Shown here: positions 1 to 64,000 of the stretch, one piece after another | How positions within the stretch are numbered: the first letter of the stretch is position 1 | How the letters are laid out: each line of letters starts with the position of its first letter | Assembly: GCF_018139565.1 (NCBI RefSeq) | Contig: NZ_JAGSPK010000004.1 | Coordinates: 124,001-188,000, forward strand | DNA length: 64,000 bases | From: Cognatundibacterium rivi | GTDB taxonomy: Bacteria > Pseudomonadota > Gammaproteobacteria > Burkholderiales > Burkholderiaceae_D | Direction of reading: 5' to 3' | Notes under the pieces: model-generated | The model's database searches: none | The model's input: only the letters and a program-made list of their open reading frames with translations | Told to the model about the DNA's origin: nothing | Program-made: the position numbers and the translations under genes

Positions 1-308
1 TCGACTTCGATAGCTATGTCGTTAAAGATGATTACAAATCTGTCGTTGAAGCGCACTCCAAATATCTGAGCACAAACAAAGGCCGTAAAATCCTGATCCA
101 GGGTAATACGGATGAACGCGGCGGCAGCGAATACAATCTGGCTCTGGGTCAGAAACGTGCTGAAGCTGTTCGTAAATCGATGAGCCTGTTGGGTGTTTCT
201 GAAGCGCAAATCGAGGCAGTGTCTTTGGGTAAAGAAAAACCAAAAGCAGAAGGCCACGATGAAGCAGCTTGGGCAGAAAACCGCCGTGCTGATATCGTTT
301 ATCAGTAA
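1..308 (+). CDS. pal: Peptidoglycan-associated lipoprotein Pal, C-terminal part (5' end outside window)
   Basis: Only the C-terminal ~101 codons are present, read in the frame beginning at base 3 and ending with TAA at 306-308. The visible part is an OmpA-like peptidoglycan-binding domain. It contains the family signature GNTDERGGSEYNLALGQKRA, in which the Asp and Arg contact diaminopimelate, and ends ENRRADIVYQ as Pal proteins do. Pal tethers the outer membrane to peptidoglycan as part of the Tol-Pal system. The next gene is cpoB, the usual last gene of the tol-pal operon, which supports the call. The lipobox lies outside the window. Confidence 0.95.
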   Translation, partial: DFDSYVVKDDYKSVVEAHSKYLSTNKGRKILIQGNTDERGGSEYNLALGQKRAEAVRKSMSLLGVSEAQIEAVSLGKEKPKAEGHDEAAWAENRRADIVYQ

Positions 309-355
309 TAGCAGCGTAGTTTAAAAGTGCCCTTGGCGGTCTTTTGAGCTTATTT

Positions 356-392
356 GACGCCGGATTCCTCACTCAGGATATCCGGCGTCTTT
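356..392 (+). terminator. Probable terminator or attenuating hairpin between pal and cpoB
   Basis: A perfect 10-bp inverted repeat, GACGCCGGAT (356-365) with ATCCGGCGTC (380-389), encloses a 14-nt loop and is followed by a short, interrupted T-rich stretch. It sits just upstream of the cpoB start, so it may only reduce transcription from pal into cpoB. The T-run is weak, hence moderate confidence. Confidence 0.55.
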
Positions 393-411
393 CATTCTAT
401 TTTTGATTGCT

Positions 412-1185
412 ATGAAATTGACTTCTATTCGTCGTTCTTTTGCCATTGCTGCTTTGTCAGCGGCTTTTTCTACTGCCTTGATTCCTTCGCTGGCATCGGC
501 AGGAATTTTTGATGACGATGAAGCGCGTAAAGCGATTCTGGATTTACGCTCTAAAGTAGATGCCGTAAATCTTCGTCTGGATAATAAACTCGATACCAAA
601 GCGGACAAAGGTACAGCGCTGGATCTGGCGAATGAAAATGAGCAACTGCGTGCCGAGATCGCTAAATTGCGCGGACAGGTGGAAGTGTTAGCGAATGACA
701 TCGCCAATACCCAGCGTCGGCAGCAGGATTTTTATGTCGATCTCGATAATCGCCTGCGTAAGATTGAGCCTAAGCGCCTGACGGTCGACGGCAAAGAGGC
801 AACGGTAGAGCCAAATGAACAGCGCGCTTACGACAATGCGCTTAGTTTATTTAAGGCCGGTGATTATAAAAATTCCGTAGCGTCGTTCAACAGTTTTCTG
901 GTGGCGTATCCACAGTCGGCCTTTGCTGGTTCTGCGCAGTACTGGATGGGTAATTCCTATTATGCGCAACGTGACTGTAAGAACACGATTGTGGCTATGC
1001 AACAACTGGTGAAAGTGTATCCGGATCACCCTAAGGCCCCCGATGCATTGCTCAATATTGCGGGTTGCCAGACCGAGATGAAAGATAAAAACGCGGCTAA
1101 AAAGACGCTGGAAAGCCTGATTGCGCAATATCCGGAAAGCGAAGCGGCGCATGCAGCGAAGAACCGTATGACATCGGCGAAGTAA
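412..1185 (+). CDS. cpoB: Cell division coordinator CpoB (YbgF), periplasmic TPR protein
   Basis: CpoB links the Tol-Pal machine to peptidoglycan synthesis during envelope constriction. The 257-aa protein has a Sec signal peptide (about residues 1-29, cleavage after ASA), then a coiled-coil trimerisation region (about 30-115), then a linker and tetratricopeptide repeats (about 135-250, for example YDNALSLFKAGDYKNSVASF). The ATG at 412 is preferred to a TTG at 403 because it gives a signal peptide starting MKLTSIRR. It follows pal at the distance usual for tol-pal operons. Only the downstream end of the operon is in the window. Confidence 0.92.
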   Translation: MKLTSIRRSFAIAALSAAFSTALIPSLASAGIFDDDEARKAILDLRSKVDAVNLRLDNKLDTKADKGTALDLANENEQLRAEIAKLRGQVEVLANDIANTQRRQQDFYVDLDNRLRKIEPKRLTVDGKEATVEPNEQRAYDNALSLFKAGDYKNSVASFNSFLVAYPQSAFAGSAQYWMGNSYYAQRDCKNTIVAMQQLVKVYPDHPKAPDALLNIAGCQTEMKDKNAAKKTLESLIAQYPESEAAHAAKNRMTSAK

Positions 1186-1216
1186 GTCTGACAAGGATTT
1201 AATCCTGTTCATGCCA

Positions 1217-1245
1217 TTGACAGTGGCCTGAAAACACCATATAAT
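1217..1245 (+). promoter_or_regulatory. Consensus sigma-70 promoter of the tRNA-Lys genes
   Basis: TTGACA (1217-1222) and TATAAT (1240-1245) are both perfect consensus hexamers separated by exactly 17 bp. The -10 box ends 11 bp before the first base of the tRNA, so transcription should start close to 1252. This fits a strong stable-RNA promoter. Confidence 0.9.
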
Positions 1246-1256
1246 TTCGGTCTTTC

Positions 1257-1332
1257 GGGTCGTTAGCTCAGCTGGTAGAGCAGCGGACTTTTAATCCGTT
1301 GGTCGCAGGTTCGAATCCCGCACGGCCTACCA
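1257..1332 (+). tRNA. tRNA-Lys (anticodon TTT), first copy
   Basis: A 76-nt cloverleaf with encoded CCA. The acceptor GGGTCGT pairs with ACGGCCT, the anticodon stem is GCGGA/TCCGT with loop CTTTTAA, and the T-loop is TTCGAAT. The anticodon TTT reads AAA/AAG lysine codons. It has its own promoter and is followed by its own terminator hairpin before the second, identical copy. Confidence 0.97.
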
Positions 1333-1342
1333 CGAATACAAA

Positions 1343-1377
1343 AAAGACTTATGTCATGTAAGTCTTTAATTTTTTTA
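1343..1377 (+). terminator. Intrinsic terminator between the two tRNA-Lys genes
   Basis: AAAGACTTA (1343-1351) pairs perfectly with TAAGTCTTT (1359-1367) around a 7-nt loop, followed by AA and a run of Ts. It would end most transcripts after the first tRNA-Lys copy; some read-through must supply the second copy unless that has a promoter I do not see. Confidence 0.8.
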
Positions 1378-1386
1378 GCAAGTTTT

Positions 1387-1462
1387 GGGTCGTTAGCTCA
1401 GCTGGTAGAGCAGCGGACTTTTAATCCGTTGGTCGCAGGTTCGAATCCCGCACGGCCTACCA
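1387..1462 (+). tRNA. tRNA-Lys (anticodon TTT), second copy
   Basis: Identical over all 76 nt to the copy at 1257-1332, and 54 nt downstream of it. No separate promoter is obvious in the short spacer, so it is probably made by read-through of the upstream hairpin. It is followed by a second, different terminator. Confidence 0.97.
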
Positions 1463-1470
1463 AAACAAAA

Positions 1471-1500
1471 GGACTCAGGTGTATGCCTGAGTCCTTTTTT
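1471..1500 (+). terminator. Intrinsic terminator after second tRNA-Lys
   Basis: GGACTCAGG (1471-1479) and CCTGAGTCC (1486-1494) form a perfect 9-bp stem with a 6-nt loop, followed by six Ts. A classical Rho-independent terminator. Confidence 0.9.
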
Positions 1501-1617
1501 GTTTTTCCAATCATGATGAGAGAAACCGAGACCGGCACAATGCAAACTTTTGTATTGTTCTCCCATCGCCTGTGAATTGGAATTATCATTCCTGATTAGC
1601 TTAGCGGACAGTCCATC

Positions 1618-2526
1618 ATGAAAAAGCCTGAAGTCAAAAAAAGCAAACAAAACAAATCAGACGGGCAACGCGGGCAGGATGCTACCGATAACAACGAAAA
1701 GCATGAAATTCGTCCCGGTCAGTCGCTGGAGTTACTCAAAGAGCTGCACATCCTCACGCGCGATGGCAAACTGAATCAGGATAGTCGCCGCAAACTCAAG
1801 CAGGTTTATCACTTATATCAATTCATTGAGCCTTTACTGGAAAGTCTGCAAAAAGACCATGCGGATATCAGTCTGGTTGATCATGGGGCAGGGAAGTCCT
1901 ATCTCGGTTTTATTTTGTATGATCTCTTTTTTAAAGTCGGGCAATCGCAAAGCAAAGCGCATATCTACGGGATTGAAACCCGCGATGAACTGGTGCAGCG
2001 ATCGACAGAACTTGCCCGGCGCCTGAATTTTCCGGGCATGTCTTTCCTGACTTTATCCGTGGCAGATTCGATTACCTCAGATCAGTTGCCAGACCGGATT
2101 GACATCGTCACCGCATTGCATGCGTGTGATACTGCAACAGATGATGCGATACAGTTTGCCCTGAAAAAGAAGGCGAGATTTATGGTGCTGGTCCCTTGTT
2201 GCCAGGCCGAAATTGCCGCTGAATTGCGCAAAAATAAGGGCGATGCTGTGCGTAATAATCCCTTATCTGAAATGTGGCGTCATCCCATACATACGCGCGA
2301 GTTTGGCAGTCAGATTACCAATGTGTTGCGTTGTCTGCAGTTGGAGGCACATGGCTATCAGGTCCGGGTGACCGAGCTGGTAGGATGGGAGCATTCGATG
2401 AAAAATGAATTAATCATTGCCGAATACAAAGGTTTGCCTGCGAAACGTCCGGCCGAGCGACTGGCGGAAGTGCTGAAGACGACGGGGCTGGAATCTATGC
2501 AGCGACGTTTTTTTGTCACACCGTAA
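1618..2526 (+). CDS. Class I SAM-dependent methyltransferase (Methyltransf_32 type)
   Basis: A 302-aa predicted soluble methyltransferase. A charged Lys-rich N-terminus (1-35) precedes a Rossmann-like domain. The SAM-binding glycine motif reads DHGAGKSYLGF (about 92-102), followed by an acidic GIETRDEL strand end, TALHACDTATDDAI (about 165-178) and VLVPCCQ (about 191-197). The LHAC and PCC signatures are typical of the Methyltransf_32 family, whose substrates are mostly RNA or unknown. It lies alone between the tRNA-Lys terminators and ppx. The substrate cannot be predicted. Confidence 0.8.
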   Translation: MKKPEVKKSKQNKSDGQRGQDATDNNEKHEIRPGQSLELLKELHILTRDGKLNQDSRRKLKQVYHLYQFIEPLLESLQKDHADISLVDHGAGKSYLGFILYDLFFKVGQSQSKAHIYGIETRDELVQRSTELARRLNFPGMSFLTLSVADSITSDQLPDRIDIVTALHACDTATDDAIQFALKKKARFMVLVPCCQAEIAAELRKNKGDAVRNNPLSEMWRHPIHTREFGSQITNVLRCLQLEAHGYQVRVTELVGWEHSMKNELIIAEYKGLPAKRPAERLAEVLKTTGLESMQRRFFVTP

Positions 2527-2551
2527 ATCTGGCGTCACTTGCAGGTCACAA

Positions 2552-2571
2552 AAAATGATTAATATCATTTT
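2552..2571. promoter_or_regulatory. 20-bp AT-rich palindrome upstream of ppx, possible operator
   Basis: AAAATGAT (2552-2559), TAAT, ATCATTTT (2564-2571) is an inverted repeat with perfect 8-bp arms, ending 53 bp before the ppx start codon. It vaguely resembles Fur-type operators, but the match to the 19-bp Fur consensus is imperfect. I record it only as a candidate protein-binding site. Confidence 0.3.
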
Positions 2572-2624
2572 CACTCTGACGTGCTGTATCTCTCTCATGG
2601 TATTGATAGTAAAGGATAGAAAAC

Positions 2625-4082
2625 ATGCTGGCTGCCGTTGACCTTGGTTCCAACAGTTTTCGTTTGCACATCGCGCGCCATGAAGGTGACGCGATTCGTG
2701 TCGTGAAAAGCGCGCGTGAACCTATCCGGCTGGCGGCAGGGCTTGATGCCGATGGTAATCTGACACCGCAGGCGATACAGAATGCCGTTGATTGTCTGGC
2801 GCGCTTCCGTGAAATTCTGAATGCTTACCCGATCGACAGTGTCCGTGTTGTTGCGACGAATACGATACGCATCGCTAAAAATTCTGCTGCGATTTTGCCG
2901 CGTGCCGAAGCGGCGATCGGTCATCCGATTGATGTGATTTCCGGTGAAGAAGAGGGCCGCCTGATCTACATGGGCGTATCGAATGCTATACCTGTGCCGG
3001 ATGAGCGTCGGCTGGTGATGGATATTGGTGGTGGCTCGACGGAAGTGATACTCGGGCGCGGGCACGAGATCATCAAGGTGGAATCGTTCAGCATAGGCAC
3101 CGTCAAGCATAGCGCCAGTTTTTTCCCGGACGGGCGCCTGACGGAAGCGGCTTTTGAAGCGGCTATTTTGTCCGCTCGATCGATGTTTGAAGATGCCGCG
3201 CCACCGTATCAGCCGCAGCACTGGCGCAAGGCTTACGGTTCGTCTGGCACGATGCGGGCGATTGCCGATGCGATCGTCAACAATGGTCTGGGCGATGGCA
3301 AGCTGACCTTAAAAAGTCTGAATGCACTGAAACAATACTGCATCCGCAGCGGACAACTCAGCGAACTTGAATTGACTGGTATCAAACCCGAGCGCGTCGC
3401 CATGGTGATCGGCGGGCTGGCCATTCTGATCGGGCTAATGGCGGAATTTAATATTGAAGTCTTGTTGCCGGTTGAAGCGGGTCTGCGCATGGGGGTCATG
3501 TGGGACTTGTATTTACGTGCGACCAAACGCGACCGGCGCGAAGTGTCGGTGCAGAAAATTACCCAGCTTTTTCATATCGACATGTCACGTGCCAATCGCG
3601 TTGCAGAGATGGTGAAATCGATTTATCAGCAACTCAAACCGGCATCCGATACCTATTTGCGCTTGTTGTACTGGAGCGCGATGTTGCATGAAGTAGGCAT
3701 GGTCGTTTCTCACACGGGTTACCATAAGCATGGTGCTTACATGATAGAGAACGCCGACATGGCGGGATTCACCACCAGCGAGCAGAGAATCATGAGCAAG
3801 CTGATCCTGAGTCAGAAAGGTAATTTGCGCAAAATCAGCGAAGGTCTGACGGAAATGGATTTTGCCAAAGCGGTGTTGGCATTGCGTCTGGCGGTGATGC
3901 TGATGCACTCGCGCGCGGAAATTGACTATGAAGATATTCGCCTCAAAATGAAAAAGAATATCGAACTCGACATGCGCCGCGATTGGGTTTCTCTGCATCC
4001 GACGGTGGCGTACTGGTTGCAAAAAGAAACCGAATGCTGGCGTGAGGTTGGCATGGATTTTCTGGTGCGGGCAAACGTCTGA
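2625..4082 (+). CDS. ppx: Exopolyphosphatase (Ppx/GppA family)
   Basis: A 485-aa Ppx/GppA phosphatase that removes terminal phosphate from polyphosphate (or converts pppGpp to ppGpp; the families overlap). The N-terminal actin-like ATPase fold shows AVDLGSNSFRLHIAR (about 4-18), the catalytic loop SGEEEGRLIY (about 106-115) and DIGGGSTEV (about 128-136). The C-terminal half (about 310-485) is the HD-like helical domain. ATG at 2625 has a good Shine-Dalgarno AAAGGA. The length is near that of E. coli Ppx (513 aa), so exopolyphosphatase is favoured. It is a single gene closed by a strong terminator. Confidence 0.88.
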   Translation: MLAAVDLGSNSFRLHIARHEGDAIRVVKSAREPIRLAAGLDADGNLTPQAIQNAVDCLARFREILNAYPIDSVRVVATNTIRIAKNSAAILPRAEAAIGHPIDVISGEEEGRLIYMGVSNAIPVPDERRLVMDIGGGSTEVILGRGHEIIKVESFSIGTVKHSASFFPDGRLTEAAFEAAILSARSMFEDAAPPYQPQHWRKAYGSSGTMRAIADAIVNNGLGDGKLTLKSLNALKQYCIRSGQLSELELTGIKPERVAMVIGGLAILIGLMAEFNIEVLLPVEAGLRMGVMWDLYLRATKRDRREVSVQKITQLFHIDMSRANRVAEMVKSIYQQLKPASDTYLRLLYWSAMLHEVGMVVSHTGYHKHGAYMIENADMAGFTTSEQRIMSKLILSQKGNLRKISEGLTEMDFAKAVLALRLAVMLMHSRAEIDYEDIRLKMKKNIELDMRRDWVSLHPTVAYWLQKETECWREVGMDFLVRANV

Positions 4083-4102
4083 AACCAGAGAACGCAGATT
4101 CA

Positions 4103-4136
4103 TAAAAAAAGCTCGCAATATGCGAGCTTTTTTTTA
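4103..4136. terminator. Bidirectional intrinsic terminator between ppx and the chemoreceptor gene
   Basis: GCTCGCA (4111-4117), ATA, TGCGAGC (4121-4127), flanked by an A-run on the left and a T-run on the right. It works in both directions and separates the convergent genes ppx (+) and the chemoreceptor (-). Confidence 0.92.
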
Positions 4137-4160
4137 TGAACTGTTTTTATGAAGTTTTTA

Positions 4161-4184
4161 TGCGCTTATTTATGCGCTTATTTA
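4161..4184. repeat. Two tandem copies of a 12-bp unit
   Basis: The unit TGCGCTTATTTA occurs twice in a row, exactly, between the bidirectional terminator and the stop of the chemoreceptor gene. It is probably a slippage product with no evident function. Confidence 0.8.
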
Positions 4185-4230
4185 TGGGGCAGCACGAGTT
4201 CCTTAGCCAGCGAAGCTCGTGCCGATACGT

Positions 4231-5970
4231 TTAAAATTCTTCCCAGTCTGCGCTTTCTTTTGTTGCTGCCCGTTTTGTTGTGCTCGCAATTTTTTTCAGC
4301 GGCTGCGCCTGACGCTGACTGGCAATCCGTGGCGCTGCCTTTGCTGGTGCAGCGCGTAATGTGTGTGCGGATGTGTGCGAGAACGTGGGCGAGGATGTGC
4401 CGACGATAGTTTGCGATGTATCCAGCTTAAACATGCTGACCACGTTTGCCAGATTTCTGGCCTGGTCTTGCATCGCAGCGGAAGCCGCCGCAGCTTGCTC
4501 TACTAACGCGGCGTTTTGTTGCGTGACCTGATCCATCTGGATGATGGCCTGATTCACTTGTTCTATGCCAGACTGCTGTTCATGGCTGGCCGCCGTGATT
4601 TCGCTCATCACATCGGTGATGCGATTGACGCCAGTGACAATTTCCTGCAACGCGAGACCCGCTTCACCTACCTGTTGCGAACCCAGTCCTACCTTTTCAA
4701 CCGAATCATCAATCAGTGTTTTGATTTCTTTTGCGGCAGCAGCAGAGCGTTGCGCCAGATTGCGGACTTCTGATGCGACCACGGCAAATCCGCGCCCCTG
4801 TTCACCGGCGCGCGCTGCTTCCACTGCCGCGTTCAGCGCAAGAATATTGGTCTGGAAAGCGATGCCGTCAATCACGCTGATGATGTCGACAATTTTCTTG
4901 GATGAGCTGTTAATGGCTTCCATGGTGTTGACGACCGTCGTGCCCGCCACGGAACCTTTCGCAGCCACGTCGGCGGTGGACAAGACCAACTGATTTGCCT
5001 GGCGTGCATTTTCTGCGTTTTGCTTAACGGTCGACGTCAGCTCTTCCATGGAAGCCGCTGTTTCTTCAAGCGAGCCTGCCTGTTCTTCGGTGCGCGCAGA
5101 TAAATCCAGATTGCCTGAGGCAATTTCGCTGGAGGCAGTTGCGATCATATCGGTACTCTGGCGTACCTCGCCAACGACTTTGGCGAGACTCTGGCGCATG
5201 CTCTTCATCGCGAACAGCAGGCTGTCCTGATCATTTTCACGGGTGTGGACATCAATCGTCAGATCGCCTGCGGCAATACCTTTAGCGATGTCGGCCGCAT
5301 ATTCCGGTTCGCCGCCGATGGCGCGCTCAATATTACGTGCCACGATGACGATGATTGCACTTAATACGATGCCGATACCTGCGAGCAAAAAGATGGAATT
5401 CCACAGATCTTTGACGAATGCATCCGTCAGATCATCAAGGTATAAGCCGGTGATGAAGGTCCAGTCCCACGGCTTATAGGTCAAAACGTAGGCGCCTTTA
5501 GGAAATACCTGTTTCTGGTCTGCATTGCCAGGTTTAGGCCATACATACTCTATCCAGCCTTCACCGGCACCTTTGGCAATGGTTGAGACATTACGATAGA
5601 AATACTGTCCGTTGGCATCCTTGAAGTCGCTCGCATCTTTACCGACGAGTTCTGCTTTGATCGGATGCATCACCACAGTCGGATGAGAATTAATCACCGT
5701 GTAGTAACCATCCTTGCCGTAGCGCATGGCTTTTAGGCGCGTCAGCGCTTGTTTTTGCGCTTCTTCGAGTGGCATGGCGCCAGAACTGACCAGCGCCGCG
5801 TATTCTTTTACTGTTGACATGCCGACGTCCGTCGCAAATCGCAAGGCGATCTGCCGTTCTTCAAAACGGTGCGCTTTATTTTGCAATACATTCACCGTGC
5901 TGATACCGAGCAGGCAAAGCCAACTAATGATGAGTGGTAAATAAAGTTTGCTACGAAAGCTGAGTTTCAT
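4231..5970 (-). CDS. Methyl-accepting chemotaxis protein with sCache_2 sensor and CheR-tether pentapeptide
   Basis: A 579-aa chemoreceptor in the inner membrane. Order of parts: TM1 (about 10-29); periplasmic single Cache_2-type sensor (about 35-185, with [18 protein letters not shown]); TM2 (about 190-211); HAMP domain (about 212-265); and a long signalling domain with the conserved tip [20 protein letters not shown]. After a flexible Ala/Lys-rich linker it ends in DWEEF. This resembles the C-terminal NWETF pentapeptide of enteric receptors that recruits CheR/CheB, so this receptor probably tethers the methylation enzymes. ATG at 5970 has Shine-Dalgarno AGGAAGAG. The ligand is unknown; sCache_2 sensors often bind small carboxylates. 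An FNR-type site lies about 250 bp upstream. Confidence 0.92.
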
Positions 5971-6213
5971 GTCTCTTCCTGTCTTGTTAAAGAAAATTTT
6001 TTCTTAAGGGGGGATACAAATGCGGCATATTTTCTGTGATCTGAGGCAGGGGTAAAAAACACCTCATTGTTCACGGTTTGCAGTCACTGGCTGATTCAGA
6101 TTAATTCAGCCCGGTCGGACGCTGGCAGATAAAGATCGGGTAACTTTATCCAAACCGATTTAGGCAATCAAAGCGATCAATTCTATATCAGACAATATGT
6201 TAATATAAAAAAG

Positions 6214-6227
6214 TTGATTTATATCAA
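6214..6227. promoter_or_regulatory. Perfect FNR/Anr-type binding site
   Basis: TTGATTTATATCAA matches the FNR consensus TTGAT-N4-ATCAA without mismatch. On the minus strand a TATAGA -10-like element lies at 6187-6182, which would place a start near 6178, about 42 bp from the site centre. That is the geometry of an FNR class II activated promoter reading toward the chemoreceptor. The match is direct; the regulation is inferred. Confidence 0.65.
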
Positions 6228-6297
6228 CATTGCGCCAATAACAACAAAATTCAGTTAATTCCGATCTTTTGCTTTATCTGTCAGCAAGGTGTGTTGA

Positions 6298-6371
6298 AAC
6301 ACGTCTTTTTTTGATTGAGAAGTCTCACCATTCAGACTTCTGCCCTGCGTTTGATTTGTAAAAGACGTGTT
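6298..6371. other. Two-level nested inverted repeat, candidate structured RNA or cruciform
   Basis: An outer perfect 12-bp stem, AACACGTCTTTT (6298-6309) with AAAAGACGTGTT (6360-6371), encloses an inner perfect 8-bp stem, AGAAGTCT (6318-6325) with AGACTTCT (6334-6341). It is not a terminator because no T-run follows the stem. It lies 71 bp past the FNR site and 20 bp before repeat copy A. Function unknown. Confidence 0.5.
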
Positions 6372-6391
6372 CTGGCTTCTTGTTTTTAGTA

Positions 6392-6472
6392 AAAACAGGG
6401 GAGTATGTTGAGTTTTTGCTTAAATCTCATTGAATCTATTGGGTGTTAAAAAATACTCCCCCCAGTATATTT
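6392..6472 (+). repeat. Copy A of a dispersed ~80-bp repeat with operator-like ends
   Basis: The left arm is ACAGGGGAGTATG (6395-6407). The right arm is ATACT-CCCCCC-AGTAT (6453-6468), which pairs with the left arm as an inverted repeat and is itself a quasi-palindrome. Copy B (9005-9086) is homologous in the opposite orientation, including an interior AAATCTCA block. Copy C is at 20718-20799. Confidence 0.8.
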
Positions 6473-6565
6473 TGATGGATTGTGCTTGCTGTGATCTGCC
6501 GACAGACTGAATGCCGATGAGTCCCGAATGGAATCCGGAAGTGAAGCTGATAATGAAGCGACAAT

Positions 6566-6603
6566 AAAAAACGACGATCGCCATCGCGTATCGTCGTTTT
6601 TTA
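6566..6603 (-). terminator. Intrinsic terminator of the TonB receptor gene
   Basis: ACGACGAT (6571-6578) pairs with ATCGTCGT (6590-6597), with an A-run to the left and a T-run to the right, so it can act in both directions. It lies 46-83 bp past the receptor stop codon. Confidence 0.88.
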
Positions 6604-6648
6604 TGGAGATGACTGCGCTGTTTCAGCGCAGGTCAGCTTGTCGTGACA

Positions 6649-8784
6649 TCAGAAATCAAACTGTGCGGACAGTTTGTAAATCCGTGAGGCGCCGGGTAGC
6701 AAGTAGCCGCCGAGGGATTGCGTGACATCGCGCCAGTAGAATTTATCGAATGCATTGTCGATGTTGAAGCGCAAGGTCGTTGCGGTACCGCCTAAGCTGG
6801 TCACATAACGTGCCCCCAGATTCACCACCTGATAGCCGGGCACGATCACCGCGTTATCCGGCGAATAGGCTTTATTGCCGGAATATTGCCAGCTCGCGTT
6901 CAGATTCAACCCTTTCACTTGCGCCACGGCGTAGTCGGCATAGATGCTGGATTTCAGCTCAGGCACGTTCAACACGCGCTTGCCATCCAGTGCGGCATTC
7001 CCTGTGTCTTGCTGTTTCGCTTGGAGTGCGGTGATGCTGGCGCCGAGGTACAGTTGCGAACTCAACTTACCCTGTGCCGAGAGCTCCAGCCCGGTATGTT
7101 GTGCTTCGCCGTTTTGTACGTAGGCATTCGCGCTATTGGTGTATTCGAGCGGTTTCTGAATGCGGAAGACGGCCGCGGTCAGGCTCAGATCACGGCTCAG
7201 CTCGGTTTTGATACCGAATTCCAGTTGTTTCGAACGTGCCGGATTCAGCATCACATTCTGATTGCTGGTGCCGAAAGGCGCGATGCCGCCATGCTCCAGC
7301 CCTTGCGCAAACGAACCGTAGAAAGACATGGATTGCACAGGCTGATACACCAGCGCTGCATTCGACACCCAGGCATTGCGGTCGTAACCGGGGTTATCGA
7401 GCTGGCTGCGTGTTATGTGCAGGTGACGCACGCCAGCGTGCAGTTTCCAGCTGTCGCTGAGGCTGATGATGTCTTGCGCGAATACTGACCATTCTTTATC
7501 GGTACGACGCAAGCTGGCGGCGCCCGGCTGATTTGGCGAGGGTGCAACGGCGACCGGGTTATACAGATTGCTGGTGCCAGCGAAGTCGTAAATGTAATCG
7601 CCAAAATAATCTTTACGGCGCGAAGTCGATAAACCCGCTGCGAATGTATGAGCAAATACGCCGGTATTAAATTTACCACTGAGCAGCGCCTGCGTGCCGG
7701 TCATCGATTTCGATTCATTCAGGCTGCGATAGTCATACATATCGTAATCACCATTCGCGCAATAGCCCGGAGCCAGATTGGCAGAACTGCAGCCATACGG
7801 AAAAGCGGTGTAATCGTCGCGTTTGAATTCATGCTGATTGGCGGCAAAGCTGGCGTTCCAGTCCGCGTTAATTTTGTATTCAAAACGCAGACCCACATTG
7901 GTGTTGCGGGTATCGACCGGTTTCGCCCACGGCTGTTGATTCAGCATCATATCGGCGCTGATATTGCGTGGCAGATCGGTGCCATTCGTGAGCTGAAAGC
8001 CGGGTACTGAGAGCTGTGATTTGTGCTGGTAATCGAGATCGAGTTGCAGCAAAGCCTGCGACGACAAATGCCAGTCGAATGCGCCGGAAATAAACTGGCG
8101 CTCACCATTCGCCCCTTTGACATACGAGCGCAGGCGTTCGCCAGCGGCATTGATGCGATAACCGAATTGGCGGTCGGCGCTCATGCCGCCCAGATCGGCA
8201 CTGCCATACAAGGTGCCGCGTTCAGAGATTTCCGTGGTGATGCTGCGCAGCGCGGAAGCAGTCGGGCGCTTGGTCACATAATTCAGTATGCCGCCCGGCG
8301 TGGCAAAGCCGGACTGAAATCCGGAAATACCTTTGAGGATTTCAACGCGTTCTTTATTTTCCAGCGGAATCGAGGCATCGCCCGGAATCGCAAAACCATC
8401 TTTGCGATAGCTGCTGGAATTATCCATTGCAAAACCGCGAATCGAGAATTGCTCGGCATAGCCGATGGCGTTGTAGGCATCATTCACACTGGCATCGAAT
8501 TTCATCGCATCAGTGGTCTGGCGTATGCGCAAATCCTGCATTTGCAGCGTTGTCCATGCGGTGACAGAAAACGGCGTCTCGATCAGCGCGGTATCCAGAA
8601 AACCGGCGGCTTTGGTGCGTTCGGCTTTGGCATCGCTGAGGCGGTTGCCGCTGACGACGACTTCCGGTAATTCTTTTTCAGTCGATTGCGCGCGCGCCGT
8701 GTTCCATGCAAATGCCTGTGCGACAGCAAGCGCGATCAGTGATAAACGGCGTGGATGAAGATGATGTGCAGATGGGTTTTTCAT
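6649..8784 (-). CDS. TonB-dependent outer-membrane receptor under TPP riboswitch control, probable thiamin(-related) transporter
   Basis: A 711-aa outer-membrane beta-barrel receptor that imports its ligand with energy from TonB-ExbBD. A signal peptide (about 1-32, ending ARAQ) is followed by a TonB-box-like LPEVVVSG, a plug domain (about 55-165, with QFSIRGFAMDN and RVEILKGISGF) and a barrel ending in the outer-membrane signature SAQFDF. By sequence style it resembles siderophore receptors. However, a TPP riboswitch directly precedes it, so thiamin or a precursor is the more likely ligand. Start chosen at 8784: upstream in-frame ATGs lie inside the riboswitch, while this ATG has a GAGAG ribosome site and gives a clean signal peptide. 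No thi genes are in the window. Confidence 0.88.
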   Translation of the reverse strand: MKNPSAHHLHPRRLSLIALAVAQAFAWNTARAQSTEKELPEVVVSGNRLSDAKAERTKAAGFLDTALIETPFSVTAWTTLQMQDLRIRQTTDAMKFDASVNDAYNAIGYAEQFSIRGFAMDNSSSYRKDGFAIPGDASIPLENKERVEILKGISGFQSGFATPGGILNYVTKRPTASALRSITTEISERGTLYGSADLGGMSADRQFGYRINAAGERLRSYVKGANGERQFISGAFDWHLSSQALLQLDLDYQHKSQLSVPGFQLTNGTDLPRNISADMMLNQQPWAKPVDTRNTNVGLRFEYKINADWNASFAANQHEFKRDDYTAFPYGCSSANLAPGYCANGDYDMYDYRSLNESKSMTGTQALLSGKFNTGVFAHTFAAGLSTSRRKDYFGDYIYDFAGTSNLYNPVAVAPSPNQPGAASLRRTDKEWSVFAQDIISLSDSWKLHAGVRHLHITRSQLDNPGYDRNAWVSNAALVYQPVQSMSFYGSFAQGLEHGGIAPFGTSNQNVMLNPARSKQLEFGIKTELSRDLSLTAAVFRIQKPLEYTNSANAYVQNGEAQHTGLELSAQGKLSSQLYLGASITALQAKQQDTGNAALDGKRVLNVPELKSSIYADYAVAQVKGLNLNASWQYSGNKAYSPDNAVIVPGYQVVNLGARYVTSLGGTATTLRFNIDNAFDKFYWRDVTQSLGGYLLPGASRIYKLSAQFDF

Positions 8785-8786
8785 GT

Positions 8787-8825
8787 TGTACTCTCGGTTG
8801 CGATGAAGTACAGCGCGGGAGTACA
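8787..8825 (-). promoter_or_regulatory. Hairpin masking the ribosome-binding site of the TonB receptor
   Basis: On the transcript, TGTACTC (8825-8819) pairs perfectly with GAGTACA (8793-8787). The second strand overlaps the Shine-Dalgarno GAGAG and ends two bases before the ATG at 8784. This is a plausible expression platform for translational control by the TPP aptamer just upstream. The pairing is seen directly; the coupling to ligand is inferred. Confidence 0.55.
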
Positions 8826-8854
8826 CAAAAGGACGTGGCAGAGGCATGAACTTT

Positions 8855-8942
8855 GCGCTTCCCTTCGCTGGCATTATCCAGATCAGGTATAAGGGACTCT
8901 CTCACCCGGAAACAAAATTCCCAGGACCCCTAGCGAAGGCGC
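8855..8942 (-). promoter_or_regulatory. TPP riboswitch (THI element)
   Basis: The minus strand carries the conserved TPP aptamer core in order: TAGGGGTCC, a variable stem, GGGTGAGAGAGTCCC, ACCTGATCTGGATAATGCC and AGCGAAGGGAAGC. The CTGATCTGGATAATGCCAG and GCGAAGGGAAG blocks are near-invariant in TPP riboswitches. Thiamin pyrophosphate binding normally shuts off the downstream gene. The only gene downstream is the TonB receptor at 8784-6649, whose start codon lies 70 nt after the aptamer. Confidence 0.95.
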
Positions 8943-8969
8943 TACTTTAACATGAATCGTTTTGCGCCA

Positions 8970-9001
8970 TCAAAAAAAGCACACCAGGTGTGCTTTTTTG
9001 C
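8970..9001 (-). terminator. Intrinsic terminator of rarD
   Basis: GCACAC-CAG-GTGTGC flanked by an A-run and a T-run. It can work in both directions. Reading on the minus strand it follows rarD and isolates rarD transcripts from the riboswitch leader. Confidence 0.88.
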
Positions 9002-9004
9002 CTC

Positions 9005-9086
9005 AAATATACTGGGGGGAGTATATTTTAAACCCCAGTAAATACGCTGAGATTTGATGCAAACAGGCTCATACTCCCTGTTTTTT
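9005..9086 (-). repeat. Copy B of the dispersed ~80-bp repeat, overlapping the 3' end of rarD
   Basis: On the plus strand, ATACT-GGGGGG-AGTAT lies at 9009-9024 and CATACTCCCTGT at 9070-9081. This is the reverse orientation of copy A, with matching interior (TTTGCATCAAATCTCA on the minus strand). The outer arm overlaps the rarD stop codon at 9069-9071, so the repeat supplies the last codons of rarD. Confidence 0.8.
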
Positions 9087-9953
9087 GGCTGCGAAGCTGA
9101 TCCACATGCCTTCCATCGAATACACCAGCAGCGCTGCCCAGATCGCCATGAAGCCAAGCAGTTTATGTTGATCAAATGCCTCATGAAACACCCAGATGCC
9201 GAGCAATAATTGCACACTAGGCGCGATATATTGCAGCAGACCGAGTGTCGTCATCGGAATCCGCCGCGCACCGGCGGCAAACAGTAACAGTGGAATCGCC
9301 GTGATCGGGCCGCTGAGCGCGATCAGTATCTGCATGTGACTGTCTTGCGTCATAAACGCGTTTTGCCCGTGTAAAGTCAGCCACGCGAGATAAGCAAAAG
9401 CGAATGGGAACAGCAGTATCGTTTCCAGCGATAAGCCTTCCAGTGCGCCCAGCGCTGAGGTTTTACGCAATAAACCGTAAGTGCCGAAGGTGATCGCCAG
9501 CGCCAGAGCGACCCAGGGCAGATGACCGGTCTGCCAGGTCAGCCAGGCCACGCCGAGTGCGGCAAAGGCGACGGCCAGCCATTGACCGGGACGCAGCCTT
9601 TCCCGCAGCACCGCCGAGCCAATCAGAATATTCACCAGTGGCGTAATGAAATAACCCAGACTTGCATCCACCACATGACCGTCGTTGACCGCCCAGATAT
9701 AGATAAACCAGTTGCTCGATAAGAGCAGGGCGCTGAGCGTAAAACCGGCAATCACTTTTGGCTGACGAAAAGCCGCGCTCAGCCACGACCATTGCTGGCG
9801 CCAGGCGAGTACCGCACCTAAAAACAGCAGCGACCATAACATGCGGTGGATCAGAATTTCTAAGGCGGGAATGCTGTGCAGTGCTTTGAAATACAGTGGA
9901 AACAGGCCCCAGACGATATAAGCCGAGCCTGCGAGGAAGATGCCTTTACGCAT
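9069..9953 (-). CDS. rarD: RarD family EamA-type transporter
   Basis: A 294-aa inner-membrane protein with about ten hydrophobic segments in two EamA repeats, close to E. coli RarD in length (296 aa). It starts MRKGIFLAGSAYIVWGLFPL, which is typical of RarD. The family belongs to the drug/metabolite exporter superfamily; its physiological substrate is poorly defined. The final codons (KKQGV) are encoded by repeat copy B. It lies 133 bp from the BtuF-like gene upstream and may share its transcript. Confidence 0.85.
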   Translation of the reverse strand: MRKGIFLAGSAYIVWGLFPLYFKALHSIPALEILIHRMLWSLLFLGAVLAWRQQWSWLSAAFRQPKVIAGFTLSALLLSSNWFIYIWAVNDGHVVDASLGYFITPLVNILIGSAVLRERLRPGQWLAVAFAALGVAWLTWQTGHLPWVALALAITFGTYGLLRKTSALGALEGLSLETILLFPFAFAYLAWLTLHGQNAFMTQDSHMQILIALSGPITAIPLLLFAAGARRIPMTTLGLLQYIAPSVQLLLGIWVFHEAFDQHKLLGFMAIWAALLVYSMEGMWISFAAKKQGV

Positions 9954-10086
9954 GTATCATATCCAGAAAAACGCCGCACTGCGGCTGACGCATGAATTAT
10001 CCTCGTAAAGACAGAATCATGCTTGAGGGGTAACTTTTTGTTGTACTGAGCAGCGGCGAGAGCGCTCATGATCACAAGCGCCTGTT

Positions 10087-10973
10087 TTACTTTTCTCTGG
10101 CTGCGGCAATGTGTTTGCAGAGTGCTTCGGTGCCATCGAGTATGCGCGGCCCGGCGCGGTTCAGCCAGTCGCCATTCACCGCGTACAAATGATTTTTCTT
10201 TGCCGCAGTCAGCACAGAAAACTGCCGCCACTCATTCAGGCTGTCGGTGTTGCTGCCACCGGTGATGATGGCATCCGGGTTCGCTGCCAGCAAAGCTTCC
10301 ACAGAAACGGTGGGGCTGATTTCTTTCAGCGCACCAAAGACGTTTTTGCCGCCGCATAAGCGTATCGCTGCCGAGACCATGTGCGTATCATTGAGCGTCA
10401 TCAGCGGCTTGCGATTGACCTGATAGAAAACACTGACCGGTTTGTCGCGTGCGCTCTGATATTGTTGCTGCAGCAGCGACAGGCGGGAACGGAATTTGTC
10501 GGCCGCCGCTTTGCCTGCGGCAGGCGTGCCAGCCAGTATCGCCAGTCGTTCAAGCGAGGTGGCTACCATCTCATAATCGCGTGGTTCGCTTTCAAAAACG
10601 GTGATGTGATTGTCGCGTAATTTGTTGACCAGCAATTTACCGCTACCTGTGCCCCAGACGACAACAAGATCAGGTTTTAAGGCCAGCAATTTTTCCAGAT
10701 CTAAAGCAAAGACGTTGCCGACCGATGGTAATGCCTTTGCGGCTGCCGGAAAATCACTGTAATCGCTGACGGCAACGATGCTTTTTGCGGCGCCAGCTTC
10801 AAATAATAATTCGGTCGCATGCGGCGCCAGACTAATGATTCTTTGCGCCGGTTTGTCGAGCGTAATCGTACGCTGCGCATCGTCTTTGACACTGACCGCC
10901 GCCAGACTGCCAGCGCTGACTAGCAGTGCAGGCAGCAGGCAGACGCTGCTAATCAGCATGCGCAGTGATGTCA

Positions 10974-10974
<1 letters not shown>
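10087..10974 (-). CDS. BtuF-like periplasmic cobalamin-binding protein of an ABC importer
   Basis: A 295-aa periplasmic binding protein of the vitamin B12/Fe-siderophore class. A signal peptide (about 1-25) is followed by RIISLAPHATELLFEAGA, the BtuF/FhuD-type entry motif, then VSDYSDFP, the LLALKPDLVVVWGTG segment and a second lobe with GGKNVFG and AANPDAIITGG. The permease and ATPase partners are not adjacent. The start codon overlaps the panC stop by one base (TGATG), so it is translationally coupled to panC. B12 as ligand is likely but unproven; no cobalamin riboswitch is seen here. Confidence 0.78.
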
Positions 10975-11834
<860 letters not shown>

Positions 11835-11847
11835 TTATCAACAATAC

Positions 11848-12702
11848 TCAGACTGGCGAATAGGCGAGTCTGACGTAGATGGGCGCGAAGGCTTCGGCCT
11901 GGGTAATTTCTATCAGTGTTTCTTTTGCCAGTTCGAGCAGGGCAACAAAATTCACAACCAGTACCGGTGCGCCGCGGGATGGGTCGAACAGTTCGGAAAA
12001 TTCGACAAATTTAGTCGATTGCAGCTTACGTAAAATAGCGGACATGTGTTCGCGTACCGATAATTCCTCGCGGCTGATTTTGTGATGGGCCACCAGCGTT
12101 GCCCGCTTCATGATGTCGGCCCAGGCTGCTTGTATATCAGCGACTTCGACATGCGGCCAGTGCAGTACCGTGTTTTGCTCGACGAACACCTGCGCATGTA
12201 AAAAATCACGGCCTAGCTGCGGTATTGCATTTAAATCGTAAGCGGCCAGTTTCATTTGCTCATATTCGAGCAGGCGTCGCACCAATTCCGCACGCGGATC
12301 TTCAGCCTCATCTTCGGCATTGCTCTTGGTGGATGGCAGCAACATGCGGGATTTAATTTCAATCAGCATGGCGGCCATCAGCAGGTATTCTGCGGCAAGC
12401 TCCAGATTGTGTTCGCGGATCTGATCGACATACTTCAGATATTGCAAGGTTACTTGCGCCATCGGAATGTCGAGAATATTAAAATTCTGTTTGCGGATCA
12501 GATACAGCAATAAATCCAGCGGCCCTTCGAACGCTTCCAGAAAAACTTCCAGCGCATCGGGCGGAATGTATAAATCATTCGGCAGCTTGAACAGCGGTTC
12601 GCCGTACAGTCGCGCAAACGCCATGCCGTCAACGACATCGGGCGTGCTGTCAACGGCACCGACCAGAGGTAACTCTGTCGAGGGAAGTTCAGGAGTAGTC
12701 AC
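11848..12702 (-). CDS. scpA: Segregation and condensation protein A
   Basis: A 284-aa kleisin subunit that bridges SMC heads for chromosome condensation, together with ScpB. The conserved kleisin segment EAFEGPLDLLLYLIRKQNFNI begins near residue 53 and is followed by PMAQVTLQYLKY and AAEYLLMAAMLIEIKSRMLL. A winged-helix C-terminal end follows. The first ~45 residues are a variable extension common in Burkholderiales. It is 21 bp from the DUF3460 gene and 34 bp from panC. scpB is not in the window. Confidence 0.93.
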   Translation of the reverse strand: MTTPELPSTELPLVGAVDSTPDVVDGMAFARLYGEPLFKLPNDLYIPPDALEVFLEAFEGPLDLLLYLIRKQNFNILDIPMAQVTLQYLKYVDQIREHNLELAAEYLLMAAMLIEIKSRMLLPSTKSNAEDEAEDPRAELVRRLLEYEQMKLAAYDLNAIPQLGRDFLHAQVFVEQNTVLHWPHVEVADIQAAWADIMKRATLVAHHKISREELSVREHMSAILRKLQSTKFVEFSELFDPSRGAPVLVVNFVALLELAKETLIEITQAEAFAPIYVRLAYSPV

Positions 12703-12723
12703 AAGCAGGGCGCTCTGACAGGA

Positions 12724-12933
12724 TCAGCCTTTGTTTTGATAGACGTAAGCTTGTTGTGGTACGCGCGATTCCAGATTATTTTTTTGCGTTTCCAGATCAA
12801 CTGGTGCTTTATCCCACAACAGTGCGCGACCGTCACGTTGGCTTTGTTCCAGCTTAGGATTCGCAGTTTTTAAACTTTTGAGAAAGCTGGTTGCTTCAGA
12901 TTCGTACAGGGAGAATTGCTTGGAGAATTTCAT
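12724..12933 (-). CDS. DUF3460 family small protein
   Basis: A 69-aa protein of unknown function found in betaproteobacteria. The body YESEATSFLKSLKTANPKLE...GRALLWDKAPVDLE fits DUF3460. The start at 12933 (MKFSKQF) is chosen over an upstream in-frame ATG at 13038 because the extra 35 residues are basic and outside the family. It immediately precedes scpA, the usual betaproteobacterial position. No catalytic motif or membrane segment is visible. Confidence 0.8.
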   Translation of the reverse strand: MKFSKQFSLYESEATSFLKSLKTANPKLEQSQRDGRALLWDKAPVDLETQKNNLESRVPQQAYVYQNKG

Positions 12934-13080
12934 AGCTTTGAAATAAACACATAAAGAACGGATGAAGCGGCATTTTACTCTGTATTTCCGGGAAAACCGC
13001 ATTCGTCCGGATATGGAAGGAAAAGTATTCGCAGCCACAGACGTTTCCCAGCGACGTGTCTGCGGCAGAGCAATGGCAGA

Positions 13081-13662
13081 TTACAGGTCTGGCTTATCTA
13101 CCCATTTACGTATGTGCACAGGTTGATAGGTCGCGAAGTGCTGTAATAACTCTGCCGGATTACTACTGGAATACAGTAGTTCCAGATGCGCCGGGCGCAA
13201 GAAACCTTGTTGCTGTGTATTCTTCAGAAACTGTAACAGACCGTCGTAGAAGCCTTCGACATTCAGTAAGCCTATCGGTTTGTCATGGAAACCCAGTTGT
13301 GCCCAGGTCATGACCTCGAATAGTTCTTCGAGTGTGCCTATACCGCCTGGCATAGCGATAAAACCATCGGATAATTCCGCCATCATGGCTTTGCGTTCAT
13401 GCATATTTTTGACGATATGCAGCTCGCTCAGGCCGCGATGACCAACTTCTTTATCCATCAGGGCTTTAGGGATAATGCCGGTGACGTTTCCGCCAAGTCG
13501 CATGACTTCGTCGGCAATGATGCCCATCAGGCCGACGTTGCCGCCACCATAGACCAGCCCCAATTGTTGTTTGACCAGATTTGCTGCCAGTTGTCTGGCA
13601 CCGGCTGCGTAGGCAGGTAGGATTCCTGATGCTGAGCCGCAATAAACGCAGATTGCTTTCAT
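13081..13662 (-). CDS. LOG family protein (TIGR00730; nucleoside 5'-monophosphate phosphoribohydrolase type)
   Basis: A 193-aa Rossmann-fold protein of the lysine-decarboxylase-like LOG family. The signature MPGGIGTLEELFEVMTW (about 102-118) and the start AICVYCGSASG are diagnostic. Members release free bases from nucleoside monophosphates such as cytokinin ribotides; the bacterial role is usually unknown. The start overlaps the TetR gene stop by four bases (ATGA), so the two are translationally coupled. Confidence 0.88.
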   Translation of the reverse strand: MKAICVYCGSASGILPAYAAGARQLAANLVKQQLGLVYGGGNVGLMGIIADEVMRLGGNVTGIIPKALMDKEVGHRGLSELHIVKNMHERKAMMAELSDGFIAMPGGIGTLEELFEVMTWAQLGFHDKPIGLLNVEGFYDGLLQFLKNTQQQGFLRPAHLELLYSSSNPAELLQHFATYQPVHIRKWVDKPDL

Positions 13663-14330
13663 GAGTGATTCATTTTTTGCAGATAGTTCTGCGACATTTT
13701 TTCAAACACTTGTTTGGTTTCGCCGCGTAAATACGGGCTGATCAGCACGATGACCTGATAGCAGCCGCGCGCCAGTGATTCCGACATGGTTTGCAGCTCT
13801 GAATATTTACGCGGATTGCGTACATATTCATACGACAGCCAGTAAGTGGCGACGACAACCATATTGGTTGCGAGTGCATCTATATCCATATCGGTTGCTT
13901 CAAATTCGCCGTCGGCGCGTAAGTCGTGGCAGAGATCGGTGGCGACTTTGATTTTATGCGACAGGATTTCTTTGAAATTGAGTTCCAGCTTACGGTTGCG
14001 CGACAGTAAATCACTCAGATCGCGATAGAAAAAGCGATAACGCCAGACCAGTTCAAAAGTCAGGTGTAAATAAGTCCAGATATCCTGAATATTGGCTTTT
14101 CTGCCCTGCGGGAAGGCGAGCTTTTTATTAATTTCCGCTTCAAACTGGGTAAAAATGGAGTTGACGATATCGTCTTTATTGCGGAAATGGTAATACAGAT
14201 TGCCGGGCGAAATATTCATTTCTTCGGCAATCACCGTTGTTGTGATGTTTGGCTCACCAAATTCATTAAACAAGCGGAGGGAAAGTTCGAGGATGCGTTC
14301 CCGGGTGCGGCGAGGAGCTTTGTGTTGCAT
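13659..14330 (-). CDS. TetR/AcrR family transcriptional regulator
   Basis: A 223-aa regulator with an N-terminal TetR helix-turn-helix (about 9-55: ITTTVIAEEMNISPGNLYYHFRNKDDI) and a long helical ligand-binding domain. It overlaps the LOG-family gene by four bases and is probably the first gene of that unit. The target and ligand cannot be told from sequence. Confidence 0.88.
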   Translation of the reverse strand: MQHKAPRRTRERILELSLRLFNEFGEPNITTTVIAEEMNISPGNLYYHFRNKDDIVNSIFTQFEAEINKKLAFPQGRKANIQDIWTYLHLTFELVWRYRFFYRDLSDLLSRNRKLELNFKEILSHKIKVATDLCHDLRADGEFEATDMDIDALATNMVVVATYWLSYEYVRNPRKYSELQTMSESLARGCYQVIVLISPYLRGETKQVFEKMSQNYLQKMNHS

Positions 14331-14395
14331 GTGATTCTTCTCGAAAAATTATTTCATTAGAATAACATCGTTCTGTTCAACAGCAAAACCTCTCG

Positions 14396-14908
14396 CTACA
14401 TTGTGGCAATTTTCTCGTTCTCAGAAGAAACGTGAAATAAGCGTGTTTTAGCGAGCTTATCGTGTAAAAATTGACCATGTTCGTCGAGGCGGGATGTCAT
14501 CGCCCAGCCTGCGATGCCGATACCGAGCACGATTACCATCGGCCACTCTTTAAGTCCGAGCTGATAATTGATGGCCATTGCTGGAATAAACCACATCCAG
14601 GTAAGGCAATAGCGGACGATTGCCTTCACCAGTGGAAGTTTTTTGCCGTCGGTATCTGCCACACGGATACGCCAGGTTTGCATCGCAAGCGTTTGTCCGC
14701 TGCGGGTCCAGCAAAATACAAAATAAATACCGATGACAATAAACAGCCATACTTGCCGTAGATGTCGCAAGGTCAGTGCGTGCTTGCTTTGCGTGATGAC
14801 ATCAAACAAAAAACCGGCAACAAAGACGATGCCGAATAAGAGCAAGGCTTCATAGACCATGCAAATTAAACGGCGACGTAAGGTGGGTGTGGCTAAAACG
14901 CTATTCAC
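14396..14908 (-). CDS. RDD family membrane protein
   Basis: A 170-aa membrane protein with about four hydrophobic helices and an RDD-like arrangement (RRRLICMVYEALLLFG at the N-terminus, the SGQTLAMQTWRIRVAD loop, and a C-terminal HDKLAKTRL). RDD proteins are of mostly unknown function; some act in ion exchange. It is the last gene of the sigma factor operon, three bases after the DUF3106 gene. Its role next to a sigma factor is not known. Confidence 0.85.
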   Translation of the reverse strand: MNSVLATPTLRRRLICMVYEALLLFGIVFVAGFLFDVITQSKHALTLRHLRQVWLFIVIGIYFVFCWTRSGQTLAMQTWRIRVADTDGKKLPLVKAIVRYCLTWMWFIPAMAINYQLGLKEWPMVIVLGIGIAGWAMTSRLDEHGQFLHDKLAKTRLFHVSSENEKIATM

Positions 14909-14911
14909 AGA

Positions 14912-15634
14912 TTATTTCGATACGGCTTGGGATGCAGAGCCTACGGCTGGAGCGATGGCAGGTTCGCTGACGGCAGGCAGACTGCCAGAAGCGGGTGCCG
15001 GTGTGACCGCTAACGCTGCGGCTGATGCTGTTGGCTGTGGTGCAGGAACTGGTGCGATCGGCGCTGCTAGCGCTGGTTTTGCCGCTGGTTTAGGGCCCAG
15101 CTTGATCGGTGCCAGTATTTGCGGATTTTTCACCAGATCTGGTGATAAATTGGTCACGCTTTTTTTCTTGGCATGTTCCTGCGCGAGACGTTGCTTTTCT
15201 TCGGCGCTGAGCTGTTGATATTGTTGCCACTGCGCTGATTTTTGTTCAGGTTTCACCAGCGAGCTTTTCGCGAAGTTTTCACGCGCAGCCATGCGTTGTT
15301 CTGGTGTGAGCTTAATCCATTCGCGCATTCTTTCCTGCACGCGAACTTGTTCCTCTGGCTTCATTTTTGCGTAGCGTGTGACTATTTCCAGCCATTTTTT
15401 CTTACGGCCTTCGGGAAACTTATCCCATTCACCAGCCAGTGGTGCCAATGCCTGTTTTTGCATCACACTCAGTTCCGACCACAGTGGCCTTACCACTGTG
15501 GCAGGTGCAGTAATTGCAGGTGTGGCTGCCGGTTTGGAAGCAGGCACGGCATTAATGCCGCCAGCCAGAGCAAATGGCAAACCAGCACTGAAAAGCAGGA
15601 AAAATGCGTAATGACGTAAATTGGAAAACGCCAC
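14912..15634 (-). CDS. DUF3106 domain protein, exported
   Basis: A 240-aa protein with a signal peptide (about 1-26) and a helical, charged DUF3106 region (about 50-150) with repeated short motifs: PLAGEWDKFPEGRKKKWLEI, MKPEEQVRVQERM and LTPEQRMAAREN. The last ~70 residues are an Ala/Pro-rich low-complexity tail. The LTPEQR-type helices recall Spy/CnrX-like periplasmic sensors, but that link is only inference. It sits two bases after DUF3619 in the sigma operon, so a role in envelope sensing is plausible. Confidence 0.8.
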   Translation of the reverse strand: MAFSNLRHYAFFLLFSAGLPFALAGGINAVPASKPAATPAITAPATVVRPLWSELSVMQKQALAPLAGEWDKFPEGRKKKWLEIVTRYAKMKPEEQVRVQERMREWIKLTPEQRMAARENFAKSSLVKPEQKSAQWQQYQQLSAEEKQRLAQEHAKKKSVTNLSPDLVKNPQILAPIKLGPKPAAKPALAAPIAPVPAPQPTASAAALAVTPAPASGSLPAVSEPAIAPAVGSASQAVSK

Positions 15635-15636
15635 GT

Positions 15637-16053
15637 TTACTCCTCCGCTTTATTCAGATAAGCGCTGAAGCCTGTATCGACATAAGCTGCGGGAGGTAAT
15701 TCGTCAACGAGGACTGCGGCATCAATATCAGCTAATTCACTGATGTTTTGTTGCTGTTCATATTCGTAAATACCAAACAATCCGGCAACCAGCGCCAGCA
15801 TAGGAAGCAATAAACTCACTTTGCCAAACCACGAGCCCATACCTTGAGACGCAAAACCATTTACTCCAGCGAAGACGTTTTTGATTGCGAGTACGCTGAC
15901 AGGGGCTTCCTGCTTCTTACGGGCAAGAGCAAGCTTACGGGCTTGTGCCAGTCTCTCCAGTGCCGGAGATGGGATGTTTTCTGCCGATTCGTTCAGAGCA
16001 CGTTTGACCTTGTAGGCAAAATCAAGATCCCGCGATTCTTTTGAGTAGTTCAT
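15637..16053 (-). CDS. DUF3619 family membrane protein, candidate anti-sigma partner
   Basis: A 138-aa protein with a cytoplasmic helical N-terminal part (1-70), one transmembrane helix (about 78-97, VSLLLPMLALVAGLFGIY) and a short periplasmic tail. The topology matches single-span anti-sigma factors. The gene overlaps the ECF sigma gene by four bases (ATGA), the classical sigma/anti-sigma arrangement. No zinc anti-sigma motif (HXXXCXXC) is seen, so the anti-sigma role is inference from position and topology. Confidence 0.78.
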   Translation of the reverse strand: MNYSKESRDLDFAYKVKRALNESAENIPSPALERLAQARKLALARKKQEAPVSVLAIKNVFAGVNGFASQGMGSWFGKVSLLLPMLALVAGLFGIYEYEQQQNISELADIDAAVLVDELPPAAYVDTGFSAYLNKAEE

Positions 16054-16622
16054 AACTGTATTCCTTTAGCCTTGAGGTTGGCGGCCAGTGCGTGGGTTGC
16101 ACGAGAGCAATGCGTTTTGACGCTGCCTTCTGAGCAGCCCATTGCTGCGGCTGTCTCTGCGACATCCATGTCTTCCCAGTAACGCATGAGGAACGCTTCC
16201 CGTTGACGTGCAGGCAGCTTTTTTATTTCATCATCAATAATATTCAGAACCTGTTCGCGTTCTAACTTATCTGCAGTCGATTCTGCTGCTTCAGTTCCTT
16301 CTTCAGCAGCATAACTTTCGAGCAAGTCAAAGTTATCATCCTCCTGATTATTGCCGGGCGTAAAGCTGGAAAACAGGCTGACCCAGGTATTCCGCACTTT
16401 CTCACGCCGGAAAAAATCCAGAATGGTGTTTTGCAATATTCTCTGAAACAGCATAGGCAATTCATTTGCAGGCTTGTCGCCATACTTTTCAGAGAGTTTA
16501 ATCATTGCTTCCTGGACGATGTCCAGTGCTGATTCCTCGTTCCTGACTGTATAGACGGCATGCTTGAACGCACGCCTTTCCACATTCTCCAGGAAATTCG
16601 ATAATTCTTTATCAGTAGCCAT
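16050..16622 (-). CDS. ECF-type RNA polymerase sigma factor
   Basis: A 190-aa group 4 sigma factor. Region 2 (about 10-75) includes ALDIVQEAMIKLSEKYG and LQNTILDFFRREKVRN. A long acidic linker (about 88-118, rich in E and D) precedes region 4 (about 125-180), with LPARQREAFLMRYWEDMDVAETAAAMGCS and a helix-turn-helix ending SVKTHCSRA. The linker is longer than in a minimal ECF. It heads the operon with DUF3619, DUF3106 and RDD. Its target promoters are unknown. Confidence 0.92.
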   Translation of the reverse strand: MATDKELSNFLENVERRAFKHAVYTVRNEESALDIVQEAMIKLSEKYGDKPANELPMLFQRILQNTILDFFRREKVRNTWVSLFSSFTPGNNQEDDNFDLLESYAAEEGTEAAESTADKLEREQVLNIIDDEIKKLPARQREAFLMRYWEDMDVAETAAAMGCSEGSVKTHCSRATHALAANLKAKGIQL

Positions 16623-17147
16623 TGTTGGCGATATTCATATGGTGATCGTGCATTTACTTATCAATAACGGTTACCCGCTAAAAAGTAGCTTGCTTTTAAA
16701 ATTGCGCATATCCTAGCAAAAATAGCCTTACGTGTCCCAAGTTTTGTCATGCGGTGAATTTTTCGGGATGAAATAAGTCGTTGATAAAAAGAGAAAAGAA
16801 TAATTCTGCTTGACCAAAATGCTGCAACGCATTACCGTATGAGTCCACCTCAAAATCTCGGGGTATCAAATACTTGGCTGGAATAACCCACAATGTTATT
16901 GCCCGCAAGTGCGCTTTAATGAAGCTGTTTGTTCTAACCCATGCCACAAGCGTGAGAAATTTGTCGTTGTAAAGCCTTAACACTGATTGAACGAGTGCCT
17001 TAAGCATTTTCCGGTACCACGCCCAACGGGGGTGTAAAAGAAAATGTCGCGGTACAAAAAGGGATGTCAGCTCACCGGATTTACATGTCGATTTCGCCAG
17101 GAAAGAACATCCGATCAATTTCCTATGGACCTTGAAAGGACAACATA
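16623..17147. other. Divergent intergenic region between sigma factor operon and ilvIHC
   Basis: This 525-bp region must carry the promoters of the sigma operon (-) and ilvIHC (+). A possible sigma-70 promoter toward ilvI is TTGACC near 16811 with TACCGT 17 bp further. A short ORF (16639-16716, 25 codons) has 12 Ile/Leu/Val codons, but no terminator hairpin follows it. Nearer ilvI are a bulged hairpin around 16975-17008 and a GC-rich one around 17020-17036, neither with a T-run. A 123-codon minus-strand ORF here looks spurious. Confidence 0.55.
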
Positions 17148-18863
17148 ATGAGTTCAGAATTTACAGGCGCAGAGATACTGGTCAAGTGTCTTGCCGAAGA
17201 AGGTATTGAGCACGTTTTCGGATATCCGGGCGGCGCAGTACTTTATATCTACGACGCAATCTACAAACAAGATAAGTTTCAGCATATCCTCGTTCGTCAC
17301 GAACAGGCTGCGATTCATGCTGCTGATGCTTACTCCCGTTCTTCCAATAAAGTAGGTGTGGCTCTGGTCACATCCGGACCTGGCGTTACCAATGCGGTGA
17401 CTGGTCTGGCAACTGCTTACATGGATTCGATTCCTATGGTGATCATCTCGGGTCAGGTGTCCAGTGCCGTTATCGGTCAGGATGCTTTTCAGGAGTGCGA
17501 CACGGTAGGTATTACCCGTCCTTGCGTGAAACATAATTTCCTGGTCAAAGATGTCCGGGATCTGGCAGAGACGATCAAAAAAGCATTTTTCATCGCAACA
17601 ACCGGACGTCCTGGTCCTGTGCTGGTTGATATTCCTAAGGATATCAGCATGCACAAAACCACTTACAGCTATCCGCGTGAAGTTGAAATGCGTTCTTATA
17701 AGCCTGTCGATAAAGGACACGCTGGTCAGATTCGTAAAGCGGTTCAGTTATTGCTGCAGGCAGAACGTCCGATGATCTACACCGGTGGCGGCGTTATTCT
17801 GGCGCATGCTTCTGCTGAATTAAATAAGCTGGTGGACGAGCTGGGATTCCCTTGCACGAACACGCTGATGGGTCTCGGAGCTTACCGCGCCAGCGACGAG
17901 AAATTCGTCGGCATGCCCGGTATGCATGGTACTTACGAAGCCAACATGGCGATGCAGCACTGCGATGTGCTGATTGCGATCGGTGCGCGTTTCGATGACC
18001 GCGTGATTGGTAATCCTAAGCATTTTGCGTCGAATACGCGCAAGATTATTCATATTGACATCGACCCTTCTTCAATATCCAAGCGCGTGAAAGTGGATAT
18101 TCCTATCGTCGGTAATGTCAAAGACGTATTGCAGGAAATGTTGTCGCAGTTAAGCGCCGTCGAGACCCGTCCCGATCCTAAGCCGCTGGCCGCATGGTGG
18201 AAGCAGATCAACGAATGGCGTGGTCGCGAATGCCTGAAATACACACCGTCTTCTGAACTCATCAAGCCGCAATCAGTGGTTGAGAAAGTATGGGAAGTAA
18301 CCAATGGCGACGCCTTTGTGACTTCCGACGTGGGCCAGCATCAGATGTGGGCCGCGCAATACTATCGTTTCGATAAGCCGCGCCGCTGGATTAATTCCGG
18401 TGGTCTGGGGACGATGGGTGTTGGTTTGCCATACGCGATGGGCGTACAGATGGCAAATCCGGATGCGACCGTTGCCTGCATTACCGGCGAAGCCTCGATA
18501 CAAATGTGTATTCAGGAATTGGCGACCTGCAAGCAATATCACCTGACACCTAAGATCATTCTGTTGAACAACCGCTTCCTCGGCATGGTCAGACAGTGGC
18601 AGCAAATTGATTACGGTTCACGCTATTCCGAGTCGTATATGGATTCACTGCCGGACTTCACCAAACTGGTGGAAGCTTATGGCCACGTCGGCATGAAAAT
18701 TGAAAATCCCGCAGACGTGGATGGTGCAGTACGTGAGGCGTTCGCAATGAAAGACAGACTGGTATTCATGAACTTCATTACCGATCAGACTGAAAATGTC
18801 TGGCCTATGGTGAAGGCGGGTCAGGGCCTGACTGAAATGCTGCTTGGCTCGGAGGATCTGTGA
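17148..18863 (+). CDS. ilvI: Acetolactate synthase large (catalytic) subunit
   Basis: A 571-aa ThDP- and FAD-dependent enzyme that condenses pyruvate to acetolactate (or with 2-ketobutyrate), the first common step of valine, leucine and isoleucine synthesis. N-terminal FGYPGGAVLYIYDA and RHEQAAIHAADAYSRS carry the catalytic Glu. The ThDP motif GEASIQMCIQELATCKQY...NN lies near 445-475; it reads GEA where GDG is usual. Shine-Dalgarno AAAGGA precedes ATG 17148. It is followed two bases later by ilvH. Confidence 0.96.
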   Translation: MSSEFTGAEILVKCLAEEGIEHVFGYPGGAVLYIYDAIYKQDKFQHILVRHEQAAIHAADAYSRSSNKVGVALVTSGPGVTNAVTGLATAYMDSIPMVIISGQVSSAVIGQDAFQECDTVGITRPCVKHNFLVKDVRDLAETIKKAFFIATTGRPGPVLVDIPKDISMHKTTYSYPREVEMRSYKPVDKGHAGQIRKAVQLLLQAERPMIYTGGGVILAHASAELNKLVDELGFPCTNTLMGLGAYRASDEKFVGMPGMHGTYEANMAMQHCDVLIAIGARFDDRVIGNPKHFASNTRKIIHIDIDPSSISKRVKVDIPIVGNVKDVLQEMLSQLSAVETRPDPKPLAAWWKQINEWRGRECLKYTPSSELIKPQSVVEKVWEVTNGDAFVTSDVGQHQMWAAQYYRFDKPRRWINSGGLGTMGVGLPYAMGVQMANPDATVACITGEASIQMCIQELATCKQYHLTPKIILLNNRFLGMVRQWQQIDYGSRYSESYMDSLPDFTKLVEAYGHVGMKIENPADVDGAVREAFAMKDRLVFMNFITDQTENVWPMVKAGQGLTEMLLGSEDL

Positions 18864-18864
18864 T

Positions 18865-19356
18865 ATGAGACACATTATCTCCATCCTTTTGGAAAATGAA
18901 GCCGGTGCCTTGTCCCGCGTGGTCGGATTGTTTTCTGCCCGTGGTTACAACATTGAAACGCTGACGGTTGCGCCGACCGAAGACCCGACCTTGTCCCGCA
19001 TGACCATTGTGACCAGTGGTTCTGACGACATCATCGAGCAAATCACGAAACACCTGAATCGTCTGATTGAAGTGGTGAAAGTGGTTGATCTGACTGAAGG
19101 CGCGCACATCGAACGCGAGCTGATGCTGATCAAGGTCAGAGCCGTAGGCAAAGAGCGCGAAGAAATGAAGCGTACAGCGGATATTTTCCGCGGCCGCATC
19201 ATTGACGTGACCGAAAAAACCTACACCATAGAATTGACGGGCAATAAAGGTAAATTGGATGCATTCATTGATTCCATTGACCGTGCGTCAATTCTGGAGA
19301 CAGTCAGAACGGGTGGCTCAGGTATAGGACGCGGCGAACGCATCCTCAAAGTATAA
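18865..19356 (+). CDS. ilvH: Acetolactate synthase small (regulatory) subunit
   Basis: A 163-aa subunit that activates IlvI and confers valine feedback inhibition. N-terminal ACT domain (about 3-78: ISILLENEAGALSRVVGLFS) and C-terminal domain (about 80-160). ATG 18865 is chosen rather than an upstream in-frame start because GGAGG at 18851 lies nine bases before it and the resulting length is exactly that of IlvH. The gene starts just after the ilvI TGA, so the two subunits are co-translated. Confidence 0.96.
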   Translation: MRHIISILLENEAGALSRVVGLFSARGYNIETLTVAPTEDPTLSRMTIVTSGSDDIIEQITKHLNRLIEVVKVVDLTEGAHIERELMLIKVRAVGKEREEMKRTADIFRGRIIDVTEKTYTIELTGNKGKLDAFIDSIDRASILETVRTGGSGIGRGERILKV

Positions 19357-19421
19357 GCAAAGTATAAGCAAGTATTCATCTGCCTCTGGCATATAAAAAT
19401 CATTCAAATTAAATAGGATAA

Positions 19422-20530
<1,109 letters not shown>

Positions 20531-20548
20531 ACGCCTTCAAGTGCACTC

Positions 20549-20680
20549 GGATTGCGAAAAACAAACTGGTTGATCAATCGAAGAACTAACTCTTCAAGAT
20601 CGCCGGGCATCATCCAGCGTGCGCTGGCAGGCGCACGCGGCTCGAAGGCTAAAAGTCGTCCACTGGGACGACTTTTTTTT
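20549..20680 (+). repeat. ilvC tail repeat, unit 2 (non-coding duplicate)
   Basis: Second tandem unit. It repeats the coding end of ilvC (still readable as [11 protein letters not shown] stop, but with no start or body), the GC hairpin and the terminator. Differences from unit 1 include a T-to-G change near the start, one extra C after the stop, and A/G changes near the hairpin. It is a recent duplication remnant, not a gene. Confidence 0.93.
20651..20680 (+). terminator. ilvIHC operon terminator, duplicated copy
   Basis: The same stem as the first copy (AAAAGTCGTCC/GGGACGACTT) followed by eight Ts. It gives the operon a back-up terminator. Confidence 0.9.
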
Positions 20681-20717
20681 CGTCTCAAAATATCTGTTTT
20701 TTGTCGGTAAATTGAAT

Positions 20718-20799
20718 AAAACAGGGGAGTATGTTTAATTTTCACCTATATGTCCTAATAAAATAAAGGGGCTTTAAATATACTGGGGGGAGTATTTTT
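20718..20799 (+). repeat. Copy C of the dispersed ~80-bp repeat, with right arm inverted
   Basis: The left arm ACAGGGGAGTATG matches copy A exactly (20721-20733). The right arm is ATACT-GGGGGG-AGTAT (20780-20795), the reverse complement of what copy A has at that position, so both arms now read GGGGAGTAT in the same direction. The spacing between arms is nearly the same. It lies about 170 bp upstream of the SIMPL gene. Confidence 0.75.
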
Positions 20800-20965
20800 A
20801 GGGCTGAAAATGAGGGGAGAAGCCGATTTAGCTTTGAAACACAATCCTGTTGGAGTCATTGCAGGAATATTGGATGGGTGAGAACACTGAAAACAAGGTA
20901 TCTTTGCAACTTGAATCAAGAAGACTTGTCTGAATCAACAATATCAACATTTCTGGAGAATGATC

Positions 20966-21694
20966 ATGAAAAAACTACTTGGTTTTACTGCGGCTTGTGT
21001 GCTGGCATTGCCGGTTGCCGCGCAGACGCTCACCGGCACCGTTATTACGGTTTCAGGATCGGCAGATGTGAAGGCGGATAATGATCAGGCGGTGCTCAAT
21101 TTTTATATCGAAGAGCAGGACAAAGACAAAACCGTGGCCGCGTCCAGAGTCAATCAGAAAATGAAATCCGGTACTGAGCTGATCAGGAAAGAAGACCCGC
21201 AGGCAGAGTTGCGTACGCGGTCTTATTATTCGTATCCCATCTATGCAGAAACCCCTGTGAATGCCGCAGGGCAGCCAGTCAAGCGCCAGATTACAGGTTG
21301 GCGATCTGGTCAGTATCTGGAAGTGAAGACGACCAATATTGCGCAGTTGTCGTCGACGGCAGCCGCGGGGCAGAAAGTGTTGGCGCTGAACGGTGTGAAT
21401 TTCGGTTTGTCTGATGCTGCGATCAAAAAATTCGAAGCCGCGCGGGTTGACGCTGGTTATCGTCAGTTTTCTGAGAAAGTCAAAATGATTGCAGCGACGA
21501 TGGGGAAGAAGCTTGATGATATTGTGATTGAGTCTCTTGATTTCGATAACGCCGGTAGCGAGTTGCGTCCGTTTGAAGCTGCGCCGATGATGCTCAAGGC
21601 AGCCAGAGCTGATGCGGCGGCAACGGAACCCAGCTTTGAGCCGGGATTTACTTCTCTGAATATAAAAATCACCGGAAAACTGCGCCTGAAATAG
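20966..21694 (+). CDS. SIMPL (DUF541) domain protein, periplasmic
   Basis: A 242-aa protein with a signal peptide (about 1-20, MKKLLGFTAACVLALPVAAQ) and a SIMPL/DUF541 domain (about 25-240) beginning GTVITVSGSADVKADNDQAV, the family's usual opening. Function is unclear; relatives include oxidative-stress and periplasmic proteins. ATG 20966 is preferred to ATG 20960 because GGAG at 20955-20958 is seven bases from the former and only one from the latter. It lies between ilvC and pssA. Confidence 0.86.
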   Translation: MKKLLGFTAACVLALPVAAQTLTGTVITVSGSADVKADNDQAVLNFYIEEQDKDKTVAASRVNQKMKSGTELIRKEDPQAELRTRSYYSYPIYAETPVNAAGQPVKRQITGWRSGQYLEVKTTNIAQLSSTAAAGQKVLALNGVNFGLSDAAIKKFEAARVDAGYRQFSEKVKMIAATMGKKLDDIVIESLDFDNAGSELRPFEAAPMMLKAARADAAATEPSFEPGFTSLNIKITGKLRLK

Positions 21695-21807
21695 ACCATA
21701 CACTCAGGCTTGCGGGTTTGCCTGACTGATAAACAGGGTTATACTTCCAGCGCAAAGTGCCAGGTTCCGCCCGACATGTTCGGGCTATTTTATTTCTTTA
21801 GATTCAC

Positions 21808-22674
21808 ATGCCATCTTTTAATCGACGCAAACCCAAAGGTAATTTCAAACTTTTCCCTAAAGGCGTGCGTAAAACGCAGCAAAGAGTCGATGCTGACGGT
21901 ATTGCCTTACCGGTGAAAACGGCGGCGCGCGGACGCGGCATTTATCTGTTGCCGAATGCATTTACGACGGCTGCGCTGTTCTGCGGTTTTTACGCCATCG
22001 TCATGGCGATGGATCAGCGTTTTTATCAGGCGGCACTCGCGATTTTTGTTGCGATGGTACTTGATAGTCTGGATGGCCGGGTTGCGCGGATGACGAATAC
22101 CCAAAGTGAATTCGGTGCGCAGTACGACAGTCTGTCAGACATGATTTCTTTTGGTGCTGCACCGGCACTGGTCGTGTATGAATGGTCGCTGCGCGGCATG
22201 GATAAACTCGGCTGGCTGGCGGCATTCGTTTATTGCGCCGGCGCCGCGTTGCGACTGGCACGCTTTAATACGAATATCAGCATCGTTGATAAACGTTATT
22301 TTCAGGGCTTGCCAAGCCCGGCTGCGGCGGCCTTAGTTGCCGGGTTTGTGTTGCTGATGGATGATTTGCATTTTGTTGGCGCTGATCTGCGTTGGATTGC
22401 ATGGAGCATCACCTTATTCGCTGGCTTGACGATGGTGACGAATGTTCCGTTTTACAGTTTCAAAGATGTGAACCTTAAAAAGAGCGTTCCTTTTATCGCA
22501 CCCTTACTGGTTTTATTAGTGTATGTGGTGGTGGTCAGTGATCCGCCTAAAGTGTTATTTGGTTTGTTTGTGTTGTATGGCTTATCTGGTTACGTTGTGT
22601 TGCTGTGGCGCTGGCGCAAGGGCCGTCCGATCAGCATCATCCAGACCAGCGTCGAAACGCACGACGATAAATAA
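21808..22674 (+). CDS. pssA: CDP-diacylglycerol-serine O-phosphatidyltransferase
   Basis: A 288-aa inner-membrane enzyme that makes phosphatidylserine, the precursor of phosphatidylethanolamine. The CDP-alcohol phosphotransferase signature DG-x2-AR-x8-G-x3-D-x3-D is complete (DGRVARMTNTQSEFGAQYD, then SLSD), near residues 94-116. About seven hydrophobic helices follow a basic ~50-residue N-terminus. Betaproteobacteria often keep pssA between ilvC and leuA. No psd (decarboxylase) gene is adjacent here. Confidence 0.93.
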   Translation: MPSFNRRKPKGNFKLFPKGVRKTQQRVDADGIALPVKTAARGRGIYLLPNAFTTAALFCGFYAIVMAMDQRFYQAALAIFVAMVLDSLDGRVARMTNTQSEFGAQYDSLSDMISFGAAPALVVYEWSLRGMDKLGWLAAFVYCAGAALRLARFNTNISIVDKRYFQGLPSPAAAALVAGFVLLMDDLHFVGADLRWIAWSITLFAGLTMVTNVPFYSFKDVNLKKSVPFIAPLLVLLVYVVVVSDPPKVLFGLFVLYGLSGYVVLLWRWRKGRPISIIQTSVETHDDK

Positions 22675-22696
22675 AATTTTGTTTTAACGCAGAATC

Positions 22697-22731
22697 GCCG
22701 CAATGTACAAAATGCATTGTGGCTTTTTTTC
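22697..22731 (+). terminator. Intrinsic terminator after pssA
   Basis: GCCGCAATG (22697-22705) pairs with CATTGTGGC (22715-22723, one G-T pair), followed by seven Ts. Confidence 0.9.
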
Positions 22732-22772
22732 TTTTCGGATTAATTAAATTAGACAGATGCTGCTATAAATTC

Positions 22773-22801
22773 TTGCACTTTTCTGTGTTCGCGCTTATAG
22801 T
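22773..22801 (+). promoter_or_regulatory. Sigma-70 promoter of the leuA leader
   Basis: TTGCAC (22773-22778) and TATAGT (22796-22801) with an exact 17-bp spacer. The start would fall about 22807-22809, that is at or next to the ATG of the leucine-rich leader ORF. Confidence 0.75.
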
Positions 22802-22808
22802 CGAATGC

Positions 22809-22898
22809 ATGAACTTTTCAGTCACATCCCTCACATTAAAAACTTTAGCAGACGCCTCCCGTCTGCTATCGCTATTTGCATTTCTGCTAGTGCGGTAA
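22809..22898 (+). CDS. Putative leucine-rich leader peptide of leuA
   Basis: A 29-codon ORF, MNFSVTSLTLKTLADASRLL followed by SLFAFLLVR, with eight Leu codons (three of them CTA, two TTA). It starts about where transcription should start, so it would be translated leaderless. A 7-bp hairpin GCAGACG/CGTCTGC (22848-22866) lies within it. Downstream, the G-block GGGTGGGG (22958-22965) can pair either with CCCCATACCC (22910-22919) or with ACCCC (22939-22943), as in alternative attenuator structures. No T-run follows, so the mechanism is open. Confidence 0.5.
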   Translation: MNFSVTSLTLKTLADASRLLSLFAFLLVR

Positions 22899-23030
22899 CG
22901 CGCTAAATCCCCCATACCCACAATTTGAGTAATCTCTTACCCCTGTGTGCGTTGCAAGGGTGGGGCGGAGAATATTCAGCATTTTTATCGATTCATTTTC
23001 AATCTCAAACATTCTTTTCAGGAGAAAATC

Positions 23031-24569
23031 ATGGCAGACAAACTCATCATATTTGACACTACTTTGCGCGATGGCGAGCAATCACCGGGCGCATCGATGA
23101 CCAAAGATGAAAAACTGCGGATTGCAAAACAACTGGAACGTTTGAAAGTCGATGTGATTGAAGCTGGTTTTGCGGCCGCGTCGCCCGGCGATTTTGAGTC
23201 GATCAAGGCGATTTCCGCGACGATCAAAGATTCTATTATCTGTTCTTTGTCGCGCGCCAATGACCGCGATATTTCCCGTGCTGCGGAAGCCCTGGCTGCT
23301 GCTCAGCGCAAGCGTATTCATACCTTTATTGCGACGTCTCCTTTGCACATGGAGAAAAAATTGCGCATGAGTCCGGATCAGGTGTTGGAACAAGCGATTC
23401 AGGCTGTGCGTTTTGCGCGTAATTTTACGGACGACGTCGAATTCAGCCCTGAAGATGGCAGCCGCTCCGAAATGGATTTCTTGTGCCGCGTAATTGAAGC
23501 TGTGATTAAAGAAGGCGCCACCACAATTAATTTTGCCGACACTGTCGGTTATGGTGTACCTGAGTTGTACGGCAATATGTTGAAGACTTTGCGTGAGCGC
23601 ATTCCAAATTCCGACAAAGCAATCTGGTCCGTACATTGTCATAACGATCTGGGGATGGCAGTGGCGAATTCACTGGCAGGTGTCATGATCGGTGGCGCGC
23701 GCCAGGTAGAATGTACGATTAACGGACTTGGCGAGCGCGCAGGTAATACCGCACTTGAAGAGATCGTGATGGCGGTGCGTACGCGTAAAGATTACTTTAA
23801 TCTCGATCTGGGAATCGATACGACGCAGATCGTTCCGGCGTCGAAACTGGTATCGCAAATTACCGGTTTCGCTGTGCAGCCGAATAAAGCAGTCGTTGGC
23901 GCGAACGCGTTTGCACATGCGTCCGGCATACATCAGGACGGCATTTTGAAAGCGCGCGATACCTATGAGATCATGCGTGCCGAAGACGTGGGTTGGAGTG
24001 CGAATAAAATTGTTCTCGGTAAGCTCTCTGGCCGGAATGCATTTAAGCAGCGCCTCGAAGAGTTGGGCATTACACTGGAATCTGAAGCAGAAATCAATGC
24101 AGCTTTTACCCGTTTCAAAGAACTGGCCGATCGCAAATCAGAGATTTTCGACGAAGATATTTTGGCGTTGGTTTCGGATGAAGAACAAGCGAATGACAAA
24201 GAGGCTTACCATTTTGTTTCGCTGGCTCAGCATTCTGAAACTGGCGAATCACCAAAAGCAAAAGTGGTGTTTGCTTTCGCTGGAAAAGAAGTGACTTGCG
24301 AAGCAAAAGGAAATGGCCCTGTGGACGCGATTGTGAATGCGATTGAGTCTGAAGTGAGTAGTGGTGCTGAATTACTGCTGTTTTCAGTCAACGCAATTAC
24401 GACCGGCACACAGTCGCAGGGAGAAGTGACGATGCGGTTGCAAAAAGCCGGACGTATCGTCAATGGCGTCGGTGCTGATCCTGATATCGTCGTGGCGTCT
24501 GCGAAGGCTTACTTGTCAGCGCTGAATAAACTCGAATCCAAGTCAGAAAAGCTGAATCCACAAGTTTGA
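23031..24569 (+). CDS. leuA: 2-isopropylmalate synthase
   Basis: A 512-aa enzyme condensing acetyl-CoA and 2-ketoisovalerate, the first committed step of leucine synthesis. The catalytic TIM barrel opens with [36 protein letters not shown] and [17 protein letters not shown] follow. The C-terminal ~130 residues are the LeuA dimer regulatory domain for leucine feedback. ATG 23031 has AGGAGA eight bases upstream; an in-frame upstream start gives a non-homologous extension. It follows a leucine-rich leader ORF. Confidence 0.96.
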
Positions 24570-24595
24570 TTCATTGATTATTTGTGTGCTATAGT
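24566..24595 (+). promoter_or_regulatory. Probable rpsO promoter
   Basis: TTGATT (24566-24571) and TATAGT (24590-24595) with an 18-bp spacer, overlapping the leuA stop. A CTCCC/GGGAG hairpin (24601-24621) with a T-rich tail follows near the predicted start; it may act as a leuA terminator or as a 5' cap structure for the rpsO mRNA. Confidence 0.6.
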
Positions 24596-24630
24596 CTCGG
24601 CTCCCGTCATTTTGGTGGGAGTTTATTTCA

Positions 24631-24670
24631 CGATAACGATGGTTTTGTCATCAAACGACTCTTGTTATCG
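24631..24670 (+). promoter_or_regulatory. rpsO leader stem-loop, candidate S15 autoregulatory site
   Basis: CGATAAC (24631-24637) pairs with GTTATCG (24664-24670), with smaller internal pairings (GATG/CATC, GTTT/AAAC) that could compete. It ends seven bases before the rpsO Shine-Dalgarno AAAGGA. S15 represses its own mRNA through leader structures in several bacterial groups; that this one does so is inference. Confidence 0.4.
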
Positions 24671-24687
24671 CATGTAAAGGAAAAATT

Positions 24688-24957
24688 ATGTCTATCGAAA
24701 AAAGTGCAAAAGCCGCTATCGTAGCGGACAACGCCCGTGGTCAAAACGACACAGGTTCTCCAGAAGTTCAGGTTGCTTTGCTGACAGCCCGTATCAATGA
24801 TTTGAACGGTCACTTCAAAGCGCACGGTAAAGATCACCATTCCCGTCGCGGTCTGATTATGATGGTTAACCGTCGTAAAAGCCTGTTGTCTTACCTGAAA
24901 GGTAAAGACCTGAATCGCTATCGCGCTCTGATCGAAAAACTCGGCTTGCGTAAGTAA
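24688..24957 (+). CDS. rpsO: 30S ribosomal protein S15
   Basis: An 89-aa primary 16S rRNA-binding protein. [20 protein letters not shown] and [13 protein letters not shown] are the conserved S15 core, which contacts the three-way junction of helices 20-22. The length is exactly typical. It precedes pnp, the near-universal arrangement, with an intrinsic terminator between them. Confidence 0.98.
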
Positions 24958-24990
24958 TTCTTGCTGAATTTAGCAAAAAATTTATAGCAA

Positions 24991-25024
24991 AAAGCCTGCG
25001 TCAGTTGACTGTCGCAGGCTTTTT
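24991..25024 (+). terminator. Intrinsic terminator after rpsO
   Basis: GCCTGCG (24994-25000) and CGCAGGC (25013-25019), preceded by an A-run and followed by five Ts. Confidence 0.9.
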
Positions 25025-25098
25025 GTTTATCTGGTGTTTTGGTTTTGCGCGAAATTTTTAGCAAAATTTGTTAGAAATAAGCAAAAAACTGGCAAAAG

Positions 25099-25116
25099 GC
25101 AATCCTGACGGATTGC
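25099..25116 (+). promoter_or_regulatory. Hairpin in the pnp leader
   Basis: GCAATCC-TGAC-GGATTGC, a perfect 7-bp stem about 60 nt before the pnp start. In E. coli, pnp mRNA is autoregulated through a leader hairpin cut by RNase III; this one could serve the same role, but it is shorter. Confidence 0.35.
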
Positions 25117-25175
25117 ACGTGGTGAGGTGAACGACAGCGCCTGAAAATCTGTCGGCAAAATAGAAAGGACACATT

Positions 25176-27320
25176 GTGTTTAACAAAATTACGAAAACTT
25201 TCCAATACGGTCAACATCAGGTGACATTGGAGACCGGTGAAATCGCACGTCAGGCCTCTGGCGCAGTGATGGTCTCGATCGAAGACACTGTCGTGCTGGC
25301 AACTGTCGTTGCAAAAAAAGATGCAAAACCTGGTCAGGATTTTTTCCCTCTGACCGTGGATTACATGGAAAAAACTTACGCTGCTGGCCGCATTCCTGGC
25401 GGTTTCTTCAAGCGTGAAGGTCGTCCATCAGAAAAAGAAACATTAACTTCACGTTTGATCGATCGCCCGATTCGCCCTTTGTTTCCTGAGGGTTATCTGA
25501 ATGAAGTTCAGGTGATCGTGCATGTATTGTCTGTGAATCCTGAGATAGATCCGGATATCGCTGCGATGATCGGTGCTTCTGCTGCTATTTCTGTTGCAGG
25601 TATTCCTTTCAGTGGCCCTGTTGGTGCCGCGCGCGTTGGTTATATCGATGGCCAGTACGTATTGAATCCAACTGCGACGCAGTTGAAATCTTCCAAGCTG
25701 GATCTGGTTGTTGCAGGTACTGAGCAAGCTGTATTGATGGTGGAGTCTGAAGCACAGCAATTGTCTGAAGAAGTCATGCTGGGTGCGGTTGTGTTCGGTC
25801 ACGAGCAAATGAAAGCCGTTATCGATGCGATCCATGAATTAGTACGCGACGGTGGCAAGCCTGAAGTGCAATGGGCGCCTGCAGCAAAAAATGAGCCGCT
25901 GATCGCTGCGGTAACTGCTGTTGCAGAGCCGCTGTTACGTGCTGCATATCAAACCAAAGAAAAGCAGGCTCGTACTGAACAATTGAAGGCCGCAACGTCT
26001 ACAGTTGCTGCCGCGCTCGCTGAACAAGCTGCCGCTAAAGGTGAGGCTGCTCCTGATTCTGCAGACGTTGGCAATATCTTGTTTGATCTGGAAGCGAAAA
26101 TCGTTCGTTCCCAAATCCTCGAAGGTGAGCCACGTATTGACGGTCGCGACACGCGCACCGTACGTCCTATCACTATCCGCACTGGTATTTTGCCACGTAC
26201 GCATGGCACTGCTTTGTTCACCCGTGGTGAAACACAGGCTTTGGTGATTGCGACTTTGGGTACTGCGCGCGACGAGCAAAAAATCGATGCGTTGATGGGC
26301 GAATACTCTGACCGCTTCATGTTGCATTACAACATGCCTCCGTTTGCTACTGGTGAAACTGGTCGCGTTGGCACGCCTAAGCGCCGTGAAATCGGTCATG
26401 GCCGTTTGGCTAAGCGTGCGTTGCAGGCTGCATTGCCTGATCCGGAAGATTTTAGCTACTCCGTACGTCTGGTTTCTGAAATTACTGAATCCAATGGTTC
26501 ATCGTCGATGGCGTCTGTTTGCGGTGGCTGCCTGGCGTTGATGGATGCTGGTGTGCCGATGAAAGCGCATGTTGCCGGTATCGCCATGGGTCTGATCAAA
26601 GAAGGTAATAAGTTCGCTGTTCTGACCGATATTCTGGGTGATGAAGATCACCTCGGCGATATGGACTTTAAAGTTGCCGGTACTGCAGAAGGTATCACTG
26701 CATTGCAAATGGATATCAAAATCCAGGGCATTACTAAAGAAATTATGCAAGTCGCTTTGGCGCAAGCGAAAGAAGGCCGTGTCCATATTCTGGGTAAAAT
26801 GCAAGAGGCCGTTCCGGTTGGCAATACCGAGTTGTCTGATTTTGCTCCACGCCTGATCACCATCAAGATCAATCCTGAAAAAATCCGTGACGTGATCGGT
26901 AAAGGTGGTGCGGTGATTCGTGCGCTGACTGAAGAAACAGGTACGCAGATCGACATCAGCGACGAAGGCGTCGTTACTATCGCTTCTGTTGATGCAGCTG
27001 CTGGACAGGAAGCCAAACGTCGTATCGAAGAGCTGACTGCGGAAGTTGAAGTGGGCAAAATCTACGAAGGTACTGTGTTGAAATTGCTGGACTTCGGTGC
27101 GATTGTGCAAATCATGCCGGGTAAAGATGGCCTGCTGCACATCAGTCAGATCGCTAATGAACGTGTCAATGCCGTTGCTGACTATCTCAAAGAAGGTCAG
27201 CAAGTACGCGTTAAAGTGTTGGAAACCGATGATCGTGGTCGCTTCAAGTTGTCCATGAAAGCAGCTGCTGTTGAAGGTGATGCGCAGGCTCAGTCACAAG
27301 AGCCGCAGGCAGCCCAGTAA
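25176..27320 (+). CDS. pnp: Polyribonucleotide nucleotidyltransferase (PNPase)
   Basis: A 714-aa 3'-5' phosphorolytic exoribonuclease of the RNA degradosome. Two RNase PH domains (about 1-215 and 300-545), the second with [12 protein letters not shown] and the catalytic [10 protein letters not shown], are followed by KH (about 550-615, [15 protein letters not shown]) and S1 (about 620-690, [18 protein letters not shown]) domains. It starts with GTG at 25176 preceded by AAAGGA. A strong terminator closes it. Confidence 0.98.
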
Positions 27321-27345
27321 TTGCGCTGATTGTAATGAGTTGTTG

Positions 27346-27377
27346 AAAAAAACGCCCGTTTAAACGGGCGTTTTTTT
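27346..27377 (+). terminator. Intrinsic terminator after pnp
   Basis: A nearly perfect palindrome with CGCCCGTTTAAACGGGCG at its centre, an A-run before and seven Ts after; it can act in both directions. Confidence 0.93.
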
Positions 27378-27417
27378 ATTGGCTTACAATGATTTCTTTA
27401 TTTATTCGGTGAGTTTT

Positions 27418-28398
27418 ATGCGTGCAATTGAAATTACAAAATATGGAGCGCCCGAGGTTTTGCAATTGTGTGAGCGCGAGATTCCGCAAGCGCAGGCTGG
27501 CGAGGTTTTGATCAAGGTGCATGCCGCCGGTGTGAATCGCCCGGACGTGTTGCAGCGGCTTGGCTACTATCCTGTTCCTCAGGGGGCTTCAGATTTGCCT
27601 GGGCTGGAGGTTGCCGGAGAAATTGTTGGTGGCGACTTATCTGCGACCAATTTTCAGATAGGTGATTTCGTCTGCGCACTGGTGCAGGGCGGTGGGTACG
27701 CTGAATATTGTGTTGCACCTGCTGCGCAGTGTCTCCCCGTACCCAAGGGTTTGAGTATGGTAGAGGCAGCCTCATTACCCGAAACTTATTTCACCGTCTG
27801 GAGTAATGTCTTTGATCGCGCCAGATTTAGTGATGGTGAGACTTTGCTGGTGCAGGGTGGTACATCAGGAATCGGAGTTGCTGCGATTCAGATTGCAAGC
27901 GCTCTTGGGCACCGGGTTTTTGCTACGGCGGGAACCGATGAAAAATGCCGTGCTGCTGAGGGATTAGGGGCAGAGCGGGCTATTAACTATAAAACTGAAA
28001 AATTCCCGGAGCTTGTGAAATCCCTGACTGCTGGCAAGGGGGTGGATGTGATTCTTGATATGGTTGCCGGAAGTTACATTCCAATGGAGATCGATAGTCT
28101 CGCAGATGATGGTCGGATTGCGATTATTGCTTTGTTAGGCGGTAACCGTGGAGATGTTGATTTTGGGCAGGTCTTGCGCCGGCGACTGACGATCACCGGA
28201 TCAACCTTGCGTCCACGTTCGGTTGAGTTTAAGAGACAGATTTCTGCGCAATTGCAGCAACATGTCTGGCCGTTACTTGAGTCCGGAAAAATCAGGCCGG
28301 TTATTCATCAGGTCTTTCCTTTGATTCAGGCGGATCAAGCGCACGCTATGATGGAAGATGGTCGCCACATAGGTAAAATTATGCTGCAGTTGGTGTGA
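27418..28398 (+). CDS. NAD(P)H-quinone oxidoreductase, zinc-free MDR family (PIG3-like)
   Basis: A 326-aa medium-chain reductase. A GroES-like N-terminal domain (about 25-125, with HAAGVNRPDVLQRLGYYP) and a nucleotide-binding domain (LLVQGGTSGIGVAAIQIA, about 140-157). The Cys/His zinc ligands of alcohol dehydrogenases are missing, which points to the quinone oxidoreductase branch. Start at 27418 rather than an in-frame ATG at 27379, which lies in the pnp terminator tail. Confidence 0.88.
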   Translation: MRAIEITKYGAPEVLQLCEREIPQAQAGEVLIKVHAAGVNRPDVLQRLGYYPVPQGASDLPGLEVAGEIVGGDLSATNFQIGDFVCALVQGGGYAEYCVAPAAQCLPVPKGLSMVEAASLPETYFTVWSNVFDRARFSDGETLLVQGGTSGIGVAAIQIASALGHRVFATAGTDEKCRAAEGLGAERAINYKTEKFPELVKSLTAGKGVDVILDMVAGSYIPMEIDSLADDGRIAIIALLGGNRGDVDFGQVLRRRLTITGSTLRPRSVEFKRQISAQLQQHVWPLLESGKIRPVIHQVFPLIQADQAHAMMEDGRHIGKIMLQLV

Positions 28399-28531
28399 GT
28401 CTGTCGGGGTTCTTTTTCTGAGATATCGTAGACGTCGATGAAAGTGTATTGAAAAATGCATGTCTCAGACGCGCTGGGCAGATATGTGTCGGATTGGGAT
28501 GTTGTCCGTGTTTGTTTTGCGCTGGCTTTGT

Positions 28532-28560
28532 TTGACCGGGTATTGTCAGCGGGATACAAT
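28532..28560 (+). promoter_or_regulatory. Sigma-70 promoter of tpiA
   Basis: TTGACC (28532-28537) and TACAAT (28555-28560), 17-bp spacer. The predicted start is near 28567, giving a leader of about 20 nt before tpiA. Confidence 0.8.
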
Positions 28561-28587
28561 AGACGGTTATTTATATTCTGATCTCTT

Positions 28588-29337
28588 ATGCGACGTACAC
28601 TAATTGCAGGTAACTGGAAAATGAACGGCAGCTTTGCGGCCAATCGTTCGTTGTTATCTGAAATCGTAGCCGGATTGCCCGTATCTTCGGATTGTGATGT
28701 TTTGGTATGTGCGCCAGCGCCGTATCTGACTCAATGCGCTGAGTTGCTGACGGCGAGCCCTGTAAAATGGGGGGCGCAAGATGTTTCTGAGCATGCACAA
28801 GGCGCATTTACCGGCGAGGTTGCTGCATCGATGTTGGTTGATTGTGGTTGTCAATATGTGATTGTCGGGCATTCTGAGCGGCGCGCATACCATGCTGAAT
28901 CGAATGCGGACGTTGCAAGAAAAACTTCGCGTGCGCTGTCCGAGAGCTTGATCCCTATTGTATGTGTGGGTGAAACCTTGGAGCAGCGTGAGAGCGGTCA
29001 GACTGAGGAAGTGGTTGCTGCGCAATTGCAGGCGGTGCTGGATGTCGTTGATGTTGCGCAAATTACTCAGCTTGTTGTCGCTTATGAACCAGTGTGGGCA
29101 ATTGGTACCGGTAAAACGGCGACGCCACAAATGGCGCAGGATGTGCATGCCTTTTTGCGCCAACAAATTGCTTTGAAAGATGTTGCTGCGGCTGCTTCGG
29201 TGCAAATACTTTATGGTGGTAGTATGAAGCCCGAAAATGCAAAGGACTTACTGGCAATGGCAGATATTGATGGCGGCTTGATCGGTGGCGCTGCGTTGAA
29301 ATCTGCTGATTTCCTTGCTATTGCTGCTGCAGCTTGA
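28588..29337 (+). CDS. tpiA: Triosephosphate isomerase
   Basis: A 249-aa glycolytic TIM barrel interconverting dihydroxyacetone phosphate and glyceraldehyde-3-phosphate. AGNWKMNGS (about 7-15) carries the N-terminal Asn and Lys; GHSERR carries the electrophilic His; [16 protein letters not shown] carries the catalytic Glu and flexible loop; [10 protein letters not shown] binds phosphate. It precedes secG, tRNA-Leu and nuo in the usual betaproteobacterial order. Confidence 0.98.
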
Positions 29338-29382
29338 TGGTATTTGCTGAAGATTGAAGATTAATTTTTTTAGGTGTTTTGA

Positions 29383-29748
29383 ATGCAAACTTTTTTTACA
29401 TTGGTCGTGGTCGTTCAGGTTATCTCTGCATTGGCAATTATTGCGCTCGTTTTGCTGCAGCATGGTAAAGGCGCGGATATGGGGGCCTCTTTTGGCTCGG
29501 GTGCTTCCGGTAGTCTGTTTGGTGCAACAGGTTCATCTAATTTCTTGTCGCGCTCCACTGGCATAGCAGCCGCAATATTTTTCGCTGCAACATTGGCTTT
29601 GGGTGTTTTTGGTGGTGAGCGTAAGCCAGCTGGCGGTGTGATGGATAATCTGCCTGTGACAAAAGTAGCGCCTGCAGTTGTGCAAACACCTGCGCCAGCT
29701 TCTGCCGCTACTGCTTCATCTGCGCAGCCGAATCAGATTCCAAAATAA
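29383..29748 (+). CDS. secG: Preprotein translocase subunit SecG
   Basis: A 121-aa inner-membrane subunit of the SecYEG channel. Two transmembrane helices (about 3-23 and 55-74) flank the conserved loop LLQHGKGADMGASFGSGASG. The C-terminal tail is Ala/Pro-rich. It follows tpiA by 45 bp, so the two are probably co-transcribed. Confidence 0.95.
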   Translation: MQTFFTLVVVVQVISALAIIALVLLQHGKGADMGASFGSGASGSLFGATGSSNFLSRSTGIAAAIFFAATLALGVFGGERKPAGGVMDNLPVTKVAPAVVQTPAPASAATASSAQPNQIPK

Positions 29749-29793
29749 ATTGATATTTCCCGGCAAAAAAACTTGAATTTCCTCGATTGTGCG

Positions 29794-29822
29794 TTGAACA
29801 ATGAGGTCATTCAGGGTAGAAT
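29794..29822 (+). promoter_or_regulatory. Sigma-70 promoter of tRNA-Leu
   Basis: TTGAAC (29794-29799) and TAGAAT (29817-29822) with a 17-bp spacer, 11 bp before the tRNA. It may also feed the nuo operon, since no strong terminator separates them. Confidence 0.75.
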
Positions 29823-29833
29823 GCTGGGCTTAT

Positions 29834-29918
29834 GCCGACGTGGTGAAATTGGTAGACACGCTATCTTGAGGGGGTAGTGGCGAAAGCTGTACGAGTTCGA
29901 GTCTCGTCGTCGGCACCA
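29834..29918 (+). tRNA. tRNA-Leu (anticodon GAG)
   Basis: An 85-nt class II tRNA with encoded CCA. The acceptor GCCGACG pairs with CGTCGGC, the anticodon stem CTATC/GGTAG encloses loop TTGAGGG (anticodon GAG, reading CUC/CUU), and there is a long variable arm. It lies 111 bp before nuoA. Confidence 0.97.
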
Positions 29919-30029
29919 AAAAAACAAATCAGTTTTCTTTTCTGATTTTGTCGAGGAAGTGGCTATTTTTGATGAGGTTCTTCAAGAATGGTTTGCTTCA
30001 ATATGGCGTTCAAATACAGGTAGCCTAAC

Positions 30030-30389
30030 GTGAACCTCGAAAATTATTTCCCAGTTCTTCTCTTTATTCTGGTTGGTATCGGAGTCGGTGTATTGCCTCA
30101 GGTTTTGGGGCGGGTTCTCGGTCCGTATAAGCCGGATTCTCAAAAAACATCAGCATACGAGTGTGGCTTCGAGGCATTTGAAGATGCTCGCATGAAATTT
30201 GATGTGCGATATTATTTGATCGCGATTCTCTTCATTCTCTTTGATCTTGAAACTGCATTTTTCTTCCCGTGGGGCGTTGCTATGCGCGATCTGGGATGGA
30301 CTGGTTTCTTGATTATGCTTGGCTTTGTGCTCGAATTTGCTGTCGGGTTTTGGTACATCTGGAAAAAAGGCGCTCTGGATTGGGAGTGA
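30030..30389 (+). CDS. nuoA: NADH-quinone oxidoreductase subunit A
   Basis: A 119-aa membrane subunit of complex I with three transmembrane helices. The loop [20 protein letters not shown] holds the conserved Cys of the ND3-type loop, near the quinone site. It starts with GTG at 30030. First of fourteen nuo genes in the standard A-to-N order; nuoB follows after six bases. Confidence 0.97.
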
Positions 30390-30395
30390 TGGAAA

Positions 30396-30872
30396 ATGGC
30401 TATTGAAGGTGTGTTGAACGAAGGCTTTGTTACGACAACAGCCGATAAGCTGATTAACTGGACGCGTACTGGTTCTATGTGGCCGATGACGTTTGGTTTG
30501 GCCTGTTGCGCAGTTGAAATGATGCATGCTGGTGCGTCCCGTTATGATCTGGATCGTTTTGGTGTTGTGTTTCGCCCATCTCCACGTCATTCGGATGTGA
30601 TGATCGTCGCGGGTACCTTGTGTAACAAGATGGCGCCTGCGTTGCGGAAAGTCTACGATCAGATGGCGGAGCCTCGCTGGGTTATTTCCATGGGTTCTTG
30701 CGCTAATGGTGGCGGTTATTATCATTACTCGTACTCCGTTGTGCGTGGCTGTGATCGCATTGTTCCAGTTGATATTTATGTGCCTGGTTGTCCGCCGACT
30801 GCAGAAGCGTTGCTGTATGGCGTCATTCAGCTGCAAAACAAAATTAAACGTACAAACACTATCGCGCGCTGA
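30396..30872 (+). CDS. nuoB: NADH-quinone oxidoreductase subunit B
   Basis: A 158-aa peripheral subunit carrying cluster N2, the last Fe-S centre before quinone. The Cys pair in [13 protein letters not shown], the Cys in [13 protein letters not shown] and the one in [14 protein letters not shown] are all present. The length matches betaproteobacterial NuoB. Confidence 0.97.
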
Positions 30873-30901
30873 TCGCGCGATTGCTGAGGCAGCCTTTAAC
30901 T

Positions 30902-31498
30902 ATGACGATCAAATTAGAAAAACTCGAGCAGGCATTAAAAACAGTCTTGGGTGAGCGTATTCTTGAGCTGAAAAATGCTCTCGGTGAGTTGACGATTGTT
31001 GTGTCGGCAGCTGAATATTTGCAGGTGATGCGTGATTTGCGCGATCACTCAGATACGTGTTTTGAAGAATTGATTGACCTTTGTGGTGTTGATTATTCGA
31101 CCTACGCTGATGGTGCTTGGGATGGTTCCCGGTATGCAGTCGTAACGCACTTGTTGTCGATCAAAAATAACTGGCGTCTTCGGGTTCGCGTTTTTGCGAC
31201 GGATGATGAAATGCCGCTTGTATCTTCTTTGACTGATGTCTGGAATGCTGCGAACTGGTACGAGCGTGAAGCCTTTGATTTGTATGGCATATTGTTTGAC
31301 GGTCATAACGACTTGCGTCGTATTCTGACTGACTATGGTTTTATTGGTCACCCATTCCGCAAAGATTTCCCAGTGTCTGGTTATGTGGAGATGCGTTACG
31401 ATGCGGATCAAAAACGCGTTGTCTATCAACCTGTGACTATTGAGCCGCGCGAAAATACCCCGCGTATTATTCGCGAAGAAAATTACGGGATGAAATAA
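30902..31498 (+). CDS. nuoC: NADH-quinone oxidoreductase subunit C
   Basis: A 198-aa peripheral arm subunit (30-kDa type). The conserved block [30 protein letters not shown] followed by HPFRKDFP is complete. Start at 30902 (MTIKLEKLE) rather than an in-frame TTG upstream. NuoC and NuoD are separate genes here, not fused as in E. coli; the stop overlaps nuoD by one base. Confidence 0.96.
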
Positions 31499-32751
31499 TG
31501 GCTGAGATTAAGAATTACACACTCAACTTTGGTCCTCAGCATCCTGCTGCGCACGGTGTATTGCGCTTGGTGCTGGAGTTGGATGGCGAAGTTATTCAGC
31601 GTGCCGATCCTCATATTGGCTTGTTGCATCGTGCAACTGAAAAATTGGCAGAACAAAAAACATTTTTACAATCTGTTCCGTACATGGACCGGCTCGATTA
31701 CGTCTCGATGATGGCGAATGAGCATGCTTATGTGATGGCGATTGAGAAAATGCTGGGCTTGGAAGTGCCCCTGCGTGCGCAATACATCCGCGTGATGTTC
31801 GATGAAATCACACGATTGTTGAATCACTTGCTGTGGATAGGCGCGCATGCGCTTGACGTCGGTGCAATGGCTGTGATGTTGTACGCATTCCGCGAACGCG
31901 AAGATCTGATGGATTGCTATGAGGCGGTTTCCGGTGCGCGTATGCATGCAGCTTACTATCGTCCGGGCGGTGTCTACCGTGATTTGCCTGACGAAATGCC
32001 TAAGCATAAAGCGTCTTTGCTGAAAAACGAAAAATCGATGCGTTTTCTTAACGAAAACCGTCAAGGCTCTTTGCTTGATTTTATCGAAGATTTTACAAAT
32101 CGCTTCCCGAAATACGTCGACGAGTACGAAACTTTGTTGACGGATAATCGTATCTGGAAGCAGCGTTTGGTCGGTGTCGGTGTTGTATCGCCCGAGCGTG
32201 CGAAAGCGATGGGCTTTACCGGTGCGATGTTGCGTGGTTCCGGTGTCGAATGGGATCTGCGTAAGAAACAACCATACGAAGTTTATGATTTGCTCGACTT
32301 TGATATTGCTGTTGGCGTCAATGGTGATTGCTATGATCGTTATCTCGTTCGTGTAGAAGAGATGCGTCAATCTAACCGCATTATCAAGCAATGCGTAGAG
32401 TGGCTCAGAAATAATCAAGGGCCTGTGATTTCAGCTAATCACAAGGTTACGCCGCCACATCGCGTCGACATGAAGTCAAATATGGAAGACTTGATTCATC
32501 ACTTCAAGCTGTTCACAGAAGGCTTCCATGTTCCTGCTGGCGAGGCTTATGCTGCAGTTGAGCATCCAAAGGGTGAGTTTGGTATTTACTTGATGTCCGA
32601 TGGTGCTAATAAACCGTACCGCTTGAAGATTCGCGCTCCAGGCTTCCCGCACCTGCAAGGTCTGGATGAAATGGCGAAGGGACATATGATTGCCGATGCT
32701 GTAACTATTATTGGTACTCAGGACATTGTTTTTGGTGAGATTGACAGATAA
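31498..32751 (+). CDS. nuoD: NADH-quinone oxidoreductase subunit D
   Basis: A 417-aa subunit (49-kDa type) forming the quinone pocket with Nuo[21 protein letters not shown] and [16 protein letters not shown] hold the conserved His residues. The C-terminus DIVFGEIDR is diagnostic. ATG overlaps the nuoC TAA (TAATG). Confidence 0.97.
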
Positions 32752-32785
32752 AAACGTCATCTGACGTTTATTTGAGGCATTAGCT

Positions 32786-33274
32786 ATGGTGTTATCAGAG
32801 CAGGCATTTAAAAAAATTGATCGTGAACTGGCAAAGTTCCCGGCTGACCAGCGCCAGTCCGCTGTGATGGCCGCTTTGGCTATTGCGCAGGACGAAACTG
32901 GTTGGATCTCTCCTGATGTAATGCAGACTTTGGCTGACTATATTGGTATGCCTGCCGTTGCTGTACAGGAAGTGGCTACTTTCTACAATATGTACAATAC
33001 GAAGCCGGTCGGTAAATTCAAAATTACCGTTTGTACTAACTTGCCTTGCGCTTTATCGGGTGGGGAGCGCGCAGCGCACCATCTGAAGCAGAAGCTGGGT
33101 ATTGATTACAAAGAGACCACTGCTGATGGGCAATTTACCTTAGTTGAAGGTGAATGCATGGGGGCATGTGGTGATGCGCCTGTCATGTTGGTCAACAATA
33201 AACGCATGTGCAGTTTTATGTCGAACGAAAAAATCGACGGACTTGTGAATGAACTGAAAGAGGCAGGTAAATAA
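32786..33274 (+). CDS. nuoE: NADH-quinone oxidoreductase subunit E
   Basis: A 162-aa thioredoxin-like subunit of the NADH module with [2Fe-2S] cluster N1a. The four ligands lie in CTNLPC (about 86-91) and [12 protein letters not shown] (about 126-137). GAGG precedes the ATG by nine bases. The stop overlaps the nuoF start by one base. Confidence 0.96.
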
Positions 33275-34569
33275 TGACGAGTCTGCACAATCGCCATATT
33301 AAGCCCCTCATTCTCGCGGGTCTGGATGGTAAAAACTGGCACTTACAAGATTACGTGGCTCGTGGTGGCTATGCATCCTTGAAGCGTATTCTTTCAGAAA
33401 AAATTCCACCTGAGCAGGTTATTGCTGAGCTCAAGGCATCGTCTTTGCGTGGTCGTGGCGGAGCGGGTTTCCCGACTGGTCTGAAATGGAGTTTCATGCC
33501 ACGTCAGTTTCCCGGTCAGAAGTACCTGGTCTGTAATACAGATGAAGGTGAACCTGGCACATTTAAAGATCGCGATATCATTCGTTATAACCCGCACGCG
33601 CTGATCGAAGGTATGGCAATTGGCGCGTATGCCATGGGTATTACTGTCGGTTATAACTACATCCACGGCGAAATTTTTGCGGACTATGATCGTTTCGAAG
33701 AAGCGATTGAAGAAGCGCGTGCAGCGGGGATGCTTGGTAATAATATTGCAGGCTCTGAATTCAGTTTTCAATTGCATGCGTTCCACGGTTACGGTGCCTA
33801 TATTTGCGGTGAAGAAACGGCATTGTTGGAGTCGTTGGAAGGCAAAAAAGGCCAGCCGCGCTTCAAACCTCCGTTCCCGGCGAGCTTTGGTCTGTACGGA
33901 AAACCGACAACCATCAACAACACTGAAACATTTGCAGCCGTACCGTTCATTTTTGCAATGGGTGGCGAAAATTATGCCGCTCTTGGTAAACCAAATAACG
34001 GTGGTACAAAGATATTCTCTATTTCAGGTGACGTTGAACGACCTGGTAATTACGAAATTCCATTAGGTACTCCATTTGCTACTTTGCTTGAGTTGGCTGG
34101 TGGCATGCGTGGCGGAAAAAAAATCAAAGCAGTCATTCCTGGTGGTTCTTCCGCTCCTGTGATTGTTGGTGATGTGATGATGAATACGGATCTTGATTAT
34201 GATTCGATTTCCAAGGCAGGTTCTATGCTTGGATCTGGAGCTGTCATCGTCATGGATGAAACCCGTTGCATGGTCAAATCGCTGGAACGTCTGTCGTATT
34301 TTTATTTTGAAGAGTCGTGTGGACAGTGTACGCCTTGCCGCGAAGGCACTGGCTGGTTGTATCGCCTTGTTCACCGGATTGAAAATGGATTAGGTCGCCC
34401 TGAAGATCTGGATATGCTGAATTCCATCGCAGACAATATTCAGGGTAAAACGATTTGTGCGTTAGGTGATGCAGCAGCGATGCCGGTTCGCGCATTCGTA
34501 AAAAATTTCCGCACAGAGTTTGAATATCATATCGAGCATAAGCATTGCTTGGTTCCCACTTACCTGTAA
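33274..34569 (+). CDS. nuoF: NADH-quinone oxidoreductase subunit F
   Basis: A 431-aa NADH- and FMN-binding subunit. [17 protein letters not shown] is the nucleotide-binding glycine loop; [15 protein letters not shown] and the [4Fe-4S] N3 motif [14 protein letters not shown] are intact. NADH is oxidised here and electrons enter the chain of clusters in NuoE and NuoG. Confidence 0.97.
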
Positions 34570-34601
34570 GCCAGCTTCGGTTAGCACACTTAGAGTAGAC
34601 C

Positions 34602-36908
34602 ATGGTTGAAATCGAAATAGACGGCAAAAAAGTCGAAGTCCAAGAAGGCAGTATGGTGATGGACGCTGCCAATAAACTTGGCACGTATATCCCCCATTTT
34701 TGTTATCACAAAAAATTATCTATTGCGGCAAATTGCCGCATGTGTCTGGTTGAGGTTGAAAAAGCGCCGAAGCCACTGCCTGCCTGTGCGACTCCGGTCA
34801 CGCCTGGCATGATCGTGCGCTCCCATAGCGACAAGGCGGTGAAGGCACAAAAAGCAGTGATGGAATTTCTGTTGATTAACCATCCTCTGGATTGCCCGAT
34901 TTGCGATCAGGGTGGTGAATGTCAGTTACAGGATCTGGCGGTTGGTTATGGCGCTACAACCTCTCGCTATGAAGAAGAAAAACGCGTTGTTTTCCACAAA
35001 GATGTCGGTCCGCTGGTGTCGATGGAAGAAATGAGTCGCTGTATTCACTGCACACGCTGTGTTCGCTTTGGTCAGGAAATTGCTGGTGTGATGGAATTGG
35101 GCATGCTCAATCGTGGTGAGCATTCCGAAATTACTTCTTTCGTTGGTAAAACTGTCGACTCCGAATTGTCCGGCAACATGATTGATCTGTGCCCTGTGGG
35201 CGCATTGACCTCCAAGCCATTCCGTTACTCCGCGCGTACCTGGGAATTGTCTCGTCGTAAATCTGTGAGCGCACATGATGGTTTGGGTTCAAATCTGATT
35301 GTTCAGGTAAAAAATAACAAAGTAATGCGCGTTGTTCCTTTCGAAAACGAAGAGATCAATGAATGCTGGATTTCTGATAAAGACCGCTTCTCTTACGAAG
35401 GCGTGAACAGTGCTGAACGTCTGACTAAACCTATGATCAAGCAAGGTGGTCAATGGCAAGAGACTGATTGGCAGACAGCGTTAGAATACGTAGCGCATGC
35501 GATGCGTAATATTCGTCATGAACACGGCGCTGATTCTGTTGCTGCTGTTGCTGCTCCTAATTCGACTCTGGAAGAATTGTTTTTGCTTCAGCGGATAATC
35601 CGTGGCATTGGTTCTGACAATGTTGATTTCCGCTTGCGCCAGTCTGATTTTTCTCTGAATGGAAGTATTAAACCTTGGCTGGGTACGTCCATTACCAAGT
35701 TCGCGCAGTTGAAGAATGTCTTTGTTATCGGTTCATTCTTGCGGAAAGACCATCCTTTGTTGGCAGCGCGCCTGCGCCAGTCAGTCAAATCTGGCACAAA
35801 GCTTAGCGTACTGAATGCGACTGATGATGACTTGCTGATTAAGCTTGCGAATAAAGCCGTTCTTGCGCCATCTTTATGGACGCAGTTCCTGGCCGAAGTA
35901 GCAGTTGCTATTGCAGTTAAAAAAGAAATTGCAAAACCAGCGGGTCTGGAATCTGTCGAAGCTGGTGTACTGGCTCAGAATATCGCGGCGACTCTGCTGT
36001 CTGGTAACGCAGGCGTATTTTTAGGTAACACCGCGTCCTATCATCCGGACGCGTCTCGTCTGCACGCTCTTGCTCAATGGATTGCGGAACAGACGGGTTC
36101 CGATTTCGGTTATCTGACTGAGGCTGCGAATACGGTTGGTGGTTATCTCGCGAATGCAATTCCTGCGAATAATGCTAAGCCTGTGTTTGCTGAAGGTAAG
36201 AAAGCGTATGTCGTGCTTCATGCCGAGCCTGCATTAGATACTGCAAACCCAGCTCAGGCGGAAAAAGCCTTAGCTGCAGCTGATATGGTTGTTGTCATGT
36301 CTCCGTTTAAGCACGGCGCTGAATATGCAGATGTTTTATTACCTGTCTCGCCATTTACAGAAACTGCCGGTACATTCGTCAGTTGCGAAGGACGTGTTCA
36401 GAGTTTTCATGGCGTTGTTAAGCCGCTTGGCGATACCCGTCCAGCATGGAAAGTATTGCGTGTTCTGGGAAATTTGTTAGGTCTGGATAATTTCAATTAC
36501 GAAACATCCGAATCCATTCGCGATGAAGTTTTAAGCGGCAATGATGTTATCGCGCAACTGAATAACATCGCTGCTTTAAAACCTGCTCTCGAATCTGTTT
36601 CCGAGGCTGGCTTGGAGCGCGTTGCCGATGTTGCTATTTACAGCACAGATGCGATCGTTAGAAGAGCTGAATCGTTACAAAAAACGGCAGACGCACGTGC
36701 ACCTCAGGCTTGGATCAGTACTGGATACGCAGAAAAAATCGGTGTCTCCGCAGGTGACATGGTCAAAGTCACTAAAGGTGGATCAATTCTGTTGAATGTG
36801 GGTATCGACGGATCTTTACCTGAAAATGTGGTTCGGATTGCTGCAGGTTCGGTATTGACCAGTAAGCTGGACGGCATGTTCGGTGCTATTAATGTGGAGC
36901 GTGCATAA
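34602..36908 (+). CDS. nuoG: NADH-quinone oxidoreductase subunit G
   Basis: A 768-aa Fe-S subunit. The N-terminal [2Fe-2S] domain has [27 protein letters not shown] and [16 protein letters not shown] bind further clusters; the rest is a molybdopterin-oxidoreductase fold without catalytic cofactor. The length is typical of betaproteobacteria. The stop overlaps the nuoH start by one base. Confidence 0.97.
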
Positions 36909-37978
36909 TGAATTGGCTGCTCACTGTTCAAACTTTTGGTCAGGGCGTGTTTGGCTATTTCTGGCCTCTGATCTGGAATCTGATTAAGATCGTTTGCGTT
37001 GTTGCTCCTATCATGGGCTTGGTGGCCTATCTCACTTTGTGGGAGCGTAAAATGATAGGCTGGATGCACATTCGTCTGGGCCCTAACCGAGTCGGCCCCG
37101 CAGGTCTGTTGCAGCCTATCGCTGATGCTGTGAAGTTGTTGCTGAAGGAAATTGTTGTTCCTGCAAAAGCAAATAAAGTTCTTTTTATACTTGCACCGAT
37201 TATGACGATTATGCCGGCGTTGGCGGCATGGTCTGTTATTCCATTTGGTCCCGACGTTGTACTGGCCAATGTTAATGCTGGCTTGTTGCTGATCATGGCA
37301 ATCACTTCTGTTGAGGTGTACGGCATTATCATCGCGGGCTGGGCATCTAATTCTAAATATGCATTTTTGGGTGCCATGCGTGCGTCAGCGCAGATGATCT
37401 CCTACGAAATTGCAATGGGTTTCGTGTTAGTCATCGTACTGATGGTTTCCGGAAGTCTGAATTTATCGGATATCGTTAATGCACAGACAAAAGGTCATTT
37501 TGCATCGATGGGCTTGAATTTCCTGTCATGGAACTGGTTGCCTTTGCTTCCTATGTTTGTTGTTTATGTTATTTCCGGGATTGCAGAAACAAATCGTCAT
37601 CCATTCGACGTGGTTGAAGGTGAATCTGAGATCGTCGCTGGTCATATGGTCGAATACTCGGGTATGTCTTTCGCTATGTTCTATCTGGCGGAATACGCCA
37701 ATATGATCCTGATTTCGACAATGGCTTCCCTGATGTTCCTGGGTGGCTGGGATGCTCCTCTGAATTCCATCGTATTCAACTGGGTACCAGGTTGGATTTG
37801 GCTGGGTCTGAAAACATTTGTAGTGGTTTCCATGTTTATCTGGGCTCGTGCATCTTTCCCTAGATATCGTTACGATCAGATCATGCGCTTGGGTTGGAAA
37901 GTATTTATCCCTTTAACTCTGGTGTATCTGGTGTTTGTCGCAGCATGGATACAAACGTCATGGAATATTTGGAAGTAA
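36908..37978 (+). CDS. nuoH: NADH-quinone oxidoreductase subunit H
   Basis: A 356-aa membrane subunit linking the quinone site to the proton channels. [19 protein letters not shown] and [19 protein letters not shown] are the conserved charged loops. About eight to nine transmembrane helices are evident from the hydrophobic pattern. Confidence 0.97.
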
Positions 37979-37990
37979 GAGGCTGAAAAG

Positions 37991-38479
37991 ATGGAAGCAA
38001 TCAAAGATTTTTTTGGCAGCCTGATGCTGCGCGAACTGATAAAGGGACTGGCATTGACTGGTCGCTATATGTTCGCCCGCAAGATTACTGTCCAATTCCC
38101 AGAAGAAAAAACGCCGCAATCGCCACGTTTCCGCGGTTTGCATGCGCTGCGTCGCTATCCCAATGGTGAAGAGCGTTGCATTGCTTGTAAATTATGTGAA
38201 GCGGTTTGCCCAGCGATGGCGATTACGATTGAATCGGATCAGCGTGAAGACGGTAGTCGTCGCACGACACGATATGACATCGATCTGACCAAATGCATTT
38301 TCTGCGGTTTCTGTGAAGAATCCTGCCCGGTTGATTCCATCGTTGAAACGCATGTATTTGAATATCACGGTGAGAAGCGCGGCGATCTTTATTTCACTAA
38401 AGAGATGTTATTGGCAGTCGGTGATCGCTATGAACCACAAATTGCAGCTGCTCGTGCTGCTGACGCTGCATATCGCTAA
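37991..38479 (+). CDS. nuoI: NADH-quinone oxidoreductase subunit I
   Basis: A 162-aa ferredoxin-like subunit with two [4Fe-4S] clusters (N6a, N6b), from [12 protein letters not shown] and [12 protein letters not shown]. The N-terminal helix anchors it to the membrane. It lies 12 bp after nuoH. Confidence 0.97.
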
Positions 38480-38495
38480 TTAGAACGGTTTCAAT

Positions 38496-39128
38496 ATGGA
38501 ATTTACTACCGCATTATTTTATGTTTTCGCAGCGATCCTTGTGCTCGCTGCGACACAGGTGATTACCGCACGTAATCCTGTGCATGCCGCGTTGTTCTTA
38601 GTGCTGTCGTTTTTCTCCGCAGCCGCAATATGGTTATTGTTGAAGGCGGAGTTTCTTGCCATCGTTTTGGTGTTGGTGTACGTCGGTGCAGTCATGGTGT
38701 TGTTTTTGTTCGTTGTGATGATGCTGGATATCGATATCGATAAATTACGAGCAGGATTCTGGGGACATTTACCATTGGCTGCGACTGTTGGTGTCGTGAT
38801 TGTTCTTGAGATGTCTGCAGTGTTATGGCGTGGTTTTTTACGTCCGGATAATCATGTTCCAGCTGCTGCGGATACGATAGGTAATACGAAAAATCTCGGT
38901 ATGGAAATTTTTACTCGCTACACATTGGCGTTTGAAATTGCCGCTGCAATTTTGTTACTCGCGATTGTTGCAGCTGTTGCATTGACTTTACGTCGTCGCA
39001 AAGACAGTAAATATTTTGATCCGGCAAAAGCTGTCAAAGTGAAAAGTGCTGATCGCGTTCGCATCGTGAAAATGAAAGCGGAATCTGAACGTACTTTAAC
39101 TTCATCGACAGAAAAGCAAGAGGGCTGA
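38496..39128 (+). CDS. nuoJ: NADH-quinone oxidoreductase subunit J
   Basis: A 210-aa membrane subunit with five predicted helices. The conserved segment [20 protein letters not shown] lies at about 50-69. The C-terminal ~35 residues are a charged cytoplasmic tail. Confidence 0.95.
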
Positions 39129-39129
39129 T

Positions 39130-39438
39130 ATGGCTTTGACACTGACACACTATCTGATACTTGGCGCGATTCTGTTTGCAATTTCTATTGTCGGCATTTT
39201 TCTGAATCGAAAAAATATTATCGTTTTGCTCATGGCAATTGAATTGAATTTGCTGGCGGTGAATATGAATTTCATCGCGTTCTCTCACTATCTGGGTGAT
39301 GCGGCCGGGCAAATTTTTGTATTTTTCATTCTGACAGTTGCTGCTGCAGAATCTGCGATTGGGCTTGCTATTCTCGTTGTCTTGTTCCGTAATCTGGACA
39401 CGATAAACGTCGAAGATTTGGACGCACTCAAAGGATAA
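39130..39438 (+). CDS. nuoK: NADH-quinone oxidoreductase subunit K
   Basis: A 102-aa membrane subunit with three helices. The proton-channel glutamates lie in [16 protein letters not shown] and [13 protein letters not shown]. It starts one base after the nuoJ stop. Confidence 0.97.
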
Positions 39439-39519
39439 TGTTTCGTGGGGAAATGCTGCGCGCTGCTCCCCATCATTCGCTGGCGATTTAAAAAAGTAAT
39501 AAGCTAAAAAAGGGTCATC

Positions 39520-41556
39520 ATGGCGGGGCAACTTAACCCACAACTACTATTGGCAGTACCTCTGGCTCCATTGGCAGGATCTGCCATTGCCGGTTTACTG
39601 GGCACCAAATTTTTTGGTAACGTCGTAGGGCGTAAAGTTTCACACACCGCGACCATACTCGGTGTGCTAGTTGCATTCATTATTTCATGCATGACGCTTA
39701 ATGCTTTGATGAATGGCGCGCCAGTTTACAATGCTACTTTGTATCAATGGATGCAGGTTGCCGGTTTAAAACTGGAGGTTGGTTTTCTGGTCGATAATCT
39801 GACCGCGATGATGATGTGTGTAGTGACCTTTGTATCACTGATGGTGCATATTTACACGGTCGGCTACATGGCTGAAGATGAAGGTTACAACCGCTTTTTC
39901 TCATATATCTCGCTGTTCACGTTCTCCATGCTGATGCTGGTGATGAGCAACAACTTCCTGCAATTGTTTTTCGGTTGGGAAGCTGTGGGTCTGGTGTCTT
40001 ATTTGCTGATCGGTTTCTGGTACACCAAACCGACTGCAATTTACGCCAATATGAAGGCTTTTTTGGTTAATCGTGTAGGTGACTTCGGGTTTATCCTCGG
40101 TATCGGTCTGTTGCTCGCTTATGCGGGTTCCATGAACTACACAGAAGTGTTCGCGAAGAAAGAGGAACTGGCTAAACTGATTTTCCCAGGAACTGACTGG
40201 ATGTTGATTACGGTTGCCTGTATCTGCCTGTTTATCGGTGCTATGGGTAAATCTGCACAATTTCCGCTGCACGTCTGGTTACCAGATTCGATGGAAGGCC
40301 CAACCCCGATTTCTGCGCTGATTCATGCGGCGACCATGGTTACTGCCGGTATCTTTATGGTATCGCGCATGTCTCCGTTATTCGAATTGTCTGATACTGC
40401 TTTGTCGTTCATCTTGGTGATCGGCTCGATAACGGCGTTGTTCATGGGTTTCCTTGGTATTATCCAGAATGACATTAAACGTGTGGTTGCTTATTCCACA
40501 CTGTCTCAGCTCGGCTATATGACGGTTGCACTGGGCGCTTCAGCATACTCGGTTGCTGTGTTTCACCTGATGACCCATGCGTTCTTTAAAGCACTGCTGT
40601 TCCTTGCGGCAGGCTCGGTCATCATTGGTATGCACCATGATCAGGATATCCGGAACATGGGCGGACTTCGTAAATACATGCCTATCACCTGGATCACTTC
40701 ATTGTTAGGTTCTTTAGCGTTGATTGGTACTCCATTCTTCTCAGGTTTTTACTCCAAAGACAGTATTATCGAAGCGGTTCAGGCCTCTCATATTGCTGGC
40801 TCTGGCTTTGCTCAGTTTGCTGTCTTAGCAGGTGTATTTGTCACAGCGTTTTATTCTTTCCGTATGTACTTTCTGGTGTTCCACGGAAAAGAAAATTTTG
40901 GACATGCGCATGATCACCATGATGCGCACCATGCAGCGGATGAACATCATCACGGGTTGGCACCAGGCCAAAAACCACATGAGTCTCCATTCGTTGTCTG
41001 GTTTCCGCTGGTGATGTTAGCGATTCCGTCTGTATTAGTCGGTTTCATCGCGATTGAACCTATGCTGTTCGGTAGTTTCTTTAAGGACGTTATTTTCGTC
41101 AATGAAGCTCACCATGCGATGGAAGAGTTAAAACACGAGTTTCACGGCCCCATTGCGATGGCAAGACATGCACTGACGTCAGCTCCGTTCTGGTTAGCAT
41201 TTGCGGGTGTGGCTGTTTCCTATTTCTTCTATATGGTCAAGCCGTCGATACCTGCGGCAATCAAGAAAAATGCAAGTGCCGTCTACACTTTGCTCGACAA
41301 CAAATACTACATGGACAGGTTTAATGAAATCGTTTTTGCCGGTGGCGCACGTTTGCTCGGTCAGGGACTGTGGAATGTTGGCGATAAAGGCTTAATTGAT
41401 GGATTGGTCGTGAATGGTAGTGCGAAGCTGGTGGGATGGTTCTCAAAGCTTGTTCGCTTATTCCAGAGCGGCTACATCTATCACTATGCTTTTGTAATGA
41501 TTTTGGGCGTGTTGGCATTCCTCGTGTATTTCATGCCATTCCCTTTTGCTAAATAA
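39520..41556 (+). CDS. nuoL: NADH-quinone oxidoreductase subunit L
   Basis: A 678-aa antiporter-like proton-pumping subunit with the long lateral helix. LLIGFWYTKPTAIYANMKAF and the HVWLPDSMEGPTPISALIHA channel block are intact. A loop at about residues 465-485 is strikingly rich in histidine (HAHDHHDAHHAADEHHHG), between two membrane helices. The loop is seen directly; its function is unknown. Confidence 0.97.
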   Translation: MAGQLNPQLLLAVPLAPLAGSAIAGLLGTKFFGNVVGRKVSHTATILGVLVAFIISCMTLNALMNGAPVYNATLYQWMQVAGLKLEVGFLVDNLTAMMMCVVTFVSLMVHIYTVGYMAEDEGYNRFFSYISLFTFSMLMLVMSNNFLQLFFGWEAVGLVSYLLIGFWYTKPTAIYANMKAFLVNRVGDFGFILGIGLLLAYAGSMNYTEVFAKKEELAKLIFPGTDWMLITVACICLFIGAMGKSAQFPLHVWLPDSMEGPTPISALIHAATMVTAGIFMVSRMSPLFELSDTALSFILVIGSITALFMGFLGIIQNDIKRVVAYSTLSQLGYMTVALGASAYSVAVFHLMTHAFFKALLFLAAGSVIIGMHHDQDIRNMGGLRKYMPITWITSLLGSLALIGTPFFSGFYSKDSIIEAVQASHIAGSGFAQFAVLAGVFVTAFYSFRMYFLVFHGKENFGHAHDHHDAHHAADEHHHGLAPGQKPHESPFVVWFPLVMLAIPSVLVGFIAIEPMLFGSFFKDVIFVNEAHHAMEELKHEFHGPIAMARHALTSAPFWLAFAGVAVSYFFYMVKPSIPAAIKKNASAVYTLLDNKYYMDRFNEIVFAGGARLLGQGLWNVGDKGLIDGLVVNGSAKLVGWFSKLVRLFQSGYIYHYAFVMILGVLAFLVYFMPFPFAK

Positions 41557-41582
41557 GTGACCTCGGCTAAAAAAATATAATC

Positions 41583-43076
41583 ATGATGCAGTCAACTTCC
41601 TCCTTACTCAGCCTGGCGATCTGGTGTCCAATCGCATTTGGTATTTTTGTTCTGGCTTTTGGCCGTGATCATAACCGTGGTTTAGTTCGCGGTGTGTCTC
41701 TGCTTGGTTCTTTAACGAGTTTTCTCGTAACCTTGCCGCTGATCACCAATTTTGATAATTCAGCGCATGGGATGCAATTTGTTGAGAAATTTTCCTGGAT
41801 AGAAAAATTCAACATTTTTTACTCACTTGGTATTGATGGTATTTCTCTATGGCTGGTGCCACTGACAGCGTTTATTACCGTGATTGTCGTTATTGCAGCC
41901 TGGGAAGTTGTTGAGAAACAGGTGGCTCAGTACATGGGTGCTTTCCTGATTCTGTCCGGCCTGATGATTGGTGTTTTCTGCGCTTTGGACGGCATGTTGT
42001 TTTATGTTTTCTTTGAAGCGACTTTGATACCGATGTATATCATCGTCGGTATCTGGGGTGGTCCAAACAGGGTTTACGCGGCATTCAAATTTTTCCTGTA
42101 CACCTTGCTTGGCTCTTTACTGACTTTGCTTGCCATCATTTATCTGTACATTCAGGCGGGTCACTCGTTTGATATCCTGGTCTGGCACAAACTGCCGCTT
42201 CCGATGTCAACACAGATCGCTATTTTCTGCGCATTCTTGATGGCATTTGCTGTTAAGGTACCGATGTGGCCAGTGCATACGTGGTTGCCCGATGCTCACG
42301 TTGAAGCGCCTACCGGTGGTTCAGTTGTTCTGGCCGCGATCATGTTGAAGCTGGGTGCTTACGGTTTCCTGCGTTTCTCTTTACCTATTGCACCGGACGC
42401 AAGCCACTATATGGCTGGTTTCATGATTACTTTGTCTCTGGTTGCGGTGATTTATATTGGTCTGGTCGCACTGGTGCAGGCTGATATGAAAAAGCTGGTC
42501 GCGTATTCATCTATTGCGCATATGGGTTTTGTTACACTCGGGTTTTTCATGTTTAACGACATGTCTGTACAGGGTGCGATTGTACAAATGATTTCTCATG
42601 GCTTTATCTCTGGCGCGATGTTCCTGTGTATCGGCGTTTTGTACGACCGTGTGCATTCACGTCAGATCGTAGACTACGGTGGTGTAGTGAATAAGATGCC
42701 TAAATTTGCAGCATTGTTTGTGTTGTTTTCAATGGCCAACTGCGGTTTGCCAGCAACGTCAGGCTTTGTCGGTGAGTTCATGGTGATTCTCGGCGCAGTA
42801 CAGTTTAATTTCTGGATTGGCATGCTCGCCGCAACAGCATTGATTTTCGGTGCAGCGTATTCTTTGTGGATGGTCAAGCGGGTTGTTTTCGGCAAAATCA
42901 CGAATGAGCATGTTGCTCATCTGAGTGATATCAATGCACGTGAATTTTTTATGTTGGGCGTTTTAGCAATCGCTGTGATTGTAATGGGATTGTATCCAGC
43001 ACCTTTTACCGACGCGATGCAAGTTTCCGTGACTGATCTTTTAAAGCATGTGGCGACGTCAAAGTTACCGCTCTGA
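41583..43076 (+). CDS. nuoM: NADH-quinone oxidoreductase subunit M
   Basis: A 497-aa antiporter-like subunit. FFEATLIPMYIIVGIWGG carries the key Glu, and the channel Lys and His occur around VPMWPVHTWLPDAHVEAPTG. About fourteen transmembrane helices. It lies 26 bp after nuoL. Confidence 0.97.
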   Translation: MMQSTSSLLSLAIWCPIAFGIFVLAFGRDHNRGLVRGVSLLGSLTSFLVTLPLITNFDNSAHGMQFVEKFSWIEKFNIFYSLGIDGISLWLVPLTAFITVIVVIAAWEVVEKQVAQYMGAFLILSGLMIGVFCALDGMLFYVFFEATLIPMYIIVGIWGGPNRVYAAFKFFLYTLLGSLLTLLAIIYLYIQAGHSFDILVWHKLPLPMSTQIAIFCAFLMAFAVKVPMWPVHTWLPDAHVEAPTGGSVVLAAIMLKLGAYGFLRFSLPIAPDASHYMAGFMITLSLVAVIYIGLVALVQADMKKLVAYSSIAHMGFVTLGFFMFNDMSVQGAIVQMISHGFISGAMFLCIGVLYDRVHSRQIVDYGGVVNKMPKFAALFVLFSMANCGLPATSGFVGEFMVILGAVQFNFWIGMLAATALIFGAAYSLWMVKRVVFGKITNEHVAHLSDINAREFFMLGVLAIAVIVMGLYPAPFTDAMQVSVTDLLKHVATSKLPL

Positions 43077-43162
43077 TTGAAGATATAGACAAGTAAGCCC
43101 GTCGACAATTTTCGTTGCGCTAATTGTGTGACAGCAGATTAATGCTAGTAGAACTGAATAAT

Positions 43163-44638
43163 ATGAACTTCACACCACTTTATCCTGAAATATTTTTGCT
43201 GCTGGCAATCTGTACTATTTTGCTGGTTGACATGTTTTTGCCTGATAGCAAACGTAACCTGACTTACGTCATGAGCATACTTGCTTTGTTTGTTTGTGGT
43301 GCGCTGACGATCGCGACTTCGAATACTGACGGGTCAACTTATGTCAGCAACAACATGTTTGTCTCAGATCCGATGTCGACCCTGCTCAAGCTTTGCTCTT
43401 ATGTTGCGGTGGGCATGACTTTCATCTATTCACGTCAATACGTGACAGATCGCGGGATGACCAATGGCAAGTCGGGTGGTGAATTTTATGTCTTGGCATT
43501 GTTTTCTCTGTTAGGGCAGATGATCATGATTTCAGGGAATAATTTCCTGATTATCTATCTTGGTCTGGAATTGATGTCTTTGTCTTTGTATGCACTGGTT
43601 GCCTTGCGCCGTGAACATACACCGTCAACCGAAGCATCAATGAAATACTTTATTCTTGGTGCGCTGGCATCCGGGTTCATGCTCTACGGTATTTCTATGT
43701 TGTACGGTGCCACCGGCTCTTTGGAATTAGCGGAAGTTGCCAAGGTAGCGAGCTCTCCAACTGCAAATAAAACTATTCTGGTGTTTGGTATTGTATTTCT
43801 GGTGGCGGGCTTGGCATTCAAGTTAGGCGTTGTTCCTTTCCACATGTGGGTACCCGATGTATATCAGGGGGCTCCTACAGCAGTGACATTGTTATTGGGT
43901 GGCGCTCCGAAATTAGCCGCCTTTGCGATGACATTCAGGTTATTAGTTGAAGGCTTGTTCTCTCAGGCGGTAGACTGGCAACAAATGCTGGTTGTGTTGG
44001 CGGTACTGTCGATGGCAATCGGTAATCTTACTGCTATTGCTCAGACTAATCTGAAGCGTATGCTTGCATACTCGACTATTTCTCATATGGGCTTTTTGTT
44101 GTTGGGTCTGTTGTCTGGCGTTGCTCACGGTAACACTGCTCTTGCCGCCGATGCGTACAGTGCCGCGATGTTTTATAGCATCACGTATGTGTTAACCACG
44201 TTAGGTACTTTCGGCGTCATTATGTTGCTGGCTCGTTCTGGTTTTGAAGCTGAAAATCTTGACGATCTGAAAGGTCTGAACAAACGCTCGCCTTGGTTTG
44301 CATTGGTCATGTTGCTGTTGATGTTTTCTCTGGCAGGCATTCCTCCGTTGATGGGCTTTTATGCCAAGTTGTCAGTGTTACAGTCGGTGATCGCAACCGG
44401 ACAGGTATGGTTGTCCTTAGTGGCTGTGTTGTTCTCTTTGATTGGCGCGTTTTATTATCTTCGCGTTGTTAAACTGATGTACTTTGATGAAGCCTCAGAC
44501 AACGCTTTGATTACTCCTAGTGTTGACGTTCGCGTGGTCTTGAGCATGAATGGATTAGCCGTTTTAATTCTCGGTATCGTCCCTGGTGGTTTGATGACGG
44601 CATGTTTGAACGCGGTTGTAAAAACCTTAGCGTCATAA
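43163..44638 (+). CDS. nuoN: NADH-quinone oxidoreductase subunit N
   Basis: A 491-aa antiporter-like subunit, last of the fourteen complex I genes. Conserved blocks are [14 protein letters not shown] and [20 protein letters not shown]. The start is uncertain: ATG at 43163 gives the family-like [14 protein letters not shown], while ATG at 43142 would add seven residues; neither has a strong ribosome site. Confidence 0.94.
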
Positions 44639-44650
44639 GGTTCATCTCTT

Positions 44651-44962
44651 TTGACTAGTTTGACTTCCGTCTGGTTGATCGTCGTGTTGGCAGTTATCGC
44701 TGCCAACCTGCCTTTTTTTAATGAACGCTGTTTCGCAGTTTTTGCGTTACGGCGTTTTTCTTTTATCAAACCATTTTGGTTGCGTTTGCTTGAACTGATC
44801 GTCTTGTATTTTGTGATTGGTGCTACTGGCGCATTCTTTGAGAGTTCAAGCGGCAATCGCTTTCCGCAAGGATGGGAATTTTTTGCTATCACCGCTTTTT
44901 TATTTCTGGTTTTAGCTTTTCCCGGATTTGTCTTTCGTTACCTAAGGCGGCGTCGTGACTGA
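44651..44962 (+). CDS. DUF2818 family membrane protein
   Basis: A 103-aa small membrane protein with about three hydrophobic helices, containing ANLPFFNERCF and the C-terminal FRYLRRRRD. DUF2818 genes regularly follow nuoN in betaproteobacteria, so a role in complex I assembly or stability is possible but unproven. It starts with TTG at 44651, 12 bp after nuoN. Confidence 0.82.
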   Translation: MTSLTSVWLIVVLAVIAANLPFFNERCFAVFALRRFSFIKPFWLRLLELIVLYFVIGATGAFFESSSGNRFPQGWEFFAITAFLFLVLAFPGFVFRYLRRRRD

Positions 44963-45521
44963 TCGTTTTTCTGGCGACGCGCACTTACTTGAGGAAAAGA
45001 TCAGCGGCAGCCTGGTCTACGAGGGTGATTTTCTGCAGGTTCAAAAGGATAATGTATCTTTGCCAAATGGCCATGTCGCAACCAGAGAGTTTATACGCCA
45101 TCCGGGGGCTGTCGTCATTATTCCGATATTTGACGATAACAAAATTCTGCTTGAACGCCAATTTCGTTATCCGCTGAATCGAGTTTTTATTGAATTCCCT
45201 GCAGGGAAAATTGATGCCGGTGAAGACCCTTTGATTTGCGCTCAAAGAGAGTTGCGCGAAGAGACTGGTTATACGGCAACCGATTGGCGCCATCTCTGCA
45301 CGATTCATAATGCCATCGCCTATTCCGACGAAAGGCTGGAGATTTACGTTGCCCGTGGTTTAACAGCCGGTCCGGCTTCTTTAGATGAAGAAGAATTTTT
45401 AGAAACATTTACAGCCACTGCAACAGAGATGTCAGATTGGGTAAGAGCTGGCAAGATTACGGATGTAAAAACCGTGATAGGTTCATTTTGGCTGGAAAAG
45501 ATACTGTCAGATCAATGGTAA
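44955..45521 (+). CDS. NUDIX hydrolase (ADP-ribose pyrophosphatase type)
   Basis: A 188-aa hydrolase with a complete Nudix box G-x5-E-x7-REUXEEXGU (GKIDAGED then QRELREETGYT, about residues 82-106). The family cleaves ADP-ribose and similar NDP-X compounds. It starts with GTG, overlapping the DUF2818 gene by eight bases, and ends the nuo transcription unit. A product link to NADH turnover is attractive but inferred. Confidence 0.88.
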   Translation: MTDRFSGDAHLLEEKISGSLVYEGDFLQVQKDNVSLPNGHVATREFIRHPGAVVIIPIFDDNKILLERQFRYPLNRVFIEFPAGKIDAGEDPLICAQRELREETGYTATDWRHLCTIHNAIAYSDERLEIYVARGLTAGPASLDEEEFLETFTATATEMSDWVRAGKITDVKTVIGSFWLEKILSDQW

Positions 45522-45544
45522 GTTGATCGTCGTTGGATCAATAT

Positions 45545-45577
45545 AAAAAGGCCGGCGTAAATTACGTCGGCCTTTTT
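45545..45577. terminator. Bidirectional terminator closing the nuo unit and scoAB
   Basis: AAAAAGGCCGGCGTAA pairs with TTACGTCGGCCTTTTT (one G-T), giving A- and T-runs on both sides. It separates the convergent NUDIX and scoB genes. Confidence 0.93.
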
Positions 45578-45596
45578 AATTCAAAGCGTGAATGAT

Positions 45597-46238
45597 CTAT
45601 TGAAATGCGCTGATATCAATTTTTGCTTCAGTTTTCGCGACAACTTCTTCCACGCTGACGTCATGAGCGAGCTCAATTAACTTAAAGCCTTCCTGAGTAA
45701 CATCAATCACACCCAGATCGGTAATAATACGGTTGACGACACCAACCCCGGTTAACGGCAGGTTGCAGGATTTAAGAAGCTTGTGCGCATTGTCTTTCGC
45801 AACATGCTCCATCAGAACCACCACACGTCCTACGCCTGCGACCAGATCCATTGCGCCACCCATGCCCTTAACCATCTTGCCTGGTATCATCCAATTCGCG
45901 AGATCACCATTTTCGCTGACTTGCATTGCCCCTAAAATGGCAAGATTGATTTTTCCACCACGTATCATTGCGAAAGAATCGGCCGAGCTGAAAATGGAAG
46001 AGCCGGGCAGGGTAGTTACTGTCTGTTTTCCTGCATTAATTAAATCAGGGTCAACTTCATCTTCGGTCGGAAAGGGACCAATCCCCAGCAGCCCATTTTC
46101 AGATTGTAACCAGACTTCCATGCCAGCAGGCACATGGTTTGCCACTAGCGTTGGCAGACCAATTCCGAGATTAACGTAAAATCCGTCTTGCAATTCTAAT
46201 GCTGCGCGTGCAGCCATTTCATCGCGATTCCATGCCAT
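45597..46238 (-). CDS. scoB: 3-oxoacid CoA-transferase subunit B
   Basis: A 213-aa catalytic subunit that moves CoA from succinyl-CoA to acetoacetate (or a similar 3-oxoacid). The catalytic glutamate lies in [11 protein letters not shown] (about 43-53), preceded by [15 protein letters not shown]. It pairs with ScoA, 18 bp upstream. The product feeds ketone-body carbon into acetyl-CoA. Confidence 0.93.
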
Positions 46239-46256
46239 ATTAATTCTCCTGGTATC

Positions 46257-46958
46257 TTATTTAGTGGGGCGCACAGTGCGTTGCTCAATACGTTTTTCGG
46301 GTTGCGTATTGACGACGATGCGATGCACGAAAATACCCGGAGTATGAATTTCATCCGGATCGAGATCACCTGTTTCTACCAGCACTTCCACTTCTGCAAT
46401 AGTGACTTTCCCTGCCATCGCCACATTGGGATTGAAATTACGTGCCGTTTTCCGATAGACCAAATTTCCCGCCTTATCTGCTTTCCACGCTTTTACCAGC
46501 GAGACATCGGCAACCAAGGCTCTTTCCATAACATATTTCTGACCATCAAATTCACGAATTTCCTTACCTTCTGCAACGATAGTACCGACACCTGTTTTCG
46601 TAAAAAATGCCGGAATGCCAGCACCGCCGGCGCGAAGTTTTTCTGCCAGTGTTCCTTGTGGAGTGAATTCCAATTCTAATTCGCCAGCCAGATACTGACG
46701 TTCGAATTCTTTATTTTCACCAACATAGGAAGAAACCATTTTTTTAATCTGACGTGTTGTCAATAATTGGCCGAGCCCAAAACCATCGACGCCGGCATTA
46801 TTAGAAATGGCCGTCAATTCTTTGACACCAGAATCACGCAACGCGGCAATCAAAGCTTCCGGTATTCCACATAAACCAAAACCACCAACCGCGATTGTCT
46901 GCCCATTTTTGACTACATTGGCCAAGGCGGCCTTTGCGTCCGGATATTCCTTATTCAT
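46257..46958 (-). CDS. scoA: 3-oxoacid CoA-transferase subunit A
   Basis: A 233-aa partner of ScoB. The oxoacid-binding loop [13 protein letters not shown] (about 26-38) and the central [15 protein letters not shown] are typical. Start at 46958 (MNKEYPD) with Shine-Dalgarno GAGGAGA; a longer in-frame ORF to 47087 lacks one. The gene is divergent from the PAS-LuxR regulator. Confidence 0.93.
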
Positions 46959-47142
46959 CGTTGTCTCCTCATAGATATTTCGGGAAATACTTGCCTGTTT
47001 TTCTCGCAACAACACGAATATCGGTTGCTGGCGTATTACTTTTTTCAGAATAGGGCTCAGGATAAGATGCTGAGCTATACTCCGCAATACCGTAAAACTA
47101 CCTGAATAAATTTACCTTATCCATCTGCACAAGAACAACCAT

Positions 47143-47703
47143 ATGATAGAGATGCACACTATTGATTTTGAAGTTATTTTCCAACAAGCACCGATAGGAA
47201 TGTGTGTCTCTCAAAACCGTATTATTTATGCCTGCAATGATGATCTTGCACAGATGTTTCACTATAAAAAAAGCGATCTGATCGGGCAATCTTTCCAGAT
47301 ACTCTATCCAAGCCCTGATGAATTCGAGCGTACTGGTGCTCGCATCACGCCTATCATGAATGCAAAGGGTTCCTATTCTGATGAGCGCATTATGAAGAGA
47401 GCGAATCAGGAATTATTCTGGTGTCACGTAACCGGACGCGGGTTGCGGAAAAATGAGCCGCATGCGGCCGGTATCTGGACATTTGAAGACCTGAGTGCAA
47501 AGCGCCCAGTGAGTGCTGAACTCACGCCGAGAGAAAGGGAGATCGCTGCCTTGCTTGTTGAGGGAAAGACCAGTAAATTGATCGCCAGGCAGATATCACT
47601 CAGCCCAAGAACAGTTGAAATGCATAGAGCGAAGCTGATGAAGAAATTTTCTGCCGCAACATCAAGCGAGCTCGTGCATAAGTTGCTGAGAATTATGCGT
47701 TAA
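47143..47703 (+). CDS. PAS domain-LuxR family transcriptional regulator
   Basis: A 186-aa regulator with an N-terminal PAS domain (about 5-110: IFQQAPIGMCVSQNRIIYAC) and a C-terminal LuxR helix-turn-helix (about 122-180: LTPREREIAALLVEGKTSKL, then SPRTVEMHRAKLMKKF). It lacks a phosphoacceptor receiver domain, so it likely responds through the PAS ligand. It is divergent from scoAB, 184 bp away, and so is their likely regulator; that link is inference. Confidence 0.85.
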   Translation: MIEMHTIDFEVIFQQAPIGMCVSQNRIIYACNDDLAQMFHYKKSDLIGQSFQILYPSPDEFERTGARITPIMNAKGSYSDERIMKRANQELFWCHVTGRGLRKNEPHAAGIWTFEDLSAKRPVSAELTPREREIAALLVEGKTSKLIARQISLSPRTVEMHRAKLMKKFSAATSSELVHKLLRIMR

Positions 47704-47899
47704 CCCGTTTTTCGCTCGATGGGGCAATATCTGCGTAGGGCGACGCGGCGTGTTCGGCCATGTCAGAATACAGATGATAATAAAGGGATATCCCGCGGTT
47801 TTGCTGACAGAAAATCTGTTGATCCGTTTAGGTACTTGAGGCTTAAGTAGTATAGGAAAAAAATTTTTACTATTGCGGAATTGGTGGCTAATTTTCTGA

Positions 47900-47937
47900 C
47901 TCGTATGAGTTAGGGTTGTTAACCTTACTCACACGAG
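47900..47937. other. 15-bp imperfect hairpin in the LuxR-SDR convergent gap
   Basis: CTCGTATGAGTTAGG (47900-47914) pairs with CCTTACTCACACGAG (47923-47937), with two mismatches. No T-run follows on either side. It sits 14 bp past the SDR stop and may protect mRNA 3' ends. Confidence 0.5.
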
Positions 47938-47951
47938 ATCAATGAAATCAG

Positions 47952-48728
47952 TTACTGCACACTCATTCCGTCATCTGCCGTTACGATTGCACCATTCAGG
48001 AAGCGGGACTCTTCTGCTGCCAACAATAACAACAGGCCATCAAGATCTTCAGGTGTGCCGACGCGCTTGCGTGGCAGCATTTCTATCAGTTTCTGTCCTT
48101 GTTCAGTGTCGAAATATTCCTGATTGATTTCTGTCGAAATATATCCGGGGCAAATTGCATTCACGTTGATGCCGTATTTGCCCCATTCAACTGCCATTGC
48201 CTTCGTCATGTGTACGACTGCAGCTTTACTCATGCAGTAGATGCCAATTTGTGGCAACACGCGCAGACCCGCGACTGAGGCGATGTTGATAATGCGGTGT
48301 TGTTTTCGTTGGTCGCCTTTGTATCTGGTGATCATCCGTTTTGCAGTTTCCTGCGCCACAAAAAATGAACCCCGTTGATTGGTATCCATCACATAATTGT
48401 AATCATCAGGGGTAACGTCGACCAGACGTTGCGTCGTTGATACACCTGAGTTGTTGATCAGAATATCGATAGGGCCGGCTTCCGTTTCAGCATGGGCGAT
48501 CGCTGATTTGATGCTCGCATAGTCTGTCACATCCAGCGCGACGACGTGGGCTGCACCGCCATCAGCTTCAATTTCTGCGCGTAATTCTTTCAGTCTGTCA
48601 ACGCGGCGGGAGGCAAGCACGACCTGTGCGCCAGCTTTTGCCAGCACTTTCGCAAAGCGAGCACCTAAACCGCTGGATGCACCGGTAATCAGTGCGACTT
48701 TTCCCTCAAAATTAATTTCTATTCCCAT
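47952..48728 (-). CDS. Short-chain dehydrogenase/reductase (FabG-like)
   Basis: A 258-aa classical SDR. GASSGLGARF is the cofactor loop (about 16-25), NNSGV follows, and the catalytic Ser and Tyr-Lys lie in IASVAG and YCMSK. The acidic or basic choice at the second strand (ASRRVDR) suggests NADP(H). Start at 48728 with GGAGATAC upstream. Its neighbours point to 3-hydroxyacyl-CoA or related oxidation, but the substrate is not known. Confidence 0.88.
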   Translation of the reverse strand: MGIEINFEGKVALITGASSGLGARFAKVLAKAGAQVVLASRRVDRLKELRAEIEADGGAAHVVALDVTDYASIKSAIAHAETEAGPIDILINNSGVSTTQRLVDVTPDDYNYVMDTNQRGSFFVAQETAKRMITRYKGDQRKQHRIINIASVAGLRVLPQIGIYCMSKAAVVHMTKAMAVEWGKYGINVNAICPGYISTEINQEYFDTEQGQKLIEMLPRKRVGTPEDLDGLLLLLAAEESRFLNGAIVTADDGMSVQ

Positions 48729-49044
48729 CAGTATCTCCTGCAAAAATTTGGATAAACTCAGTACTTCCGTTTAATACACTATCATGACATACAGTGTCTT
48801 TTTGTGTGGCCCAGAATTTAGCACGCGCTGTCTTTTGATTGATAGTTCTGAGAGATTCATCGCTTTAATTGATGCAGGCTAAACACTGCTCTGCGATAAT
48901 TATCTTTCGCCAACACTCAGTATCCGCGTTCCGCAATGGATGTCTTCATCTAATCGGCTGCTTGCGCAATGGCAGATCAACAGCTAACATGCGTTGATTA
49001 ATTTAGCACGTTCGTTCGAAAAATATTTTAAAGCGATTACAGTC
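48729..49044. other. Divergent promoter region between SDR and ETF-QO
   Basis: A 316-bp non-coding region. The 11-mer AATTTAGCACG occurs twice, at 48815-48825 (87 bp from the SDR start) and 49000-49010 (35 bp from the ETF-QO start), followed in the second case by ACGTTCGT, a palindrome of the ACGNNCGT type. These could be sites for one shared regulator. Confidence 0.55.
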
Positions 49045-50715
49045 ATGACCCAAAACATTCTTGAACAGTACGGTCCCCGCGATGCGATGGAGTACGATGT
49101 CGTTATTGTCGGCGGCGGTCCTGCAGGCTTGTCTGCTGCGATCAAACTCAAGCAACTCGCAGTGGAAAACGGAAATGAAGTTTCCGTTTGCGTGCTGGAA
49201 AAAGGTGGCGAGCTTGGTGCTCATATTCTTTCCGGGGCGGTGATGGATCCAGAGGCGCTGAGTGAACTTTTTCCTGACTGGAAAGAGCTTGGCGCTCCGC
49301 TGAACACGGAAGTGACTGAAGACCGATTCTTATTTTTATCTGAAACCAAGGCATACAAAACACCGAACTGGATGTTGCCTGCCTGTTTTCAGAATCATGG
49401 AAACTACGTGATTTCGCTGGCCAACGTAGTGCGTTGGCTGGGGCAACAGGCTGAAGCATTAGGTGTAGAGATTTTCCCGGGCTTTCCTGCTGCAGAAATC
49501 CTGTATAACGACGATGGCTCGGTAAAAGGTGTTGCGACTGGCAATATGGGCGTGAATCGCGAAGGCGAGCCGGGTCCAGCATTCCAGCTTGGTATGGAGT
49601 TGCATGCAAAATATACTTTGTTTGCTGAAGGTGCCCGTGGACATCTTGGTAAGCAACTGATCGCAAAATATAAGCTGGATGCCGGTAAAGACCCTCAGAC
49701 TTATGGTATCGGTATTAAAGAATTGTGGGAAATTGATCCCGCTAAGCATCAGCCTGGTCTGGTAATACACACAGCTGGATGGCCGCTGGATAACGCTACT
49801 TATGGCGGTTCTTTCCTGTATCACTTGGAAAATAACCAGGTCGCAGTCGGTTATGTGGTCGGGCTTGGATATGAAAATCCGTATCTCTCGCCGTATGAAG
49901 AATTTCAGCGTTATAAAACCCATCCGGAAATCCGCCAGTTCTTTGAGGGCGGTAAGCGGATTGCGTACGGCGCGCGTGCGATTACAGCGGGTGGCTTGCA
50001 GTCATTGCCCAAGCTGACTTTCCCAGGTGGCGCTTTAATTGGTTGTGATGCCGGTTTCCTGAACGCCAGCCGCATCAAAGGCAGTCATGCTGCGATCAAG
50101 ACTGGGATGTTAGCTGCCAATGCAGTGTTTGATGCTTTAGGCGAAAATCGTCAATACGATGAAGTGACCGCGTACAGCACAGCTTTCGAGGCATCTTGGT
50201 TGCATGAGGAATTACATAAAGCGCGCAATTTCAAGCCGTCCATGAGTAAGGGTTTGGTACTTGGCACATTAATGGTTGGAATTGATCAGGTCGTTTTTGG
50301 TGGCAAAGCACCATGGACCTTGAGACATACGCATGCCGATCACGAGTGTTTGCGTCCAGCTTCTGAGTTTCAGCCAATTAACTATCCTAAGCCGGATGGC
50401 AAGCTGACATTTGATCGTTTGTCTTCTGTATTTATCTCCAACACGAATCATGCAGAAGACCAGCCTATCCATCTGACTTTAAAAAATAGTAACGTTCCGG
50501 TTGACGTGAATCTGGCGAAATATGCAGGCCCGGAAGCGCGGTATTGTCCAGCCGGTGTGTACGAATTTATGAAGACCGATGATGGTAAGGATCGTTTGCA
50601 GATCAATTCACAAAACTGTGTTCATTGTAAGACTTGTGATATTAAAGATCCGACGCAAAACATCGTGTGGGTGACACCGGAAGGTGGCGGTGGACCCAAC
50701 TACCCGAACATGTAA
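49045..50715 (+). CDS. Electron transfer flavoprotein-ubiquinone oxidoreductase
   Basis: A 556-aa membrane-bound flavoprotein that passes electrons from acyl-CoA dehydrogenases, via ETF, to ubiquinone. FAD motif GGGPAGLSAAIKL (about 19-31), then GAHILSGAVMDPEAL, and the C-terminal 4Fe-4S ligands CPAGVYEF, QNCVHCKTC. ATG 49045 (MTQNILEQYG) is the family start; an upstream ATG at 48994 adds a non-homologous stretch. It lies amid genes for ketone-body and fatty-acid oxidation. Confidence 0.95.
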   Translation: MTQNILEQYGPRDAMEYDVVIVGGGPAGLSAAIKLKQLAVENGNEVSVCVLEKGGELGAHILSGAVMDPEALSELFPDWKELGAPLNTEVTEDRFLFLSETKAYKTPNWMLPACFQNHGNYVISLANVVRWLGQQAEALGVEIFPGFPAAEILYNDDGSVKGVATGNMGVNREGEPGPAFQLGMELHAKYTLFAEGARGHLGKQLIAKYKLDAGKDPQTYGIGIKELWEIDPAKHQPGLVIHTAGWPLDNATYGGSFLYHLENNQVAVGYVVGLGYENPYLSPYEEFQRYKTHPEIRQFFEGGKRIAYGARAITAGGLQSLPKLTFPGGALIGCDAGFLNASRIKGSHAAIKTGMLAANAVFDALGENRQYDEVTAYSTAFEASWLHEELHKARNFKPSMSKGLVLGTLMVGIDQVVFGGKAPWTLRHTHADHECLRPASEFQPINYPKPDGKLTFDRLSSVFISNTNHAEDQPIHLTLKNSNVPVDVNLAKYAGPEARYCPAGVYEFMKTDDGKDRLQINSQNCVHCKTCDIKDPTQNIVWVTPEGGGGPNYPNM

Positions 50716-50721
50716 AACTGA

Positions 50722-50753
50722 AAAAAGCCGCTGTGAAAAAACAGCGGCTTTTT
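50722..50753. terminator. Bidirectional terminator between ETF-QO and 3-hydroxybutyrate dehydrogenase
   Basis: AAAAAGCCGCTGT (50722-50734), GAAAAA, ACAGCGGCTTTTT (50741-50753): a perfect 13-bp stem with A/T flanks, serving two convergent genes. Confidence 0.95.
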
Positions 50754-50776
50754 CATAAAAGGGAGAAGTACTATCG

Positions 50777-51571
50777 TTATTGTGCCGCCCAGCCGCCATC
50801 CATGTTCCAGGCAACCCCTCTGATCTGACTAGCGGAGTCGCTGCAGAAAAATACTGCAAGAGCCCCTAGTTGTTCCGGAGTCACGAATTCTCCTGATGGC
50901 TGTTTTTCCGCAAGCAGCGCTTTTTTTGCCGCTTCATTACTGATATTGTCTCGCTCCGCGCGGGCATCGACCTGTTTTTGTACTAATGGTGTCAGCACCC
51001 ATCCTGGGCAAATCGCATTGCAGGTAATTCCCGTTTGCGCGTTTTCGAGTGCGGTGGTTTTTGTCAGCCCGATCAAGCCATGTTTTGCTGCAACATAGGC
51101 AGACTTTTGTGCAGACGCGACCAGACCGTGTACTGACGCGAGATTAATGATGCGACCCCAGTTTTTCTCTTTCATATAAGGCAGTGCCAGCCTTGTCGTA
51201 TGGAAGCAGGAGGTCAGATTAATCGCAATAATGGCATCCCATTTTTCGACCGGAAAATCCTCAATATTCGCAACATATTGAATGCCCGCGTTATTGACGA
51301 GTATGTCGACGCCACCAAATGTCGCGCTGGCAAATGCCATCAAGGCGGCAATCTCGCTGGCTTTGCTCATATCGGCGTTGTGGTAAGCAGTTTTGACGCT
51401 GAATTTTTCTTCGGTGGTTTTCTGAATTGCCTGAATCTCATCCGGATCACCAAAGCCGTTAAATACGATGTTTGCGCCCGCGGCAGCGAGTGAATGCGCG
51501 ATACCCAGACCGATTCCTGAAGTTGAGCCTGTCACCAGTGCTGTTTTTCCACGTAAAAAAGATGCTTGCAT
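50777..51571 (-). CDS. bdhA: 3-hydroxybutyrate dehydrogenase
   Basis: A 264-aa SDR oxidising (R)-3-hydroxybutyrate to acetoacetate with NAD. TGSTSGIGLGI is the cofactor loop, ASVHGLVASAQKSAYVAAKH carries catalytic Ser and Tyr-Lys, and the C-terminal GVAWNMDGGW is typical. ATG 51571 has GGAG eight bases upstream. With scoAB nearby the window contains the pathway from hydroxybutyrate (for example from polyhydroxybutyrate) to acetoacetyl-CoA. Confidence 0.92.
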   Translation of the reverse strand: MQASFLRGKTALVTGSTSGIGLGIAHSLAAAGANIVFNGFGDPDEIQAIQKTTEEKFSVKTAYHNADMSKASEIAALMAFASATFGGVDILVNNAGIQYVANIEDFPVEKWDAIIAINLTSCFHTTRLALPYMKEKNWGRIINLASVHGLVASAQKSAYVAAKHGLIGLTKTTALENAQTGITCNAICPGWVLTPLVQKQVDARAERDNISNEAAKKALLAEKQPSGEFVTPEQLGALAVFFCSDSASQIRGVAWNMDGGWAAQ

Positions 51572-51699
51572 GTTGACTCCTGACATTAGTTATATAAAAA
51601 AGCATGCGTACAAAGCGAATGTGAATGATTTTAAGCGTAACGATCGGTAAAATGTGAGTTACTAGCAGTAGTAAAAATACTATCTCAGGGGAATGCCTC

Positions 51700-52569
51700 A
51701 TGCAGCCAAGGCGCAATACCGTTCAATGCTTGTCTCCATCGGGGCTGCATACGATGTCCTACAAAGAGTGGGGTGACTCCGAAAATACCAAGGTACTGGT
51801 CTGTGTGCATGGCGTGACGCGGGTTGCCGACGATTTTGATGCTGTCGCGCAGTCCTTATCGTCGCATTACCGGGTTGTCTGTCCTGATGTTGTGGGTCGT
51901 GGCTATTCTGGCCGACTGCGCAATCCCTTGCACTATCAGTTGCCGCAATATGTCAGTGACATGGTGACTTTACTAGCGCGTTTGCAAGCAACAACTGTCG
52001 ATTGGCTTGGTACTTCGATGGGCGGGCTGATAGGAATGGGAATTGCTTCGTTGGAAGGTAACCCGATACGTAAGCTGATCTTGAATGATGTAGGGCCAGC
52101 GCTTAATTCTGAGGCTTTGTTACGAATCGGCACTTACATTGGTGAGGATATACAGTTCCGAACTTTCGAAGAGGCTGCCACGTACATCAAGACGATTTCG
52201 CTCTCATTTGGTGAACATACTGAGGCTCAGTGGAGTAAATTGGCACGCGATGTCTTGCGCCAGACTCCCGATGGTCATTGGCGCAAGCATTATGATTTGT
52301 CTTTGGCTGACGCGTTTAAGGCGACGACACCGGAAATGATTGCGGCCGGACAGGCGATGCTTTGGGCTGCTTATGATGCGATTCGTTGCGAAACCTTGCT
52401 GGTGCGCGGTGCCGATTCTGATTTGCTGACAGCAGATACTGCGCTTGCGATGACGAAGCGCGGCCCATGTGCGCAGTTGATAGAAGTACCCCACGTCGGG
52501 CATGCCCCAACTTTTGTCAGTGAAGAGCAAATCAAACTGGTGCGTGATTTTTTGTTAAATGAAAAATAG
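51700..52569 (+). CDS. Alpha/beta hydrolase
   Basis: A 289-aa alpha/beta-fold hydrolase. Nucleophile elbow GTSMGG (Ser about residue 108), an Asp in RGADSDLL and a His in VPHVGHAP complete the triad. CVHGVTRVADDFD is the oxyanion-hole loop. The substrate cannot be predicted. It lies 8 bp before the ridA start, so the two are probably co-transcribed. Confidence 0.88.
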   Translation: MQPRRNTVQCLSPSGLHTMSYKEWGDSENTKVLVCVHGVTRVADDFDAVAQSLSSHYRVVCPDVVGRGYSGRLRNPLHYQLPQYVSDMVTLLARLQATTVDWLGTSMGGLIGMGIASLEGNPIRKLILNDVGPALNSEALLRIGTYIGEDIQFRTFEEAATYIKTISLSFGEHTEAQWSKLARDVLRQTPDGHWRKHYDLSLADAFKATTPEMIAAGQAMLWAAYDAIRCETLLVRGADSDLLTADTALAMTKRGPCAQLIEVPHVGHAPTFVSEEQIKLVRDFLLNEK

Positions 52570-52577
52570 AGTGAGTG

Positions 52578-52928
52578 ATGGAAATAAAGAGATTGCACGT
52601 TGGTAAGCGCTTATCTGAGGTGGCGATATGTAATGGCGTCGTTTATCTGGCCGGGCAGATACCGGAAGATGTGAGTCAGGGCATTGCTGGTCAGACTAAA
52701 GAGGTACTTGGTCATATCGATCGCCTTTTGTCCGAGGCAGGGAGTGATAAGTCTCGGATACTTTCTTGTCAGATTTTTTTGACTGACATCAGTCAAATTG
52801 GCGAGATGAATACCGTCTGGGATGCGTGGGTTGCAGAAAATAATTCACCGCCACGCGCGACCGTAGAAGCCCGGCTGGCCAATCCTGATTGGTTGATAGA
52901 AATCGTTGTAACTGCAGCGCAAAAATAA
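52578..52928 (+). CDS. RidA family protein
   Basis: A 116-aa protein of the RidA (YjgF/UK114) family, which hydrolyses reactive enamines and imines. LAGQIPEDVS and the substrate-anchoring Arg in SPPRATVEARLANP are visible. Start at ATG 52578; a GTG three bases earlier is less likely. It lies 8 bp before relA and so is probably read with it. Confidence 0.87.
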   Translation: MEIKRLHVGKRLSEVAICNGVVYLAGQIPEDVSQGIAGQTKEVLGHIDRLLSEAGSDKSRILSCQIFLTDISQIGEMNTVWDAWVAENNSPPRATVEARLANPDWLIEIVVTAAQK

Positions 52929-52936
52929 AGAATTGT

Positions 52937-55171
52937 ATGGTATCGACATCAGTTGCCGCATCAGAATCTCAGTTATTGGAAGGTCTGTCAGAAGCAGAGA
53001 AAGATAGGCTTATTTCTGCACTTGAATTTGTTACGCCGTTTTATGCGGAAAAAGACGTAATTACCGGACAGAATGCGTTGCAGTTTGTGCGTGGAGTGGC
53101 GTCCACACTGGCGATGTTGCGCACTGATATAGACTCACGTATTGCTGCTTTATTGTTCGAGTTGCCAGAATTAAACCCGATCGCGGCCGAGCAAATCGAA
53201 GCCCGTTACGGACAAGAGATTGCTGATCTGGTCAGTGGCATCCGGCGCCTGATGAAACTCCGCGAGACTGCGCTGACCCATCATGATGTTGGTCATGGCA
53301 AGGATGCGGCCGAGAAAGCTGCTGCGCAGATGGAAACGCTGCGCAAAATGATGCTGGCAATGGCAACCGATATGCGGGTAGTGTTGATCAGGCTAGCGTC
53401 GCGGGTGACAACTCTGCGTTATTTTGCCGAGTGCAAGCGCGAAGATAGCGCTACGCAGCAATATGCCAGCGAGACGATGAATCTGTATGCGCCGCTGGCA
53501 AACAGGCTGGGCGTGTGGCAACTGAAGTGGGAGCTTGAGGATTTATCGTTCCGCTTTCTTGAGCCCGCACAATACAAACGTATAGCCAAAATGCTGGAAG
53601 AAAAGCGTGTGGAGCGCGAGAGTTTCGTTGCAACGGCATTGGCACGTTTAACTTCCGAATTGAAAAACGCAGGTATCAAAGGTGAGGTATCTGGCCGTCC
53701 TAAGCACATTTACAGTATCTGGAAAAAGATGAAGGGTAAGTCAGTTAATTTTGACGAACTCTATGATGTGCGCGCGTTCCGGGTGGTTGTTGAGGATATC
53801 AAGGATTGTTATACGGTACTCGGACTCGTGCACAACGTCTGGGCGCCAATTCCGAAAGAATTTGACGATTACATTTCCCGCCCAAAATCGAATGGCTATA
53901 AATCTCTGCATACGGTCGTTGTTGTAGAGGATGGCCGGCCGCTTGAGGTGCAGATCCGGACGAAAGAAATGCATCAATTCGCGGAATATGGCGTCGCAGC
54001 GCATTGGCGTTATAAAGAAAGCGGTGGCTCTAACTTCACTGCGCAAGAATATGACGAAAAAATTGCTTGGCTGCGACAGTTACTTGCCTGGAAAAGCGAG
54101 GTTGCTGATGCGGTTGTTGAGCATGAAGATATACAAAGAGAGTGGGTGGAAAAGCTGAAGTCTGCGAGTCTGGATGAGCGGATTTATGTGCTGACGCCAC
54201 AGGCAAGAGTGATTGAATTGCCGCGAGAGGCGACGCCGGTTGACTTTGCTTATCAGTTGCATACAGACGTTGGTCATCGTTGTCGCGGTGCCCGAGTCGA
54301 TGGCGTGATGGTGCCGTTAAACACGCGTCTGCAGAATGGGCAGACCGTTGAAATCATTACGCTGAAGGCCGGATCTGCGCAGTCTGGCCCATCCAGGGAC
54401 TGGCTGCATTCCGAGTATTCGGTCAGTACGCGTACCCGTAGCAAAATACGCGCGTGGTTTAACGTCATTGATCAGCAGGAAACGCTGGCATCTGGGCGGG
54501 CACTGGTCGAAAAAACTTTGCAGCGTGAAGGTAAGACTGCAGTTAATCTTGAGGAGTTGGCGCGCAAGCTGGGCTTTGCCGCATTGGATGATTTATTGCT
54601 GTCTGTCGGTAAAGAGGAATTCAGTCTCAGGCAGATAGAAACAGTGCTCAGGGATAGCCCGGTCGAAATACCTGACGATCTGAATATCACTAATAAGAGT
54701 CGTGCATCAAGTGTTACGCAAGGTGCGAAATCTGGCGTACTGGTTGTCGGGACAGATGGATTGATGACGCAGTTGGCACGTTGTTGTAAACCTGCGCCGC
54801 CGGATGATATCGTTGGCTTTGTTACCCGAGGTAAGGGCGTTTCCATTCACCGGCTGACCTGCAAAAATTTCGCAGAAATGCGTAATAAGGCACCCGAACG
54901 GGTGATACAGACGACGTGGGGTGAGCACGGTAAGGATACGGTTTATCCTGTCGATATTTTTGTATTAGCGCAAGACAGGCAGGGCTTGTTGCGCGATATC
55001 TCTGAAGTTTTTTCTAAGGAAAAAATTAATGTGGTTGGCGTGAATACGCAGAGTGCAAAATCGCAGGCTCGGATGTCGTTTACTGCTGAAATCGGCGGCA
55101 CTTCGCAATTGCAAAAAGCCTTGACGACAATACGCGAAGTAAGTGGAGTGCTTGAGGTTCGGAGGCAATAA
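52937..55171 (+). CDS. relA: GTP pyrophosphokinase RelA (synthetase-only type)
   Basis: A 744-aa (p)ppGpp synthetase of the stringent response. The HD domain (about 30-180) has FELPEL at about 74-79 in place of the catalytic HD pair, so hydrolase activity is probably lost. The synthetase domain (about 240-355) carries EFDDYISRPKSNGYKSLHT (308-326); EFDD is the ExDD form of monofunctional RelA rather than the RxKD of bifunctional Rel/SpoT. TGS (about 405-465) and C-terminal ACT (about 670-742) domains follow. Start ATG 52937, as an upstream in-frame start reads through ridA. Confidence 0.92.
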   Translation: MVSTSVAASESQLLEGLSEAEKDRLISALEFVTPFYAEKDVITGQNALQFVRGVASTLAMLRTDIDSRIAALLFELPELNPIAAEQIEARYGQEIADLVSGIRRLMKLRETALTHHDVGHGKDAAEKAAAQMETLRKMMLAMATDMRVVLIRLASRVTTLRYFAECKREDSATQQYASETMNLYAPLANRLGVWQLKWELEDLSFRFLEPAQYKRIAKMLEEKRVERESFVATALARLTSELKNAGIKGEVSGRPKHIYSIWKKMKGKSVNFDELYDVRAFRVVVEDIKDCYTVLGLVHNVWAPIPKEFDDYISRPKSNGYKSLHTVVVVEDGRPLEVQIRTKEMHQFAEYGVAAHWRYKESGGSNFTAQEYDEKIAWLRQLLAWKSEVADAVVEHEDIQREWVEKLKSASLDERIYVLTPQARVIELPREATPVDFAYQLHTDVGHRCRGARVDGVMVPLNTRLQNGQTVEIITLKAGSAQSGPSRDWLHSEYSVSTRTRSKIRAWFNVIDQQETLASGRALVEKTLQREGKTAVNLEELARKLGFAALDDLLLSVGKEEFSLRQIETVLRDSPVEIPDDLNITNKSRASSVTQGAKSGVLVVGTDGLMTQLARCCKPAPPDDIVGFVTRGKGVSIHRLTCKNFAEMRNKAPERVIQTTWGEHGKDTVYPVDIFVLAQDRQGLLRDISEVFSKEKINVVGVNTQSAKSQARMSFTAEIGGTSQLQKALTTIREVSGVLEVRRQ

Positions 55172-55262
55172 AGCAAGCCGGGGCGAATGCGGAGAAAATA
55201 CAAGCGCCTGTTCTGTTCGTAGAAAAAGTTCGGTTCAGGGCTAGTAATTGTTCGCAGGTCTC

Positions 55263-55271
55263 TGCTATACT
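55263..55271 (+). promoter_or_regulatory. Extended -10 promoter of tRNA-Val
   Basis: TGCTATACT (TG-N-TATACT) ends 11 bp before the tRNA. No good -35 box is visible, which fits an extended -10 promoter. It may also drive the thrS leader, since no terminator separates them. Confidence 0.55.
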
Positions 55272-55282
55272 TCGGTTTCTTT

Positions 55283-55359
55283 AGACGCGTAGCTCAGCTG
55301 GTTAGAGCACTACCTTGACATGGTAGGGGTCGTTGGTTCGAGTCCAATCGTGTCTACCA
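55283..55359 (+). tRNA. tRNA-Val (anticodon GAC)
   Basis: A 77-nt cloverleaf with encoded CCA: acceptor AGACGCG/CGTGTCT, anticodon stem CTACC/GGTAG with loop TTGACAT (anticodon GAC, reading GUC/GUU), and T-loop TTCGAGT. It lies 55 nt before the threonine-rich leader ORF of thrS. Confidence 0.97.
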
Positions 55360-55414
55360 ACGGATTTAAGAAATATAAGTATTTTTAGATAAGAGCGAGA
55401 AAGGCATCCTGGTT

Positions 55415-55459
55415 ATGACACCGCGAACTACCACGCAAATGGTTTGGGAGCGACTCTAG
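55415..55459 (+). CDS. Putative threonine leader peptide of thrS
   Basis: A 14-codon ORF, MTPRTTTQMVWERL then TAG. Four of the first seven codons are Thr (ACA, and ACT-ACC-ACG in a row, so all four Thr codons are used). AAAGG lies ten bases before the ATG. Twenty-nine bases past the stop begins a strong terminator, and thrS follows. The arrangement is that of an amino-acid attenuator, with charged tRNA-Thr as the signal. Translation is not shown. Confidence 0.65.
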   Translation: MTPRTTTQMVWERL

Positions 55460-55467
55460 TCGAGGAT

Positions 55468-55519
55468 CTTTTTCGTCTGTATCAAATTTGAAAAAGCACG
55501 GCTAGCCGTGCTTTTTTTT
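55468..55519 (+). terminator. thrS leader terminator with possible antiterminator
   Basis: Terminator: AAAAAGCACGGC, TA, GCCGTGCTTTTT (stem core 55496-55502 with 55505-55511) then more Ts to 55519. Alternative: CTTTTTC (55468-55474) pairs with GAAAAAG (55490-55496), which would occupy the 5' foot of the terminator. A ribosome resting on the leader stop (55457-55459) would cover part of 55468-55474 and favour termination; one stalled on the Thr codons would leave it free. Confidence 0.8.
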
Positions 55520-55575
55520 CGTCTTTATTTTCTAATCGCAAATTTCGGCAAACTTCTGCCACTATGGAGAGTGAC

Positions 55576-57486
55576 ATGGTCTCAGTAAAACTTCCTGATG
55601 GTTCGCAACGTCAATTTGATGCGCCTGTAACCGTGGCGCAAGTTGCCGCCAGTATTGGCGCTGGCCTTGCGAAGGCGGCGCTCGCTGGCAGAGTTGATGG
55701 TGTTTTGGTGGATACCTCATTCCTGATTGAGCGGGATGCCGAGTTGGCAATCGTGACCGACAAAGATGCTGATGGGTTGGATGTGATTCGTCATTCGACA
55801 GCGCATTTGCTGGCTTATGCGGTAAAAGAATTATTTCCCGATGCGCAGGTGACAATTGGACCTGTGATCGAAAACGGCTTTTATTACGATTTTTCTTATA
55901 AGCGTCCATTTACTCCTGACGATTTGCTCGCGATAGAAAAGAAAATGACTGAGCTCGCTAAAAAAGACGAATCGGTTATCCGCAAGGTATTGCCGCGGGA
56001 CGAGGCTGTTGCTTACTTTAAATCGATCGGTGAGGCTTATAAGGCGGAAATCATTGAGTCGATTCCTGTTGATCAGGATGTCTCTCTTTATACCGAGGGC
56101 ACTTTTACTGATTTGTGTCGTGGGCCGCACGTGCCATCCACTGGCAAGCTGAAAGTCTTTAAATTGATGAAACTCGCTGGTGCTTACTGGCGTGGCGATT
56201 CTAAGAATGAAATGTTGCAGCGTATTTACGGTACTGCTTTTGCAAAAAAAGAAGATCAGGAACAATACCTGCACATGCTGGAAGAGGCTGAAAAGCGTGA
56301 TCACCGTAAGCTGGGTAAGTCACTGGATTTATTCCATTTTCAGGATGAGGCTCCGGGTCTAGTATTTTGGCATGCAAAAGGCTGGACGATCTGGCAGCAA
56401 GTCGAGCAATACATGCGTAAGGTTTATCAGGAGTGCGGTTATCAGGAGGTGAAGGGGCCGCAAATTCTGGATAGCAGTCTCTGGGGGAAAACAGGTCATT
56501 GGGATAACTACAAAGACAATATGTTTATCACAGAGTCGGAAAATCGCTCCTATGCGCTGAAGCCGATGAATTGCCCTGGGCATGTGCAGATTTTCAATTC
56601 TGGAATGAAAAGTTATCGCGATTTGCCATTGCGGTTTGGTGAATTCGGTCAGTGCCATCGTAACGAGCCGTCCGGTGCTTTGCACGGAATTATGCGTGTG
56701 CGTGGATTTACTCAGGATGACGGACACATTTTCTGTACGGAAGAGCAGATTCAGGATGAGGTAATTGCTTTCCACCCTCAGGCCATGAAGGTCTATGATG
56801 ACTTTGGCTTTAAAAATATTGCGATTAAACTTGCATTGCGGCCAGAAAATCGCATTGGCAGTGACGAGGTTTGGGATACTGCTGAAGAAACACTGCGCGC
56901 TGGCTTGCGTGCTTGCGGTGTGACCGAGTGGGAAGAGTTGCCAGGTGAGGGCGCATTTTACGGTCCGAAAATCGAATACCATTTGAAAGATAGCCTGGGT
57001 CGCCCTTGGCAAGTCGGTACTATGCAGGTCGACTTTTTTATGCCGGGTCGCCTGGGTGCTGAATATGTGGCTGATGATAACAGTCGCAAAGTGCCGGTCA
57101 TGTTACATCGCGCTATTGTTGGCTCGATGGAGCGCTTCATTGGCATTTTGATTGAAAATCATGCTGGTGCTTTGCCTTTGTGGTTATCTCCAGTGCAAGT
57201 TTCTGTGTTAAATATCTCAGAGTCGCAAGCAGAATACGCAAAATCTGTTGCTGAAATCCTGAAGAAACAAGGGTTTAGGGTTAACACGGATTTGCGTAAT
57301 GAGAAAATTACCTATAAAATACGCGAGCACTCTATTCAAAAAATGCCTTACATAGTAGTAATAGGTGATAAAGAACGAGATGCAAACACAGTCGCTGTGC
57401 GTACGCGTGGCAATCTGGATCTGGGGGTGATGCCTCTTGATGCCTTCATAGCTCGTTTAAAAAACGAAGCAGACACTAAGGTTTAA
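55576..57486 (+). CDS. thrS: Threonyl-tRNA synthetase
   Basis: A 636-aa class II synthetase. N-terminal TGS domain (about 1-62), editing domain with [19 protein letters not shown], catalytic core with zinc ligands (Cys in [10 protein letters not shown], His residues later) and motif 2 [12 protein letters not shown], then an anticodon-binding domain (about 535-636). ATG 55576 (MVSVKLPDG) is chosen over ATG 55564 because GGAGAG lies just before it. It is preceded by a threonine leader and terminator, and followed by infC. Confidence 0.97.
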
Positions 57487-57557
57487 CAGATCAGTCCGCA
57501 ATCTTGCTGTAAGCGAGATTGGCATGGTAAAGATTTAATTTTTTAAAGGAAACTGCA

Positions 57558-58079
57558 ATAGCTACCGAAAGAACACATCGTATCAACGGGGAAGTTACCG
57601 CACCTGAAGTGCGCTTGTCCGGCGTTGATAATGAACCTCTGGGTATCGTTAAGCTGAGTGAGGCATTCCGTTTGGCCGAAGAGGCTAATGTGGATTTGGT
57701 GGAAATTGCACCCACTGCCCAGCCTCCTGTTTGTCGTTTGATGGATTACGGCAAGTTTAAATACCAGGAGCAGAAAAAAGCTCACGAAGCCAAACTGAAA
57801 CAAAAAGTCATTTTGGTGAAAGAAGTGAAGTTCCGTCCTGGTACAGATGATGGTGATTACAACATCAAGCTGCGTAATCTGGTCAAGTTTCTGGATGACG
57901 GCGATAAAACAAAGATTACTTTGCGTTTTCGCGGTCGTGAAATGGCGCATCAGGAAATCGGTATGCGTGTGCTTGAGCGTCTGAAGCTCGATTTAGAGCC
58001 TTACGGTCAGGTAGAGCAGTTTCCAAAAATGGAAGGGCGCCAGATGGTCATGATTCTGGCACCTAAGAAAAAGAAATAA
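57558..58079 (+). CDS. infC: Translation initiation factor IF-3, with AUA start codon
   Basis: A 173-aa factor that checks start-codon and initiator tRNA pairing. Homology begins well before the first GTG (57609): reading upstream in frame gives [21 protein letters not shown], the standard N-terminus, starting at ATA (57558-57560) with AAGGA seven bases before. IF-3 genes typically use non-canonical starts for autoregulation; here it is AUA. NxC domain about 1-80, C domain about 85-173 ([19 protein letters not shown]). Confidence 0.92.
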
Positions 58080-58235
58080 GTATTTTGTAGTACCTGTTTG
58101 GTACGGGTATTGCGATAGATCTGTTTCATCAGAAACAGATCACAATAAGTGAGAAGTAGGCATCCAAGAGTAGCGTTTATTGCTACCACCTACCATCATA
58201 TAAAACCGGAGCTGTCGTCAACGACAGATAGTGTT
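58080..58235 (+). promoter_or_regulatory. infC-rpmI spacer with three hairpins, candidate L20 control region
   Basis: Hairpins: GTACC-TGTTT-GGTAC (about 58090-58104); a perfect 10-bp GATCTGTTTC-ATCA-GAAACAGATC (58118-58141); and CTGTCG-TCAA-CGACAG (58212-58227), which lies between the Shine-Dalgarno GGAG (58208-58211) and the rpmI ATG (58236). None has a T-run. In E. coli, L20 represses rpmI-rplT through structure in this spacer. The last hairpin would also bring a distant ribosome site close to the ATG. Confidence 0.5.
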
Positions 58236-58433
58236 ATGCCAAAAATGAAAACAAAGAGCTCTGCTAAGAAGCGCTTTCGTGTACGTCCAGGTGGAACAGT
58301 AAAGAGTGGTCACGCTTTCAAGCGCCATATCTTGACTAAAAAGACCACAAAAAATAAACGTCAATTACGTGGTACACGTAACATCAATGCGTCCGACGTG
58401 ACATCAGTCATGCGCATGATGCCTACCGCTTAA
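58236..58433 (+). CDS. rpmI: 50S ribosomal protein L35
   Basis: A 65-aa basic ribosomal protein: [20 protein letters not shown], then [16 protein letters not shown]. Start at 58236 (not an in-frame ATG at 58149, which lies in the hairpin-rich spacer). Normal length. rplT follows after 28 bp. Confidence 0.97.
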
Positions 58434-58461
58434 CCTCATACTCACTATTTAAGGAGTTATT

Positions 58462-58821
58462 ATGCCTAGAGTAAAACGTGGGGTTACCGCTCGTGCCCGT
58501 CATAAGAAAGTTCTGAACCTTGCAAAAGGTTACCGTGGTCGCCGTAGTAAAGTATTCCGTATTGCTAAGCAAGCAGTTATGCGCGCTGGTCAATACGCAT
58601 ACCGCGATCGCCGCAACAAAAAACGCGTATTCCGCGCATTGTGGATCACTCGTATTAACGCAGCAACCCGTCAACACGGTATGACTTACAGCGTGTTCAT
58701 GAACGGCTTGAAAAAAGCTTCCATTGAACTCGACCGTAAAGTACTGGCTGACATGGCTGTGATGGACAAACCAGCGTTTGCTGCGATTGTTAATCAAGTT
58801 AAAGCCAACCTGGCTGCGTAA
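58462..58821 (+). CDS. rplT: 50S ribosomal protein L20
   Basis: A 119-aa ribosome assembly protein that binds 23S rRNA and, in many bacteria, represses rpmI-rpl[21 protein letters not shown] and [16 protein letters not shown] are diagnostic. GGAG lies just upstream of ATG 58462. Confidence 0.98.
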
Positions 58822-58870
58822 TCAAAGTAATTTGTAGTCGTTGCGATGTGTTAAACATCGCTATATCAAG

Positions 58871-58907
58871 CGGGGCAGAGGTTGAATCCTATGCCCCGTT
58901 TTGTTTT
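58871..58907 (+). terminator. Terminator after rplT
   Basis: CGGGGCA (58871-58877) pairs with TGCCCCG (58892-58898), followed by TTTTGTTTT. A second hairpin, GCGATGT/ACATCGC, lies just before it. pheS begins 40 bp further, so part of the transcription may read through. Confidence 0.82.
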
Positions 58908-58947
58908 CAGCTCATTATTTCAGCTTCACAGTAAGCGGGAACAACGC

Positions 58948-59964
58948 ATGAACCCTTTAGATCAAATCGTCAGCCAGGCATGTGCTGATTTTCTCGCGGC
59001 ACCGGATGCCGCCGCACTTGAAAATGCTAAGGCATTGTACCTGGGCAAAAGTGGCCAGATTACCGAACAGATGAAGAGTCTGGGGAAATTGTCTCCGGAT
59101 GAGCGCAAAGTGCAGGGCGCGGTGATTAACGCAGCTAAAGTCAAAATCGAAAATGCTTTAACTGAGCGTCGTGACGCTTTGGCCGACGCGCAATTGCAGA
59201 CGCGTTTGAATGCAGAAGCGATCGATGTGACATTACCCGGACGCGGCCGTGGTATCGGTGGCATTCATCCTGTGATGCGCACCTGGAAACGCGTTGAAGA
59301 AATTTTCCGATCAATTGGTTTTGATGTCGCTGACGGTCCTGAAATCGAAACCGACTGGACCAATTTTACCGCTTTGAATAGTCCTGAAAATCATCCTGCC
59401 CGTTCTATGCAGGACACTTTCTATATCGATGGCAAGGATACTCAGGGCAAGCAATTGCTGCTGCGTACGCACACTAGCCCTATGCAGGTGCGATATGCGC
59501 GCATGAGCAAACCGCCGATCAAAATTATTGCACCTGGCCGCACTTATCGTGTTGACAGTGATGCGACGCACTCCCCGATGTTCCATCAGGTTGAGGGCTT
59601 GTGGATTGCCGAAGATATCAGCTTCGCGGATCTGAAAGGTGTCTATCTGAATTTTGTCAAAGCGTTTTTTGAAACAGACGATTTGCAGGTGCGCTTCCGT
59701 CCTTCTTATTTTCCGTTCACCGAGCCATCCGCTGAAATTGATATCGCGTTCGGCAGCGGACCTTTGAAAGGCCGCTGGCTGGAAGTCTCTGGCTCAGGTC
59801 AGGTGCATCCTGCCGTGATCCGTAACATGGGTCTCGATCCTGAAAAATACATAGGCTTTGCGTTTGGTTCTGGCCTTGAGCGTCTGACGATGTTGCGTTA
59901 CGGCGTCAACGATCTGCGTTTGTTCTATGAAGGCGATTTGCGCTTCCTGAAGCAATTCAACTAA
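58948..59964 (+). CDS. pheS: Phenylalanyl-tRNA synthetase alpha subunit
   Basis: A 338-aa class II catalytic subunit. An N-terminal coiled coil (about 1-90) is followed by the catalytic domain with [14 protein letters not shown], motif 2 FHQVEGLW, and motif 3 [13 protein letters not shown] near the C-terminus. Start ATG 58948 (MNPLDQIV); an in-frame ATG within the upstream terminator adds a non-homologous stretch. pheT follows 49 bp later. Confidence 0.97.
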
Positions 59965-60013
59965 TTTTTTTGGGCAATCTGAGCCCAAGCATCTAACAAT
60001 AGACGGCTGAATT

Positions 60014-62440
60014 ATGCAATTTTCTGAAAACTGGCTCCGTACCATGGTCAATCCGAAGATGACTTCGGATGAGTTGTCTCATCTGTTGACCATGTCAGGT
60101 TTGGAAGTCGAAGAAGTGGAGCCTGTTGCTCCTCCTTTCAACAATGTCGTGGTTGCGGAGATTCGTGAAATCGTCAAGCATCCCGATGCTGATCGTTTAA
60201 ATGTGTGTCAGGTTGATGTCGGCACCGGCACATTATTGAACATCGTTTGCGGCGCACCGAATGTCCGCGTTGGCATGCGTGTACCTTGTGCAACGGCTGG
60301 CGCTGTTTTACCACCGGGTGCAGATGGTAAGCCGTTCGTGATTAAGGTCGGCAAGTTGCGCGGTGTTGAATCGCAGGGCATGTTGTGTTCTGCACGCGAA
60401 TTGAAATTATCTGAAGATCATGGCGGCCTGATGGAATTGCCGTCAGACGCGCCAGTCGGCCAGAATTTCCGTGATTACTATGAGTTGAATGATCTGAAGT
60501 TCACGATCAAGCTCACGCCGAATAAGGCTGACTGCTTATCCGTCTTAGGCGTTGCAAGAGAAGTGTCCGCGTTGACCGGAACGCCTTTGCAGATGCCTGC
60601 GACGGATGTCGTTGCACCATCCTTGCAGGAAGTGTTGCCGGTAACGGTGTCCGCGCCTGACTTGTGTGGTCGTTTCTGTGGTCGCGTGATTCGTGGCGTT
60701 AATGCGAAAGCACCGACTCCGGACTGGATGAAACAACGCCTCGAGCGCAGCGGACAGCGTCCTATTTCGGCGCTGGTTGATATTTCCAATTATGTGATGC
60801 TTGAACTCGGACGTCCATCTCACGTCTTCGATCTCGATAAAATTCATGGCGGACTCAATGTGCGCTGGGGTAAAGCAGGCGAATCGCTGAAACTGTTGAA
60901 CGGCAATACCGTTGAGGTTGATGAATGGGTTGGCGTGATCGCCGATGAAAAAGAGATCGAATCTCTGGCCGGTATCATGGGTGGTGACTCAACCTCTGTT
61001 TCTCTGGATACGCAAAATATTTACCTTGAAGCTGCTTTCTGGTGGCCGCAGGCTATTCAGGGCAGGGGCCGTCGTTTTAATTTCTCTACCGATGCCGGTC
61101 ATCGCTTTGAGCGTGGCGTCGATTTTGAAAACATCGTCGAACATATCGAACGTATCAGCGCTTTGATCGTTGAGATTTGCGGCGGCCGCGAACAGGTCAA
61201 GCTGGGACCAGTTAACGATCAGATTATCAATCTGCCGCAACGTTTACCGGTGAAATTGCGCACTGCGCGCGCACAAAAAGTCATTGGCGTACCTTTGACA
61301 GATGAAGTGATTGCCGATATTTTCAAACGTCTGGGATTGCAATTTACGCAGCAGACAGGTGAATTCCTGGTGACGCCACCATCCTATCGTTTCGATATCG
61401 AAATCGAAGAGGATCTGATTGAGGAAGTCGCACGCGTTTACGGTTTTGAGAATATTCCGGCTTTACCTCCGGTTGCCGCGAATGCGATGTTGATCGCACC
61501 GGAAAACCAACGCTCCCTGTTTGATTTGCGCGCGTTGGTCGCTGATATGGATTATCAGGAAGTGGTTAACTACAGCTTCGTTGAAGAAGCATGGGAAAAA
61601 GATTTTGCCGGTAATGATCAACCAGTGAAGTTACTGAATCCTATCGCCAGCCAGATGAGTGTGATGCGGACCAATCTGATCGGTAGTCTGGTAGCAAATG
61701 CCCGCTATAACCTGAACCGTAAAGTCAGCCGTATCCGTGTGTTTGAAATCGGTGCGGTTTACCTGCCAGACTCTTCTGTGCAGGATGGTCCGCTGGAAGT
61801 CGCAGGTTATCGCCAGCCTAAACATCTGACCGGACTCGCTTATGGTCCCGTCGTCGAAGAACAATGGGGCGTCGCAACACGCAATGTTGATTTCTTTGAT
61901 GTGAAAGCGGACGTCGAGGCCTTGTTTGCGCCAAAAGTTGTGCGTTTCATCAAAAATGAACACGTTGCTTTGCATCCGGGGCGTAGTGCCAGCATAGAAT
62001 GTGATGGCAATATTGTCGGCTTTATCGGTGAGCTGCATCCACGCTTGCAACAAAAATACGATTTGCCGCTGGCACCAGTTGTGTTTGAAATCAATACAGC
62101 TGCTTTGCAATCCGTCAATGTTCCGGTTTATCAGGAAATATCGAAATTCCAGGCTGTGAAGCGCGATCTTGCTCTTGTGGTTAAACAATCCGTTTCCGTG
62201 CAGGAGATGATCGATGTGTTTAACGCAGAAGTAAGCCGGAACGAAGCCTGTAAAATTGTGCAAGCGATTGTTTTGTTTGATGAATATCGTGGCAAGGGCT
62301 TGGAGGCGGATGAGAAAAGTCTTGCTTTCCGCTTTAGCTTACAAGATACTCAAGCTACATTGCAAGATGACAAGGTTGAAGCCGCAATGACTGCATTGAC
62401 TCAGGCCGCAGGCTTGAAGTTTGCTGCCAAGCTGCGCTAA
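60014..62440 (+). CDS. pheT: Phenylalanyl-tRNA synthetase beta subunit
   Basis: An 808-aa subunit: EMAP-like tRNA-binding domain (about 40-150, [15 protein letters not shown]), B3/B4 editing domain (about 200-400), B5 domain (about 405-475) and C-terminal FDX-ACB anticodon domain (about 715-808, [14 protein letters not shown]). Normal length, encoded with pheS. Confidence 0.97.
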
Positions 62441-62481
62441 GATGATTGGCTCACGCCCGTATAGACTAGATGAGTTTGATA

Positions 62482-62895
62482 ATGAATGACGTAAATTCCG
62501 CTGAATTTCAATCGGTGCTGGATGCCGATTTAAATCGTGCGATGCTGGAAGCAAGGGCGCGTTCTCAGGCGGAAAAAGAGTTACCCACTTTAACGAAAGC
62601 TGAGTTAGCCGAGCTGTTGTTTGAGCAGGTCGGCCTCAACAAGCGCGAAGCTAAAGATATGGTGGAAACCTTTTTCGATGAAATTCGTGATGCACTGGAA
62701 CGCGGCGAAGCGGTGAAGTTGTCTGGCTTCGGTAATTTCCAGTTAAGAGACAAACCACAACGTCCCGGGCGAAATCCTAAGACGGGCGAAGAAATTGCGA
62801 TTACTGCCCGTCGTGTTGTCACCTTCCATGCCAGTCAGAAATTGAAGGGTATGGTGGATGACATCAGCGGTCAACCATTGGCTCATGCTGCATAA
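62482..62895 (+). CDS. ihfA: Integration host factor alpha subunit
   Basis: A 137-aa DNA-bending protein. The HU/IHF core starts at [15 protein letters not shown] (about 34) with [18 protein letters not shown] and the DNA-inserting proline arm [10 protein letters not shown]. It has a ~35-residue N-terminal extension relative to E. coli IHF-alpha (99 aa). The start is uncertain between ATG 62470 and 62482; MNDVNSAEF is favoured. It follows pheT, the usual place. Confidence 0.9.
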
Positions 62896-62904
62896 AAGAT
62901 TCTC

Positions 62905-63276
62905 ATGACTGAAATTAAAATCGAAACAGTGACCTTGCCACCGATTCCGGCCAAGCGTTATTTCACGATTGGAGAAGTAAGCGAATTGTGTGGCGTTAAA
63001 CCACACGTTTTGCGTTATTGGGAACAGGAATTTTCGCAACTCAAGCCAGTAAAACGCCGGGGTAACCGTCGTTATTACCAGCATCATGAAGTGCTGTTGA
63101 TACGTCGTATTCGTGAGCTTTTATATGAACAAGGGTTCACGATTAACGGTGCCCGCAATAAACTCGGCAGCGCCGCCGGGCGTATCCACGAAACTGACGA
63201 AGTGGTGGAAACTCCGGTGGATCTGCACTACATCCGTGATGAGTTGCGTTCCATACTAAACCTGCTCACCCCGTAA
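62905..63276 (+). CDS. MerR family transcriptional regulator
   Basis: A 123-aa regulator with an N-terminal MerR helix-turn-helix and wing (about 19-88: YFTIGEVSELCGVKPHVLRY and RRGNRRYYQHHEVLLIRRI) and a short C-terminal coil. No metal-binding cysteines are present in the C-terminus. It lies 9 bp after ihfA, a conserved pairing in proteobacteria, of unknown target. Confidence 0.9.
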   Translation: MTEIKIETVTLPPIPAKRYFTIGEVSELCGVKPHVLRYWEQEFSQLKPVKRRGNRRYYQHHEVLLIRRIRELLYEQGFTINGARNKLGSAAGRIHETDEVVETPVDLHYIRDELRSILNLLTP

Positions 63277-63280
63277 AAAA

Positions 63281-63317
63281 ATCTGAGGGCAGAGTGATTG
63301 CCCTCGGATGTTTTTTT
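63281..63317. terminator. Terminator after merR
   Basis: GAGGGCA (63285-63291) and TGCCCTC (63299-63305), with A-run before and T-run after; it can serve both the merR (+) and chemoreceptor (-) ends. Confidence 0.88.
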
Positions 63318-63326
63318 CCTGACGCT

Positions 63327-64000
63327 TTACCTCTTAAACGTACGCAGCGCAGGCAATCGTACTACGGCAGATTCAGCTTGAGTTTCTGCCGTTTTCAATT
63401 CAATTTTTCTTTTCGGTTGTTTTAATCTCAGCAATTGACCTTGCTCTTCATGCTCAGCATGCATATCACTTCCGTATATTTTAAATACGCTGACTGCATC
63501 AATCAGTGCTGATGCCTGGTCTTCCAGGCTGGCAGTTGATTTCGCTCCCTCATCTGCGAGGCTGACATTGTGTTGTGTGATCTCGTCAATGGCGGCGATT
63601 GCTTCGTTCACGCTCGAAATACCCATGCTTTGCTCTTGGCTCACATCGGCCACATGCCGGATCAGATCGGTCACTTGCGCGATATTTTCGGCGATTTCCT
63701 GCATCGTTTTTCCTGCCGAATCAATCATGTTGTTACCGTGTTGTACTGCTTCGCTTGAAGTGTTGATTAAGGACTTGATTTCCTTCGCGGCATTCGCGCT
63801 GCGCTGCGCGAGATTTCTGACTTCTCCGGCCACGACCGCAAAGCCACGTCCCTCCTGTCCGGCTCTGGCGGCTTCAACTGCGGCGTTGAGCGCCAGGATA
63901 TTGGTCTGAAATGCTATGCCATCCATTACTCCGATAATTTCTGCAATTTTGCGCGTACCGGATGTGACTGATTGCATTGATACGATGGCCTTATCCATCA
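63327..64000 (-). CDS. Methyl-accepting chemotaxis protein, C-terminal part (5' end outside window)
   Basis: About 224 codons of a chemoreceptor signalling domain, still open at the right edge. The conserved tip [20 protein letters not shown] lies near the window edge, followed by [20 protein letters not shown]. Unlike the receptor at 4231-5970, its C-terminus (LPALRTFKR) carries no CheR-tether pentapeptide. Sensor and membrane parts are outside the window. Confidence 0.93.
   Translation of the reverse strand, partial: MDKAIVSMQSVTSGTRKIAEIIGVMDGIAFQTNILALNAAVEAARAGQEGRGFAVVAGEVRNLAQRSANAAKEIKSLINTSSEAVQHGNNMIDSAGKTMQEIAENIAQVTDLIRHVADVSQEQSMGISSVNEAIAAIDEITQHNVSLADEGAKSTASLEDQASALIDAVSVFKIYGSDMHAEHEEQGQLLRLKQPKRKIELKTAETQAESAVVRLPALRTFKR

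Follow-up and report, generated by a model that had tools for sequence, protein, structure and literature searches.

The receptor gene was located on the minus strand of the window (the whole 64,000-nt stretch of DNA that was analysed), with an MCP gene downstream and rarD upstream. Its unit was made up of the following features, all on the minus strand.

6564..6603, minus strand: hairpin AAAAACGACGAT...ATCGTCGTTTTTT resembling a terminator, downstream of the receptor gene (read from the sequence)
6649..8784, minus strand: TonB-dependent receptor (711 aa) with a predicted role in the transport of thiamin or a vitamer (Pfam, TIGR01783, AlphaFold2)
8787..8825, minus strand: candidate expression platform, 7-bp helix between the anti-SD UGUACUC (8825-8819) and GAGUACA (8793-8787), over the Shine-Dalgarno (SD) region
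8843..8941, minus strand: TPP riboswitch aptamer (THI element) in the leader of the receptor mRNA (cmscan, RF00059)
8944..8973, minus strand: candidate sigma-70 promoter, TTGATG (8973-8968), 18-nt spacer, TAAAGT (8949-8944) (read from the sequence)
8972..8999, minus strand: terminator-like hairpin AAAAAAGCACACC/TGGTGTGCTTTTTTT behind rarD, setting the receptor unit apart (read from the sequence)
9069..9953, minus strand: rarD, of the EamA/DMT family, adjacent on the upstream side and with a terminator of its own (TIGR00688, 230.5 bits)

Because terminator-like hairpins, both read by eye, are present before the promoter region and after the receptor stop, the receptor transcript looks monocistronic. 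The hairpin behind rarD was absent from the output of the consensus scan, and the candidate promoter was missed by a stricter consensus promoter scan; a -10-like sequence (TTAAAGT, GTAAAGT or TTAAACT) recurred directly upstream of the aptamer in relatives. The synteny of rarD and the receptor was conserved in much of Undibacterium. RarD was considered as an inner-membrane partner and rejected, as the synteny is limited to that genus, the gene has its own terminator, and receptor loci of other genera lack it.

The initial annotation had described a near-canonical TPP aptamer in front of a TonB receptor of siderophore type, and both parts of this description were confirmed, the aptamer to within a few bases of the position given. 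The only riboswitch found by cmscan in the window was a full-length match to RF00059 (model positions 1-105) at 8941-8843 on the minus strand, with a score of 63.6 bits (gathering score, 54.3) and an E-value of 3.8e-10, separated from the receptor start by 59 nt. The likely receptor start is the ATG at 8784, with GAG at -9, as in relatives, which gives a protein of 711 aa; the start listed for the open reading frame, ATG 8874, was discarded, as it falls within the aptamer. In the predicted protein, both the Plug domain (PF07715) and the beta-barrel domain (PF00593) scored over the Pfam cut-off, and a TonB-box-like sequence, PEVVVSG, was read near the N-terminus. The AlphaFold2 model had a pLDDT of 81.9 and a pTM of 0.81. 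The receptor thus shows the features by which TonB-dependent transporters are recognised, a plug, a 22-strand barrel and a putative TonB box. Its score against TIGR01783, "TonB-dependent siderophore receptor", was 346.5 bits (cut-off, 223.5), and the nearest solved structures, found by sequence and also by Foldseek with the model, were FemA, BauA, FoxA, and FhuA (22-26% identity). The receptor shares its fold and subfamily with these four proteins, but differs from them by its own conserved residues and by a regulation and gene context that are unlike those of iron uptake.

The 7-bp helix of the expression platform was compared with the leaders of related receptors. At the equivalent place, most Undibacterium leaders carried GUUUGCUC/GAGCAAAC, with GAG at -9, a helix in which two pairs are altered on both sides relative to that of the window. 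Some relatives showed a helix over the SD with a mismatch at one or two pairs, and a longer helix of different sequence was present in a single sub-clade. The helix score was equalled in 9.5% of shuffles when the window leader was taken alone, and in 0-3.5% of shuffles for most relatives with a full helix. When the aptamer was forced, the mean predicted accessibility of the SD in 33 related leaders decreased from 0.23 to 0.14 (23 down and 3 up; Wilcoxon p 4e-4). For the window leader, the SD was predicted to be paired in both states, with an accessibility of 0.01, and of 0.00 with the aptamer forced; the minimum-energy fold of the leader, compared with shuffles, was uninformative (z 0.00). Overall, the predicted SD-covering helix is conserved in most close relatives, and translational repression of the receptor by TPP appears likely.

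To describe the spread of the riboswitch-receptor association, we used the best 80 orthologs in a scan of named genomes (53-96% identical), which belonged to Undibacterium, Noviherbaspirillum, Janthinobacterium, Duganella, Rugamonas, Pseudoduganella, Massilia, and Burkholderiales MAGs; the closest was that of Undibacterium aquatile (96%), and the genome that contains the window is Undibacterium-like. A TPP core was present directly upstream in 79 of these 80 orthologs, a retention that makes the association more than chance. The covariance model confirmed the riboswitch at all seven non-Undibacterium loci tested and, independently, at most same-genus orthologs. The one exception was a groundwater genome (G021, locus L096), in which an intact receptor gene was found with no trace of a riboswitch between rarD and the start. 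This genome, in which the riboswitch was lost, the receptor is intact and no PnuC gene is present (L096/L025), constitutes a natural test of an unlinked receptor.

The association was also observed in another order, in two genomes (G242 and G351) whose receptors are about 36% identical to that of the window; their riboswitches were missed by the regular expression for the TPP core and both were found by the covariance model. When 65 receptors were placed in a tree, a single clade (SH-aLRT 99) held all those with a TPP link, including the receptors of G061, G069, G242, and G351, and the TPP label required 2 changes, versus a mean of 22 after shuffling, which fits one gain and one loss. Scanning a further 20 loci of siderophore-type receptors returned no riboswitch. 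Moreover, 33 receptor positions carried residues that were invariant within the TPP clade and uncommon elsewhere, mainly in the plug loops (97-127), in regions 257-290 and 324-354, and in the last loop (685-694). On the evidence of the tree, the common ancestor of one receptor clade already had the riboswitch-receptor link.

Among the genes adjoining the receptor in other Oxalobacteraceae genera, we found a PnuC-family permease (PF04973) and a kinase-only NadR-like protein (AAA_28/RNK, about 178 aa) at 51 of 51 loci, counts that stem from one family and are not independent events. The same pair was present beside the receptor in four Undibacterium loci, and the arrangement was mostly convergent, within about 1 kb. 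Two other arrangements were observed: in the TPP-controlled operon of G242 and G351, PnuC is encoded on the receptor strand and its reading frame shares 4 nt with the end of the receptor gene; and in G061, the genes for PnuC and the kinase immediately precede the riboswitch and the receptor, all in one orientation. The occurrence of PnuC and the receptor in three arrangements in three lineages argues for a functional link. Among genomes of the host family that were at least 90% complete, PnuC was present in 34 of the 34 with a TPP-linked receptor versus one of the five without (p 6e-5, shared descent being ignored).

In the host genome, the PnuC-kinase pair was absent from the window and located 160 kb from the receptor, with the kinase gene at 293.2 kb of contig C10. 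The initial annotation had described the receptor as standing alone, without thi genes or an inner-membrane partner. This holds for the neighbourhood, which contains MCP and rarD and was locally rearranged in Undibacterium, but neither for the rest of the genome, with its thi operon and its distant PnuC-kinase pair, nor for the relatives in which the pair adjoins the receptor. The pair is preceded in the host genome by a second, different TonB receptor (TIGR01782-like, below cut-off; L064 6673-8907, contig C10), and receptors of this type were also observed beside the pair at L050, L055, and L058, with no known riboswitch.

Two TPP riboswitches only were identified in the host genome: that of the receptor leader and one upstream of thiC, which precedes a thiC-thiG-thiD-thiE operon; thiG was called from its operon position and sequence, with no model above cut-off. 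Because this TPP-controlled operon is complete, the host is expected to be prototrophic for thiamin, so that uptake would spare synthesis. ThiL was also present, and no thiamin pyrophosphokinase (TPK) was found in the host genome or in any of the ten genomes checked. ThiL phosphorylates thiamin monophosphate (TMP). Since it acts only after the kinase step, imported thiamin would need a thiamin kinase. The gene content of G061 bears directly on this point: ThiC, ThiE, and thiamin pyrophosphokinase were not found in this genome, which retains ThiL, NadA, and NadC and carries the riboswitch, receptor, PnuC, and kinase together. It would therefore need outside thiamin and a thiamin kinase, rather than nicotinamide riboside.

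Taken together, the riboswitch clade, the three arrangements of PnuC and the gene content of G061 strongly support the earlier proposal that the receptor serves uptake of the thiamin family across the outer membrane. We consider it probable that the receptor is a TPP-repressible, TonB-driven importer of thiamin or a close vitamer, feeding a PnuC-family permease acting as PnuT, a kinase, and ThiL. Synthesis of the receptor would proceed at low TPP and stop at high TPP: binding of TPP would close the aptamer recognised by the covariance model, and the closed aptamer would favour pairing of the conserved anti-SD with the Shine-Dalgarno sequence, blocking translation. Judging from gene context, thiamin would then cross the inner membrane through the PnuC-family permease, be trapped as thiamin monophosphate by the kinase-only NadR-like protein, and be turned into TPP by ThiL. 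The siderophore subfamily score, the siderophore-receptor folds, and the nicotinamide riboside family names of the partners were counted against this explanation, as were the lack of a TPP riboswitch on the partner genes in Oxalobacteraceae, their place behind another TonB receptor in the host, the branching of the PnuC tree, and the small average effect of the forced aptamer on the SD. Under it, a "siderophore receptor" annotation found across the Oxalobacteraceae becomes a testable vitamin B1 importer, and freshwater and soil prototrophs would keep a repressible B1 uptake route; auxotrophs such as G061 sharpen the prediction.

As for the NadR-like protein, we see about an even chance that it functions as a thiamin kinase distinct in origin from ThiK and TPK, which would complete a receptor-PnuT-kinase-ThiL salvage route in Oxalobacteraceae and their kin. 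It is thus a candidate for the missing thiamin kinase required by bacteria that possess ThiL and no pyrophosphokinase in order to use imported thiamin; if so, the salvage route is now mis-annotated as siderophore and nicotinamide riboside uptake. The competing explanation, in which PnuC and the kinase simply salvage nicotinamide riboside, adjoin the receptor by chance, and leave the inward transport of thiamin to another permease, deserves serious consideration, although we do not favour it. It agrees with the family names of both proteins, with the position of the pair behind a different TonB receptor in Undibacterium, and with the absence of a TPP riboswitch on the PnuC or NadR-like kinase genes in the Oxalobacteraceae loci examined. 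However, most other PnuC of the order adjoin a full NadR of 343-378 aa with an adenylyltransferase half (L068, L070, L072, L073, and L082), whereas the receptor-linked protein consists of the kinase half only and does not have the two domains (adenylyltransferase and kinase) that define NadR. A kinase-only protein without the receptor was found at L069 (G049), which is an exception. Nor does a chance neighbourhood readily account for the inclusion of PnuC in the TPP operon of G242 and G351, for its absence from G021, where the riboswitch was lost, or for the retention of the set in G061, which has NAD synthesis and otherwise no thiamin kinase.

The PnuC sequences bear on the same question. A motif, WxxWIxVDVxY, was common to the in-operon PnuC of G242 and G351 and to the Oxalobacteraceae PnuC, which also argues against an ordinary nicotinamide riboside pair; its D was replaced by N in four of the six comparison PnuC and in the crystal-structure PnuC, and its Y was found in none of the six. 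The PnuC tree, which has long branches, did not group the PnuC of the TPP operons with those of the Oxalobacteraceae.

The substrate is probably intact thiamin rather than another vitamer. Import of precursors or degradation products of thiamin (HMP, thiazole, or thiamin phosphates) instead of the intact vitamin would be compatible with the control of precursor salvage by TPP riboswitches in other cases, and the host has ThiD and ThiE to use precursors. We nevertheless regard it as unlikely, as HMP or thiazole would be useless to G061, which has kept the set without ThiC and ThiE, and as PnuC-family PnuT is described in the literature as a thiamin transporter. The outer-membrane substrate may include thiamin phosphates.

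A true siderophore receptor, placed under TPP control for indirect reasons, would explain the TIGR01783 score and the closest solved structures. This seems very improbable, since no Fur-box-like site was found within 3 mismatches across the entire window (sequence consensus scan), the TPP-linked receptors fall into a clade of their own, separate from the siderophore-type receptors that lack this link, and have distinctive conserved residues, and the genes beside them are putative thiamin-pathway partners. Finally, a decayed or non-functional riboswitch copy, for which nothing speaks beyond the single lineage with a loss (G021), is scarcely credible given the conservation of core and expression platform in 79 of the 80 orthologs.

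A TPP-controlled thiamin receptor is of an already known, mostly predicted kind, and the new part is the candidate NadR-like thiamin kinase. The prediction of THI-controlled TonB receptors located beside PnuT goes back to 2002 (Rodionov), and in 2009 such receptors were assigned to siderophore-type clusters (Mirus, PMC2771747). In Bacteroides thetaiotaomicron, genetic work has shown that BT2390 (OMthi), whose partners are PnuT and Tnr3, reduces the amount of thiamin needed by a mutant in its biosynthesis (PMC5613172). By its regulation and context, this system resembles the present one: a TPP-riboswitch-controlled receptor, a PnuC-family inner-membrane partner (predicted here), and a phosphorylating enzyme adjoining that partner, in a thiamin-synthesising host. 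However, the enzyme is the pyrophosphokinase Tnr3 in the Bacteroides system, in place of which a kinase-only NadR-like protein is found here. Receptors named omr1, with a riboswitch, have been described in SAR86 and Flavobacteriales from marine MAGs (PMC10881298); like the receptors predicted earlier, they share with the present clade an upstream THI element and a siderophore-like receptor, and their co-localised PnuT may correspond to the PnuC-family gene that adjoins the receptor in the other Oxalobacteraceae genera, though not in the host genome. They differ in that the present receptors form a family-wide Oxalobacteraceae clade with a convergent PnuC-kinase pair. Within the Burkholderiales, a TPP-controlled thi operon of Variovorax includes a permease and a TonB receptor-like gene (PMC10409787). 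As described, it is similar to the present system in its TPP control and in a TonB receptor predicted for thiamin, but the receptor gene lies within the biosynthetic operon, whereas the present receptor appears to form a separate monocistronic unit. In Burkholderia and Ralstonia, a study reported finding no TPP-controlled transporter genes (PMC3766115). In a limited literature search, which is weak as evidence, no description of the Oxalobacteraceae clade or of a NadR-like thiamin kinase was found.

Other TPP-linked loci were observed in relatives. In G069 (L036 4544-8753), two divergent TPP riboswitches were present, one leading to the gene of an SSF sodium/solute symporter (ThiV-like) and the other heading genes for an SDR and an NtaA/DmoA-family FMN monooxygenase; these genes possibly represent TPP-controlled vitamer salvage chemistry. 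In G053, a genome without ThiC, a sub-threshold TPP match (45.9 bits) precedes the ORFs of an SSF-like symporter and of one more transporter-like protein (L195 7050-10108).

Several other sequences were noted in the window. A palindrome near the promoter, TATACTGGGGGGAGTATA, was considered as a metal-sensor operator; since it occurs in 64 strand-biased genomic copies as part of a dispersed repeat of about 85 bp, it was rejected as a regulatory site for the receptor. The palindrome ATACTGGGGGGAGTAT, at window positions 6452-6469, 9008-9025, and 20779-20796, closes this unit, which starts with ACAGGGGAGTATG. A genome-wide count gave 64 perfect copies of it (control, 0), distributed very unevenly between the strands of individual contigs (17+/2- on C5 and 0+/11- on C9), and the unit resembles a replichore-oriented REP/MITE family. 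In addition, a gene encoding a BtuF-like periplasmic binding protein (10087-10974) adjoins panC, an arrangement conserved in much of Undibacterium, with no ABC permease nearby; and two identical tandem tRNA genes (1257-1329 and 1387-1459) were present, with a Lys-like anticodon region, CUUUUAA.
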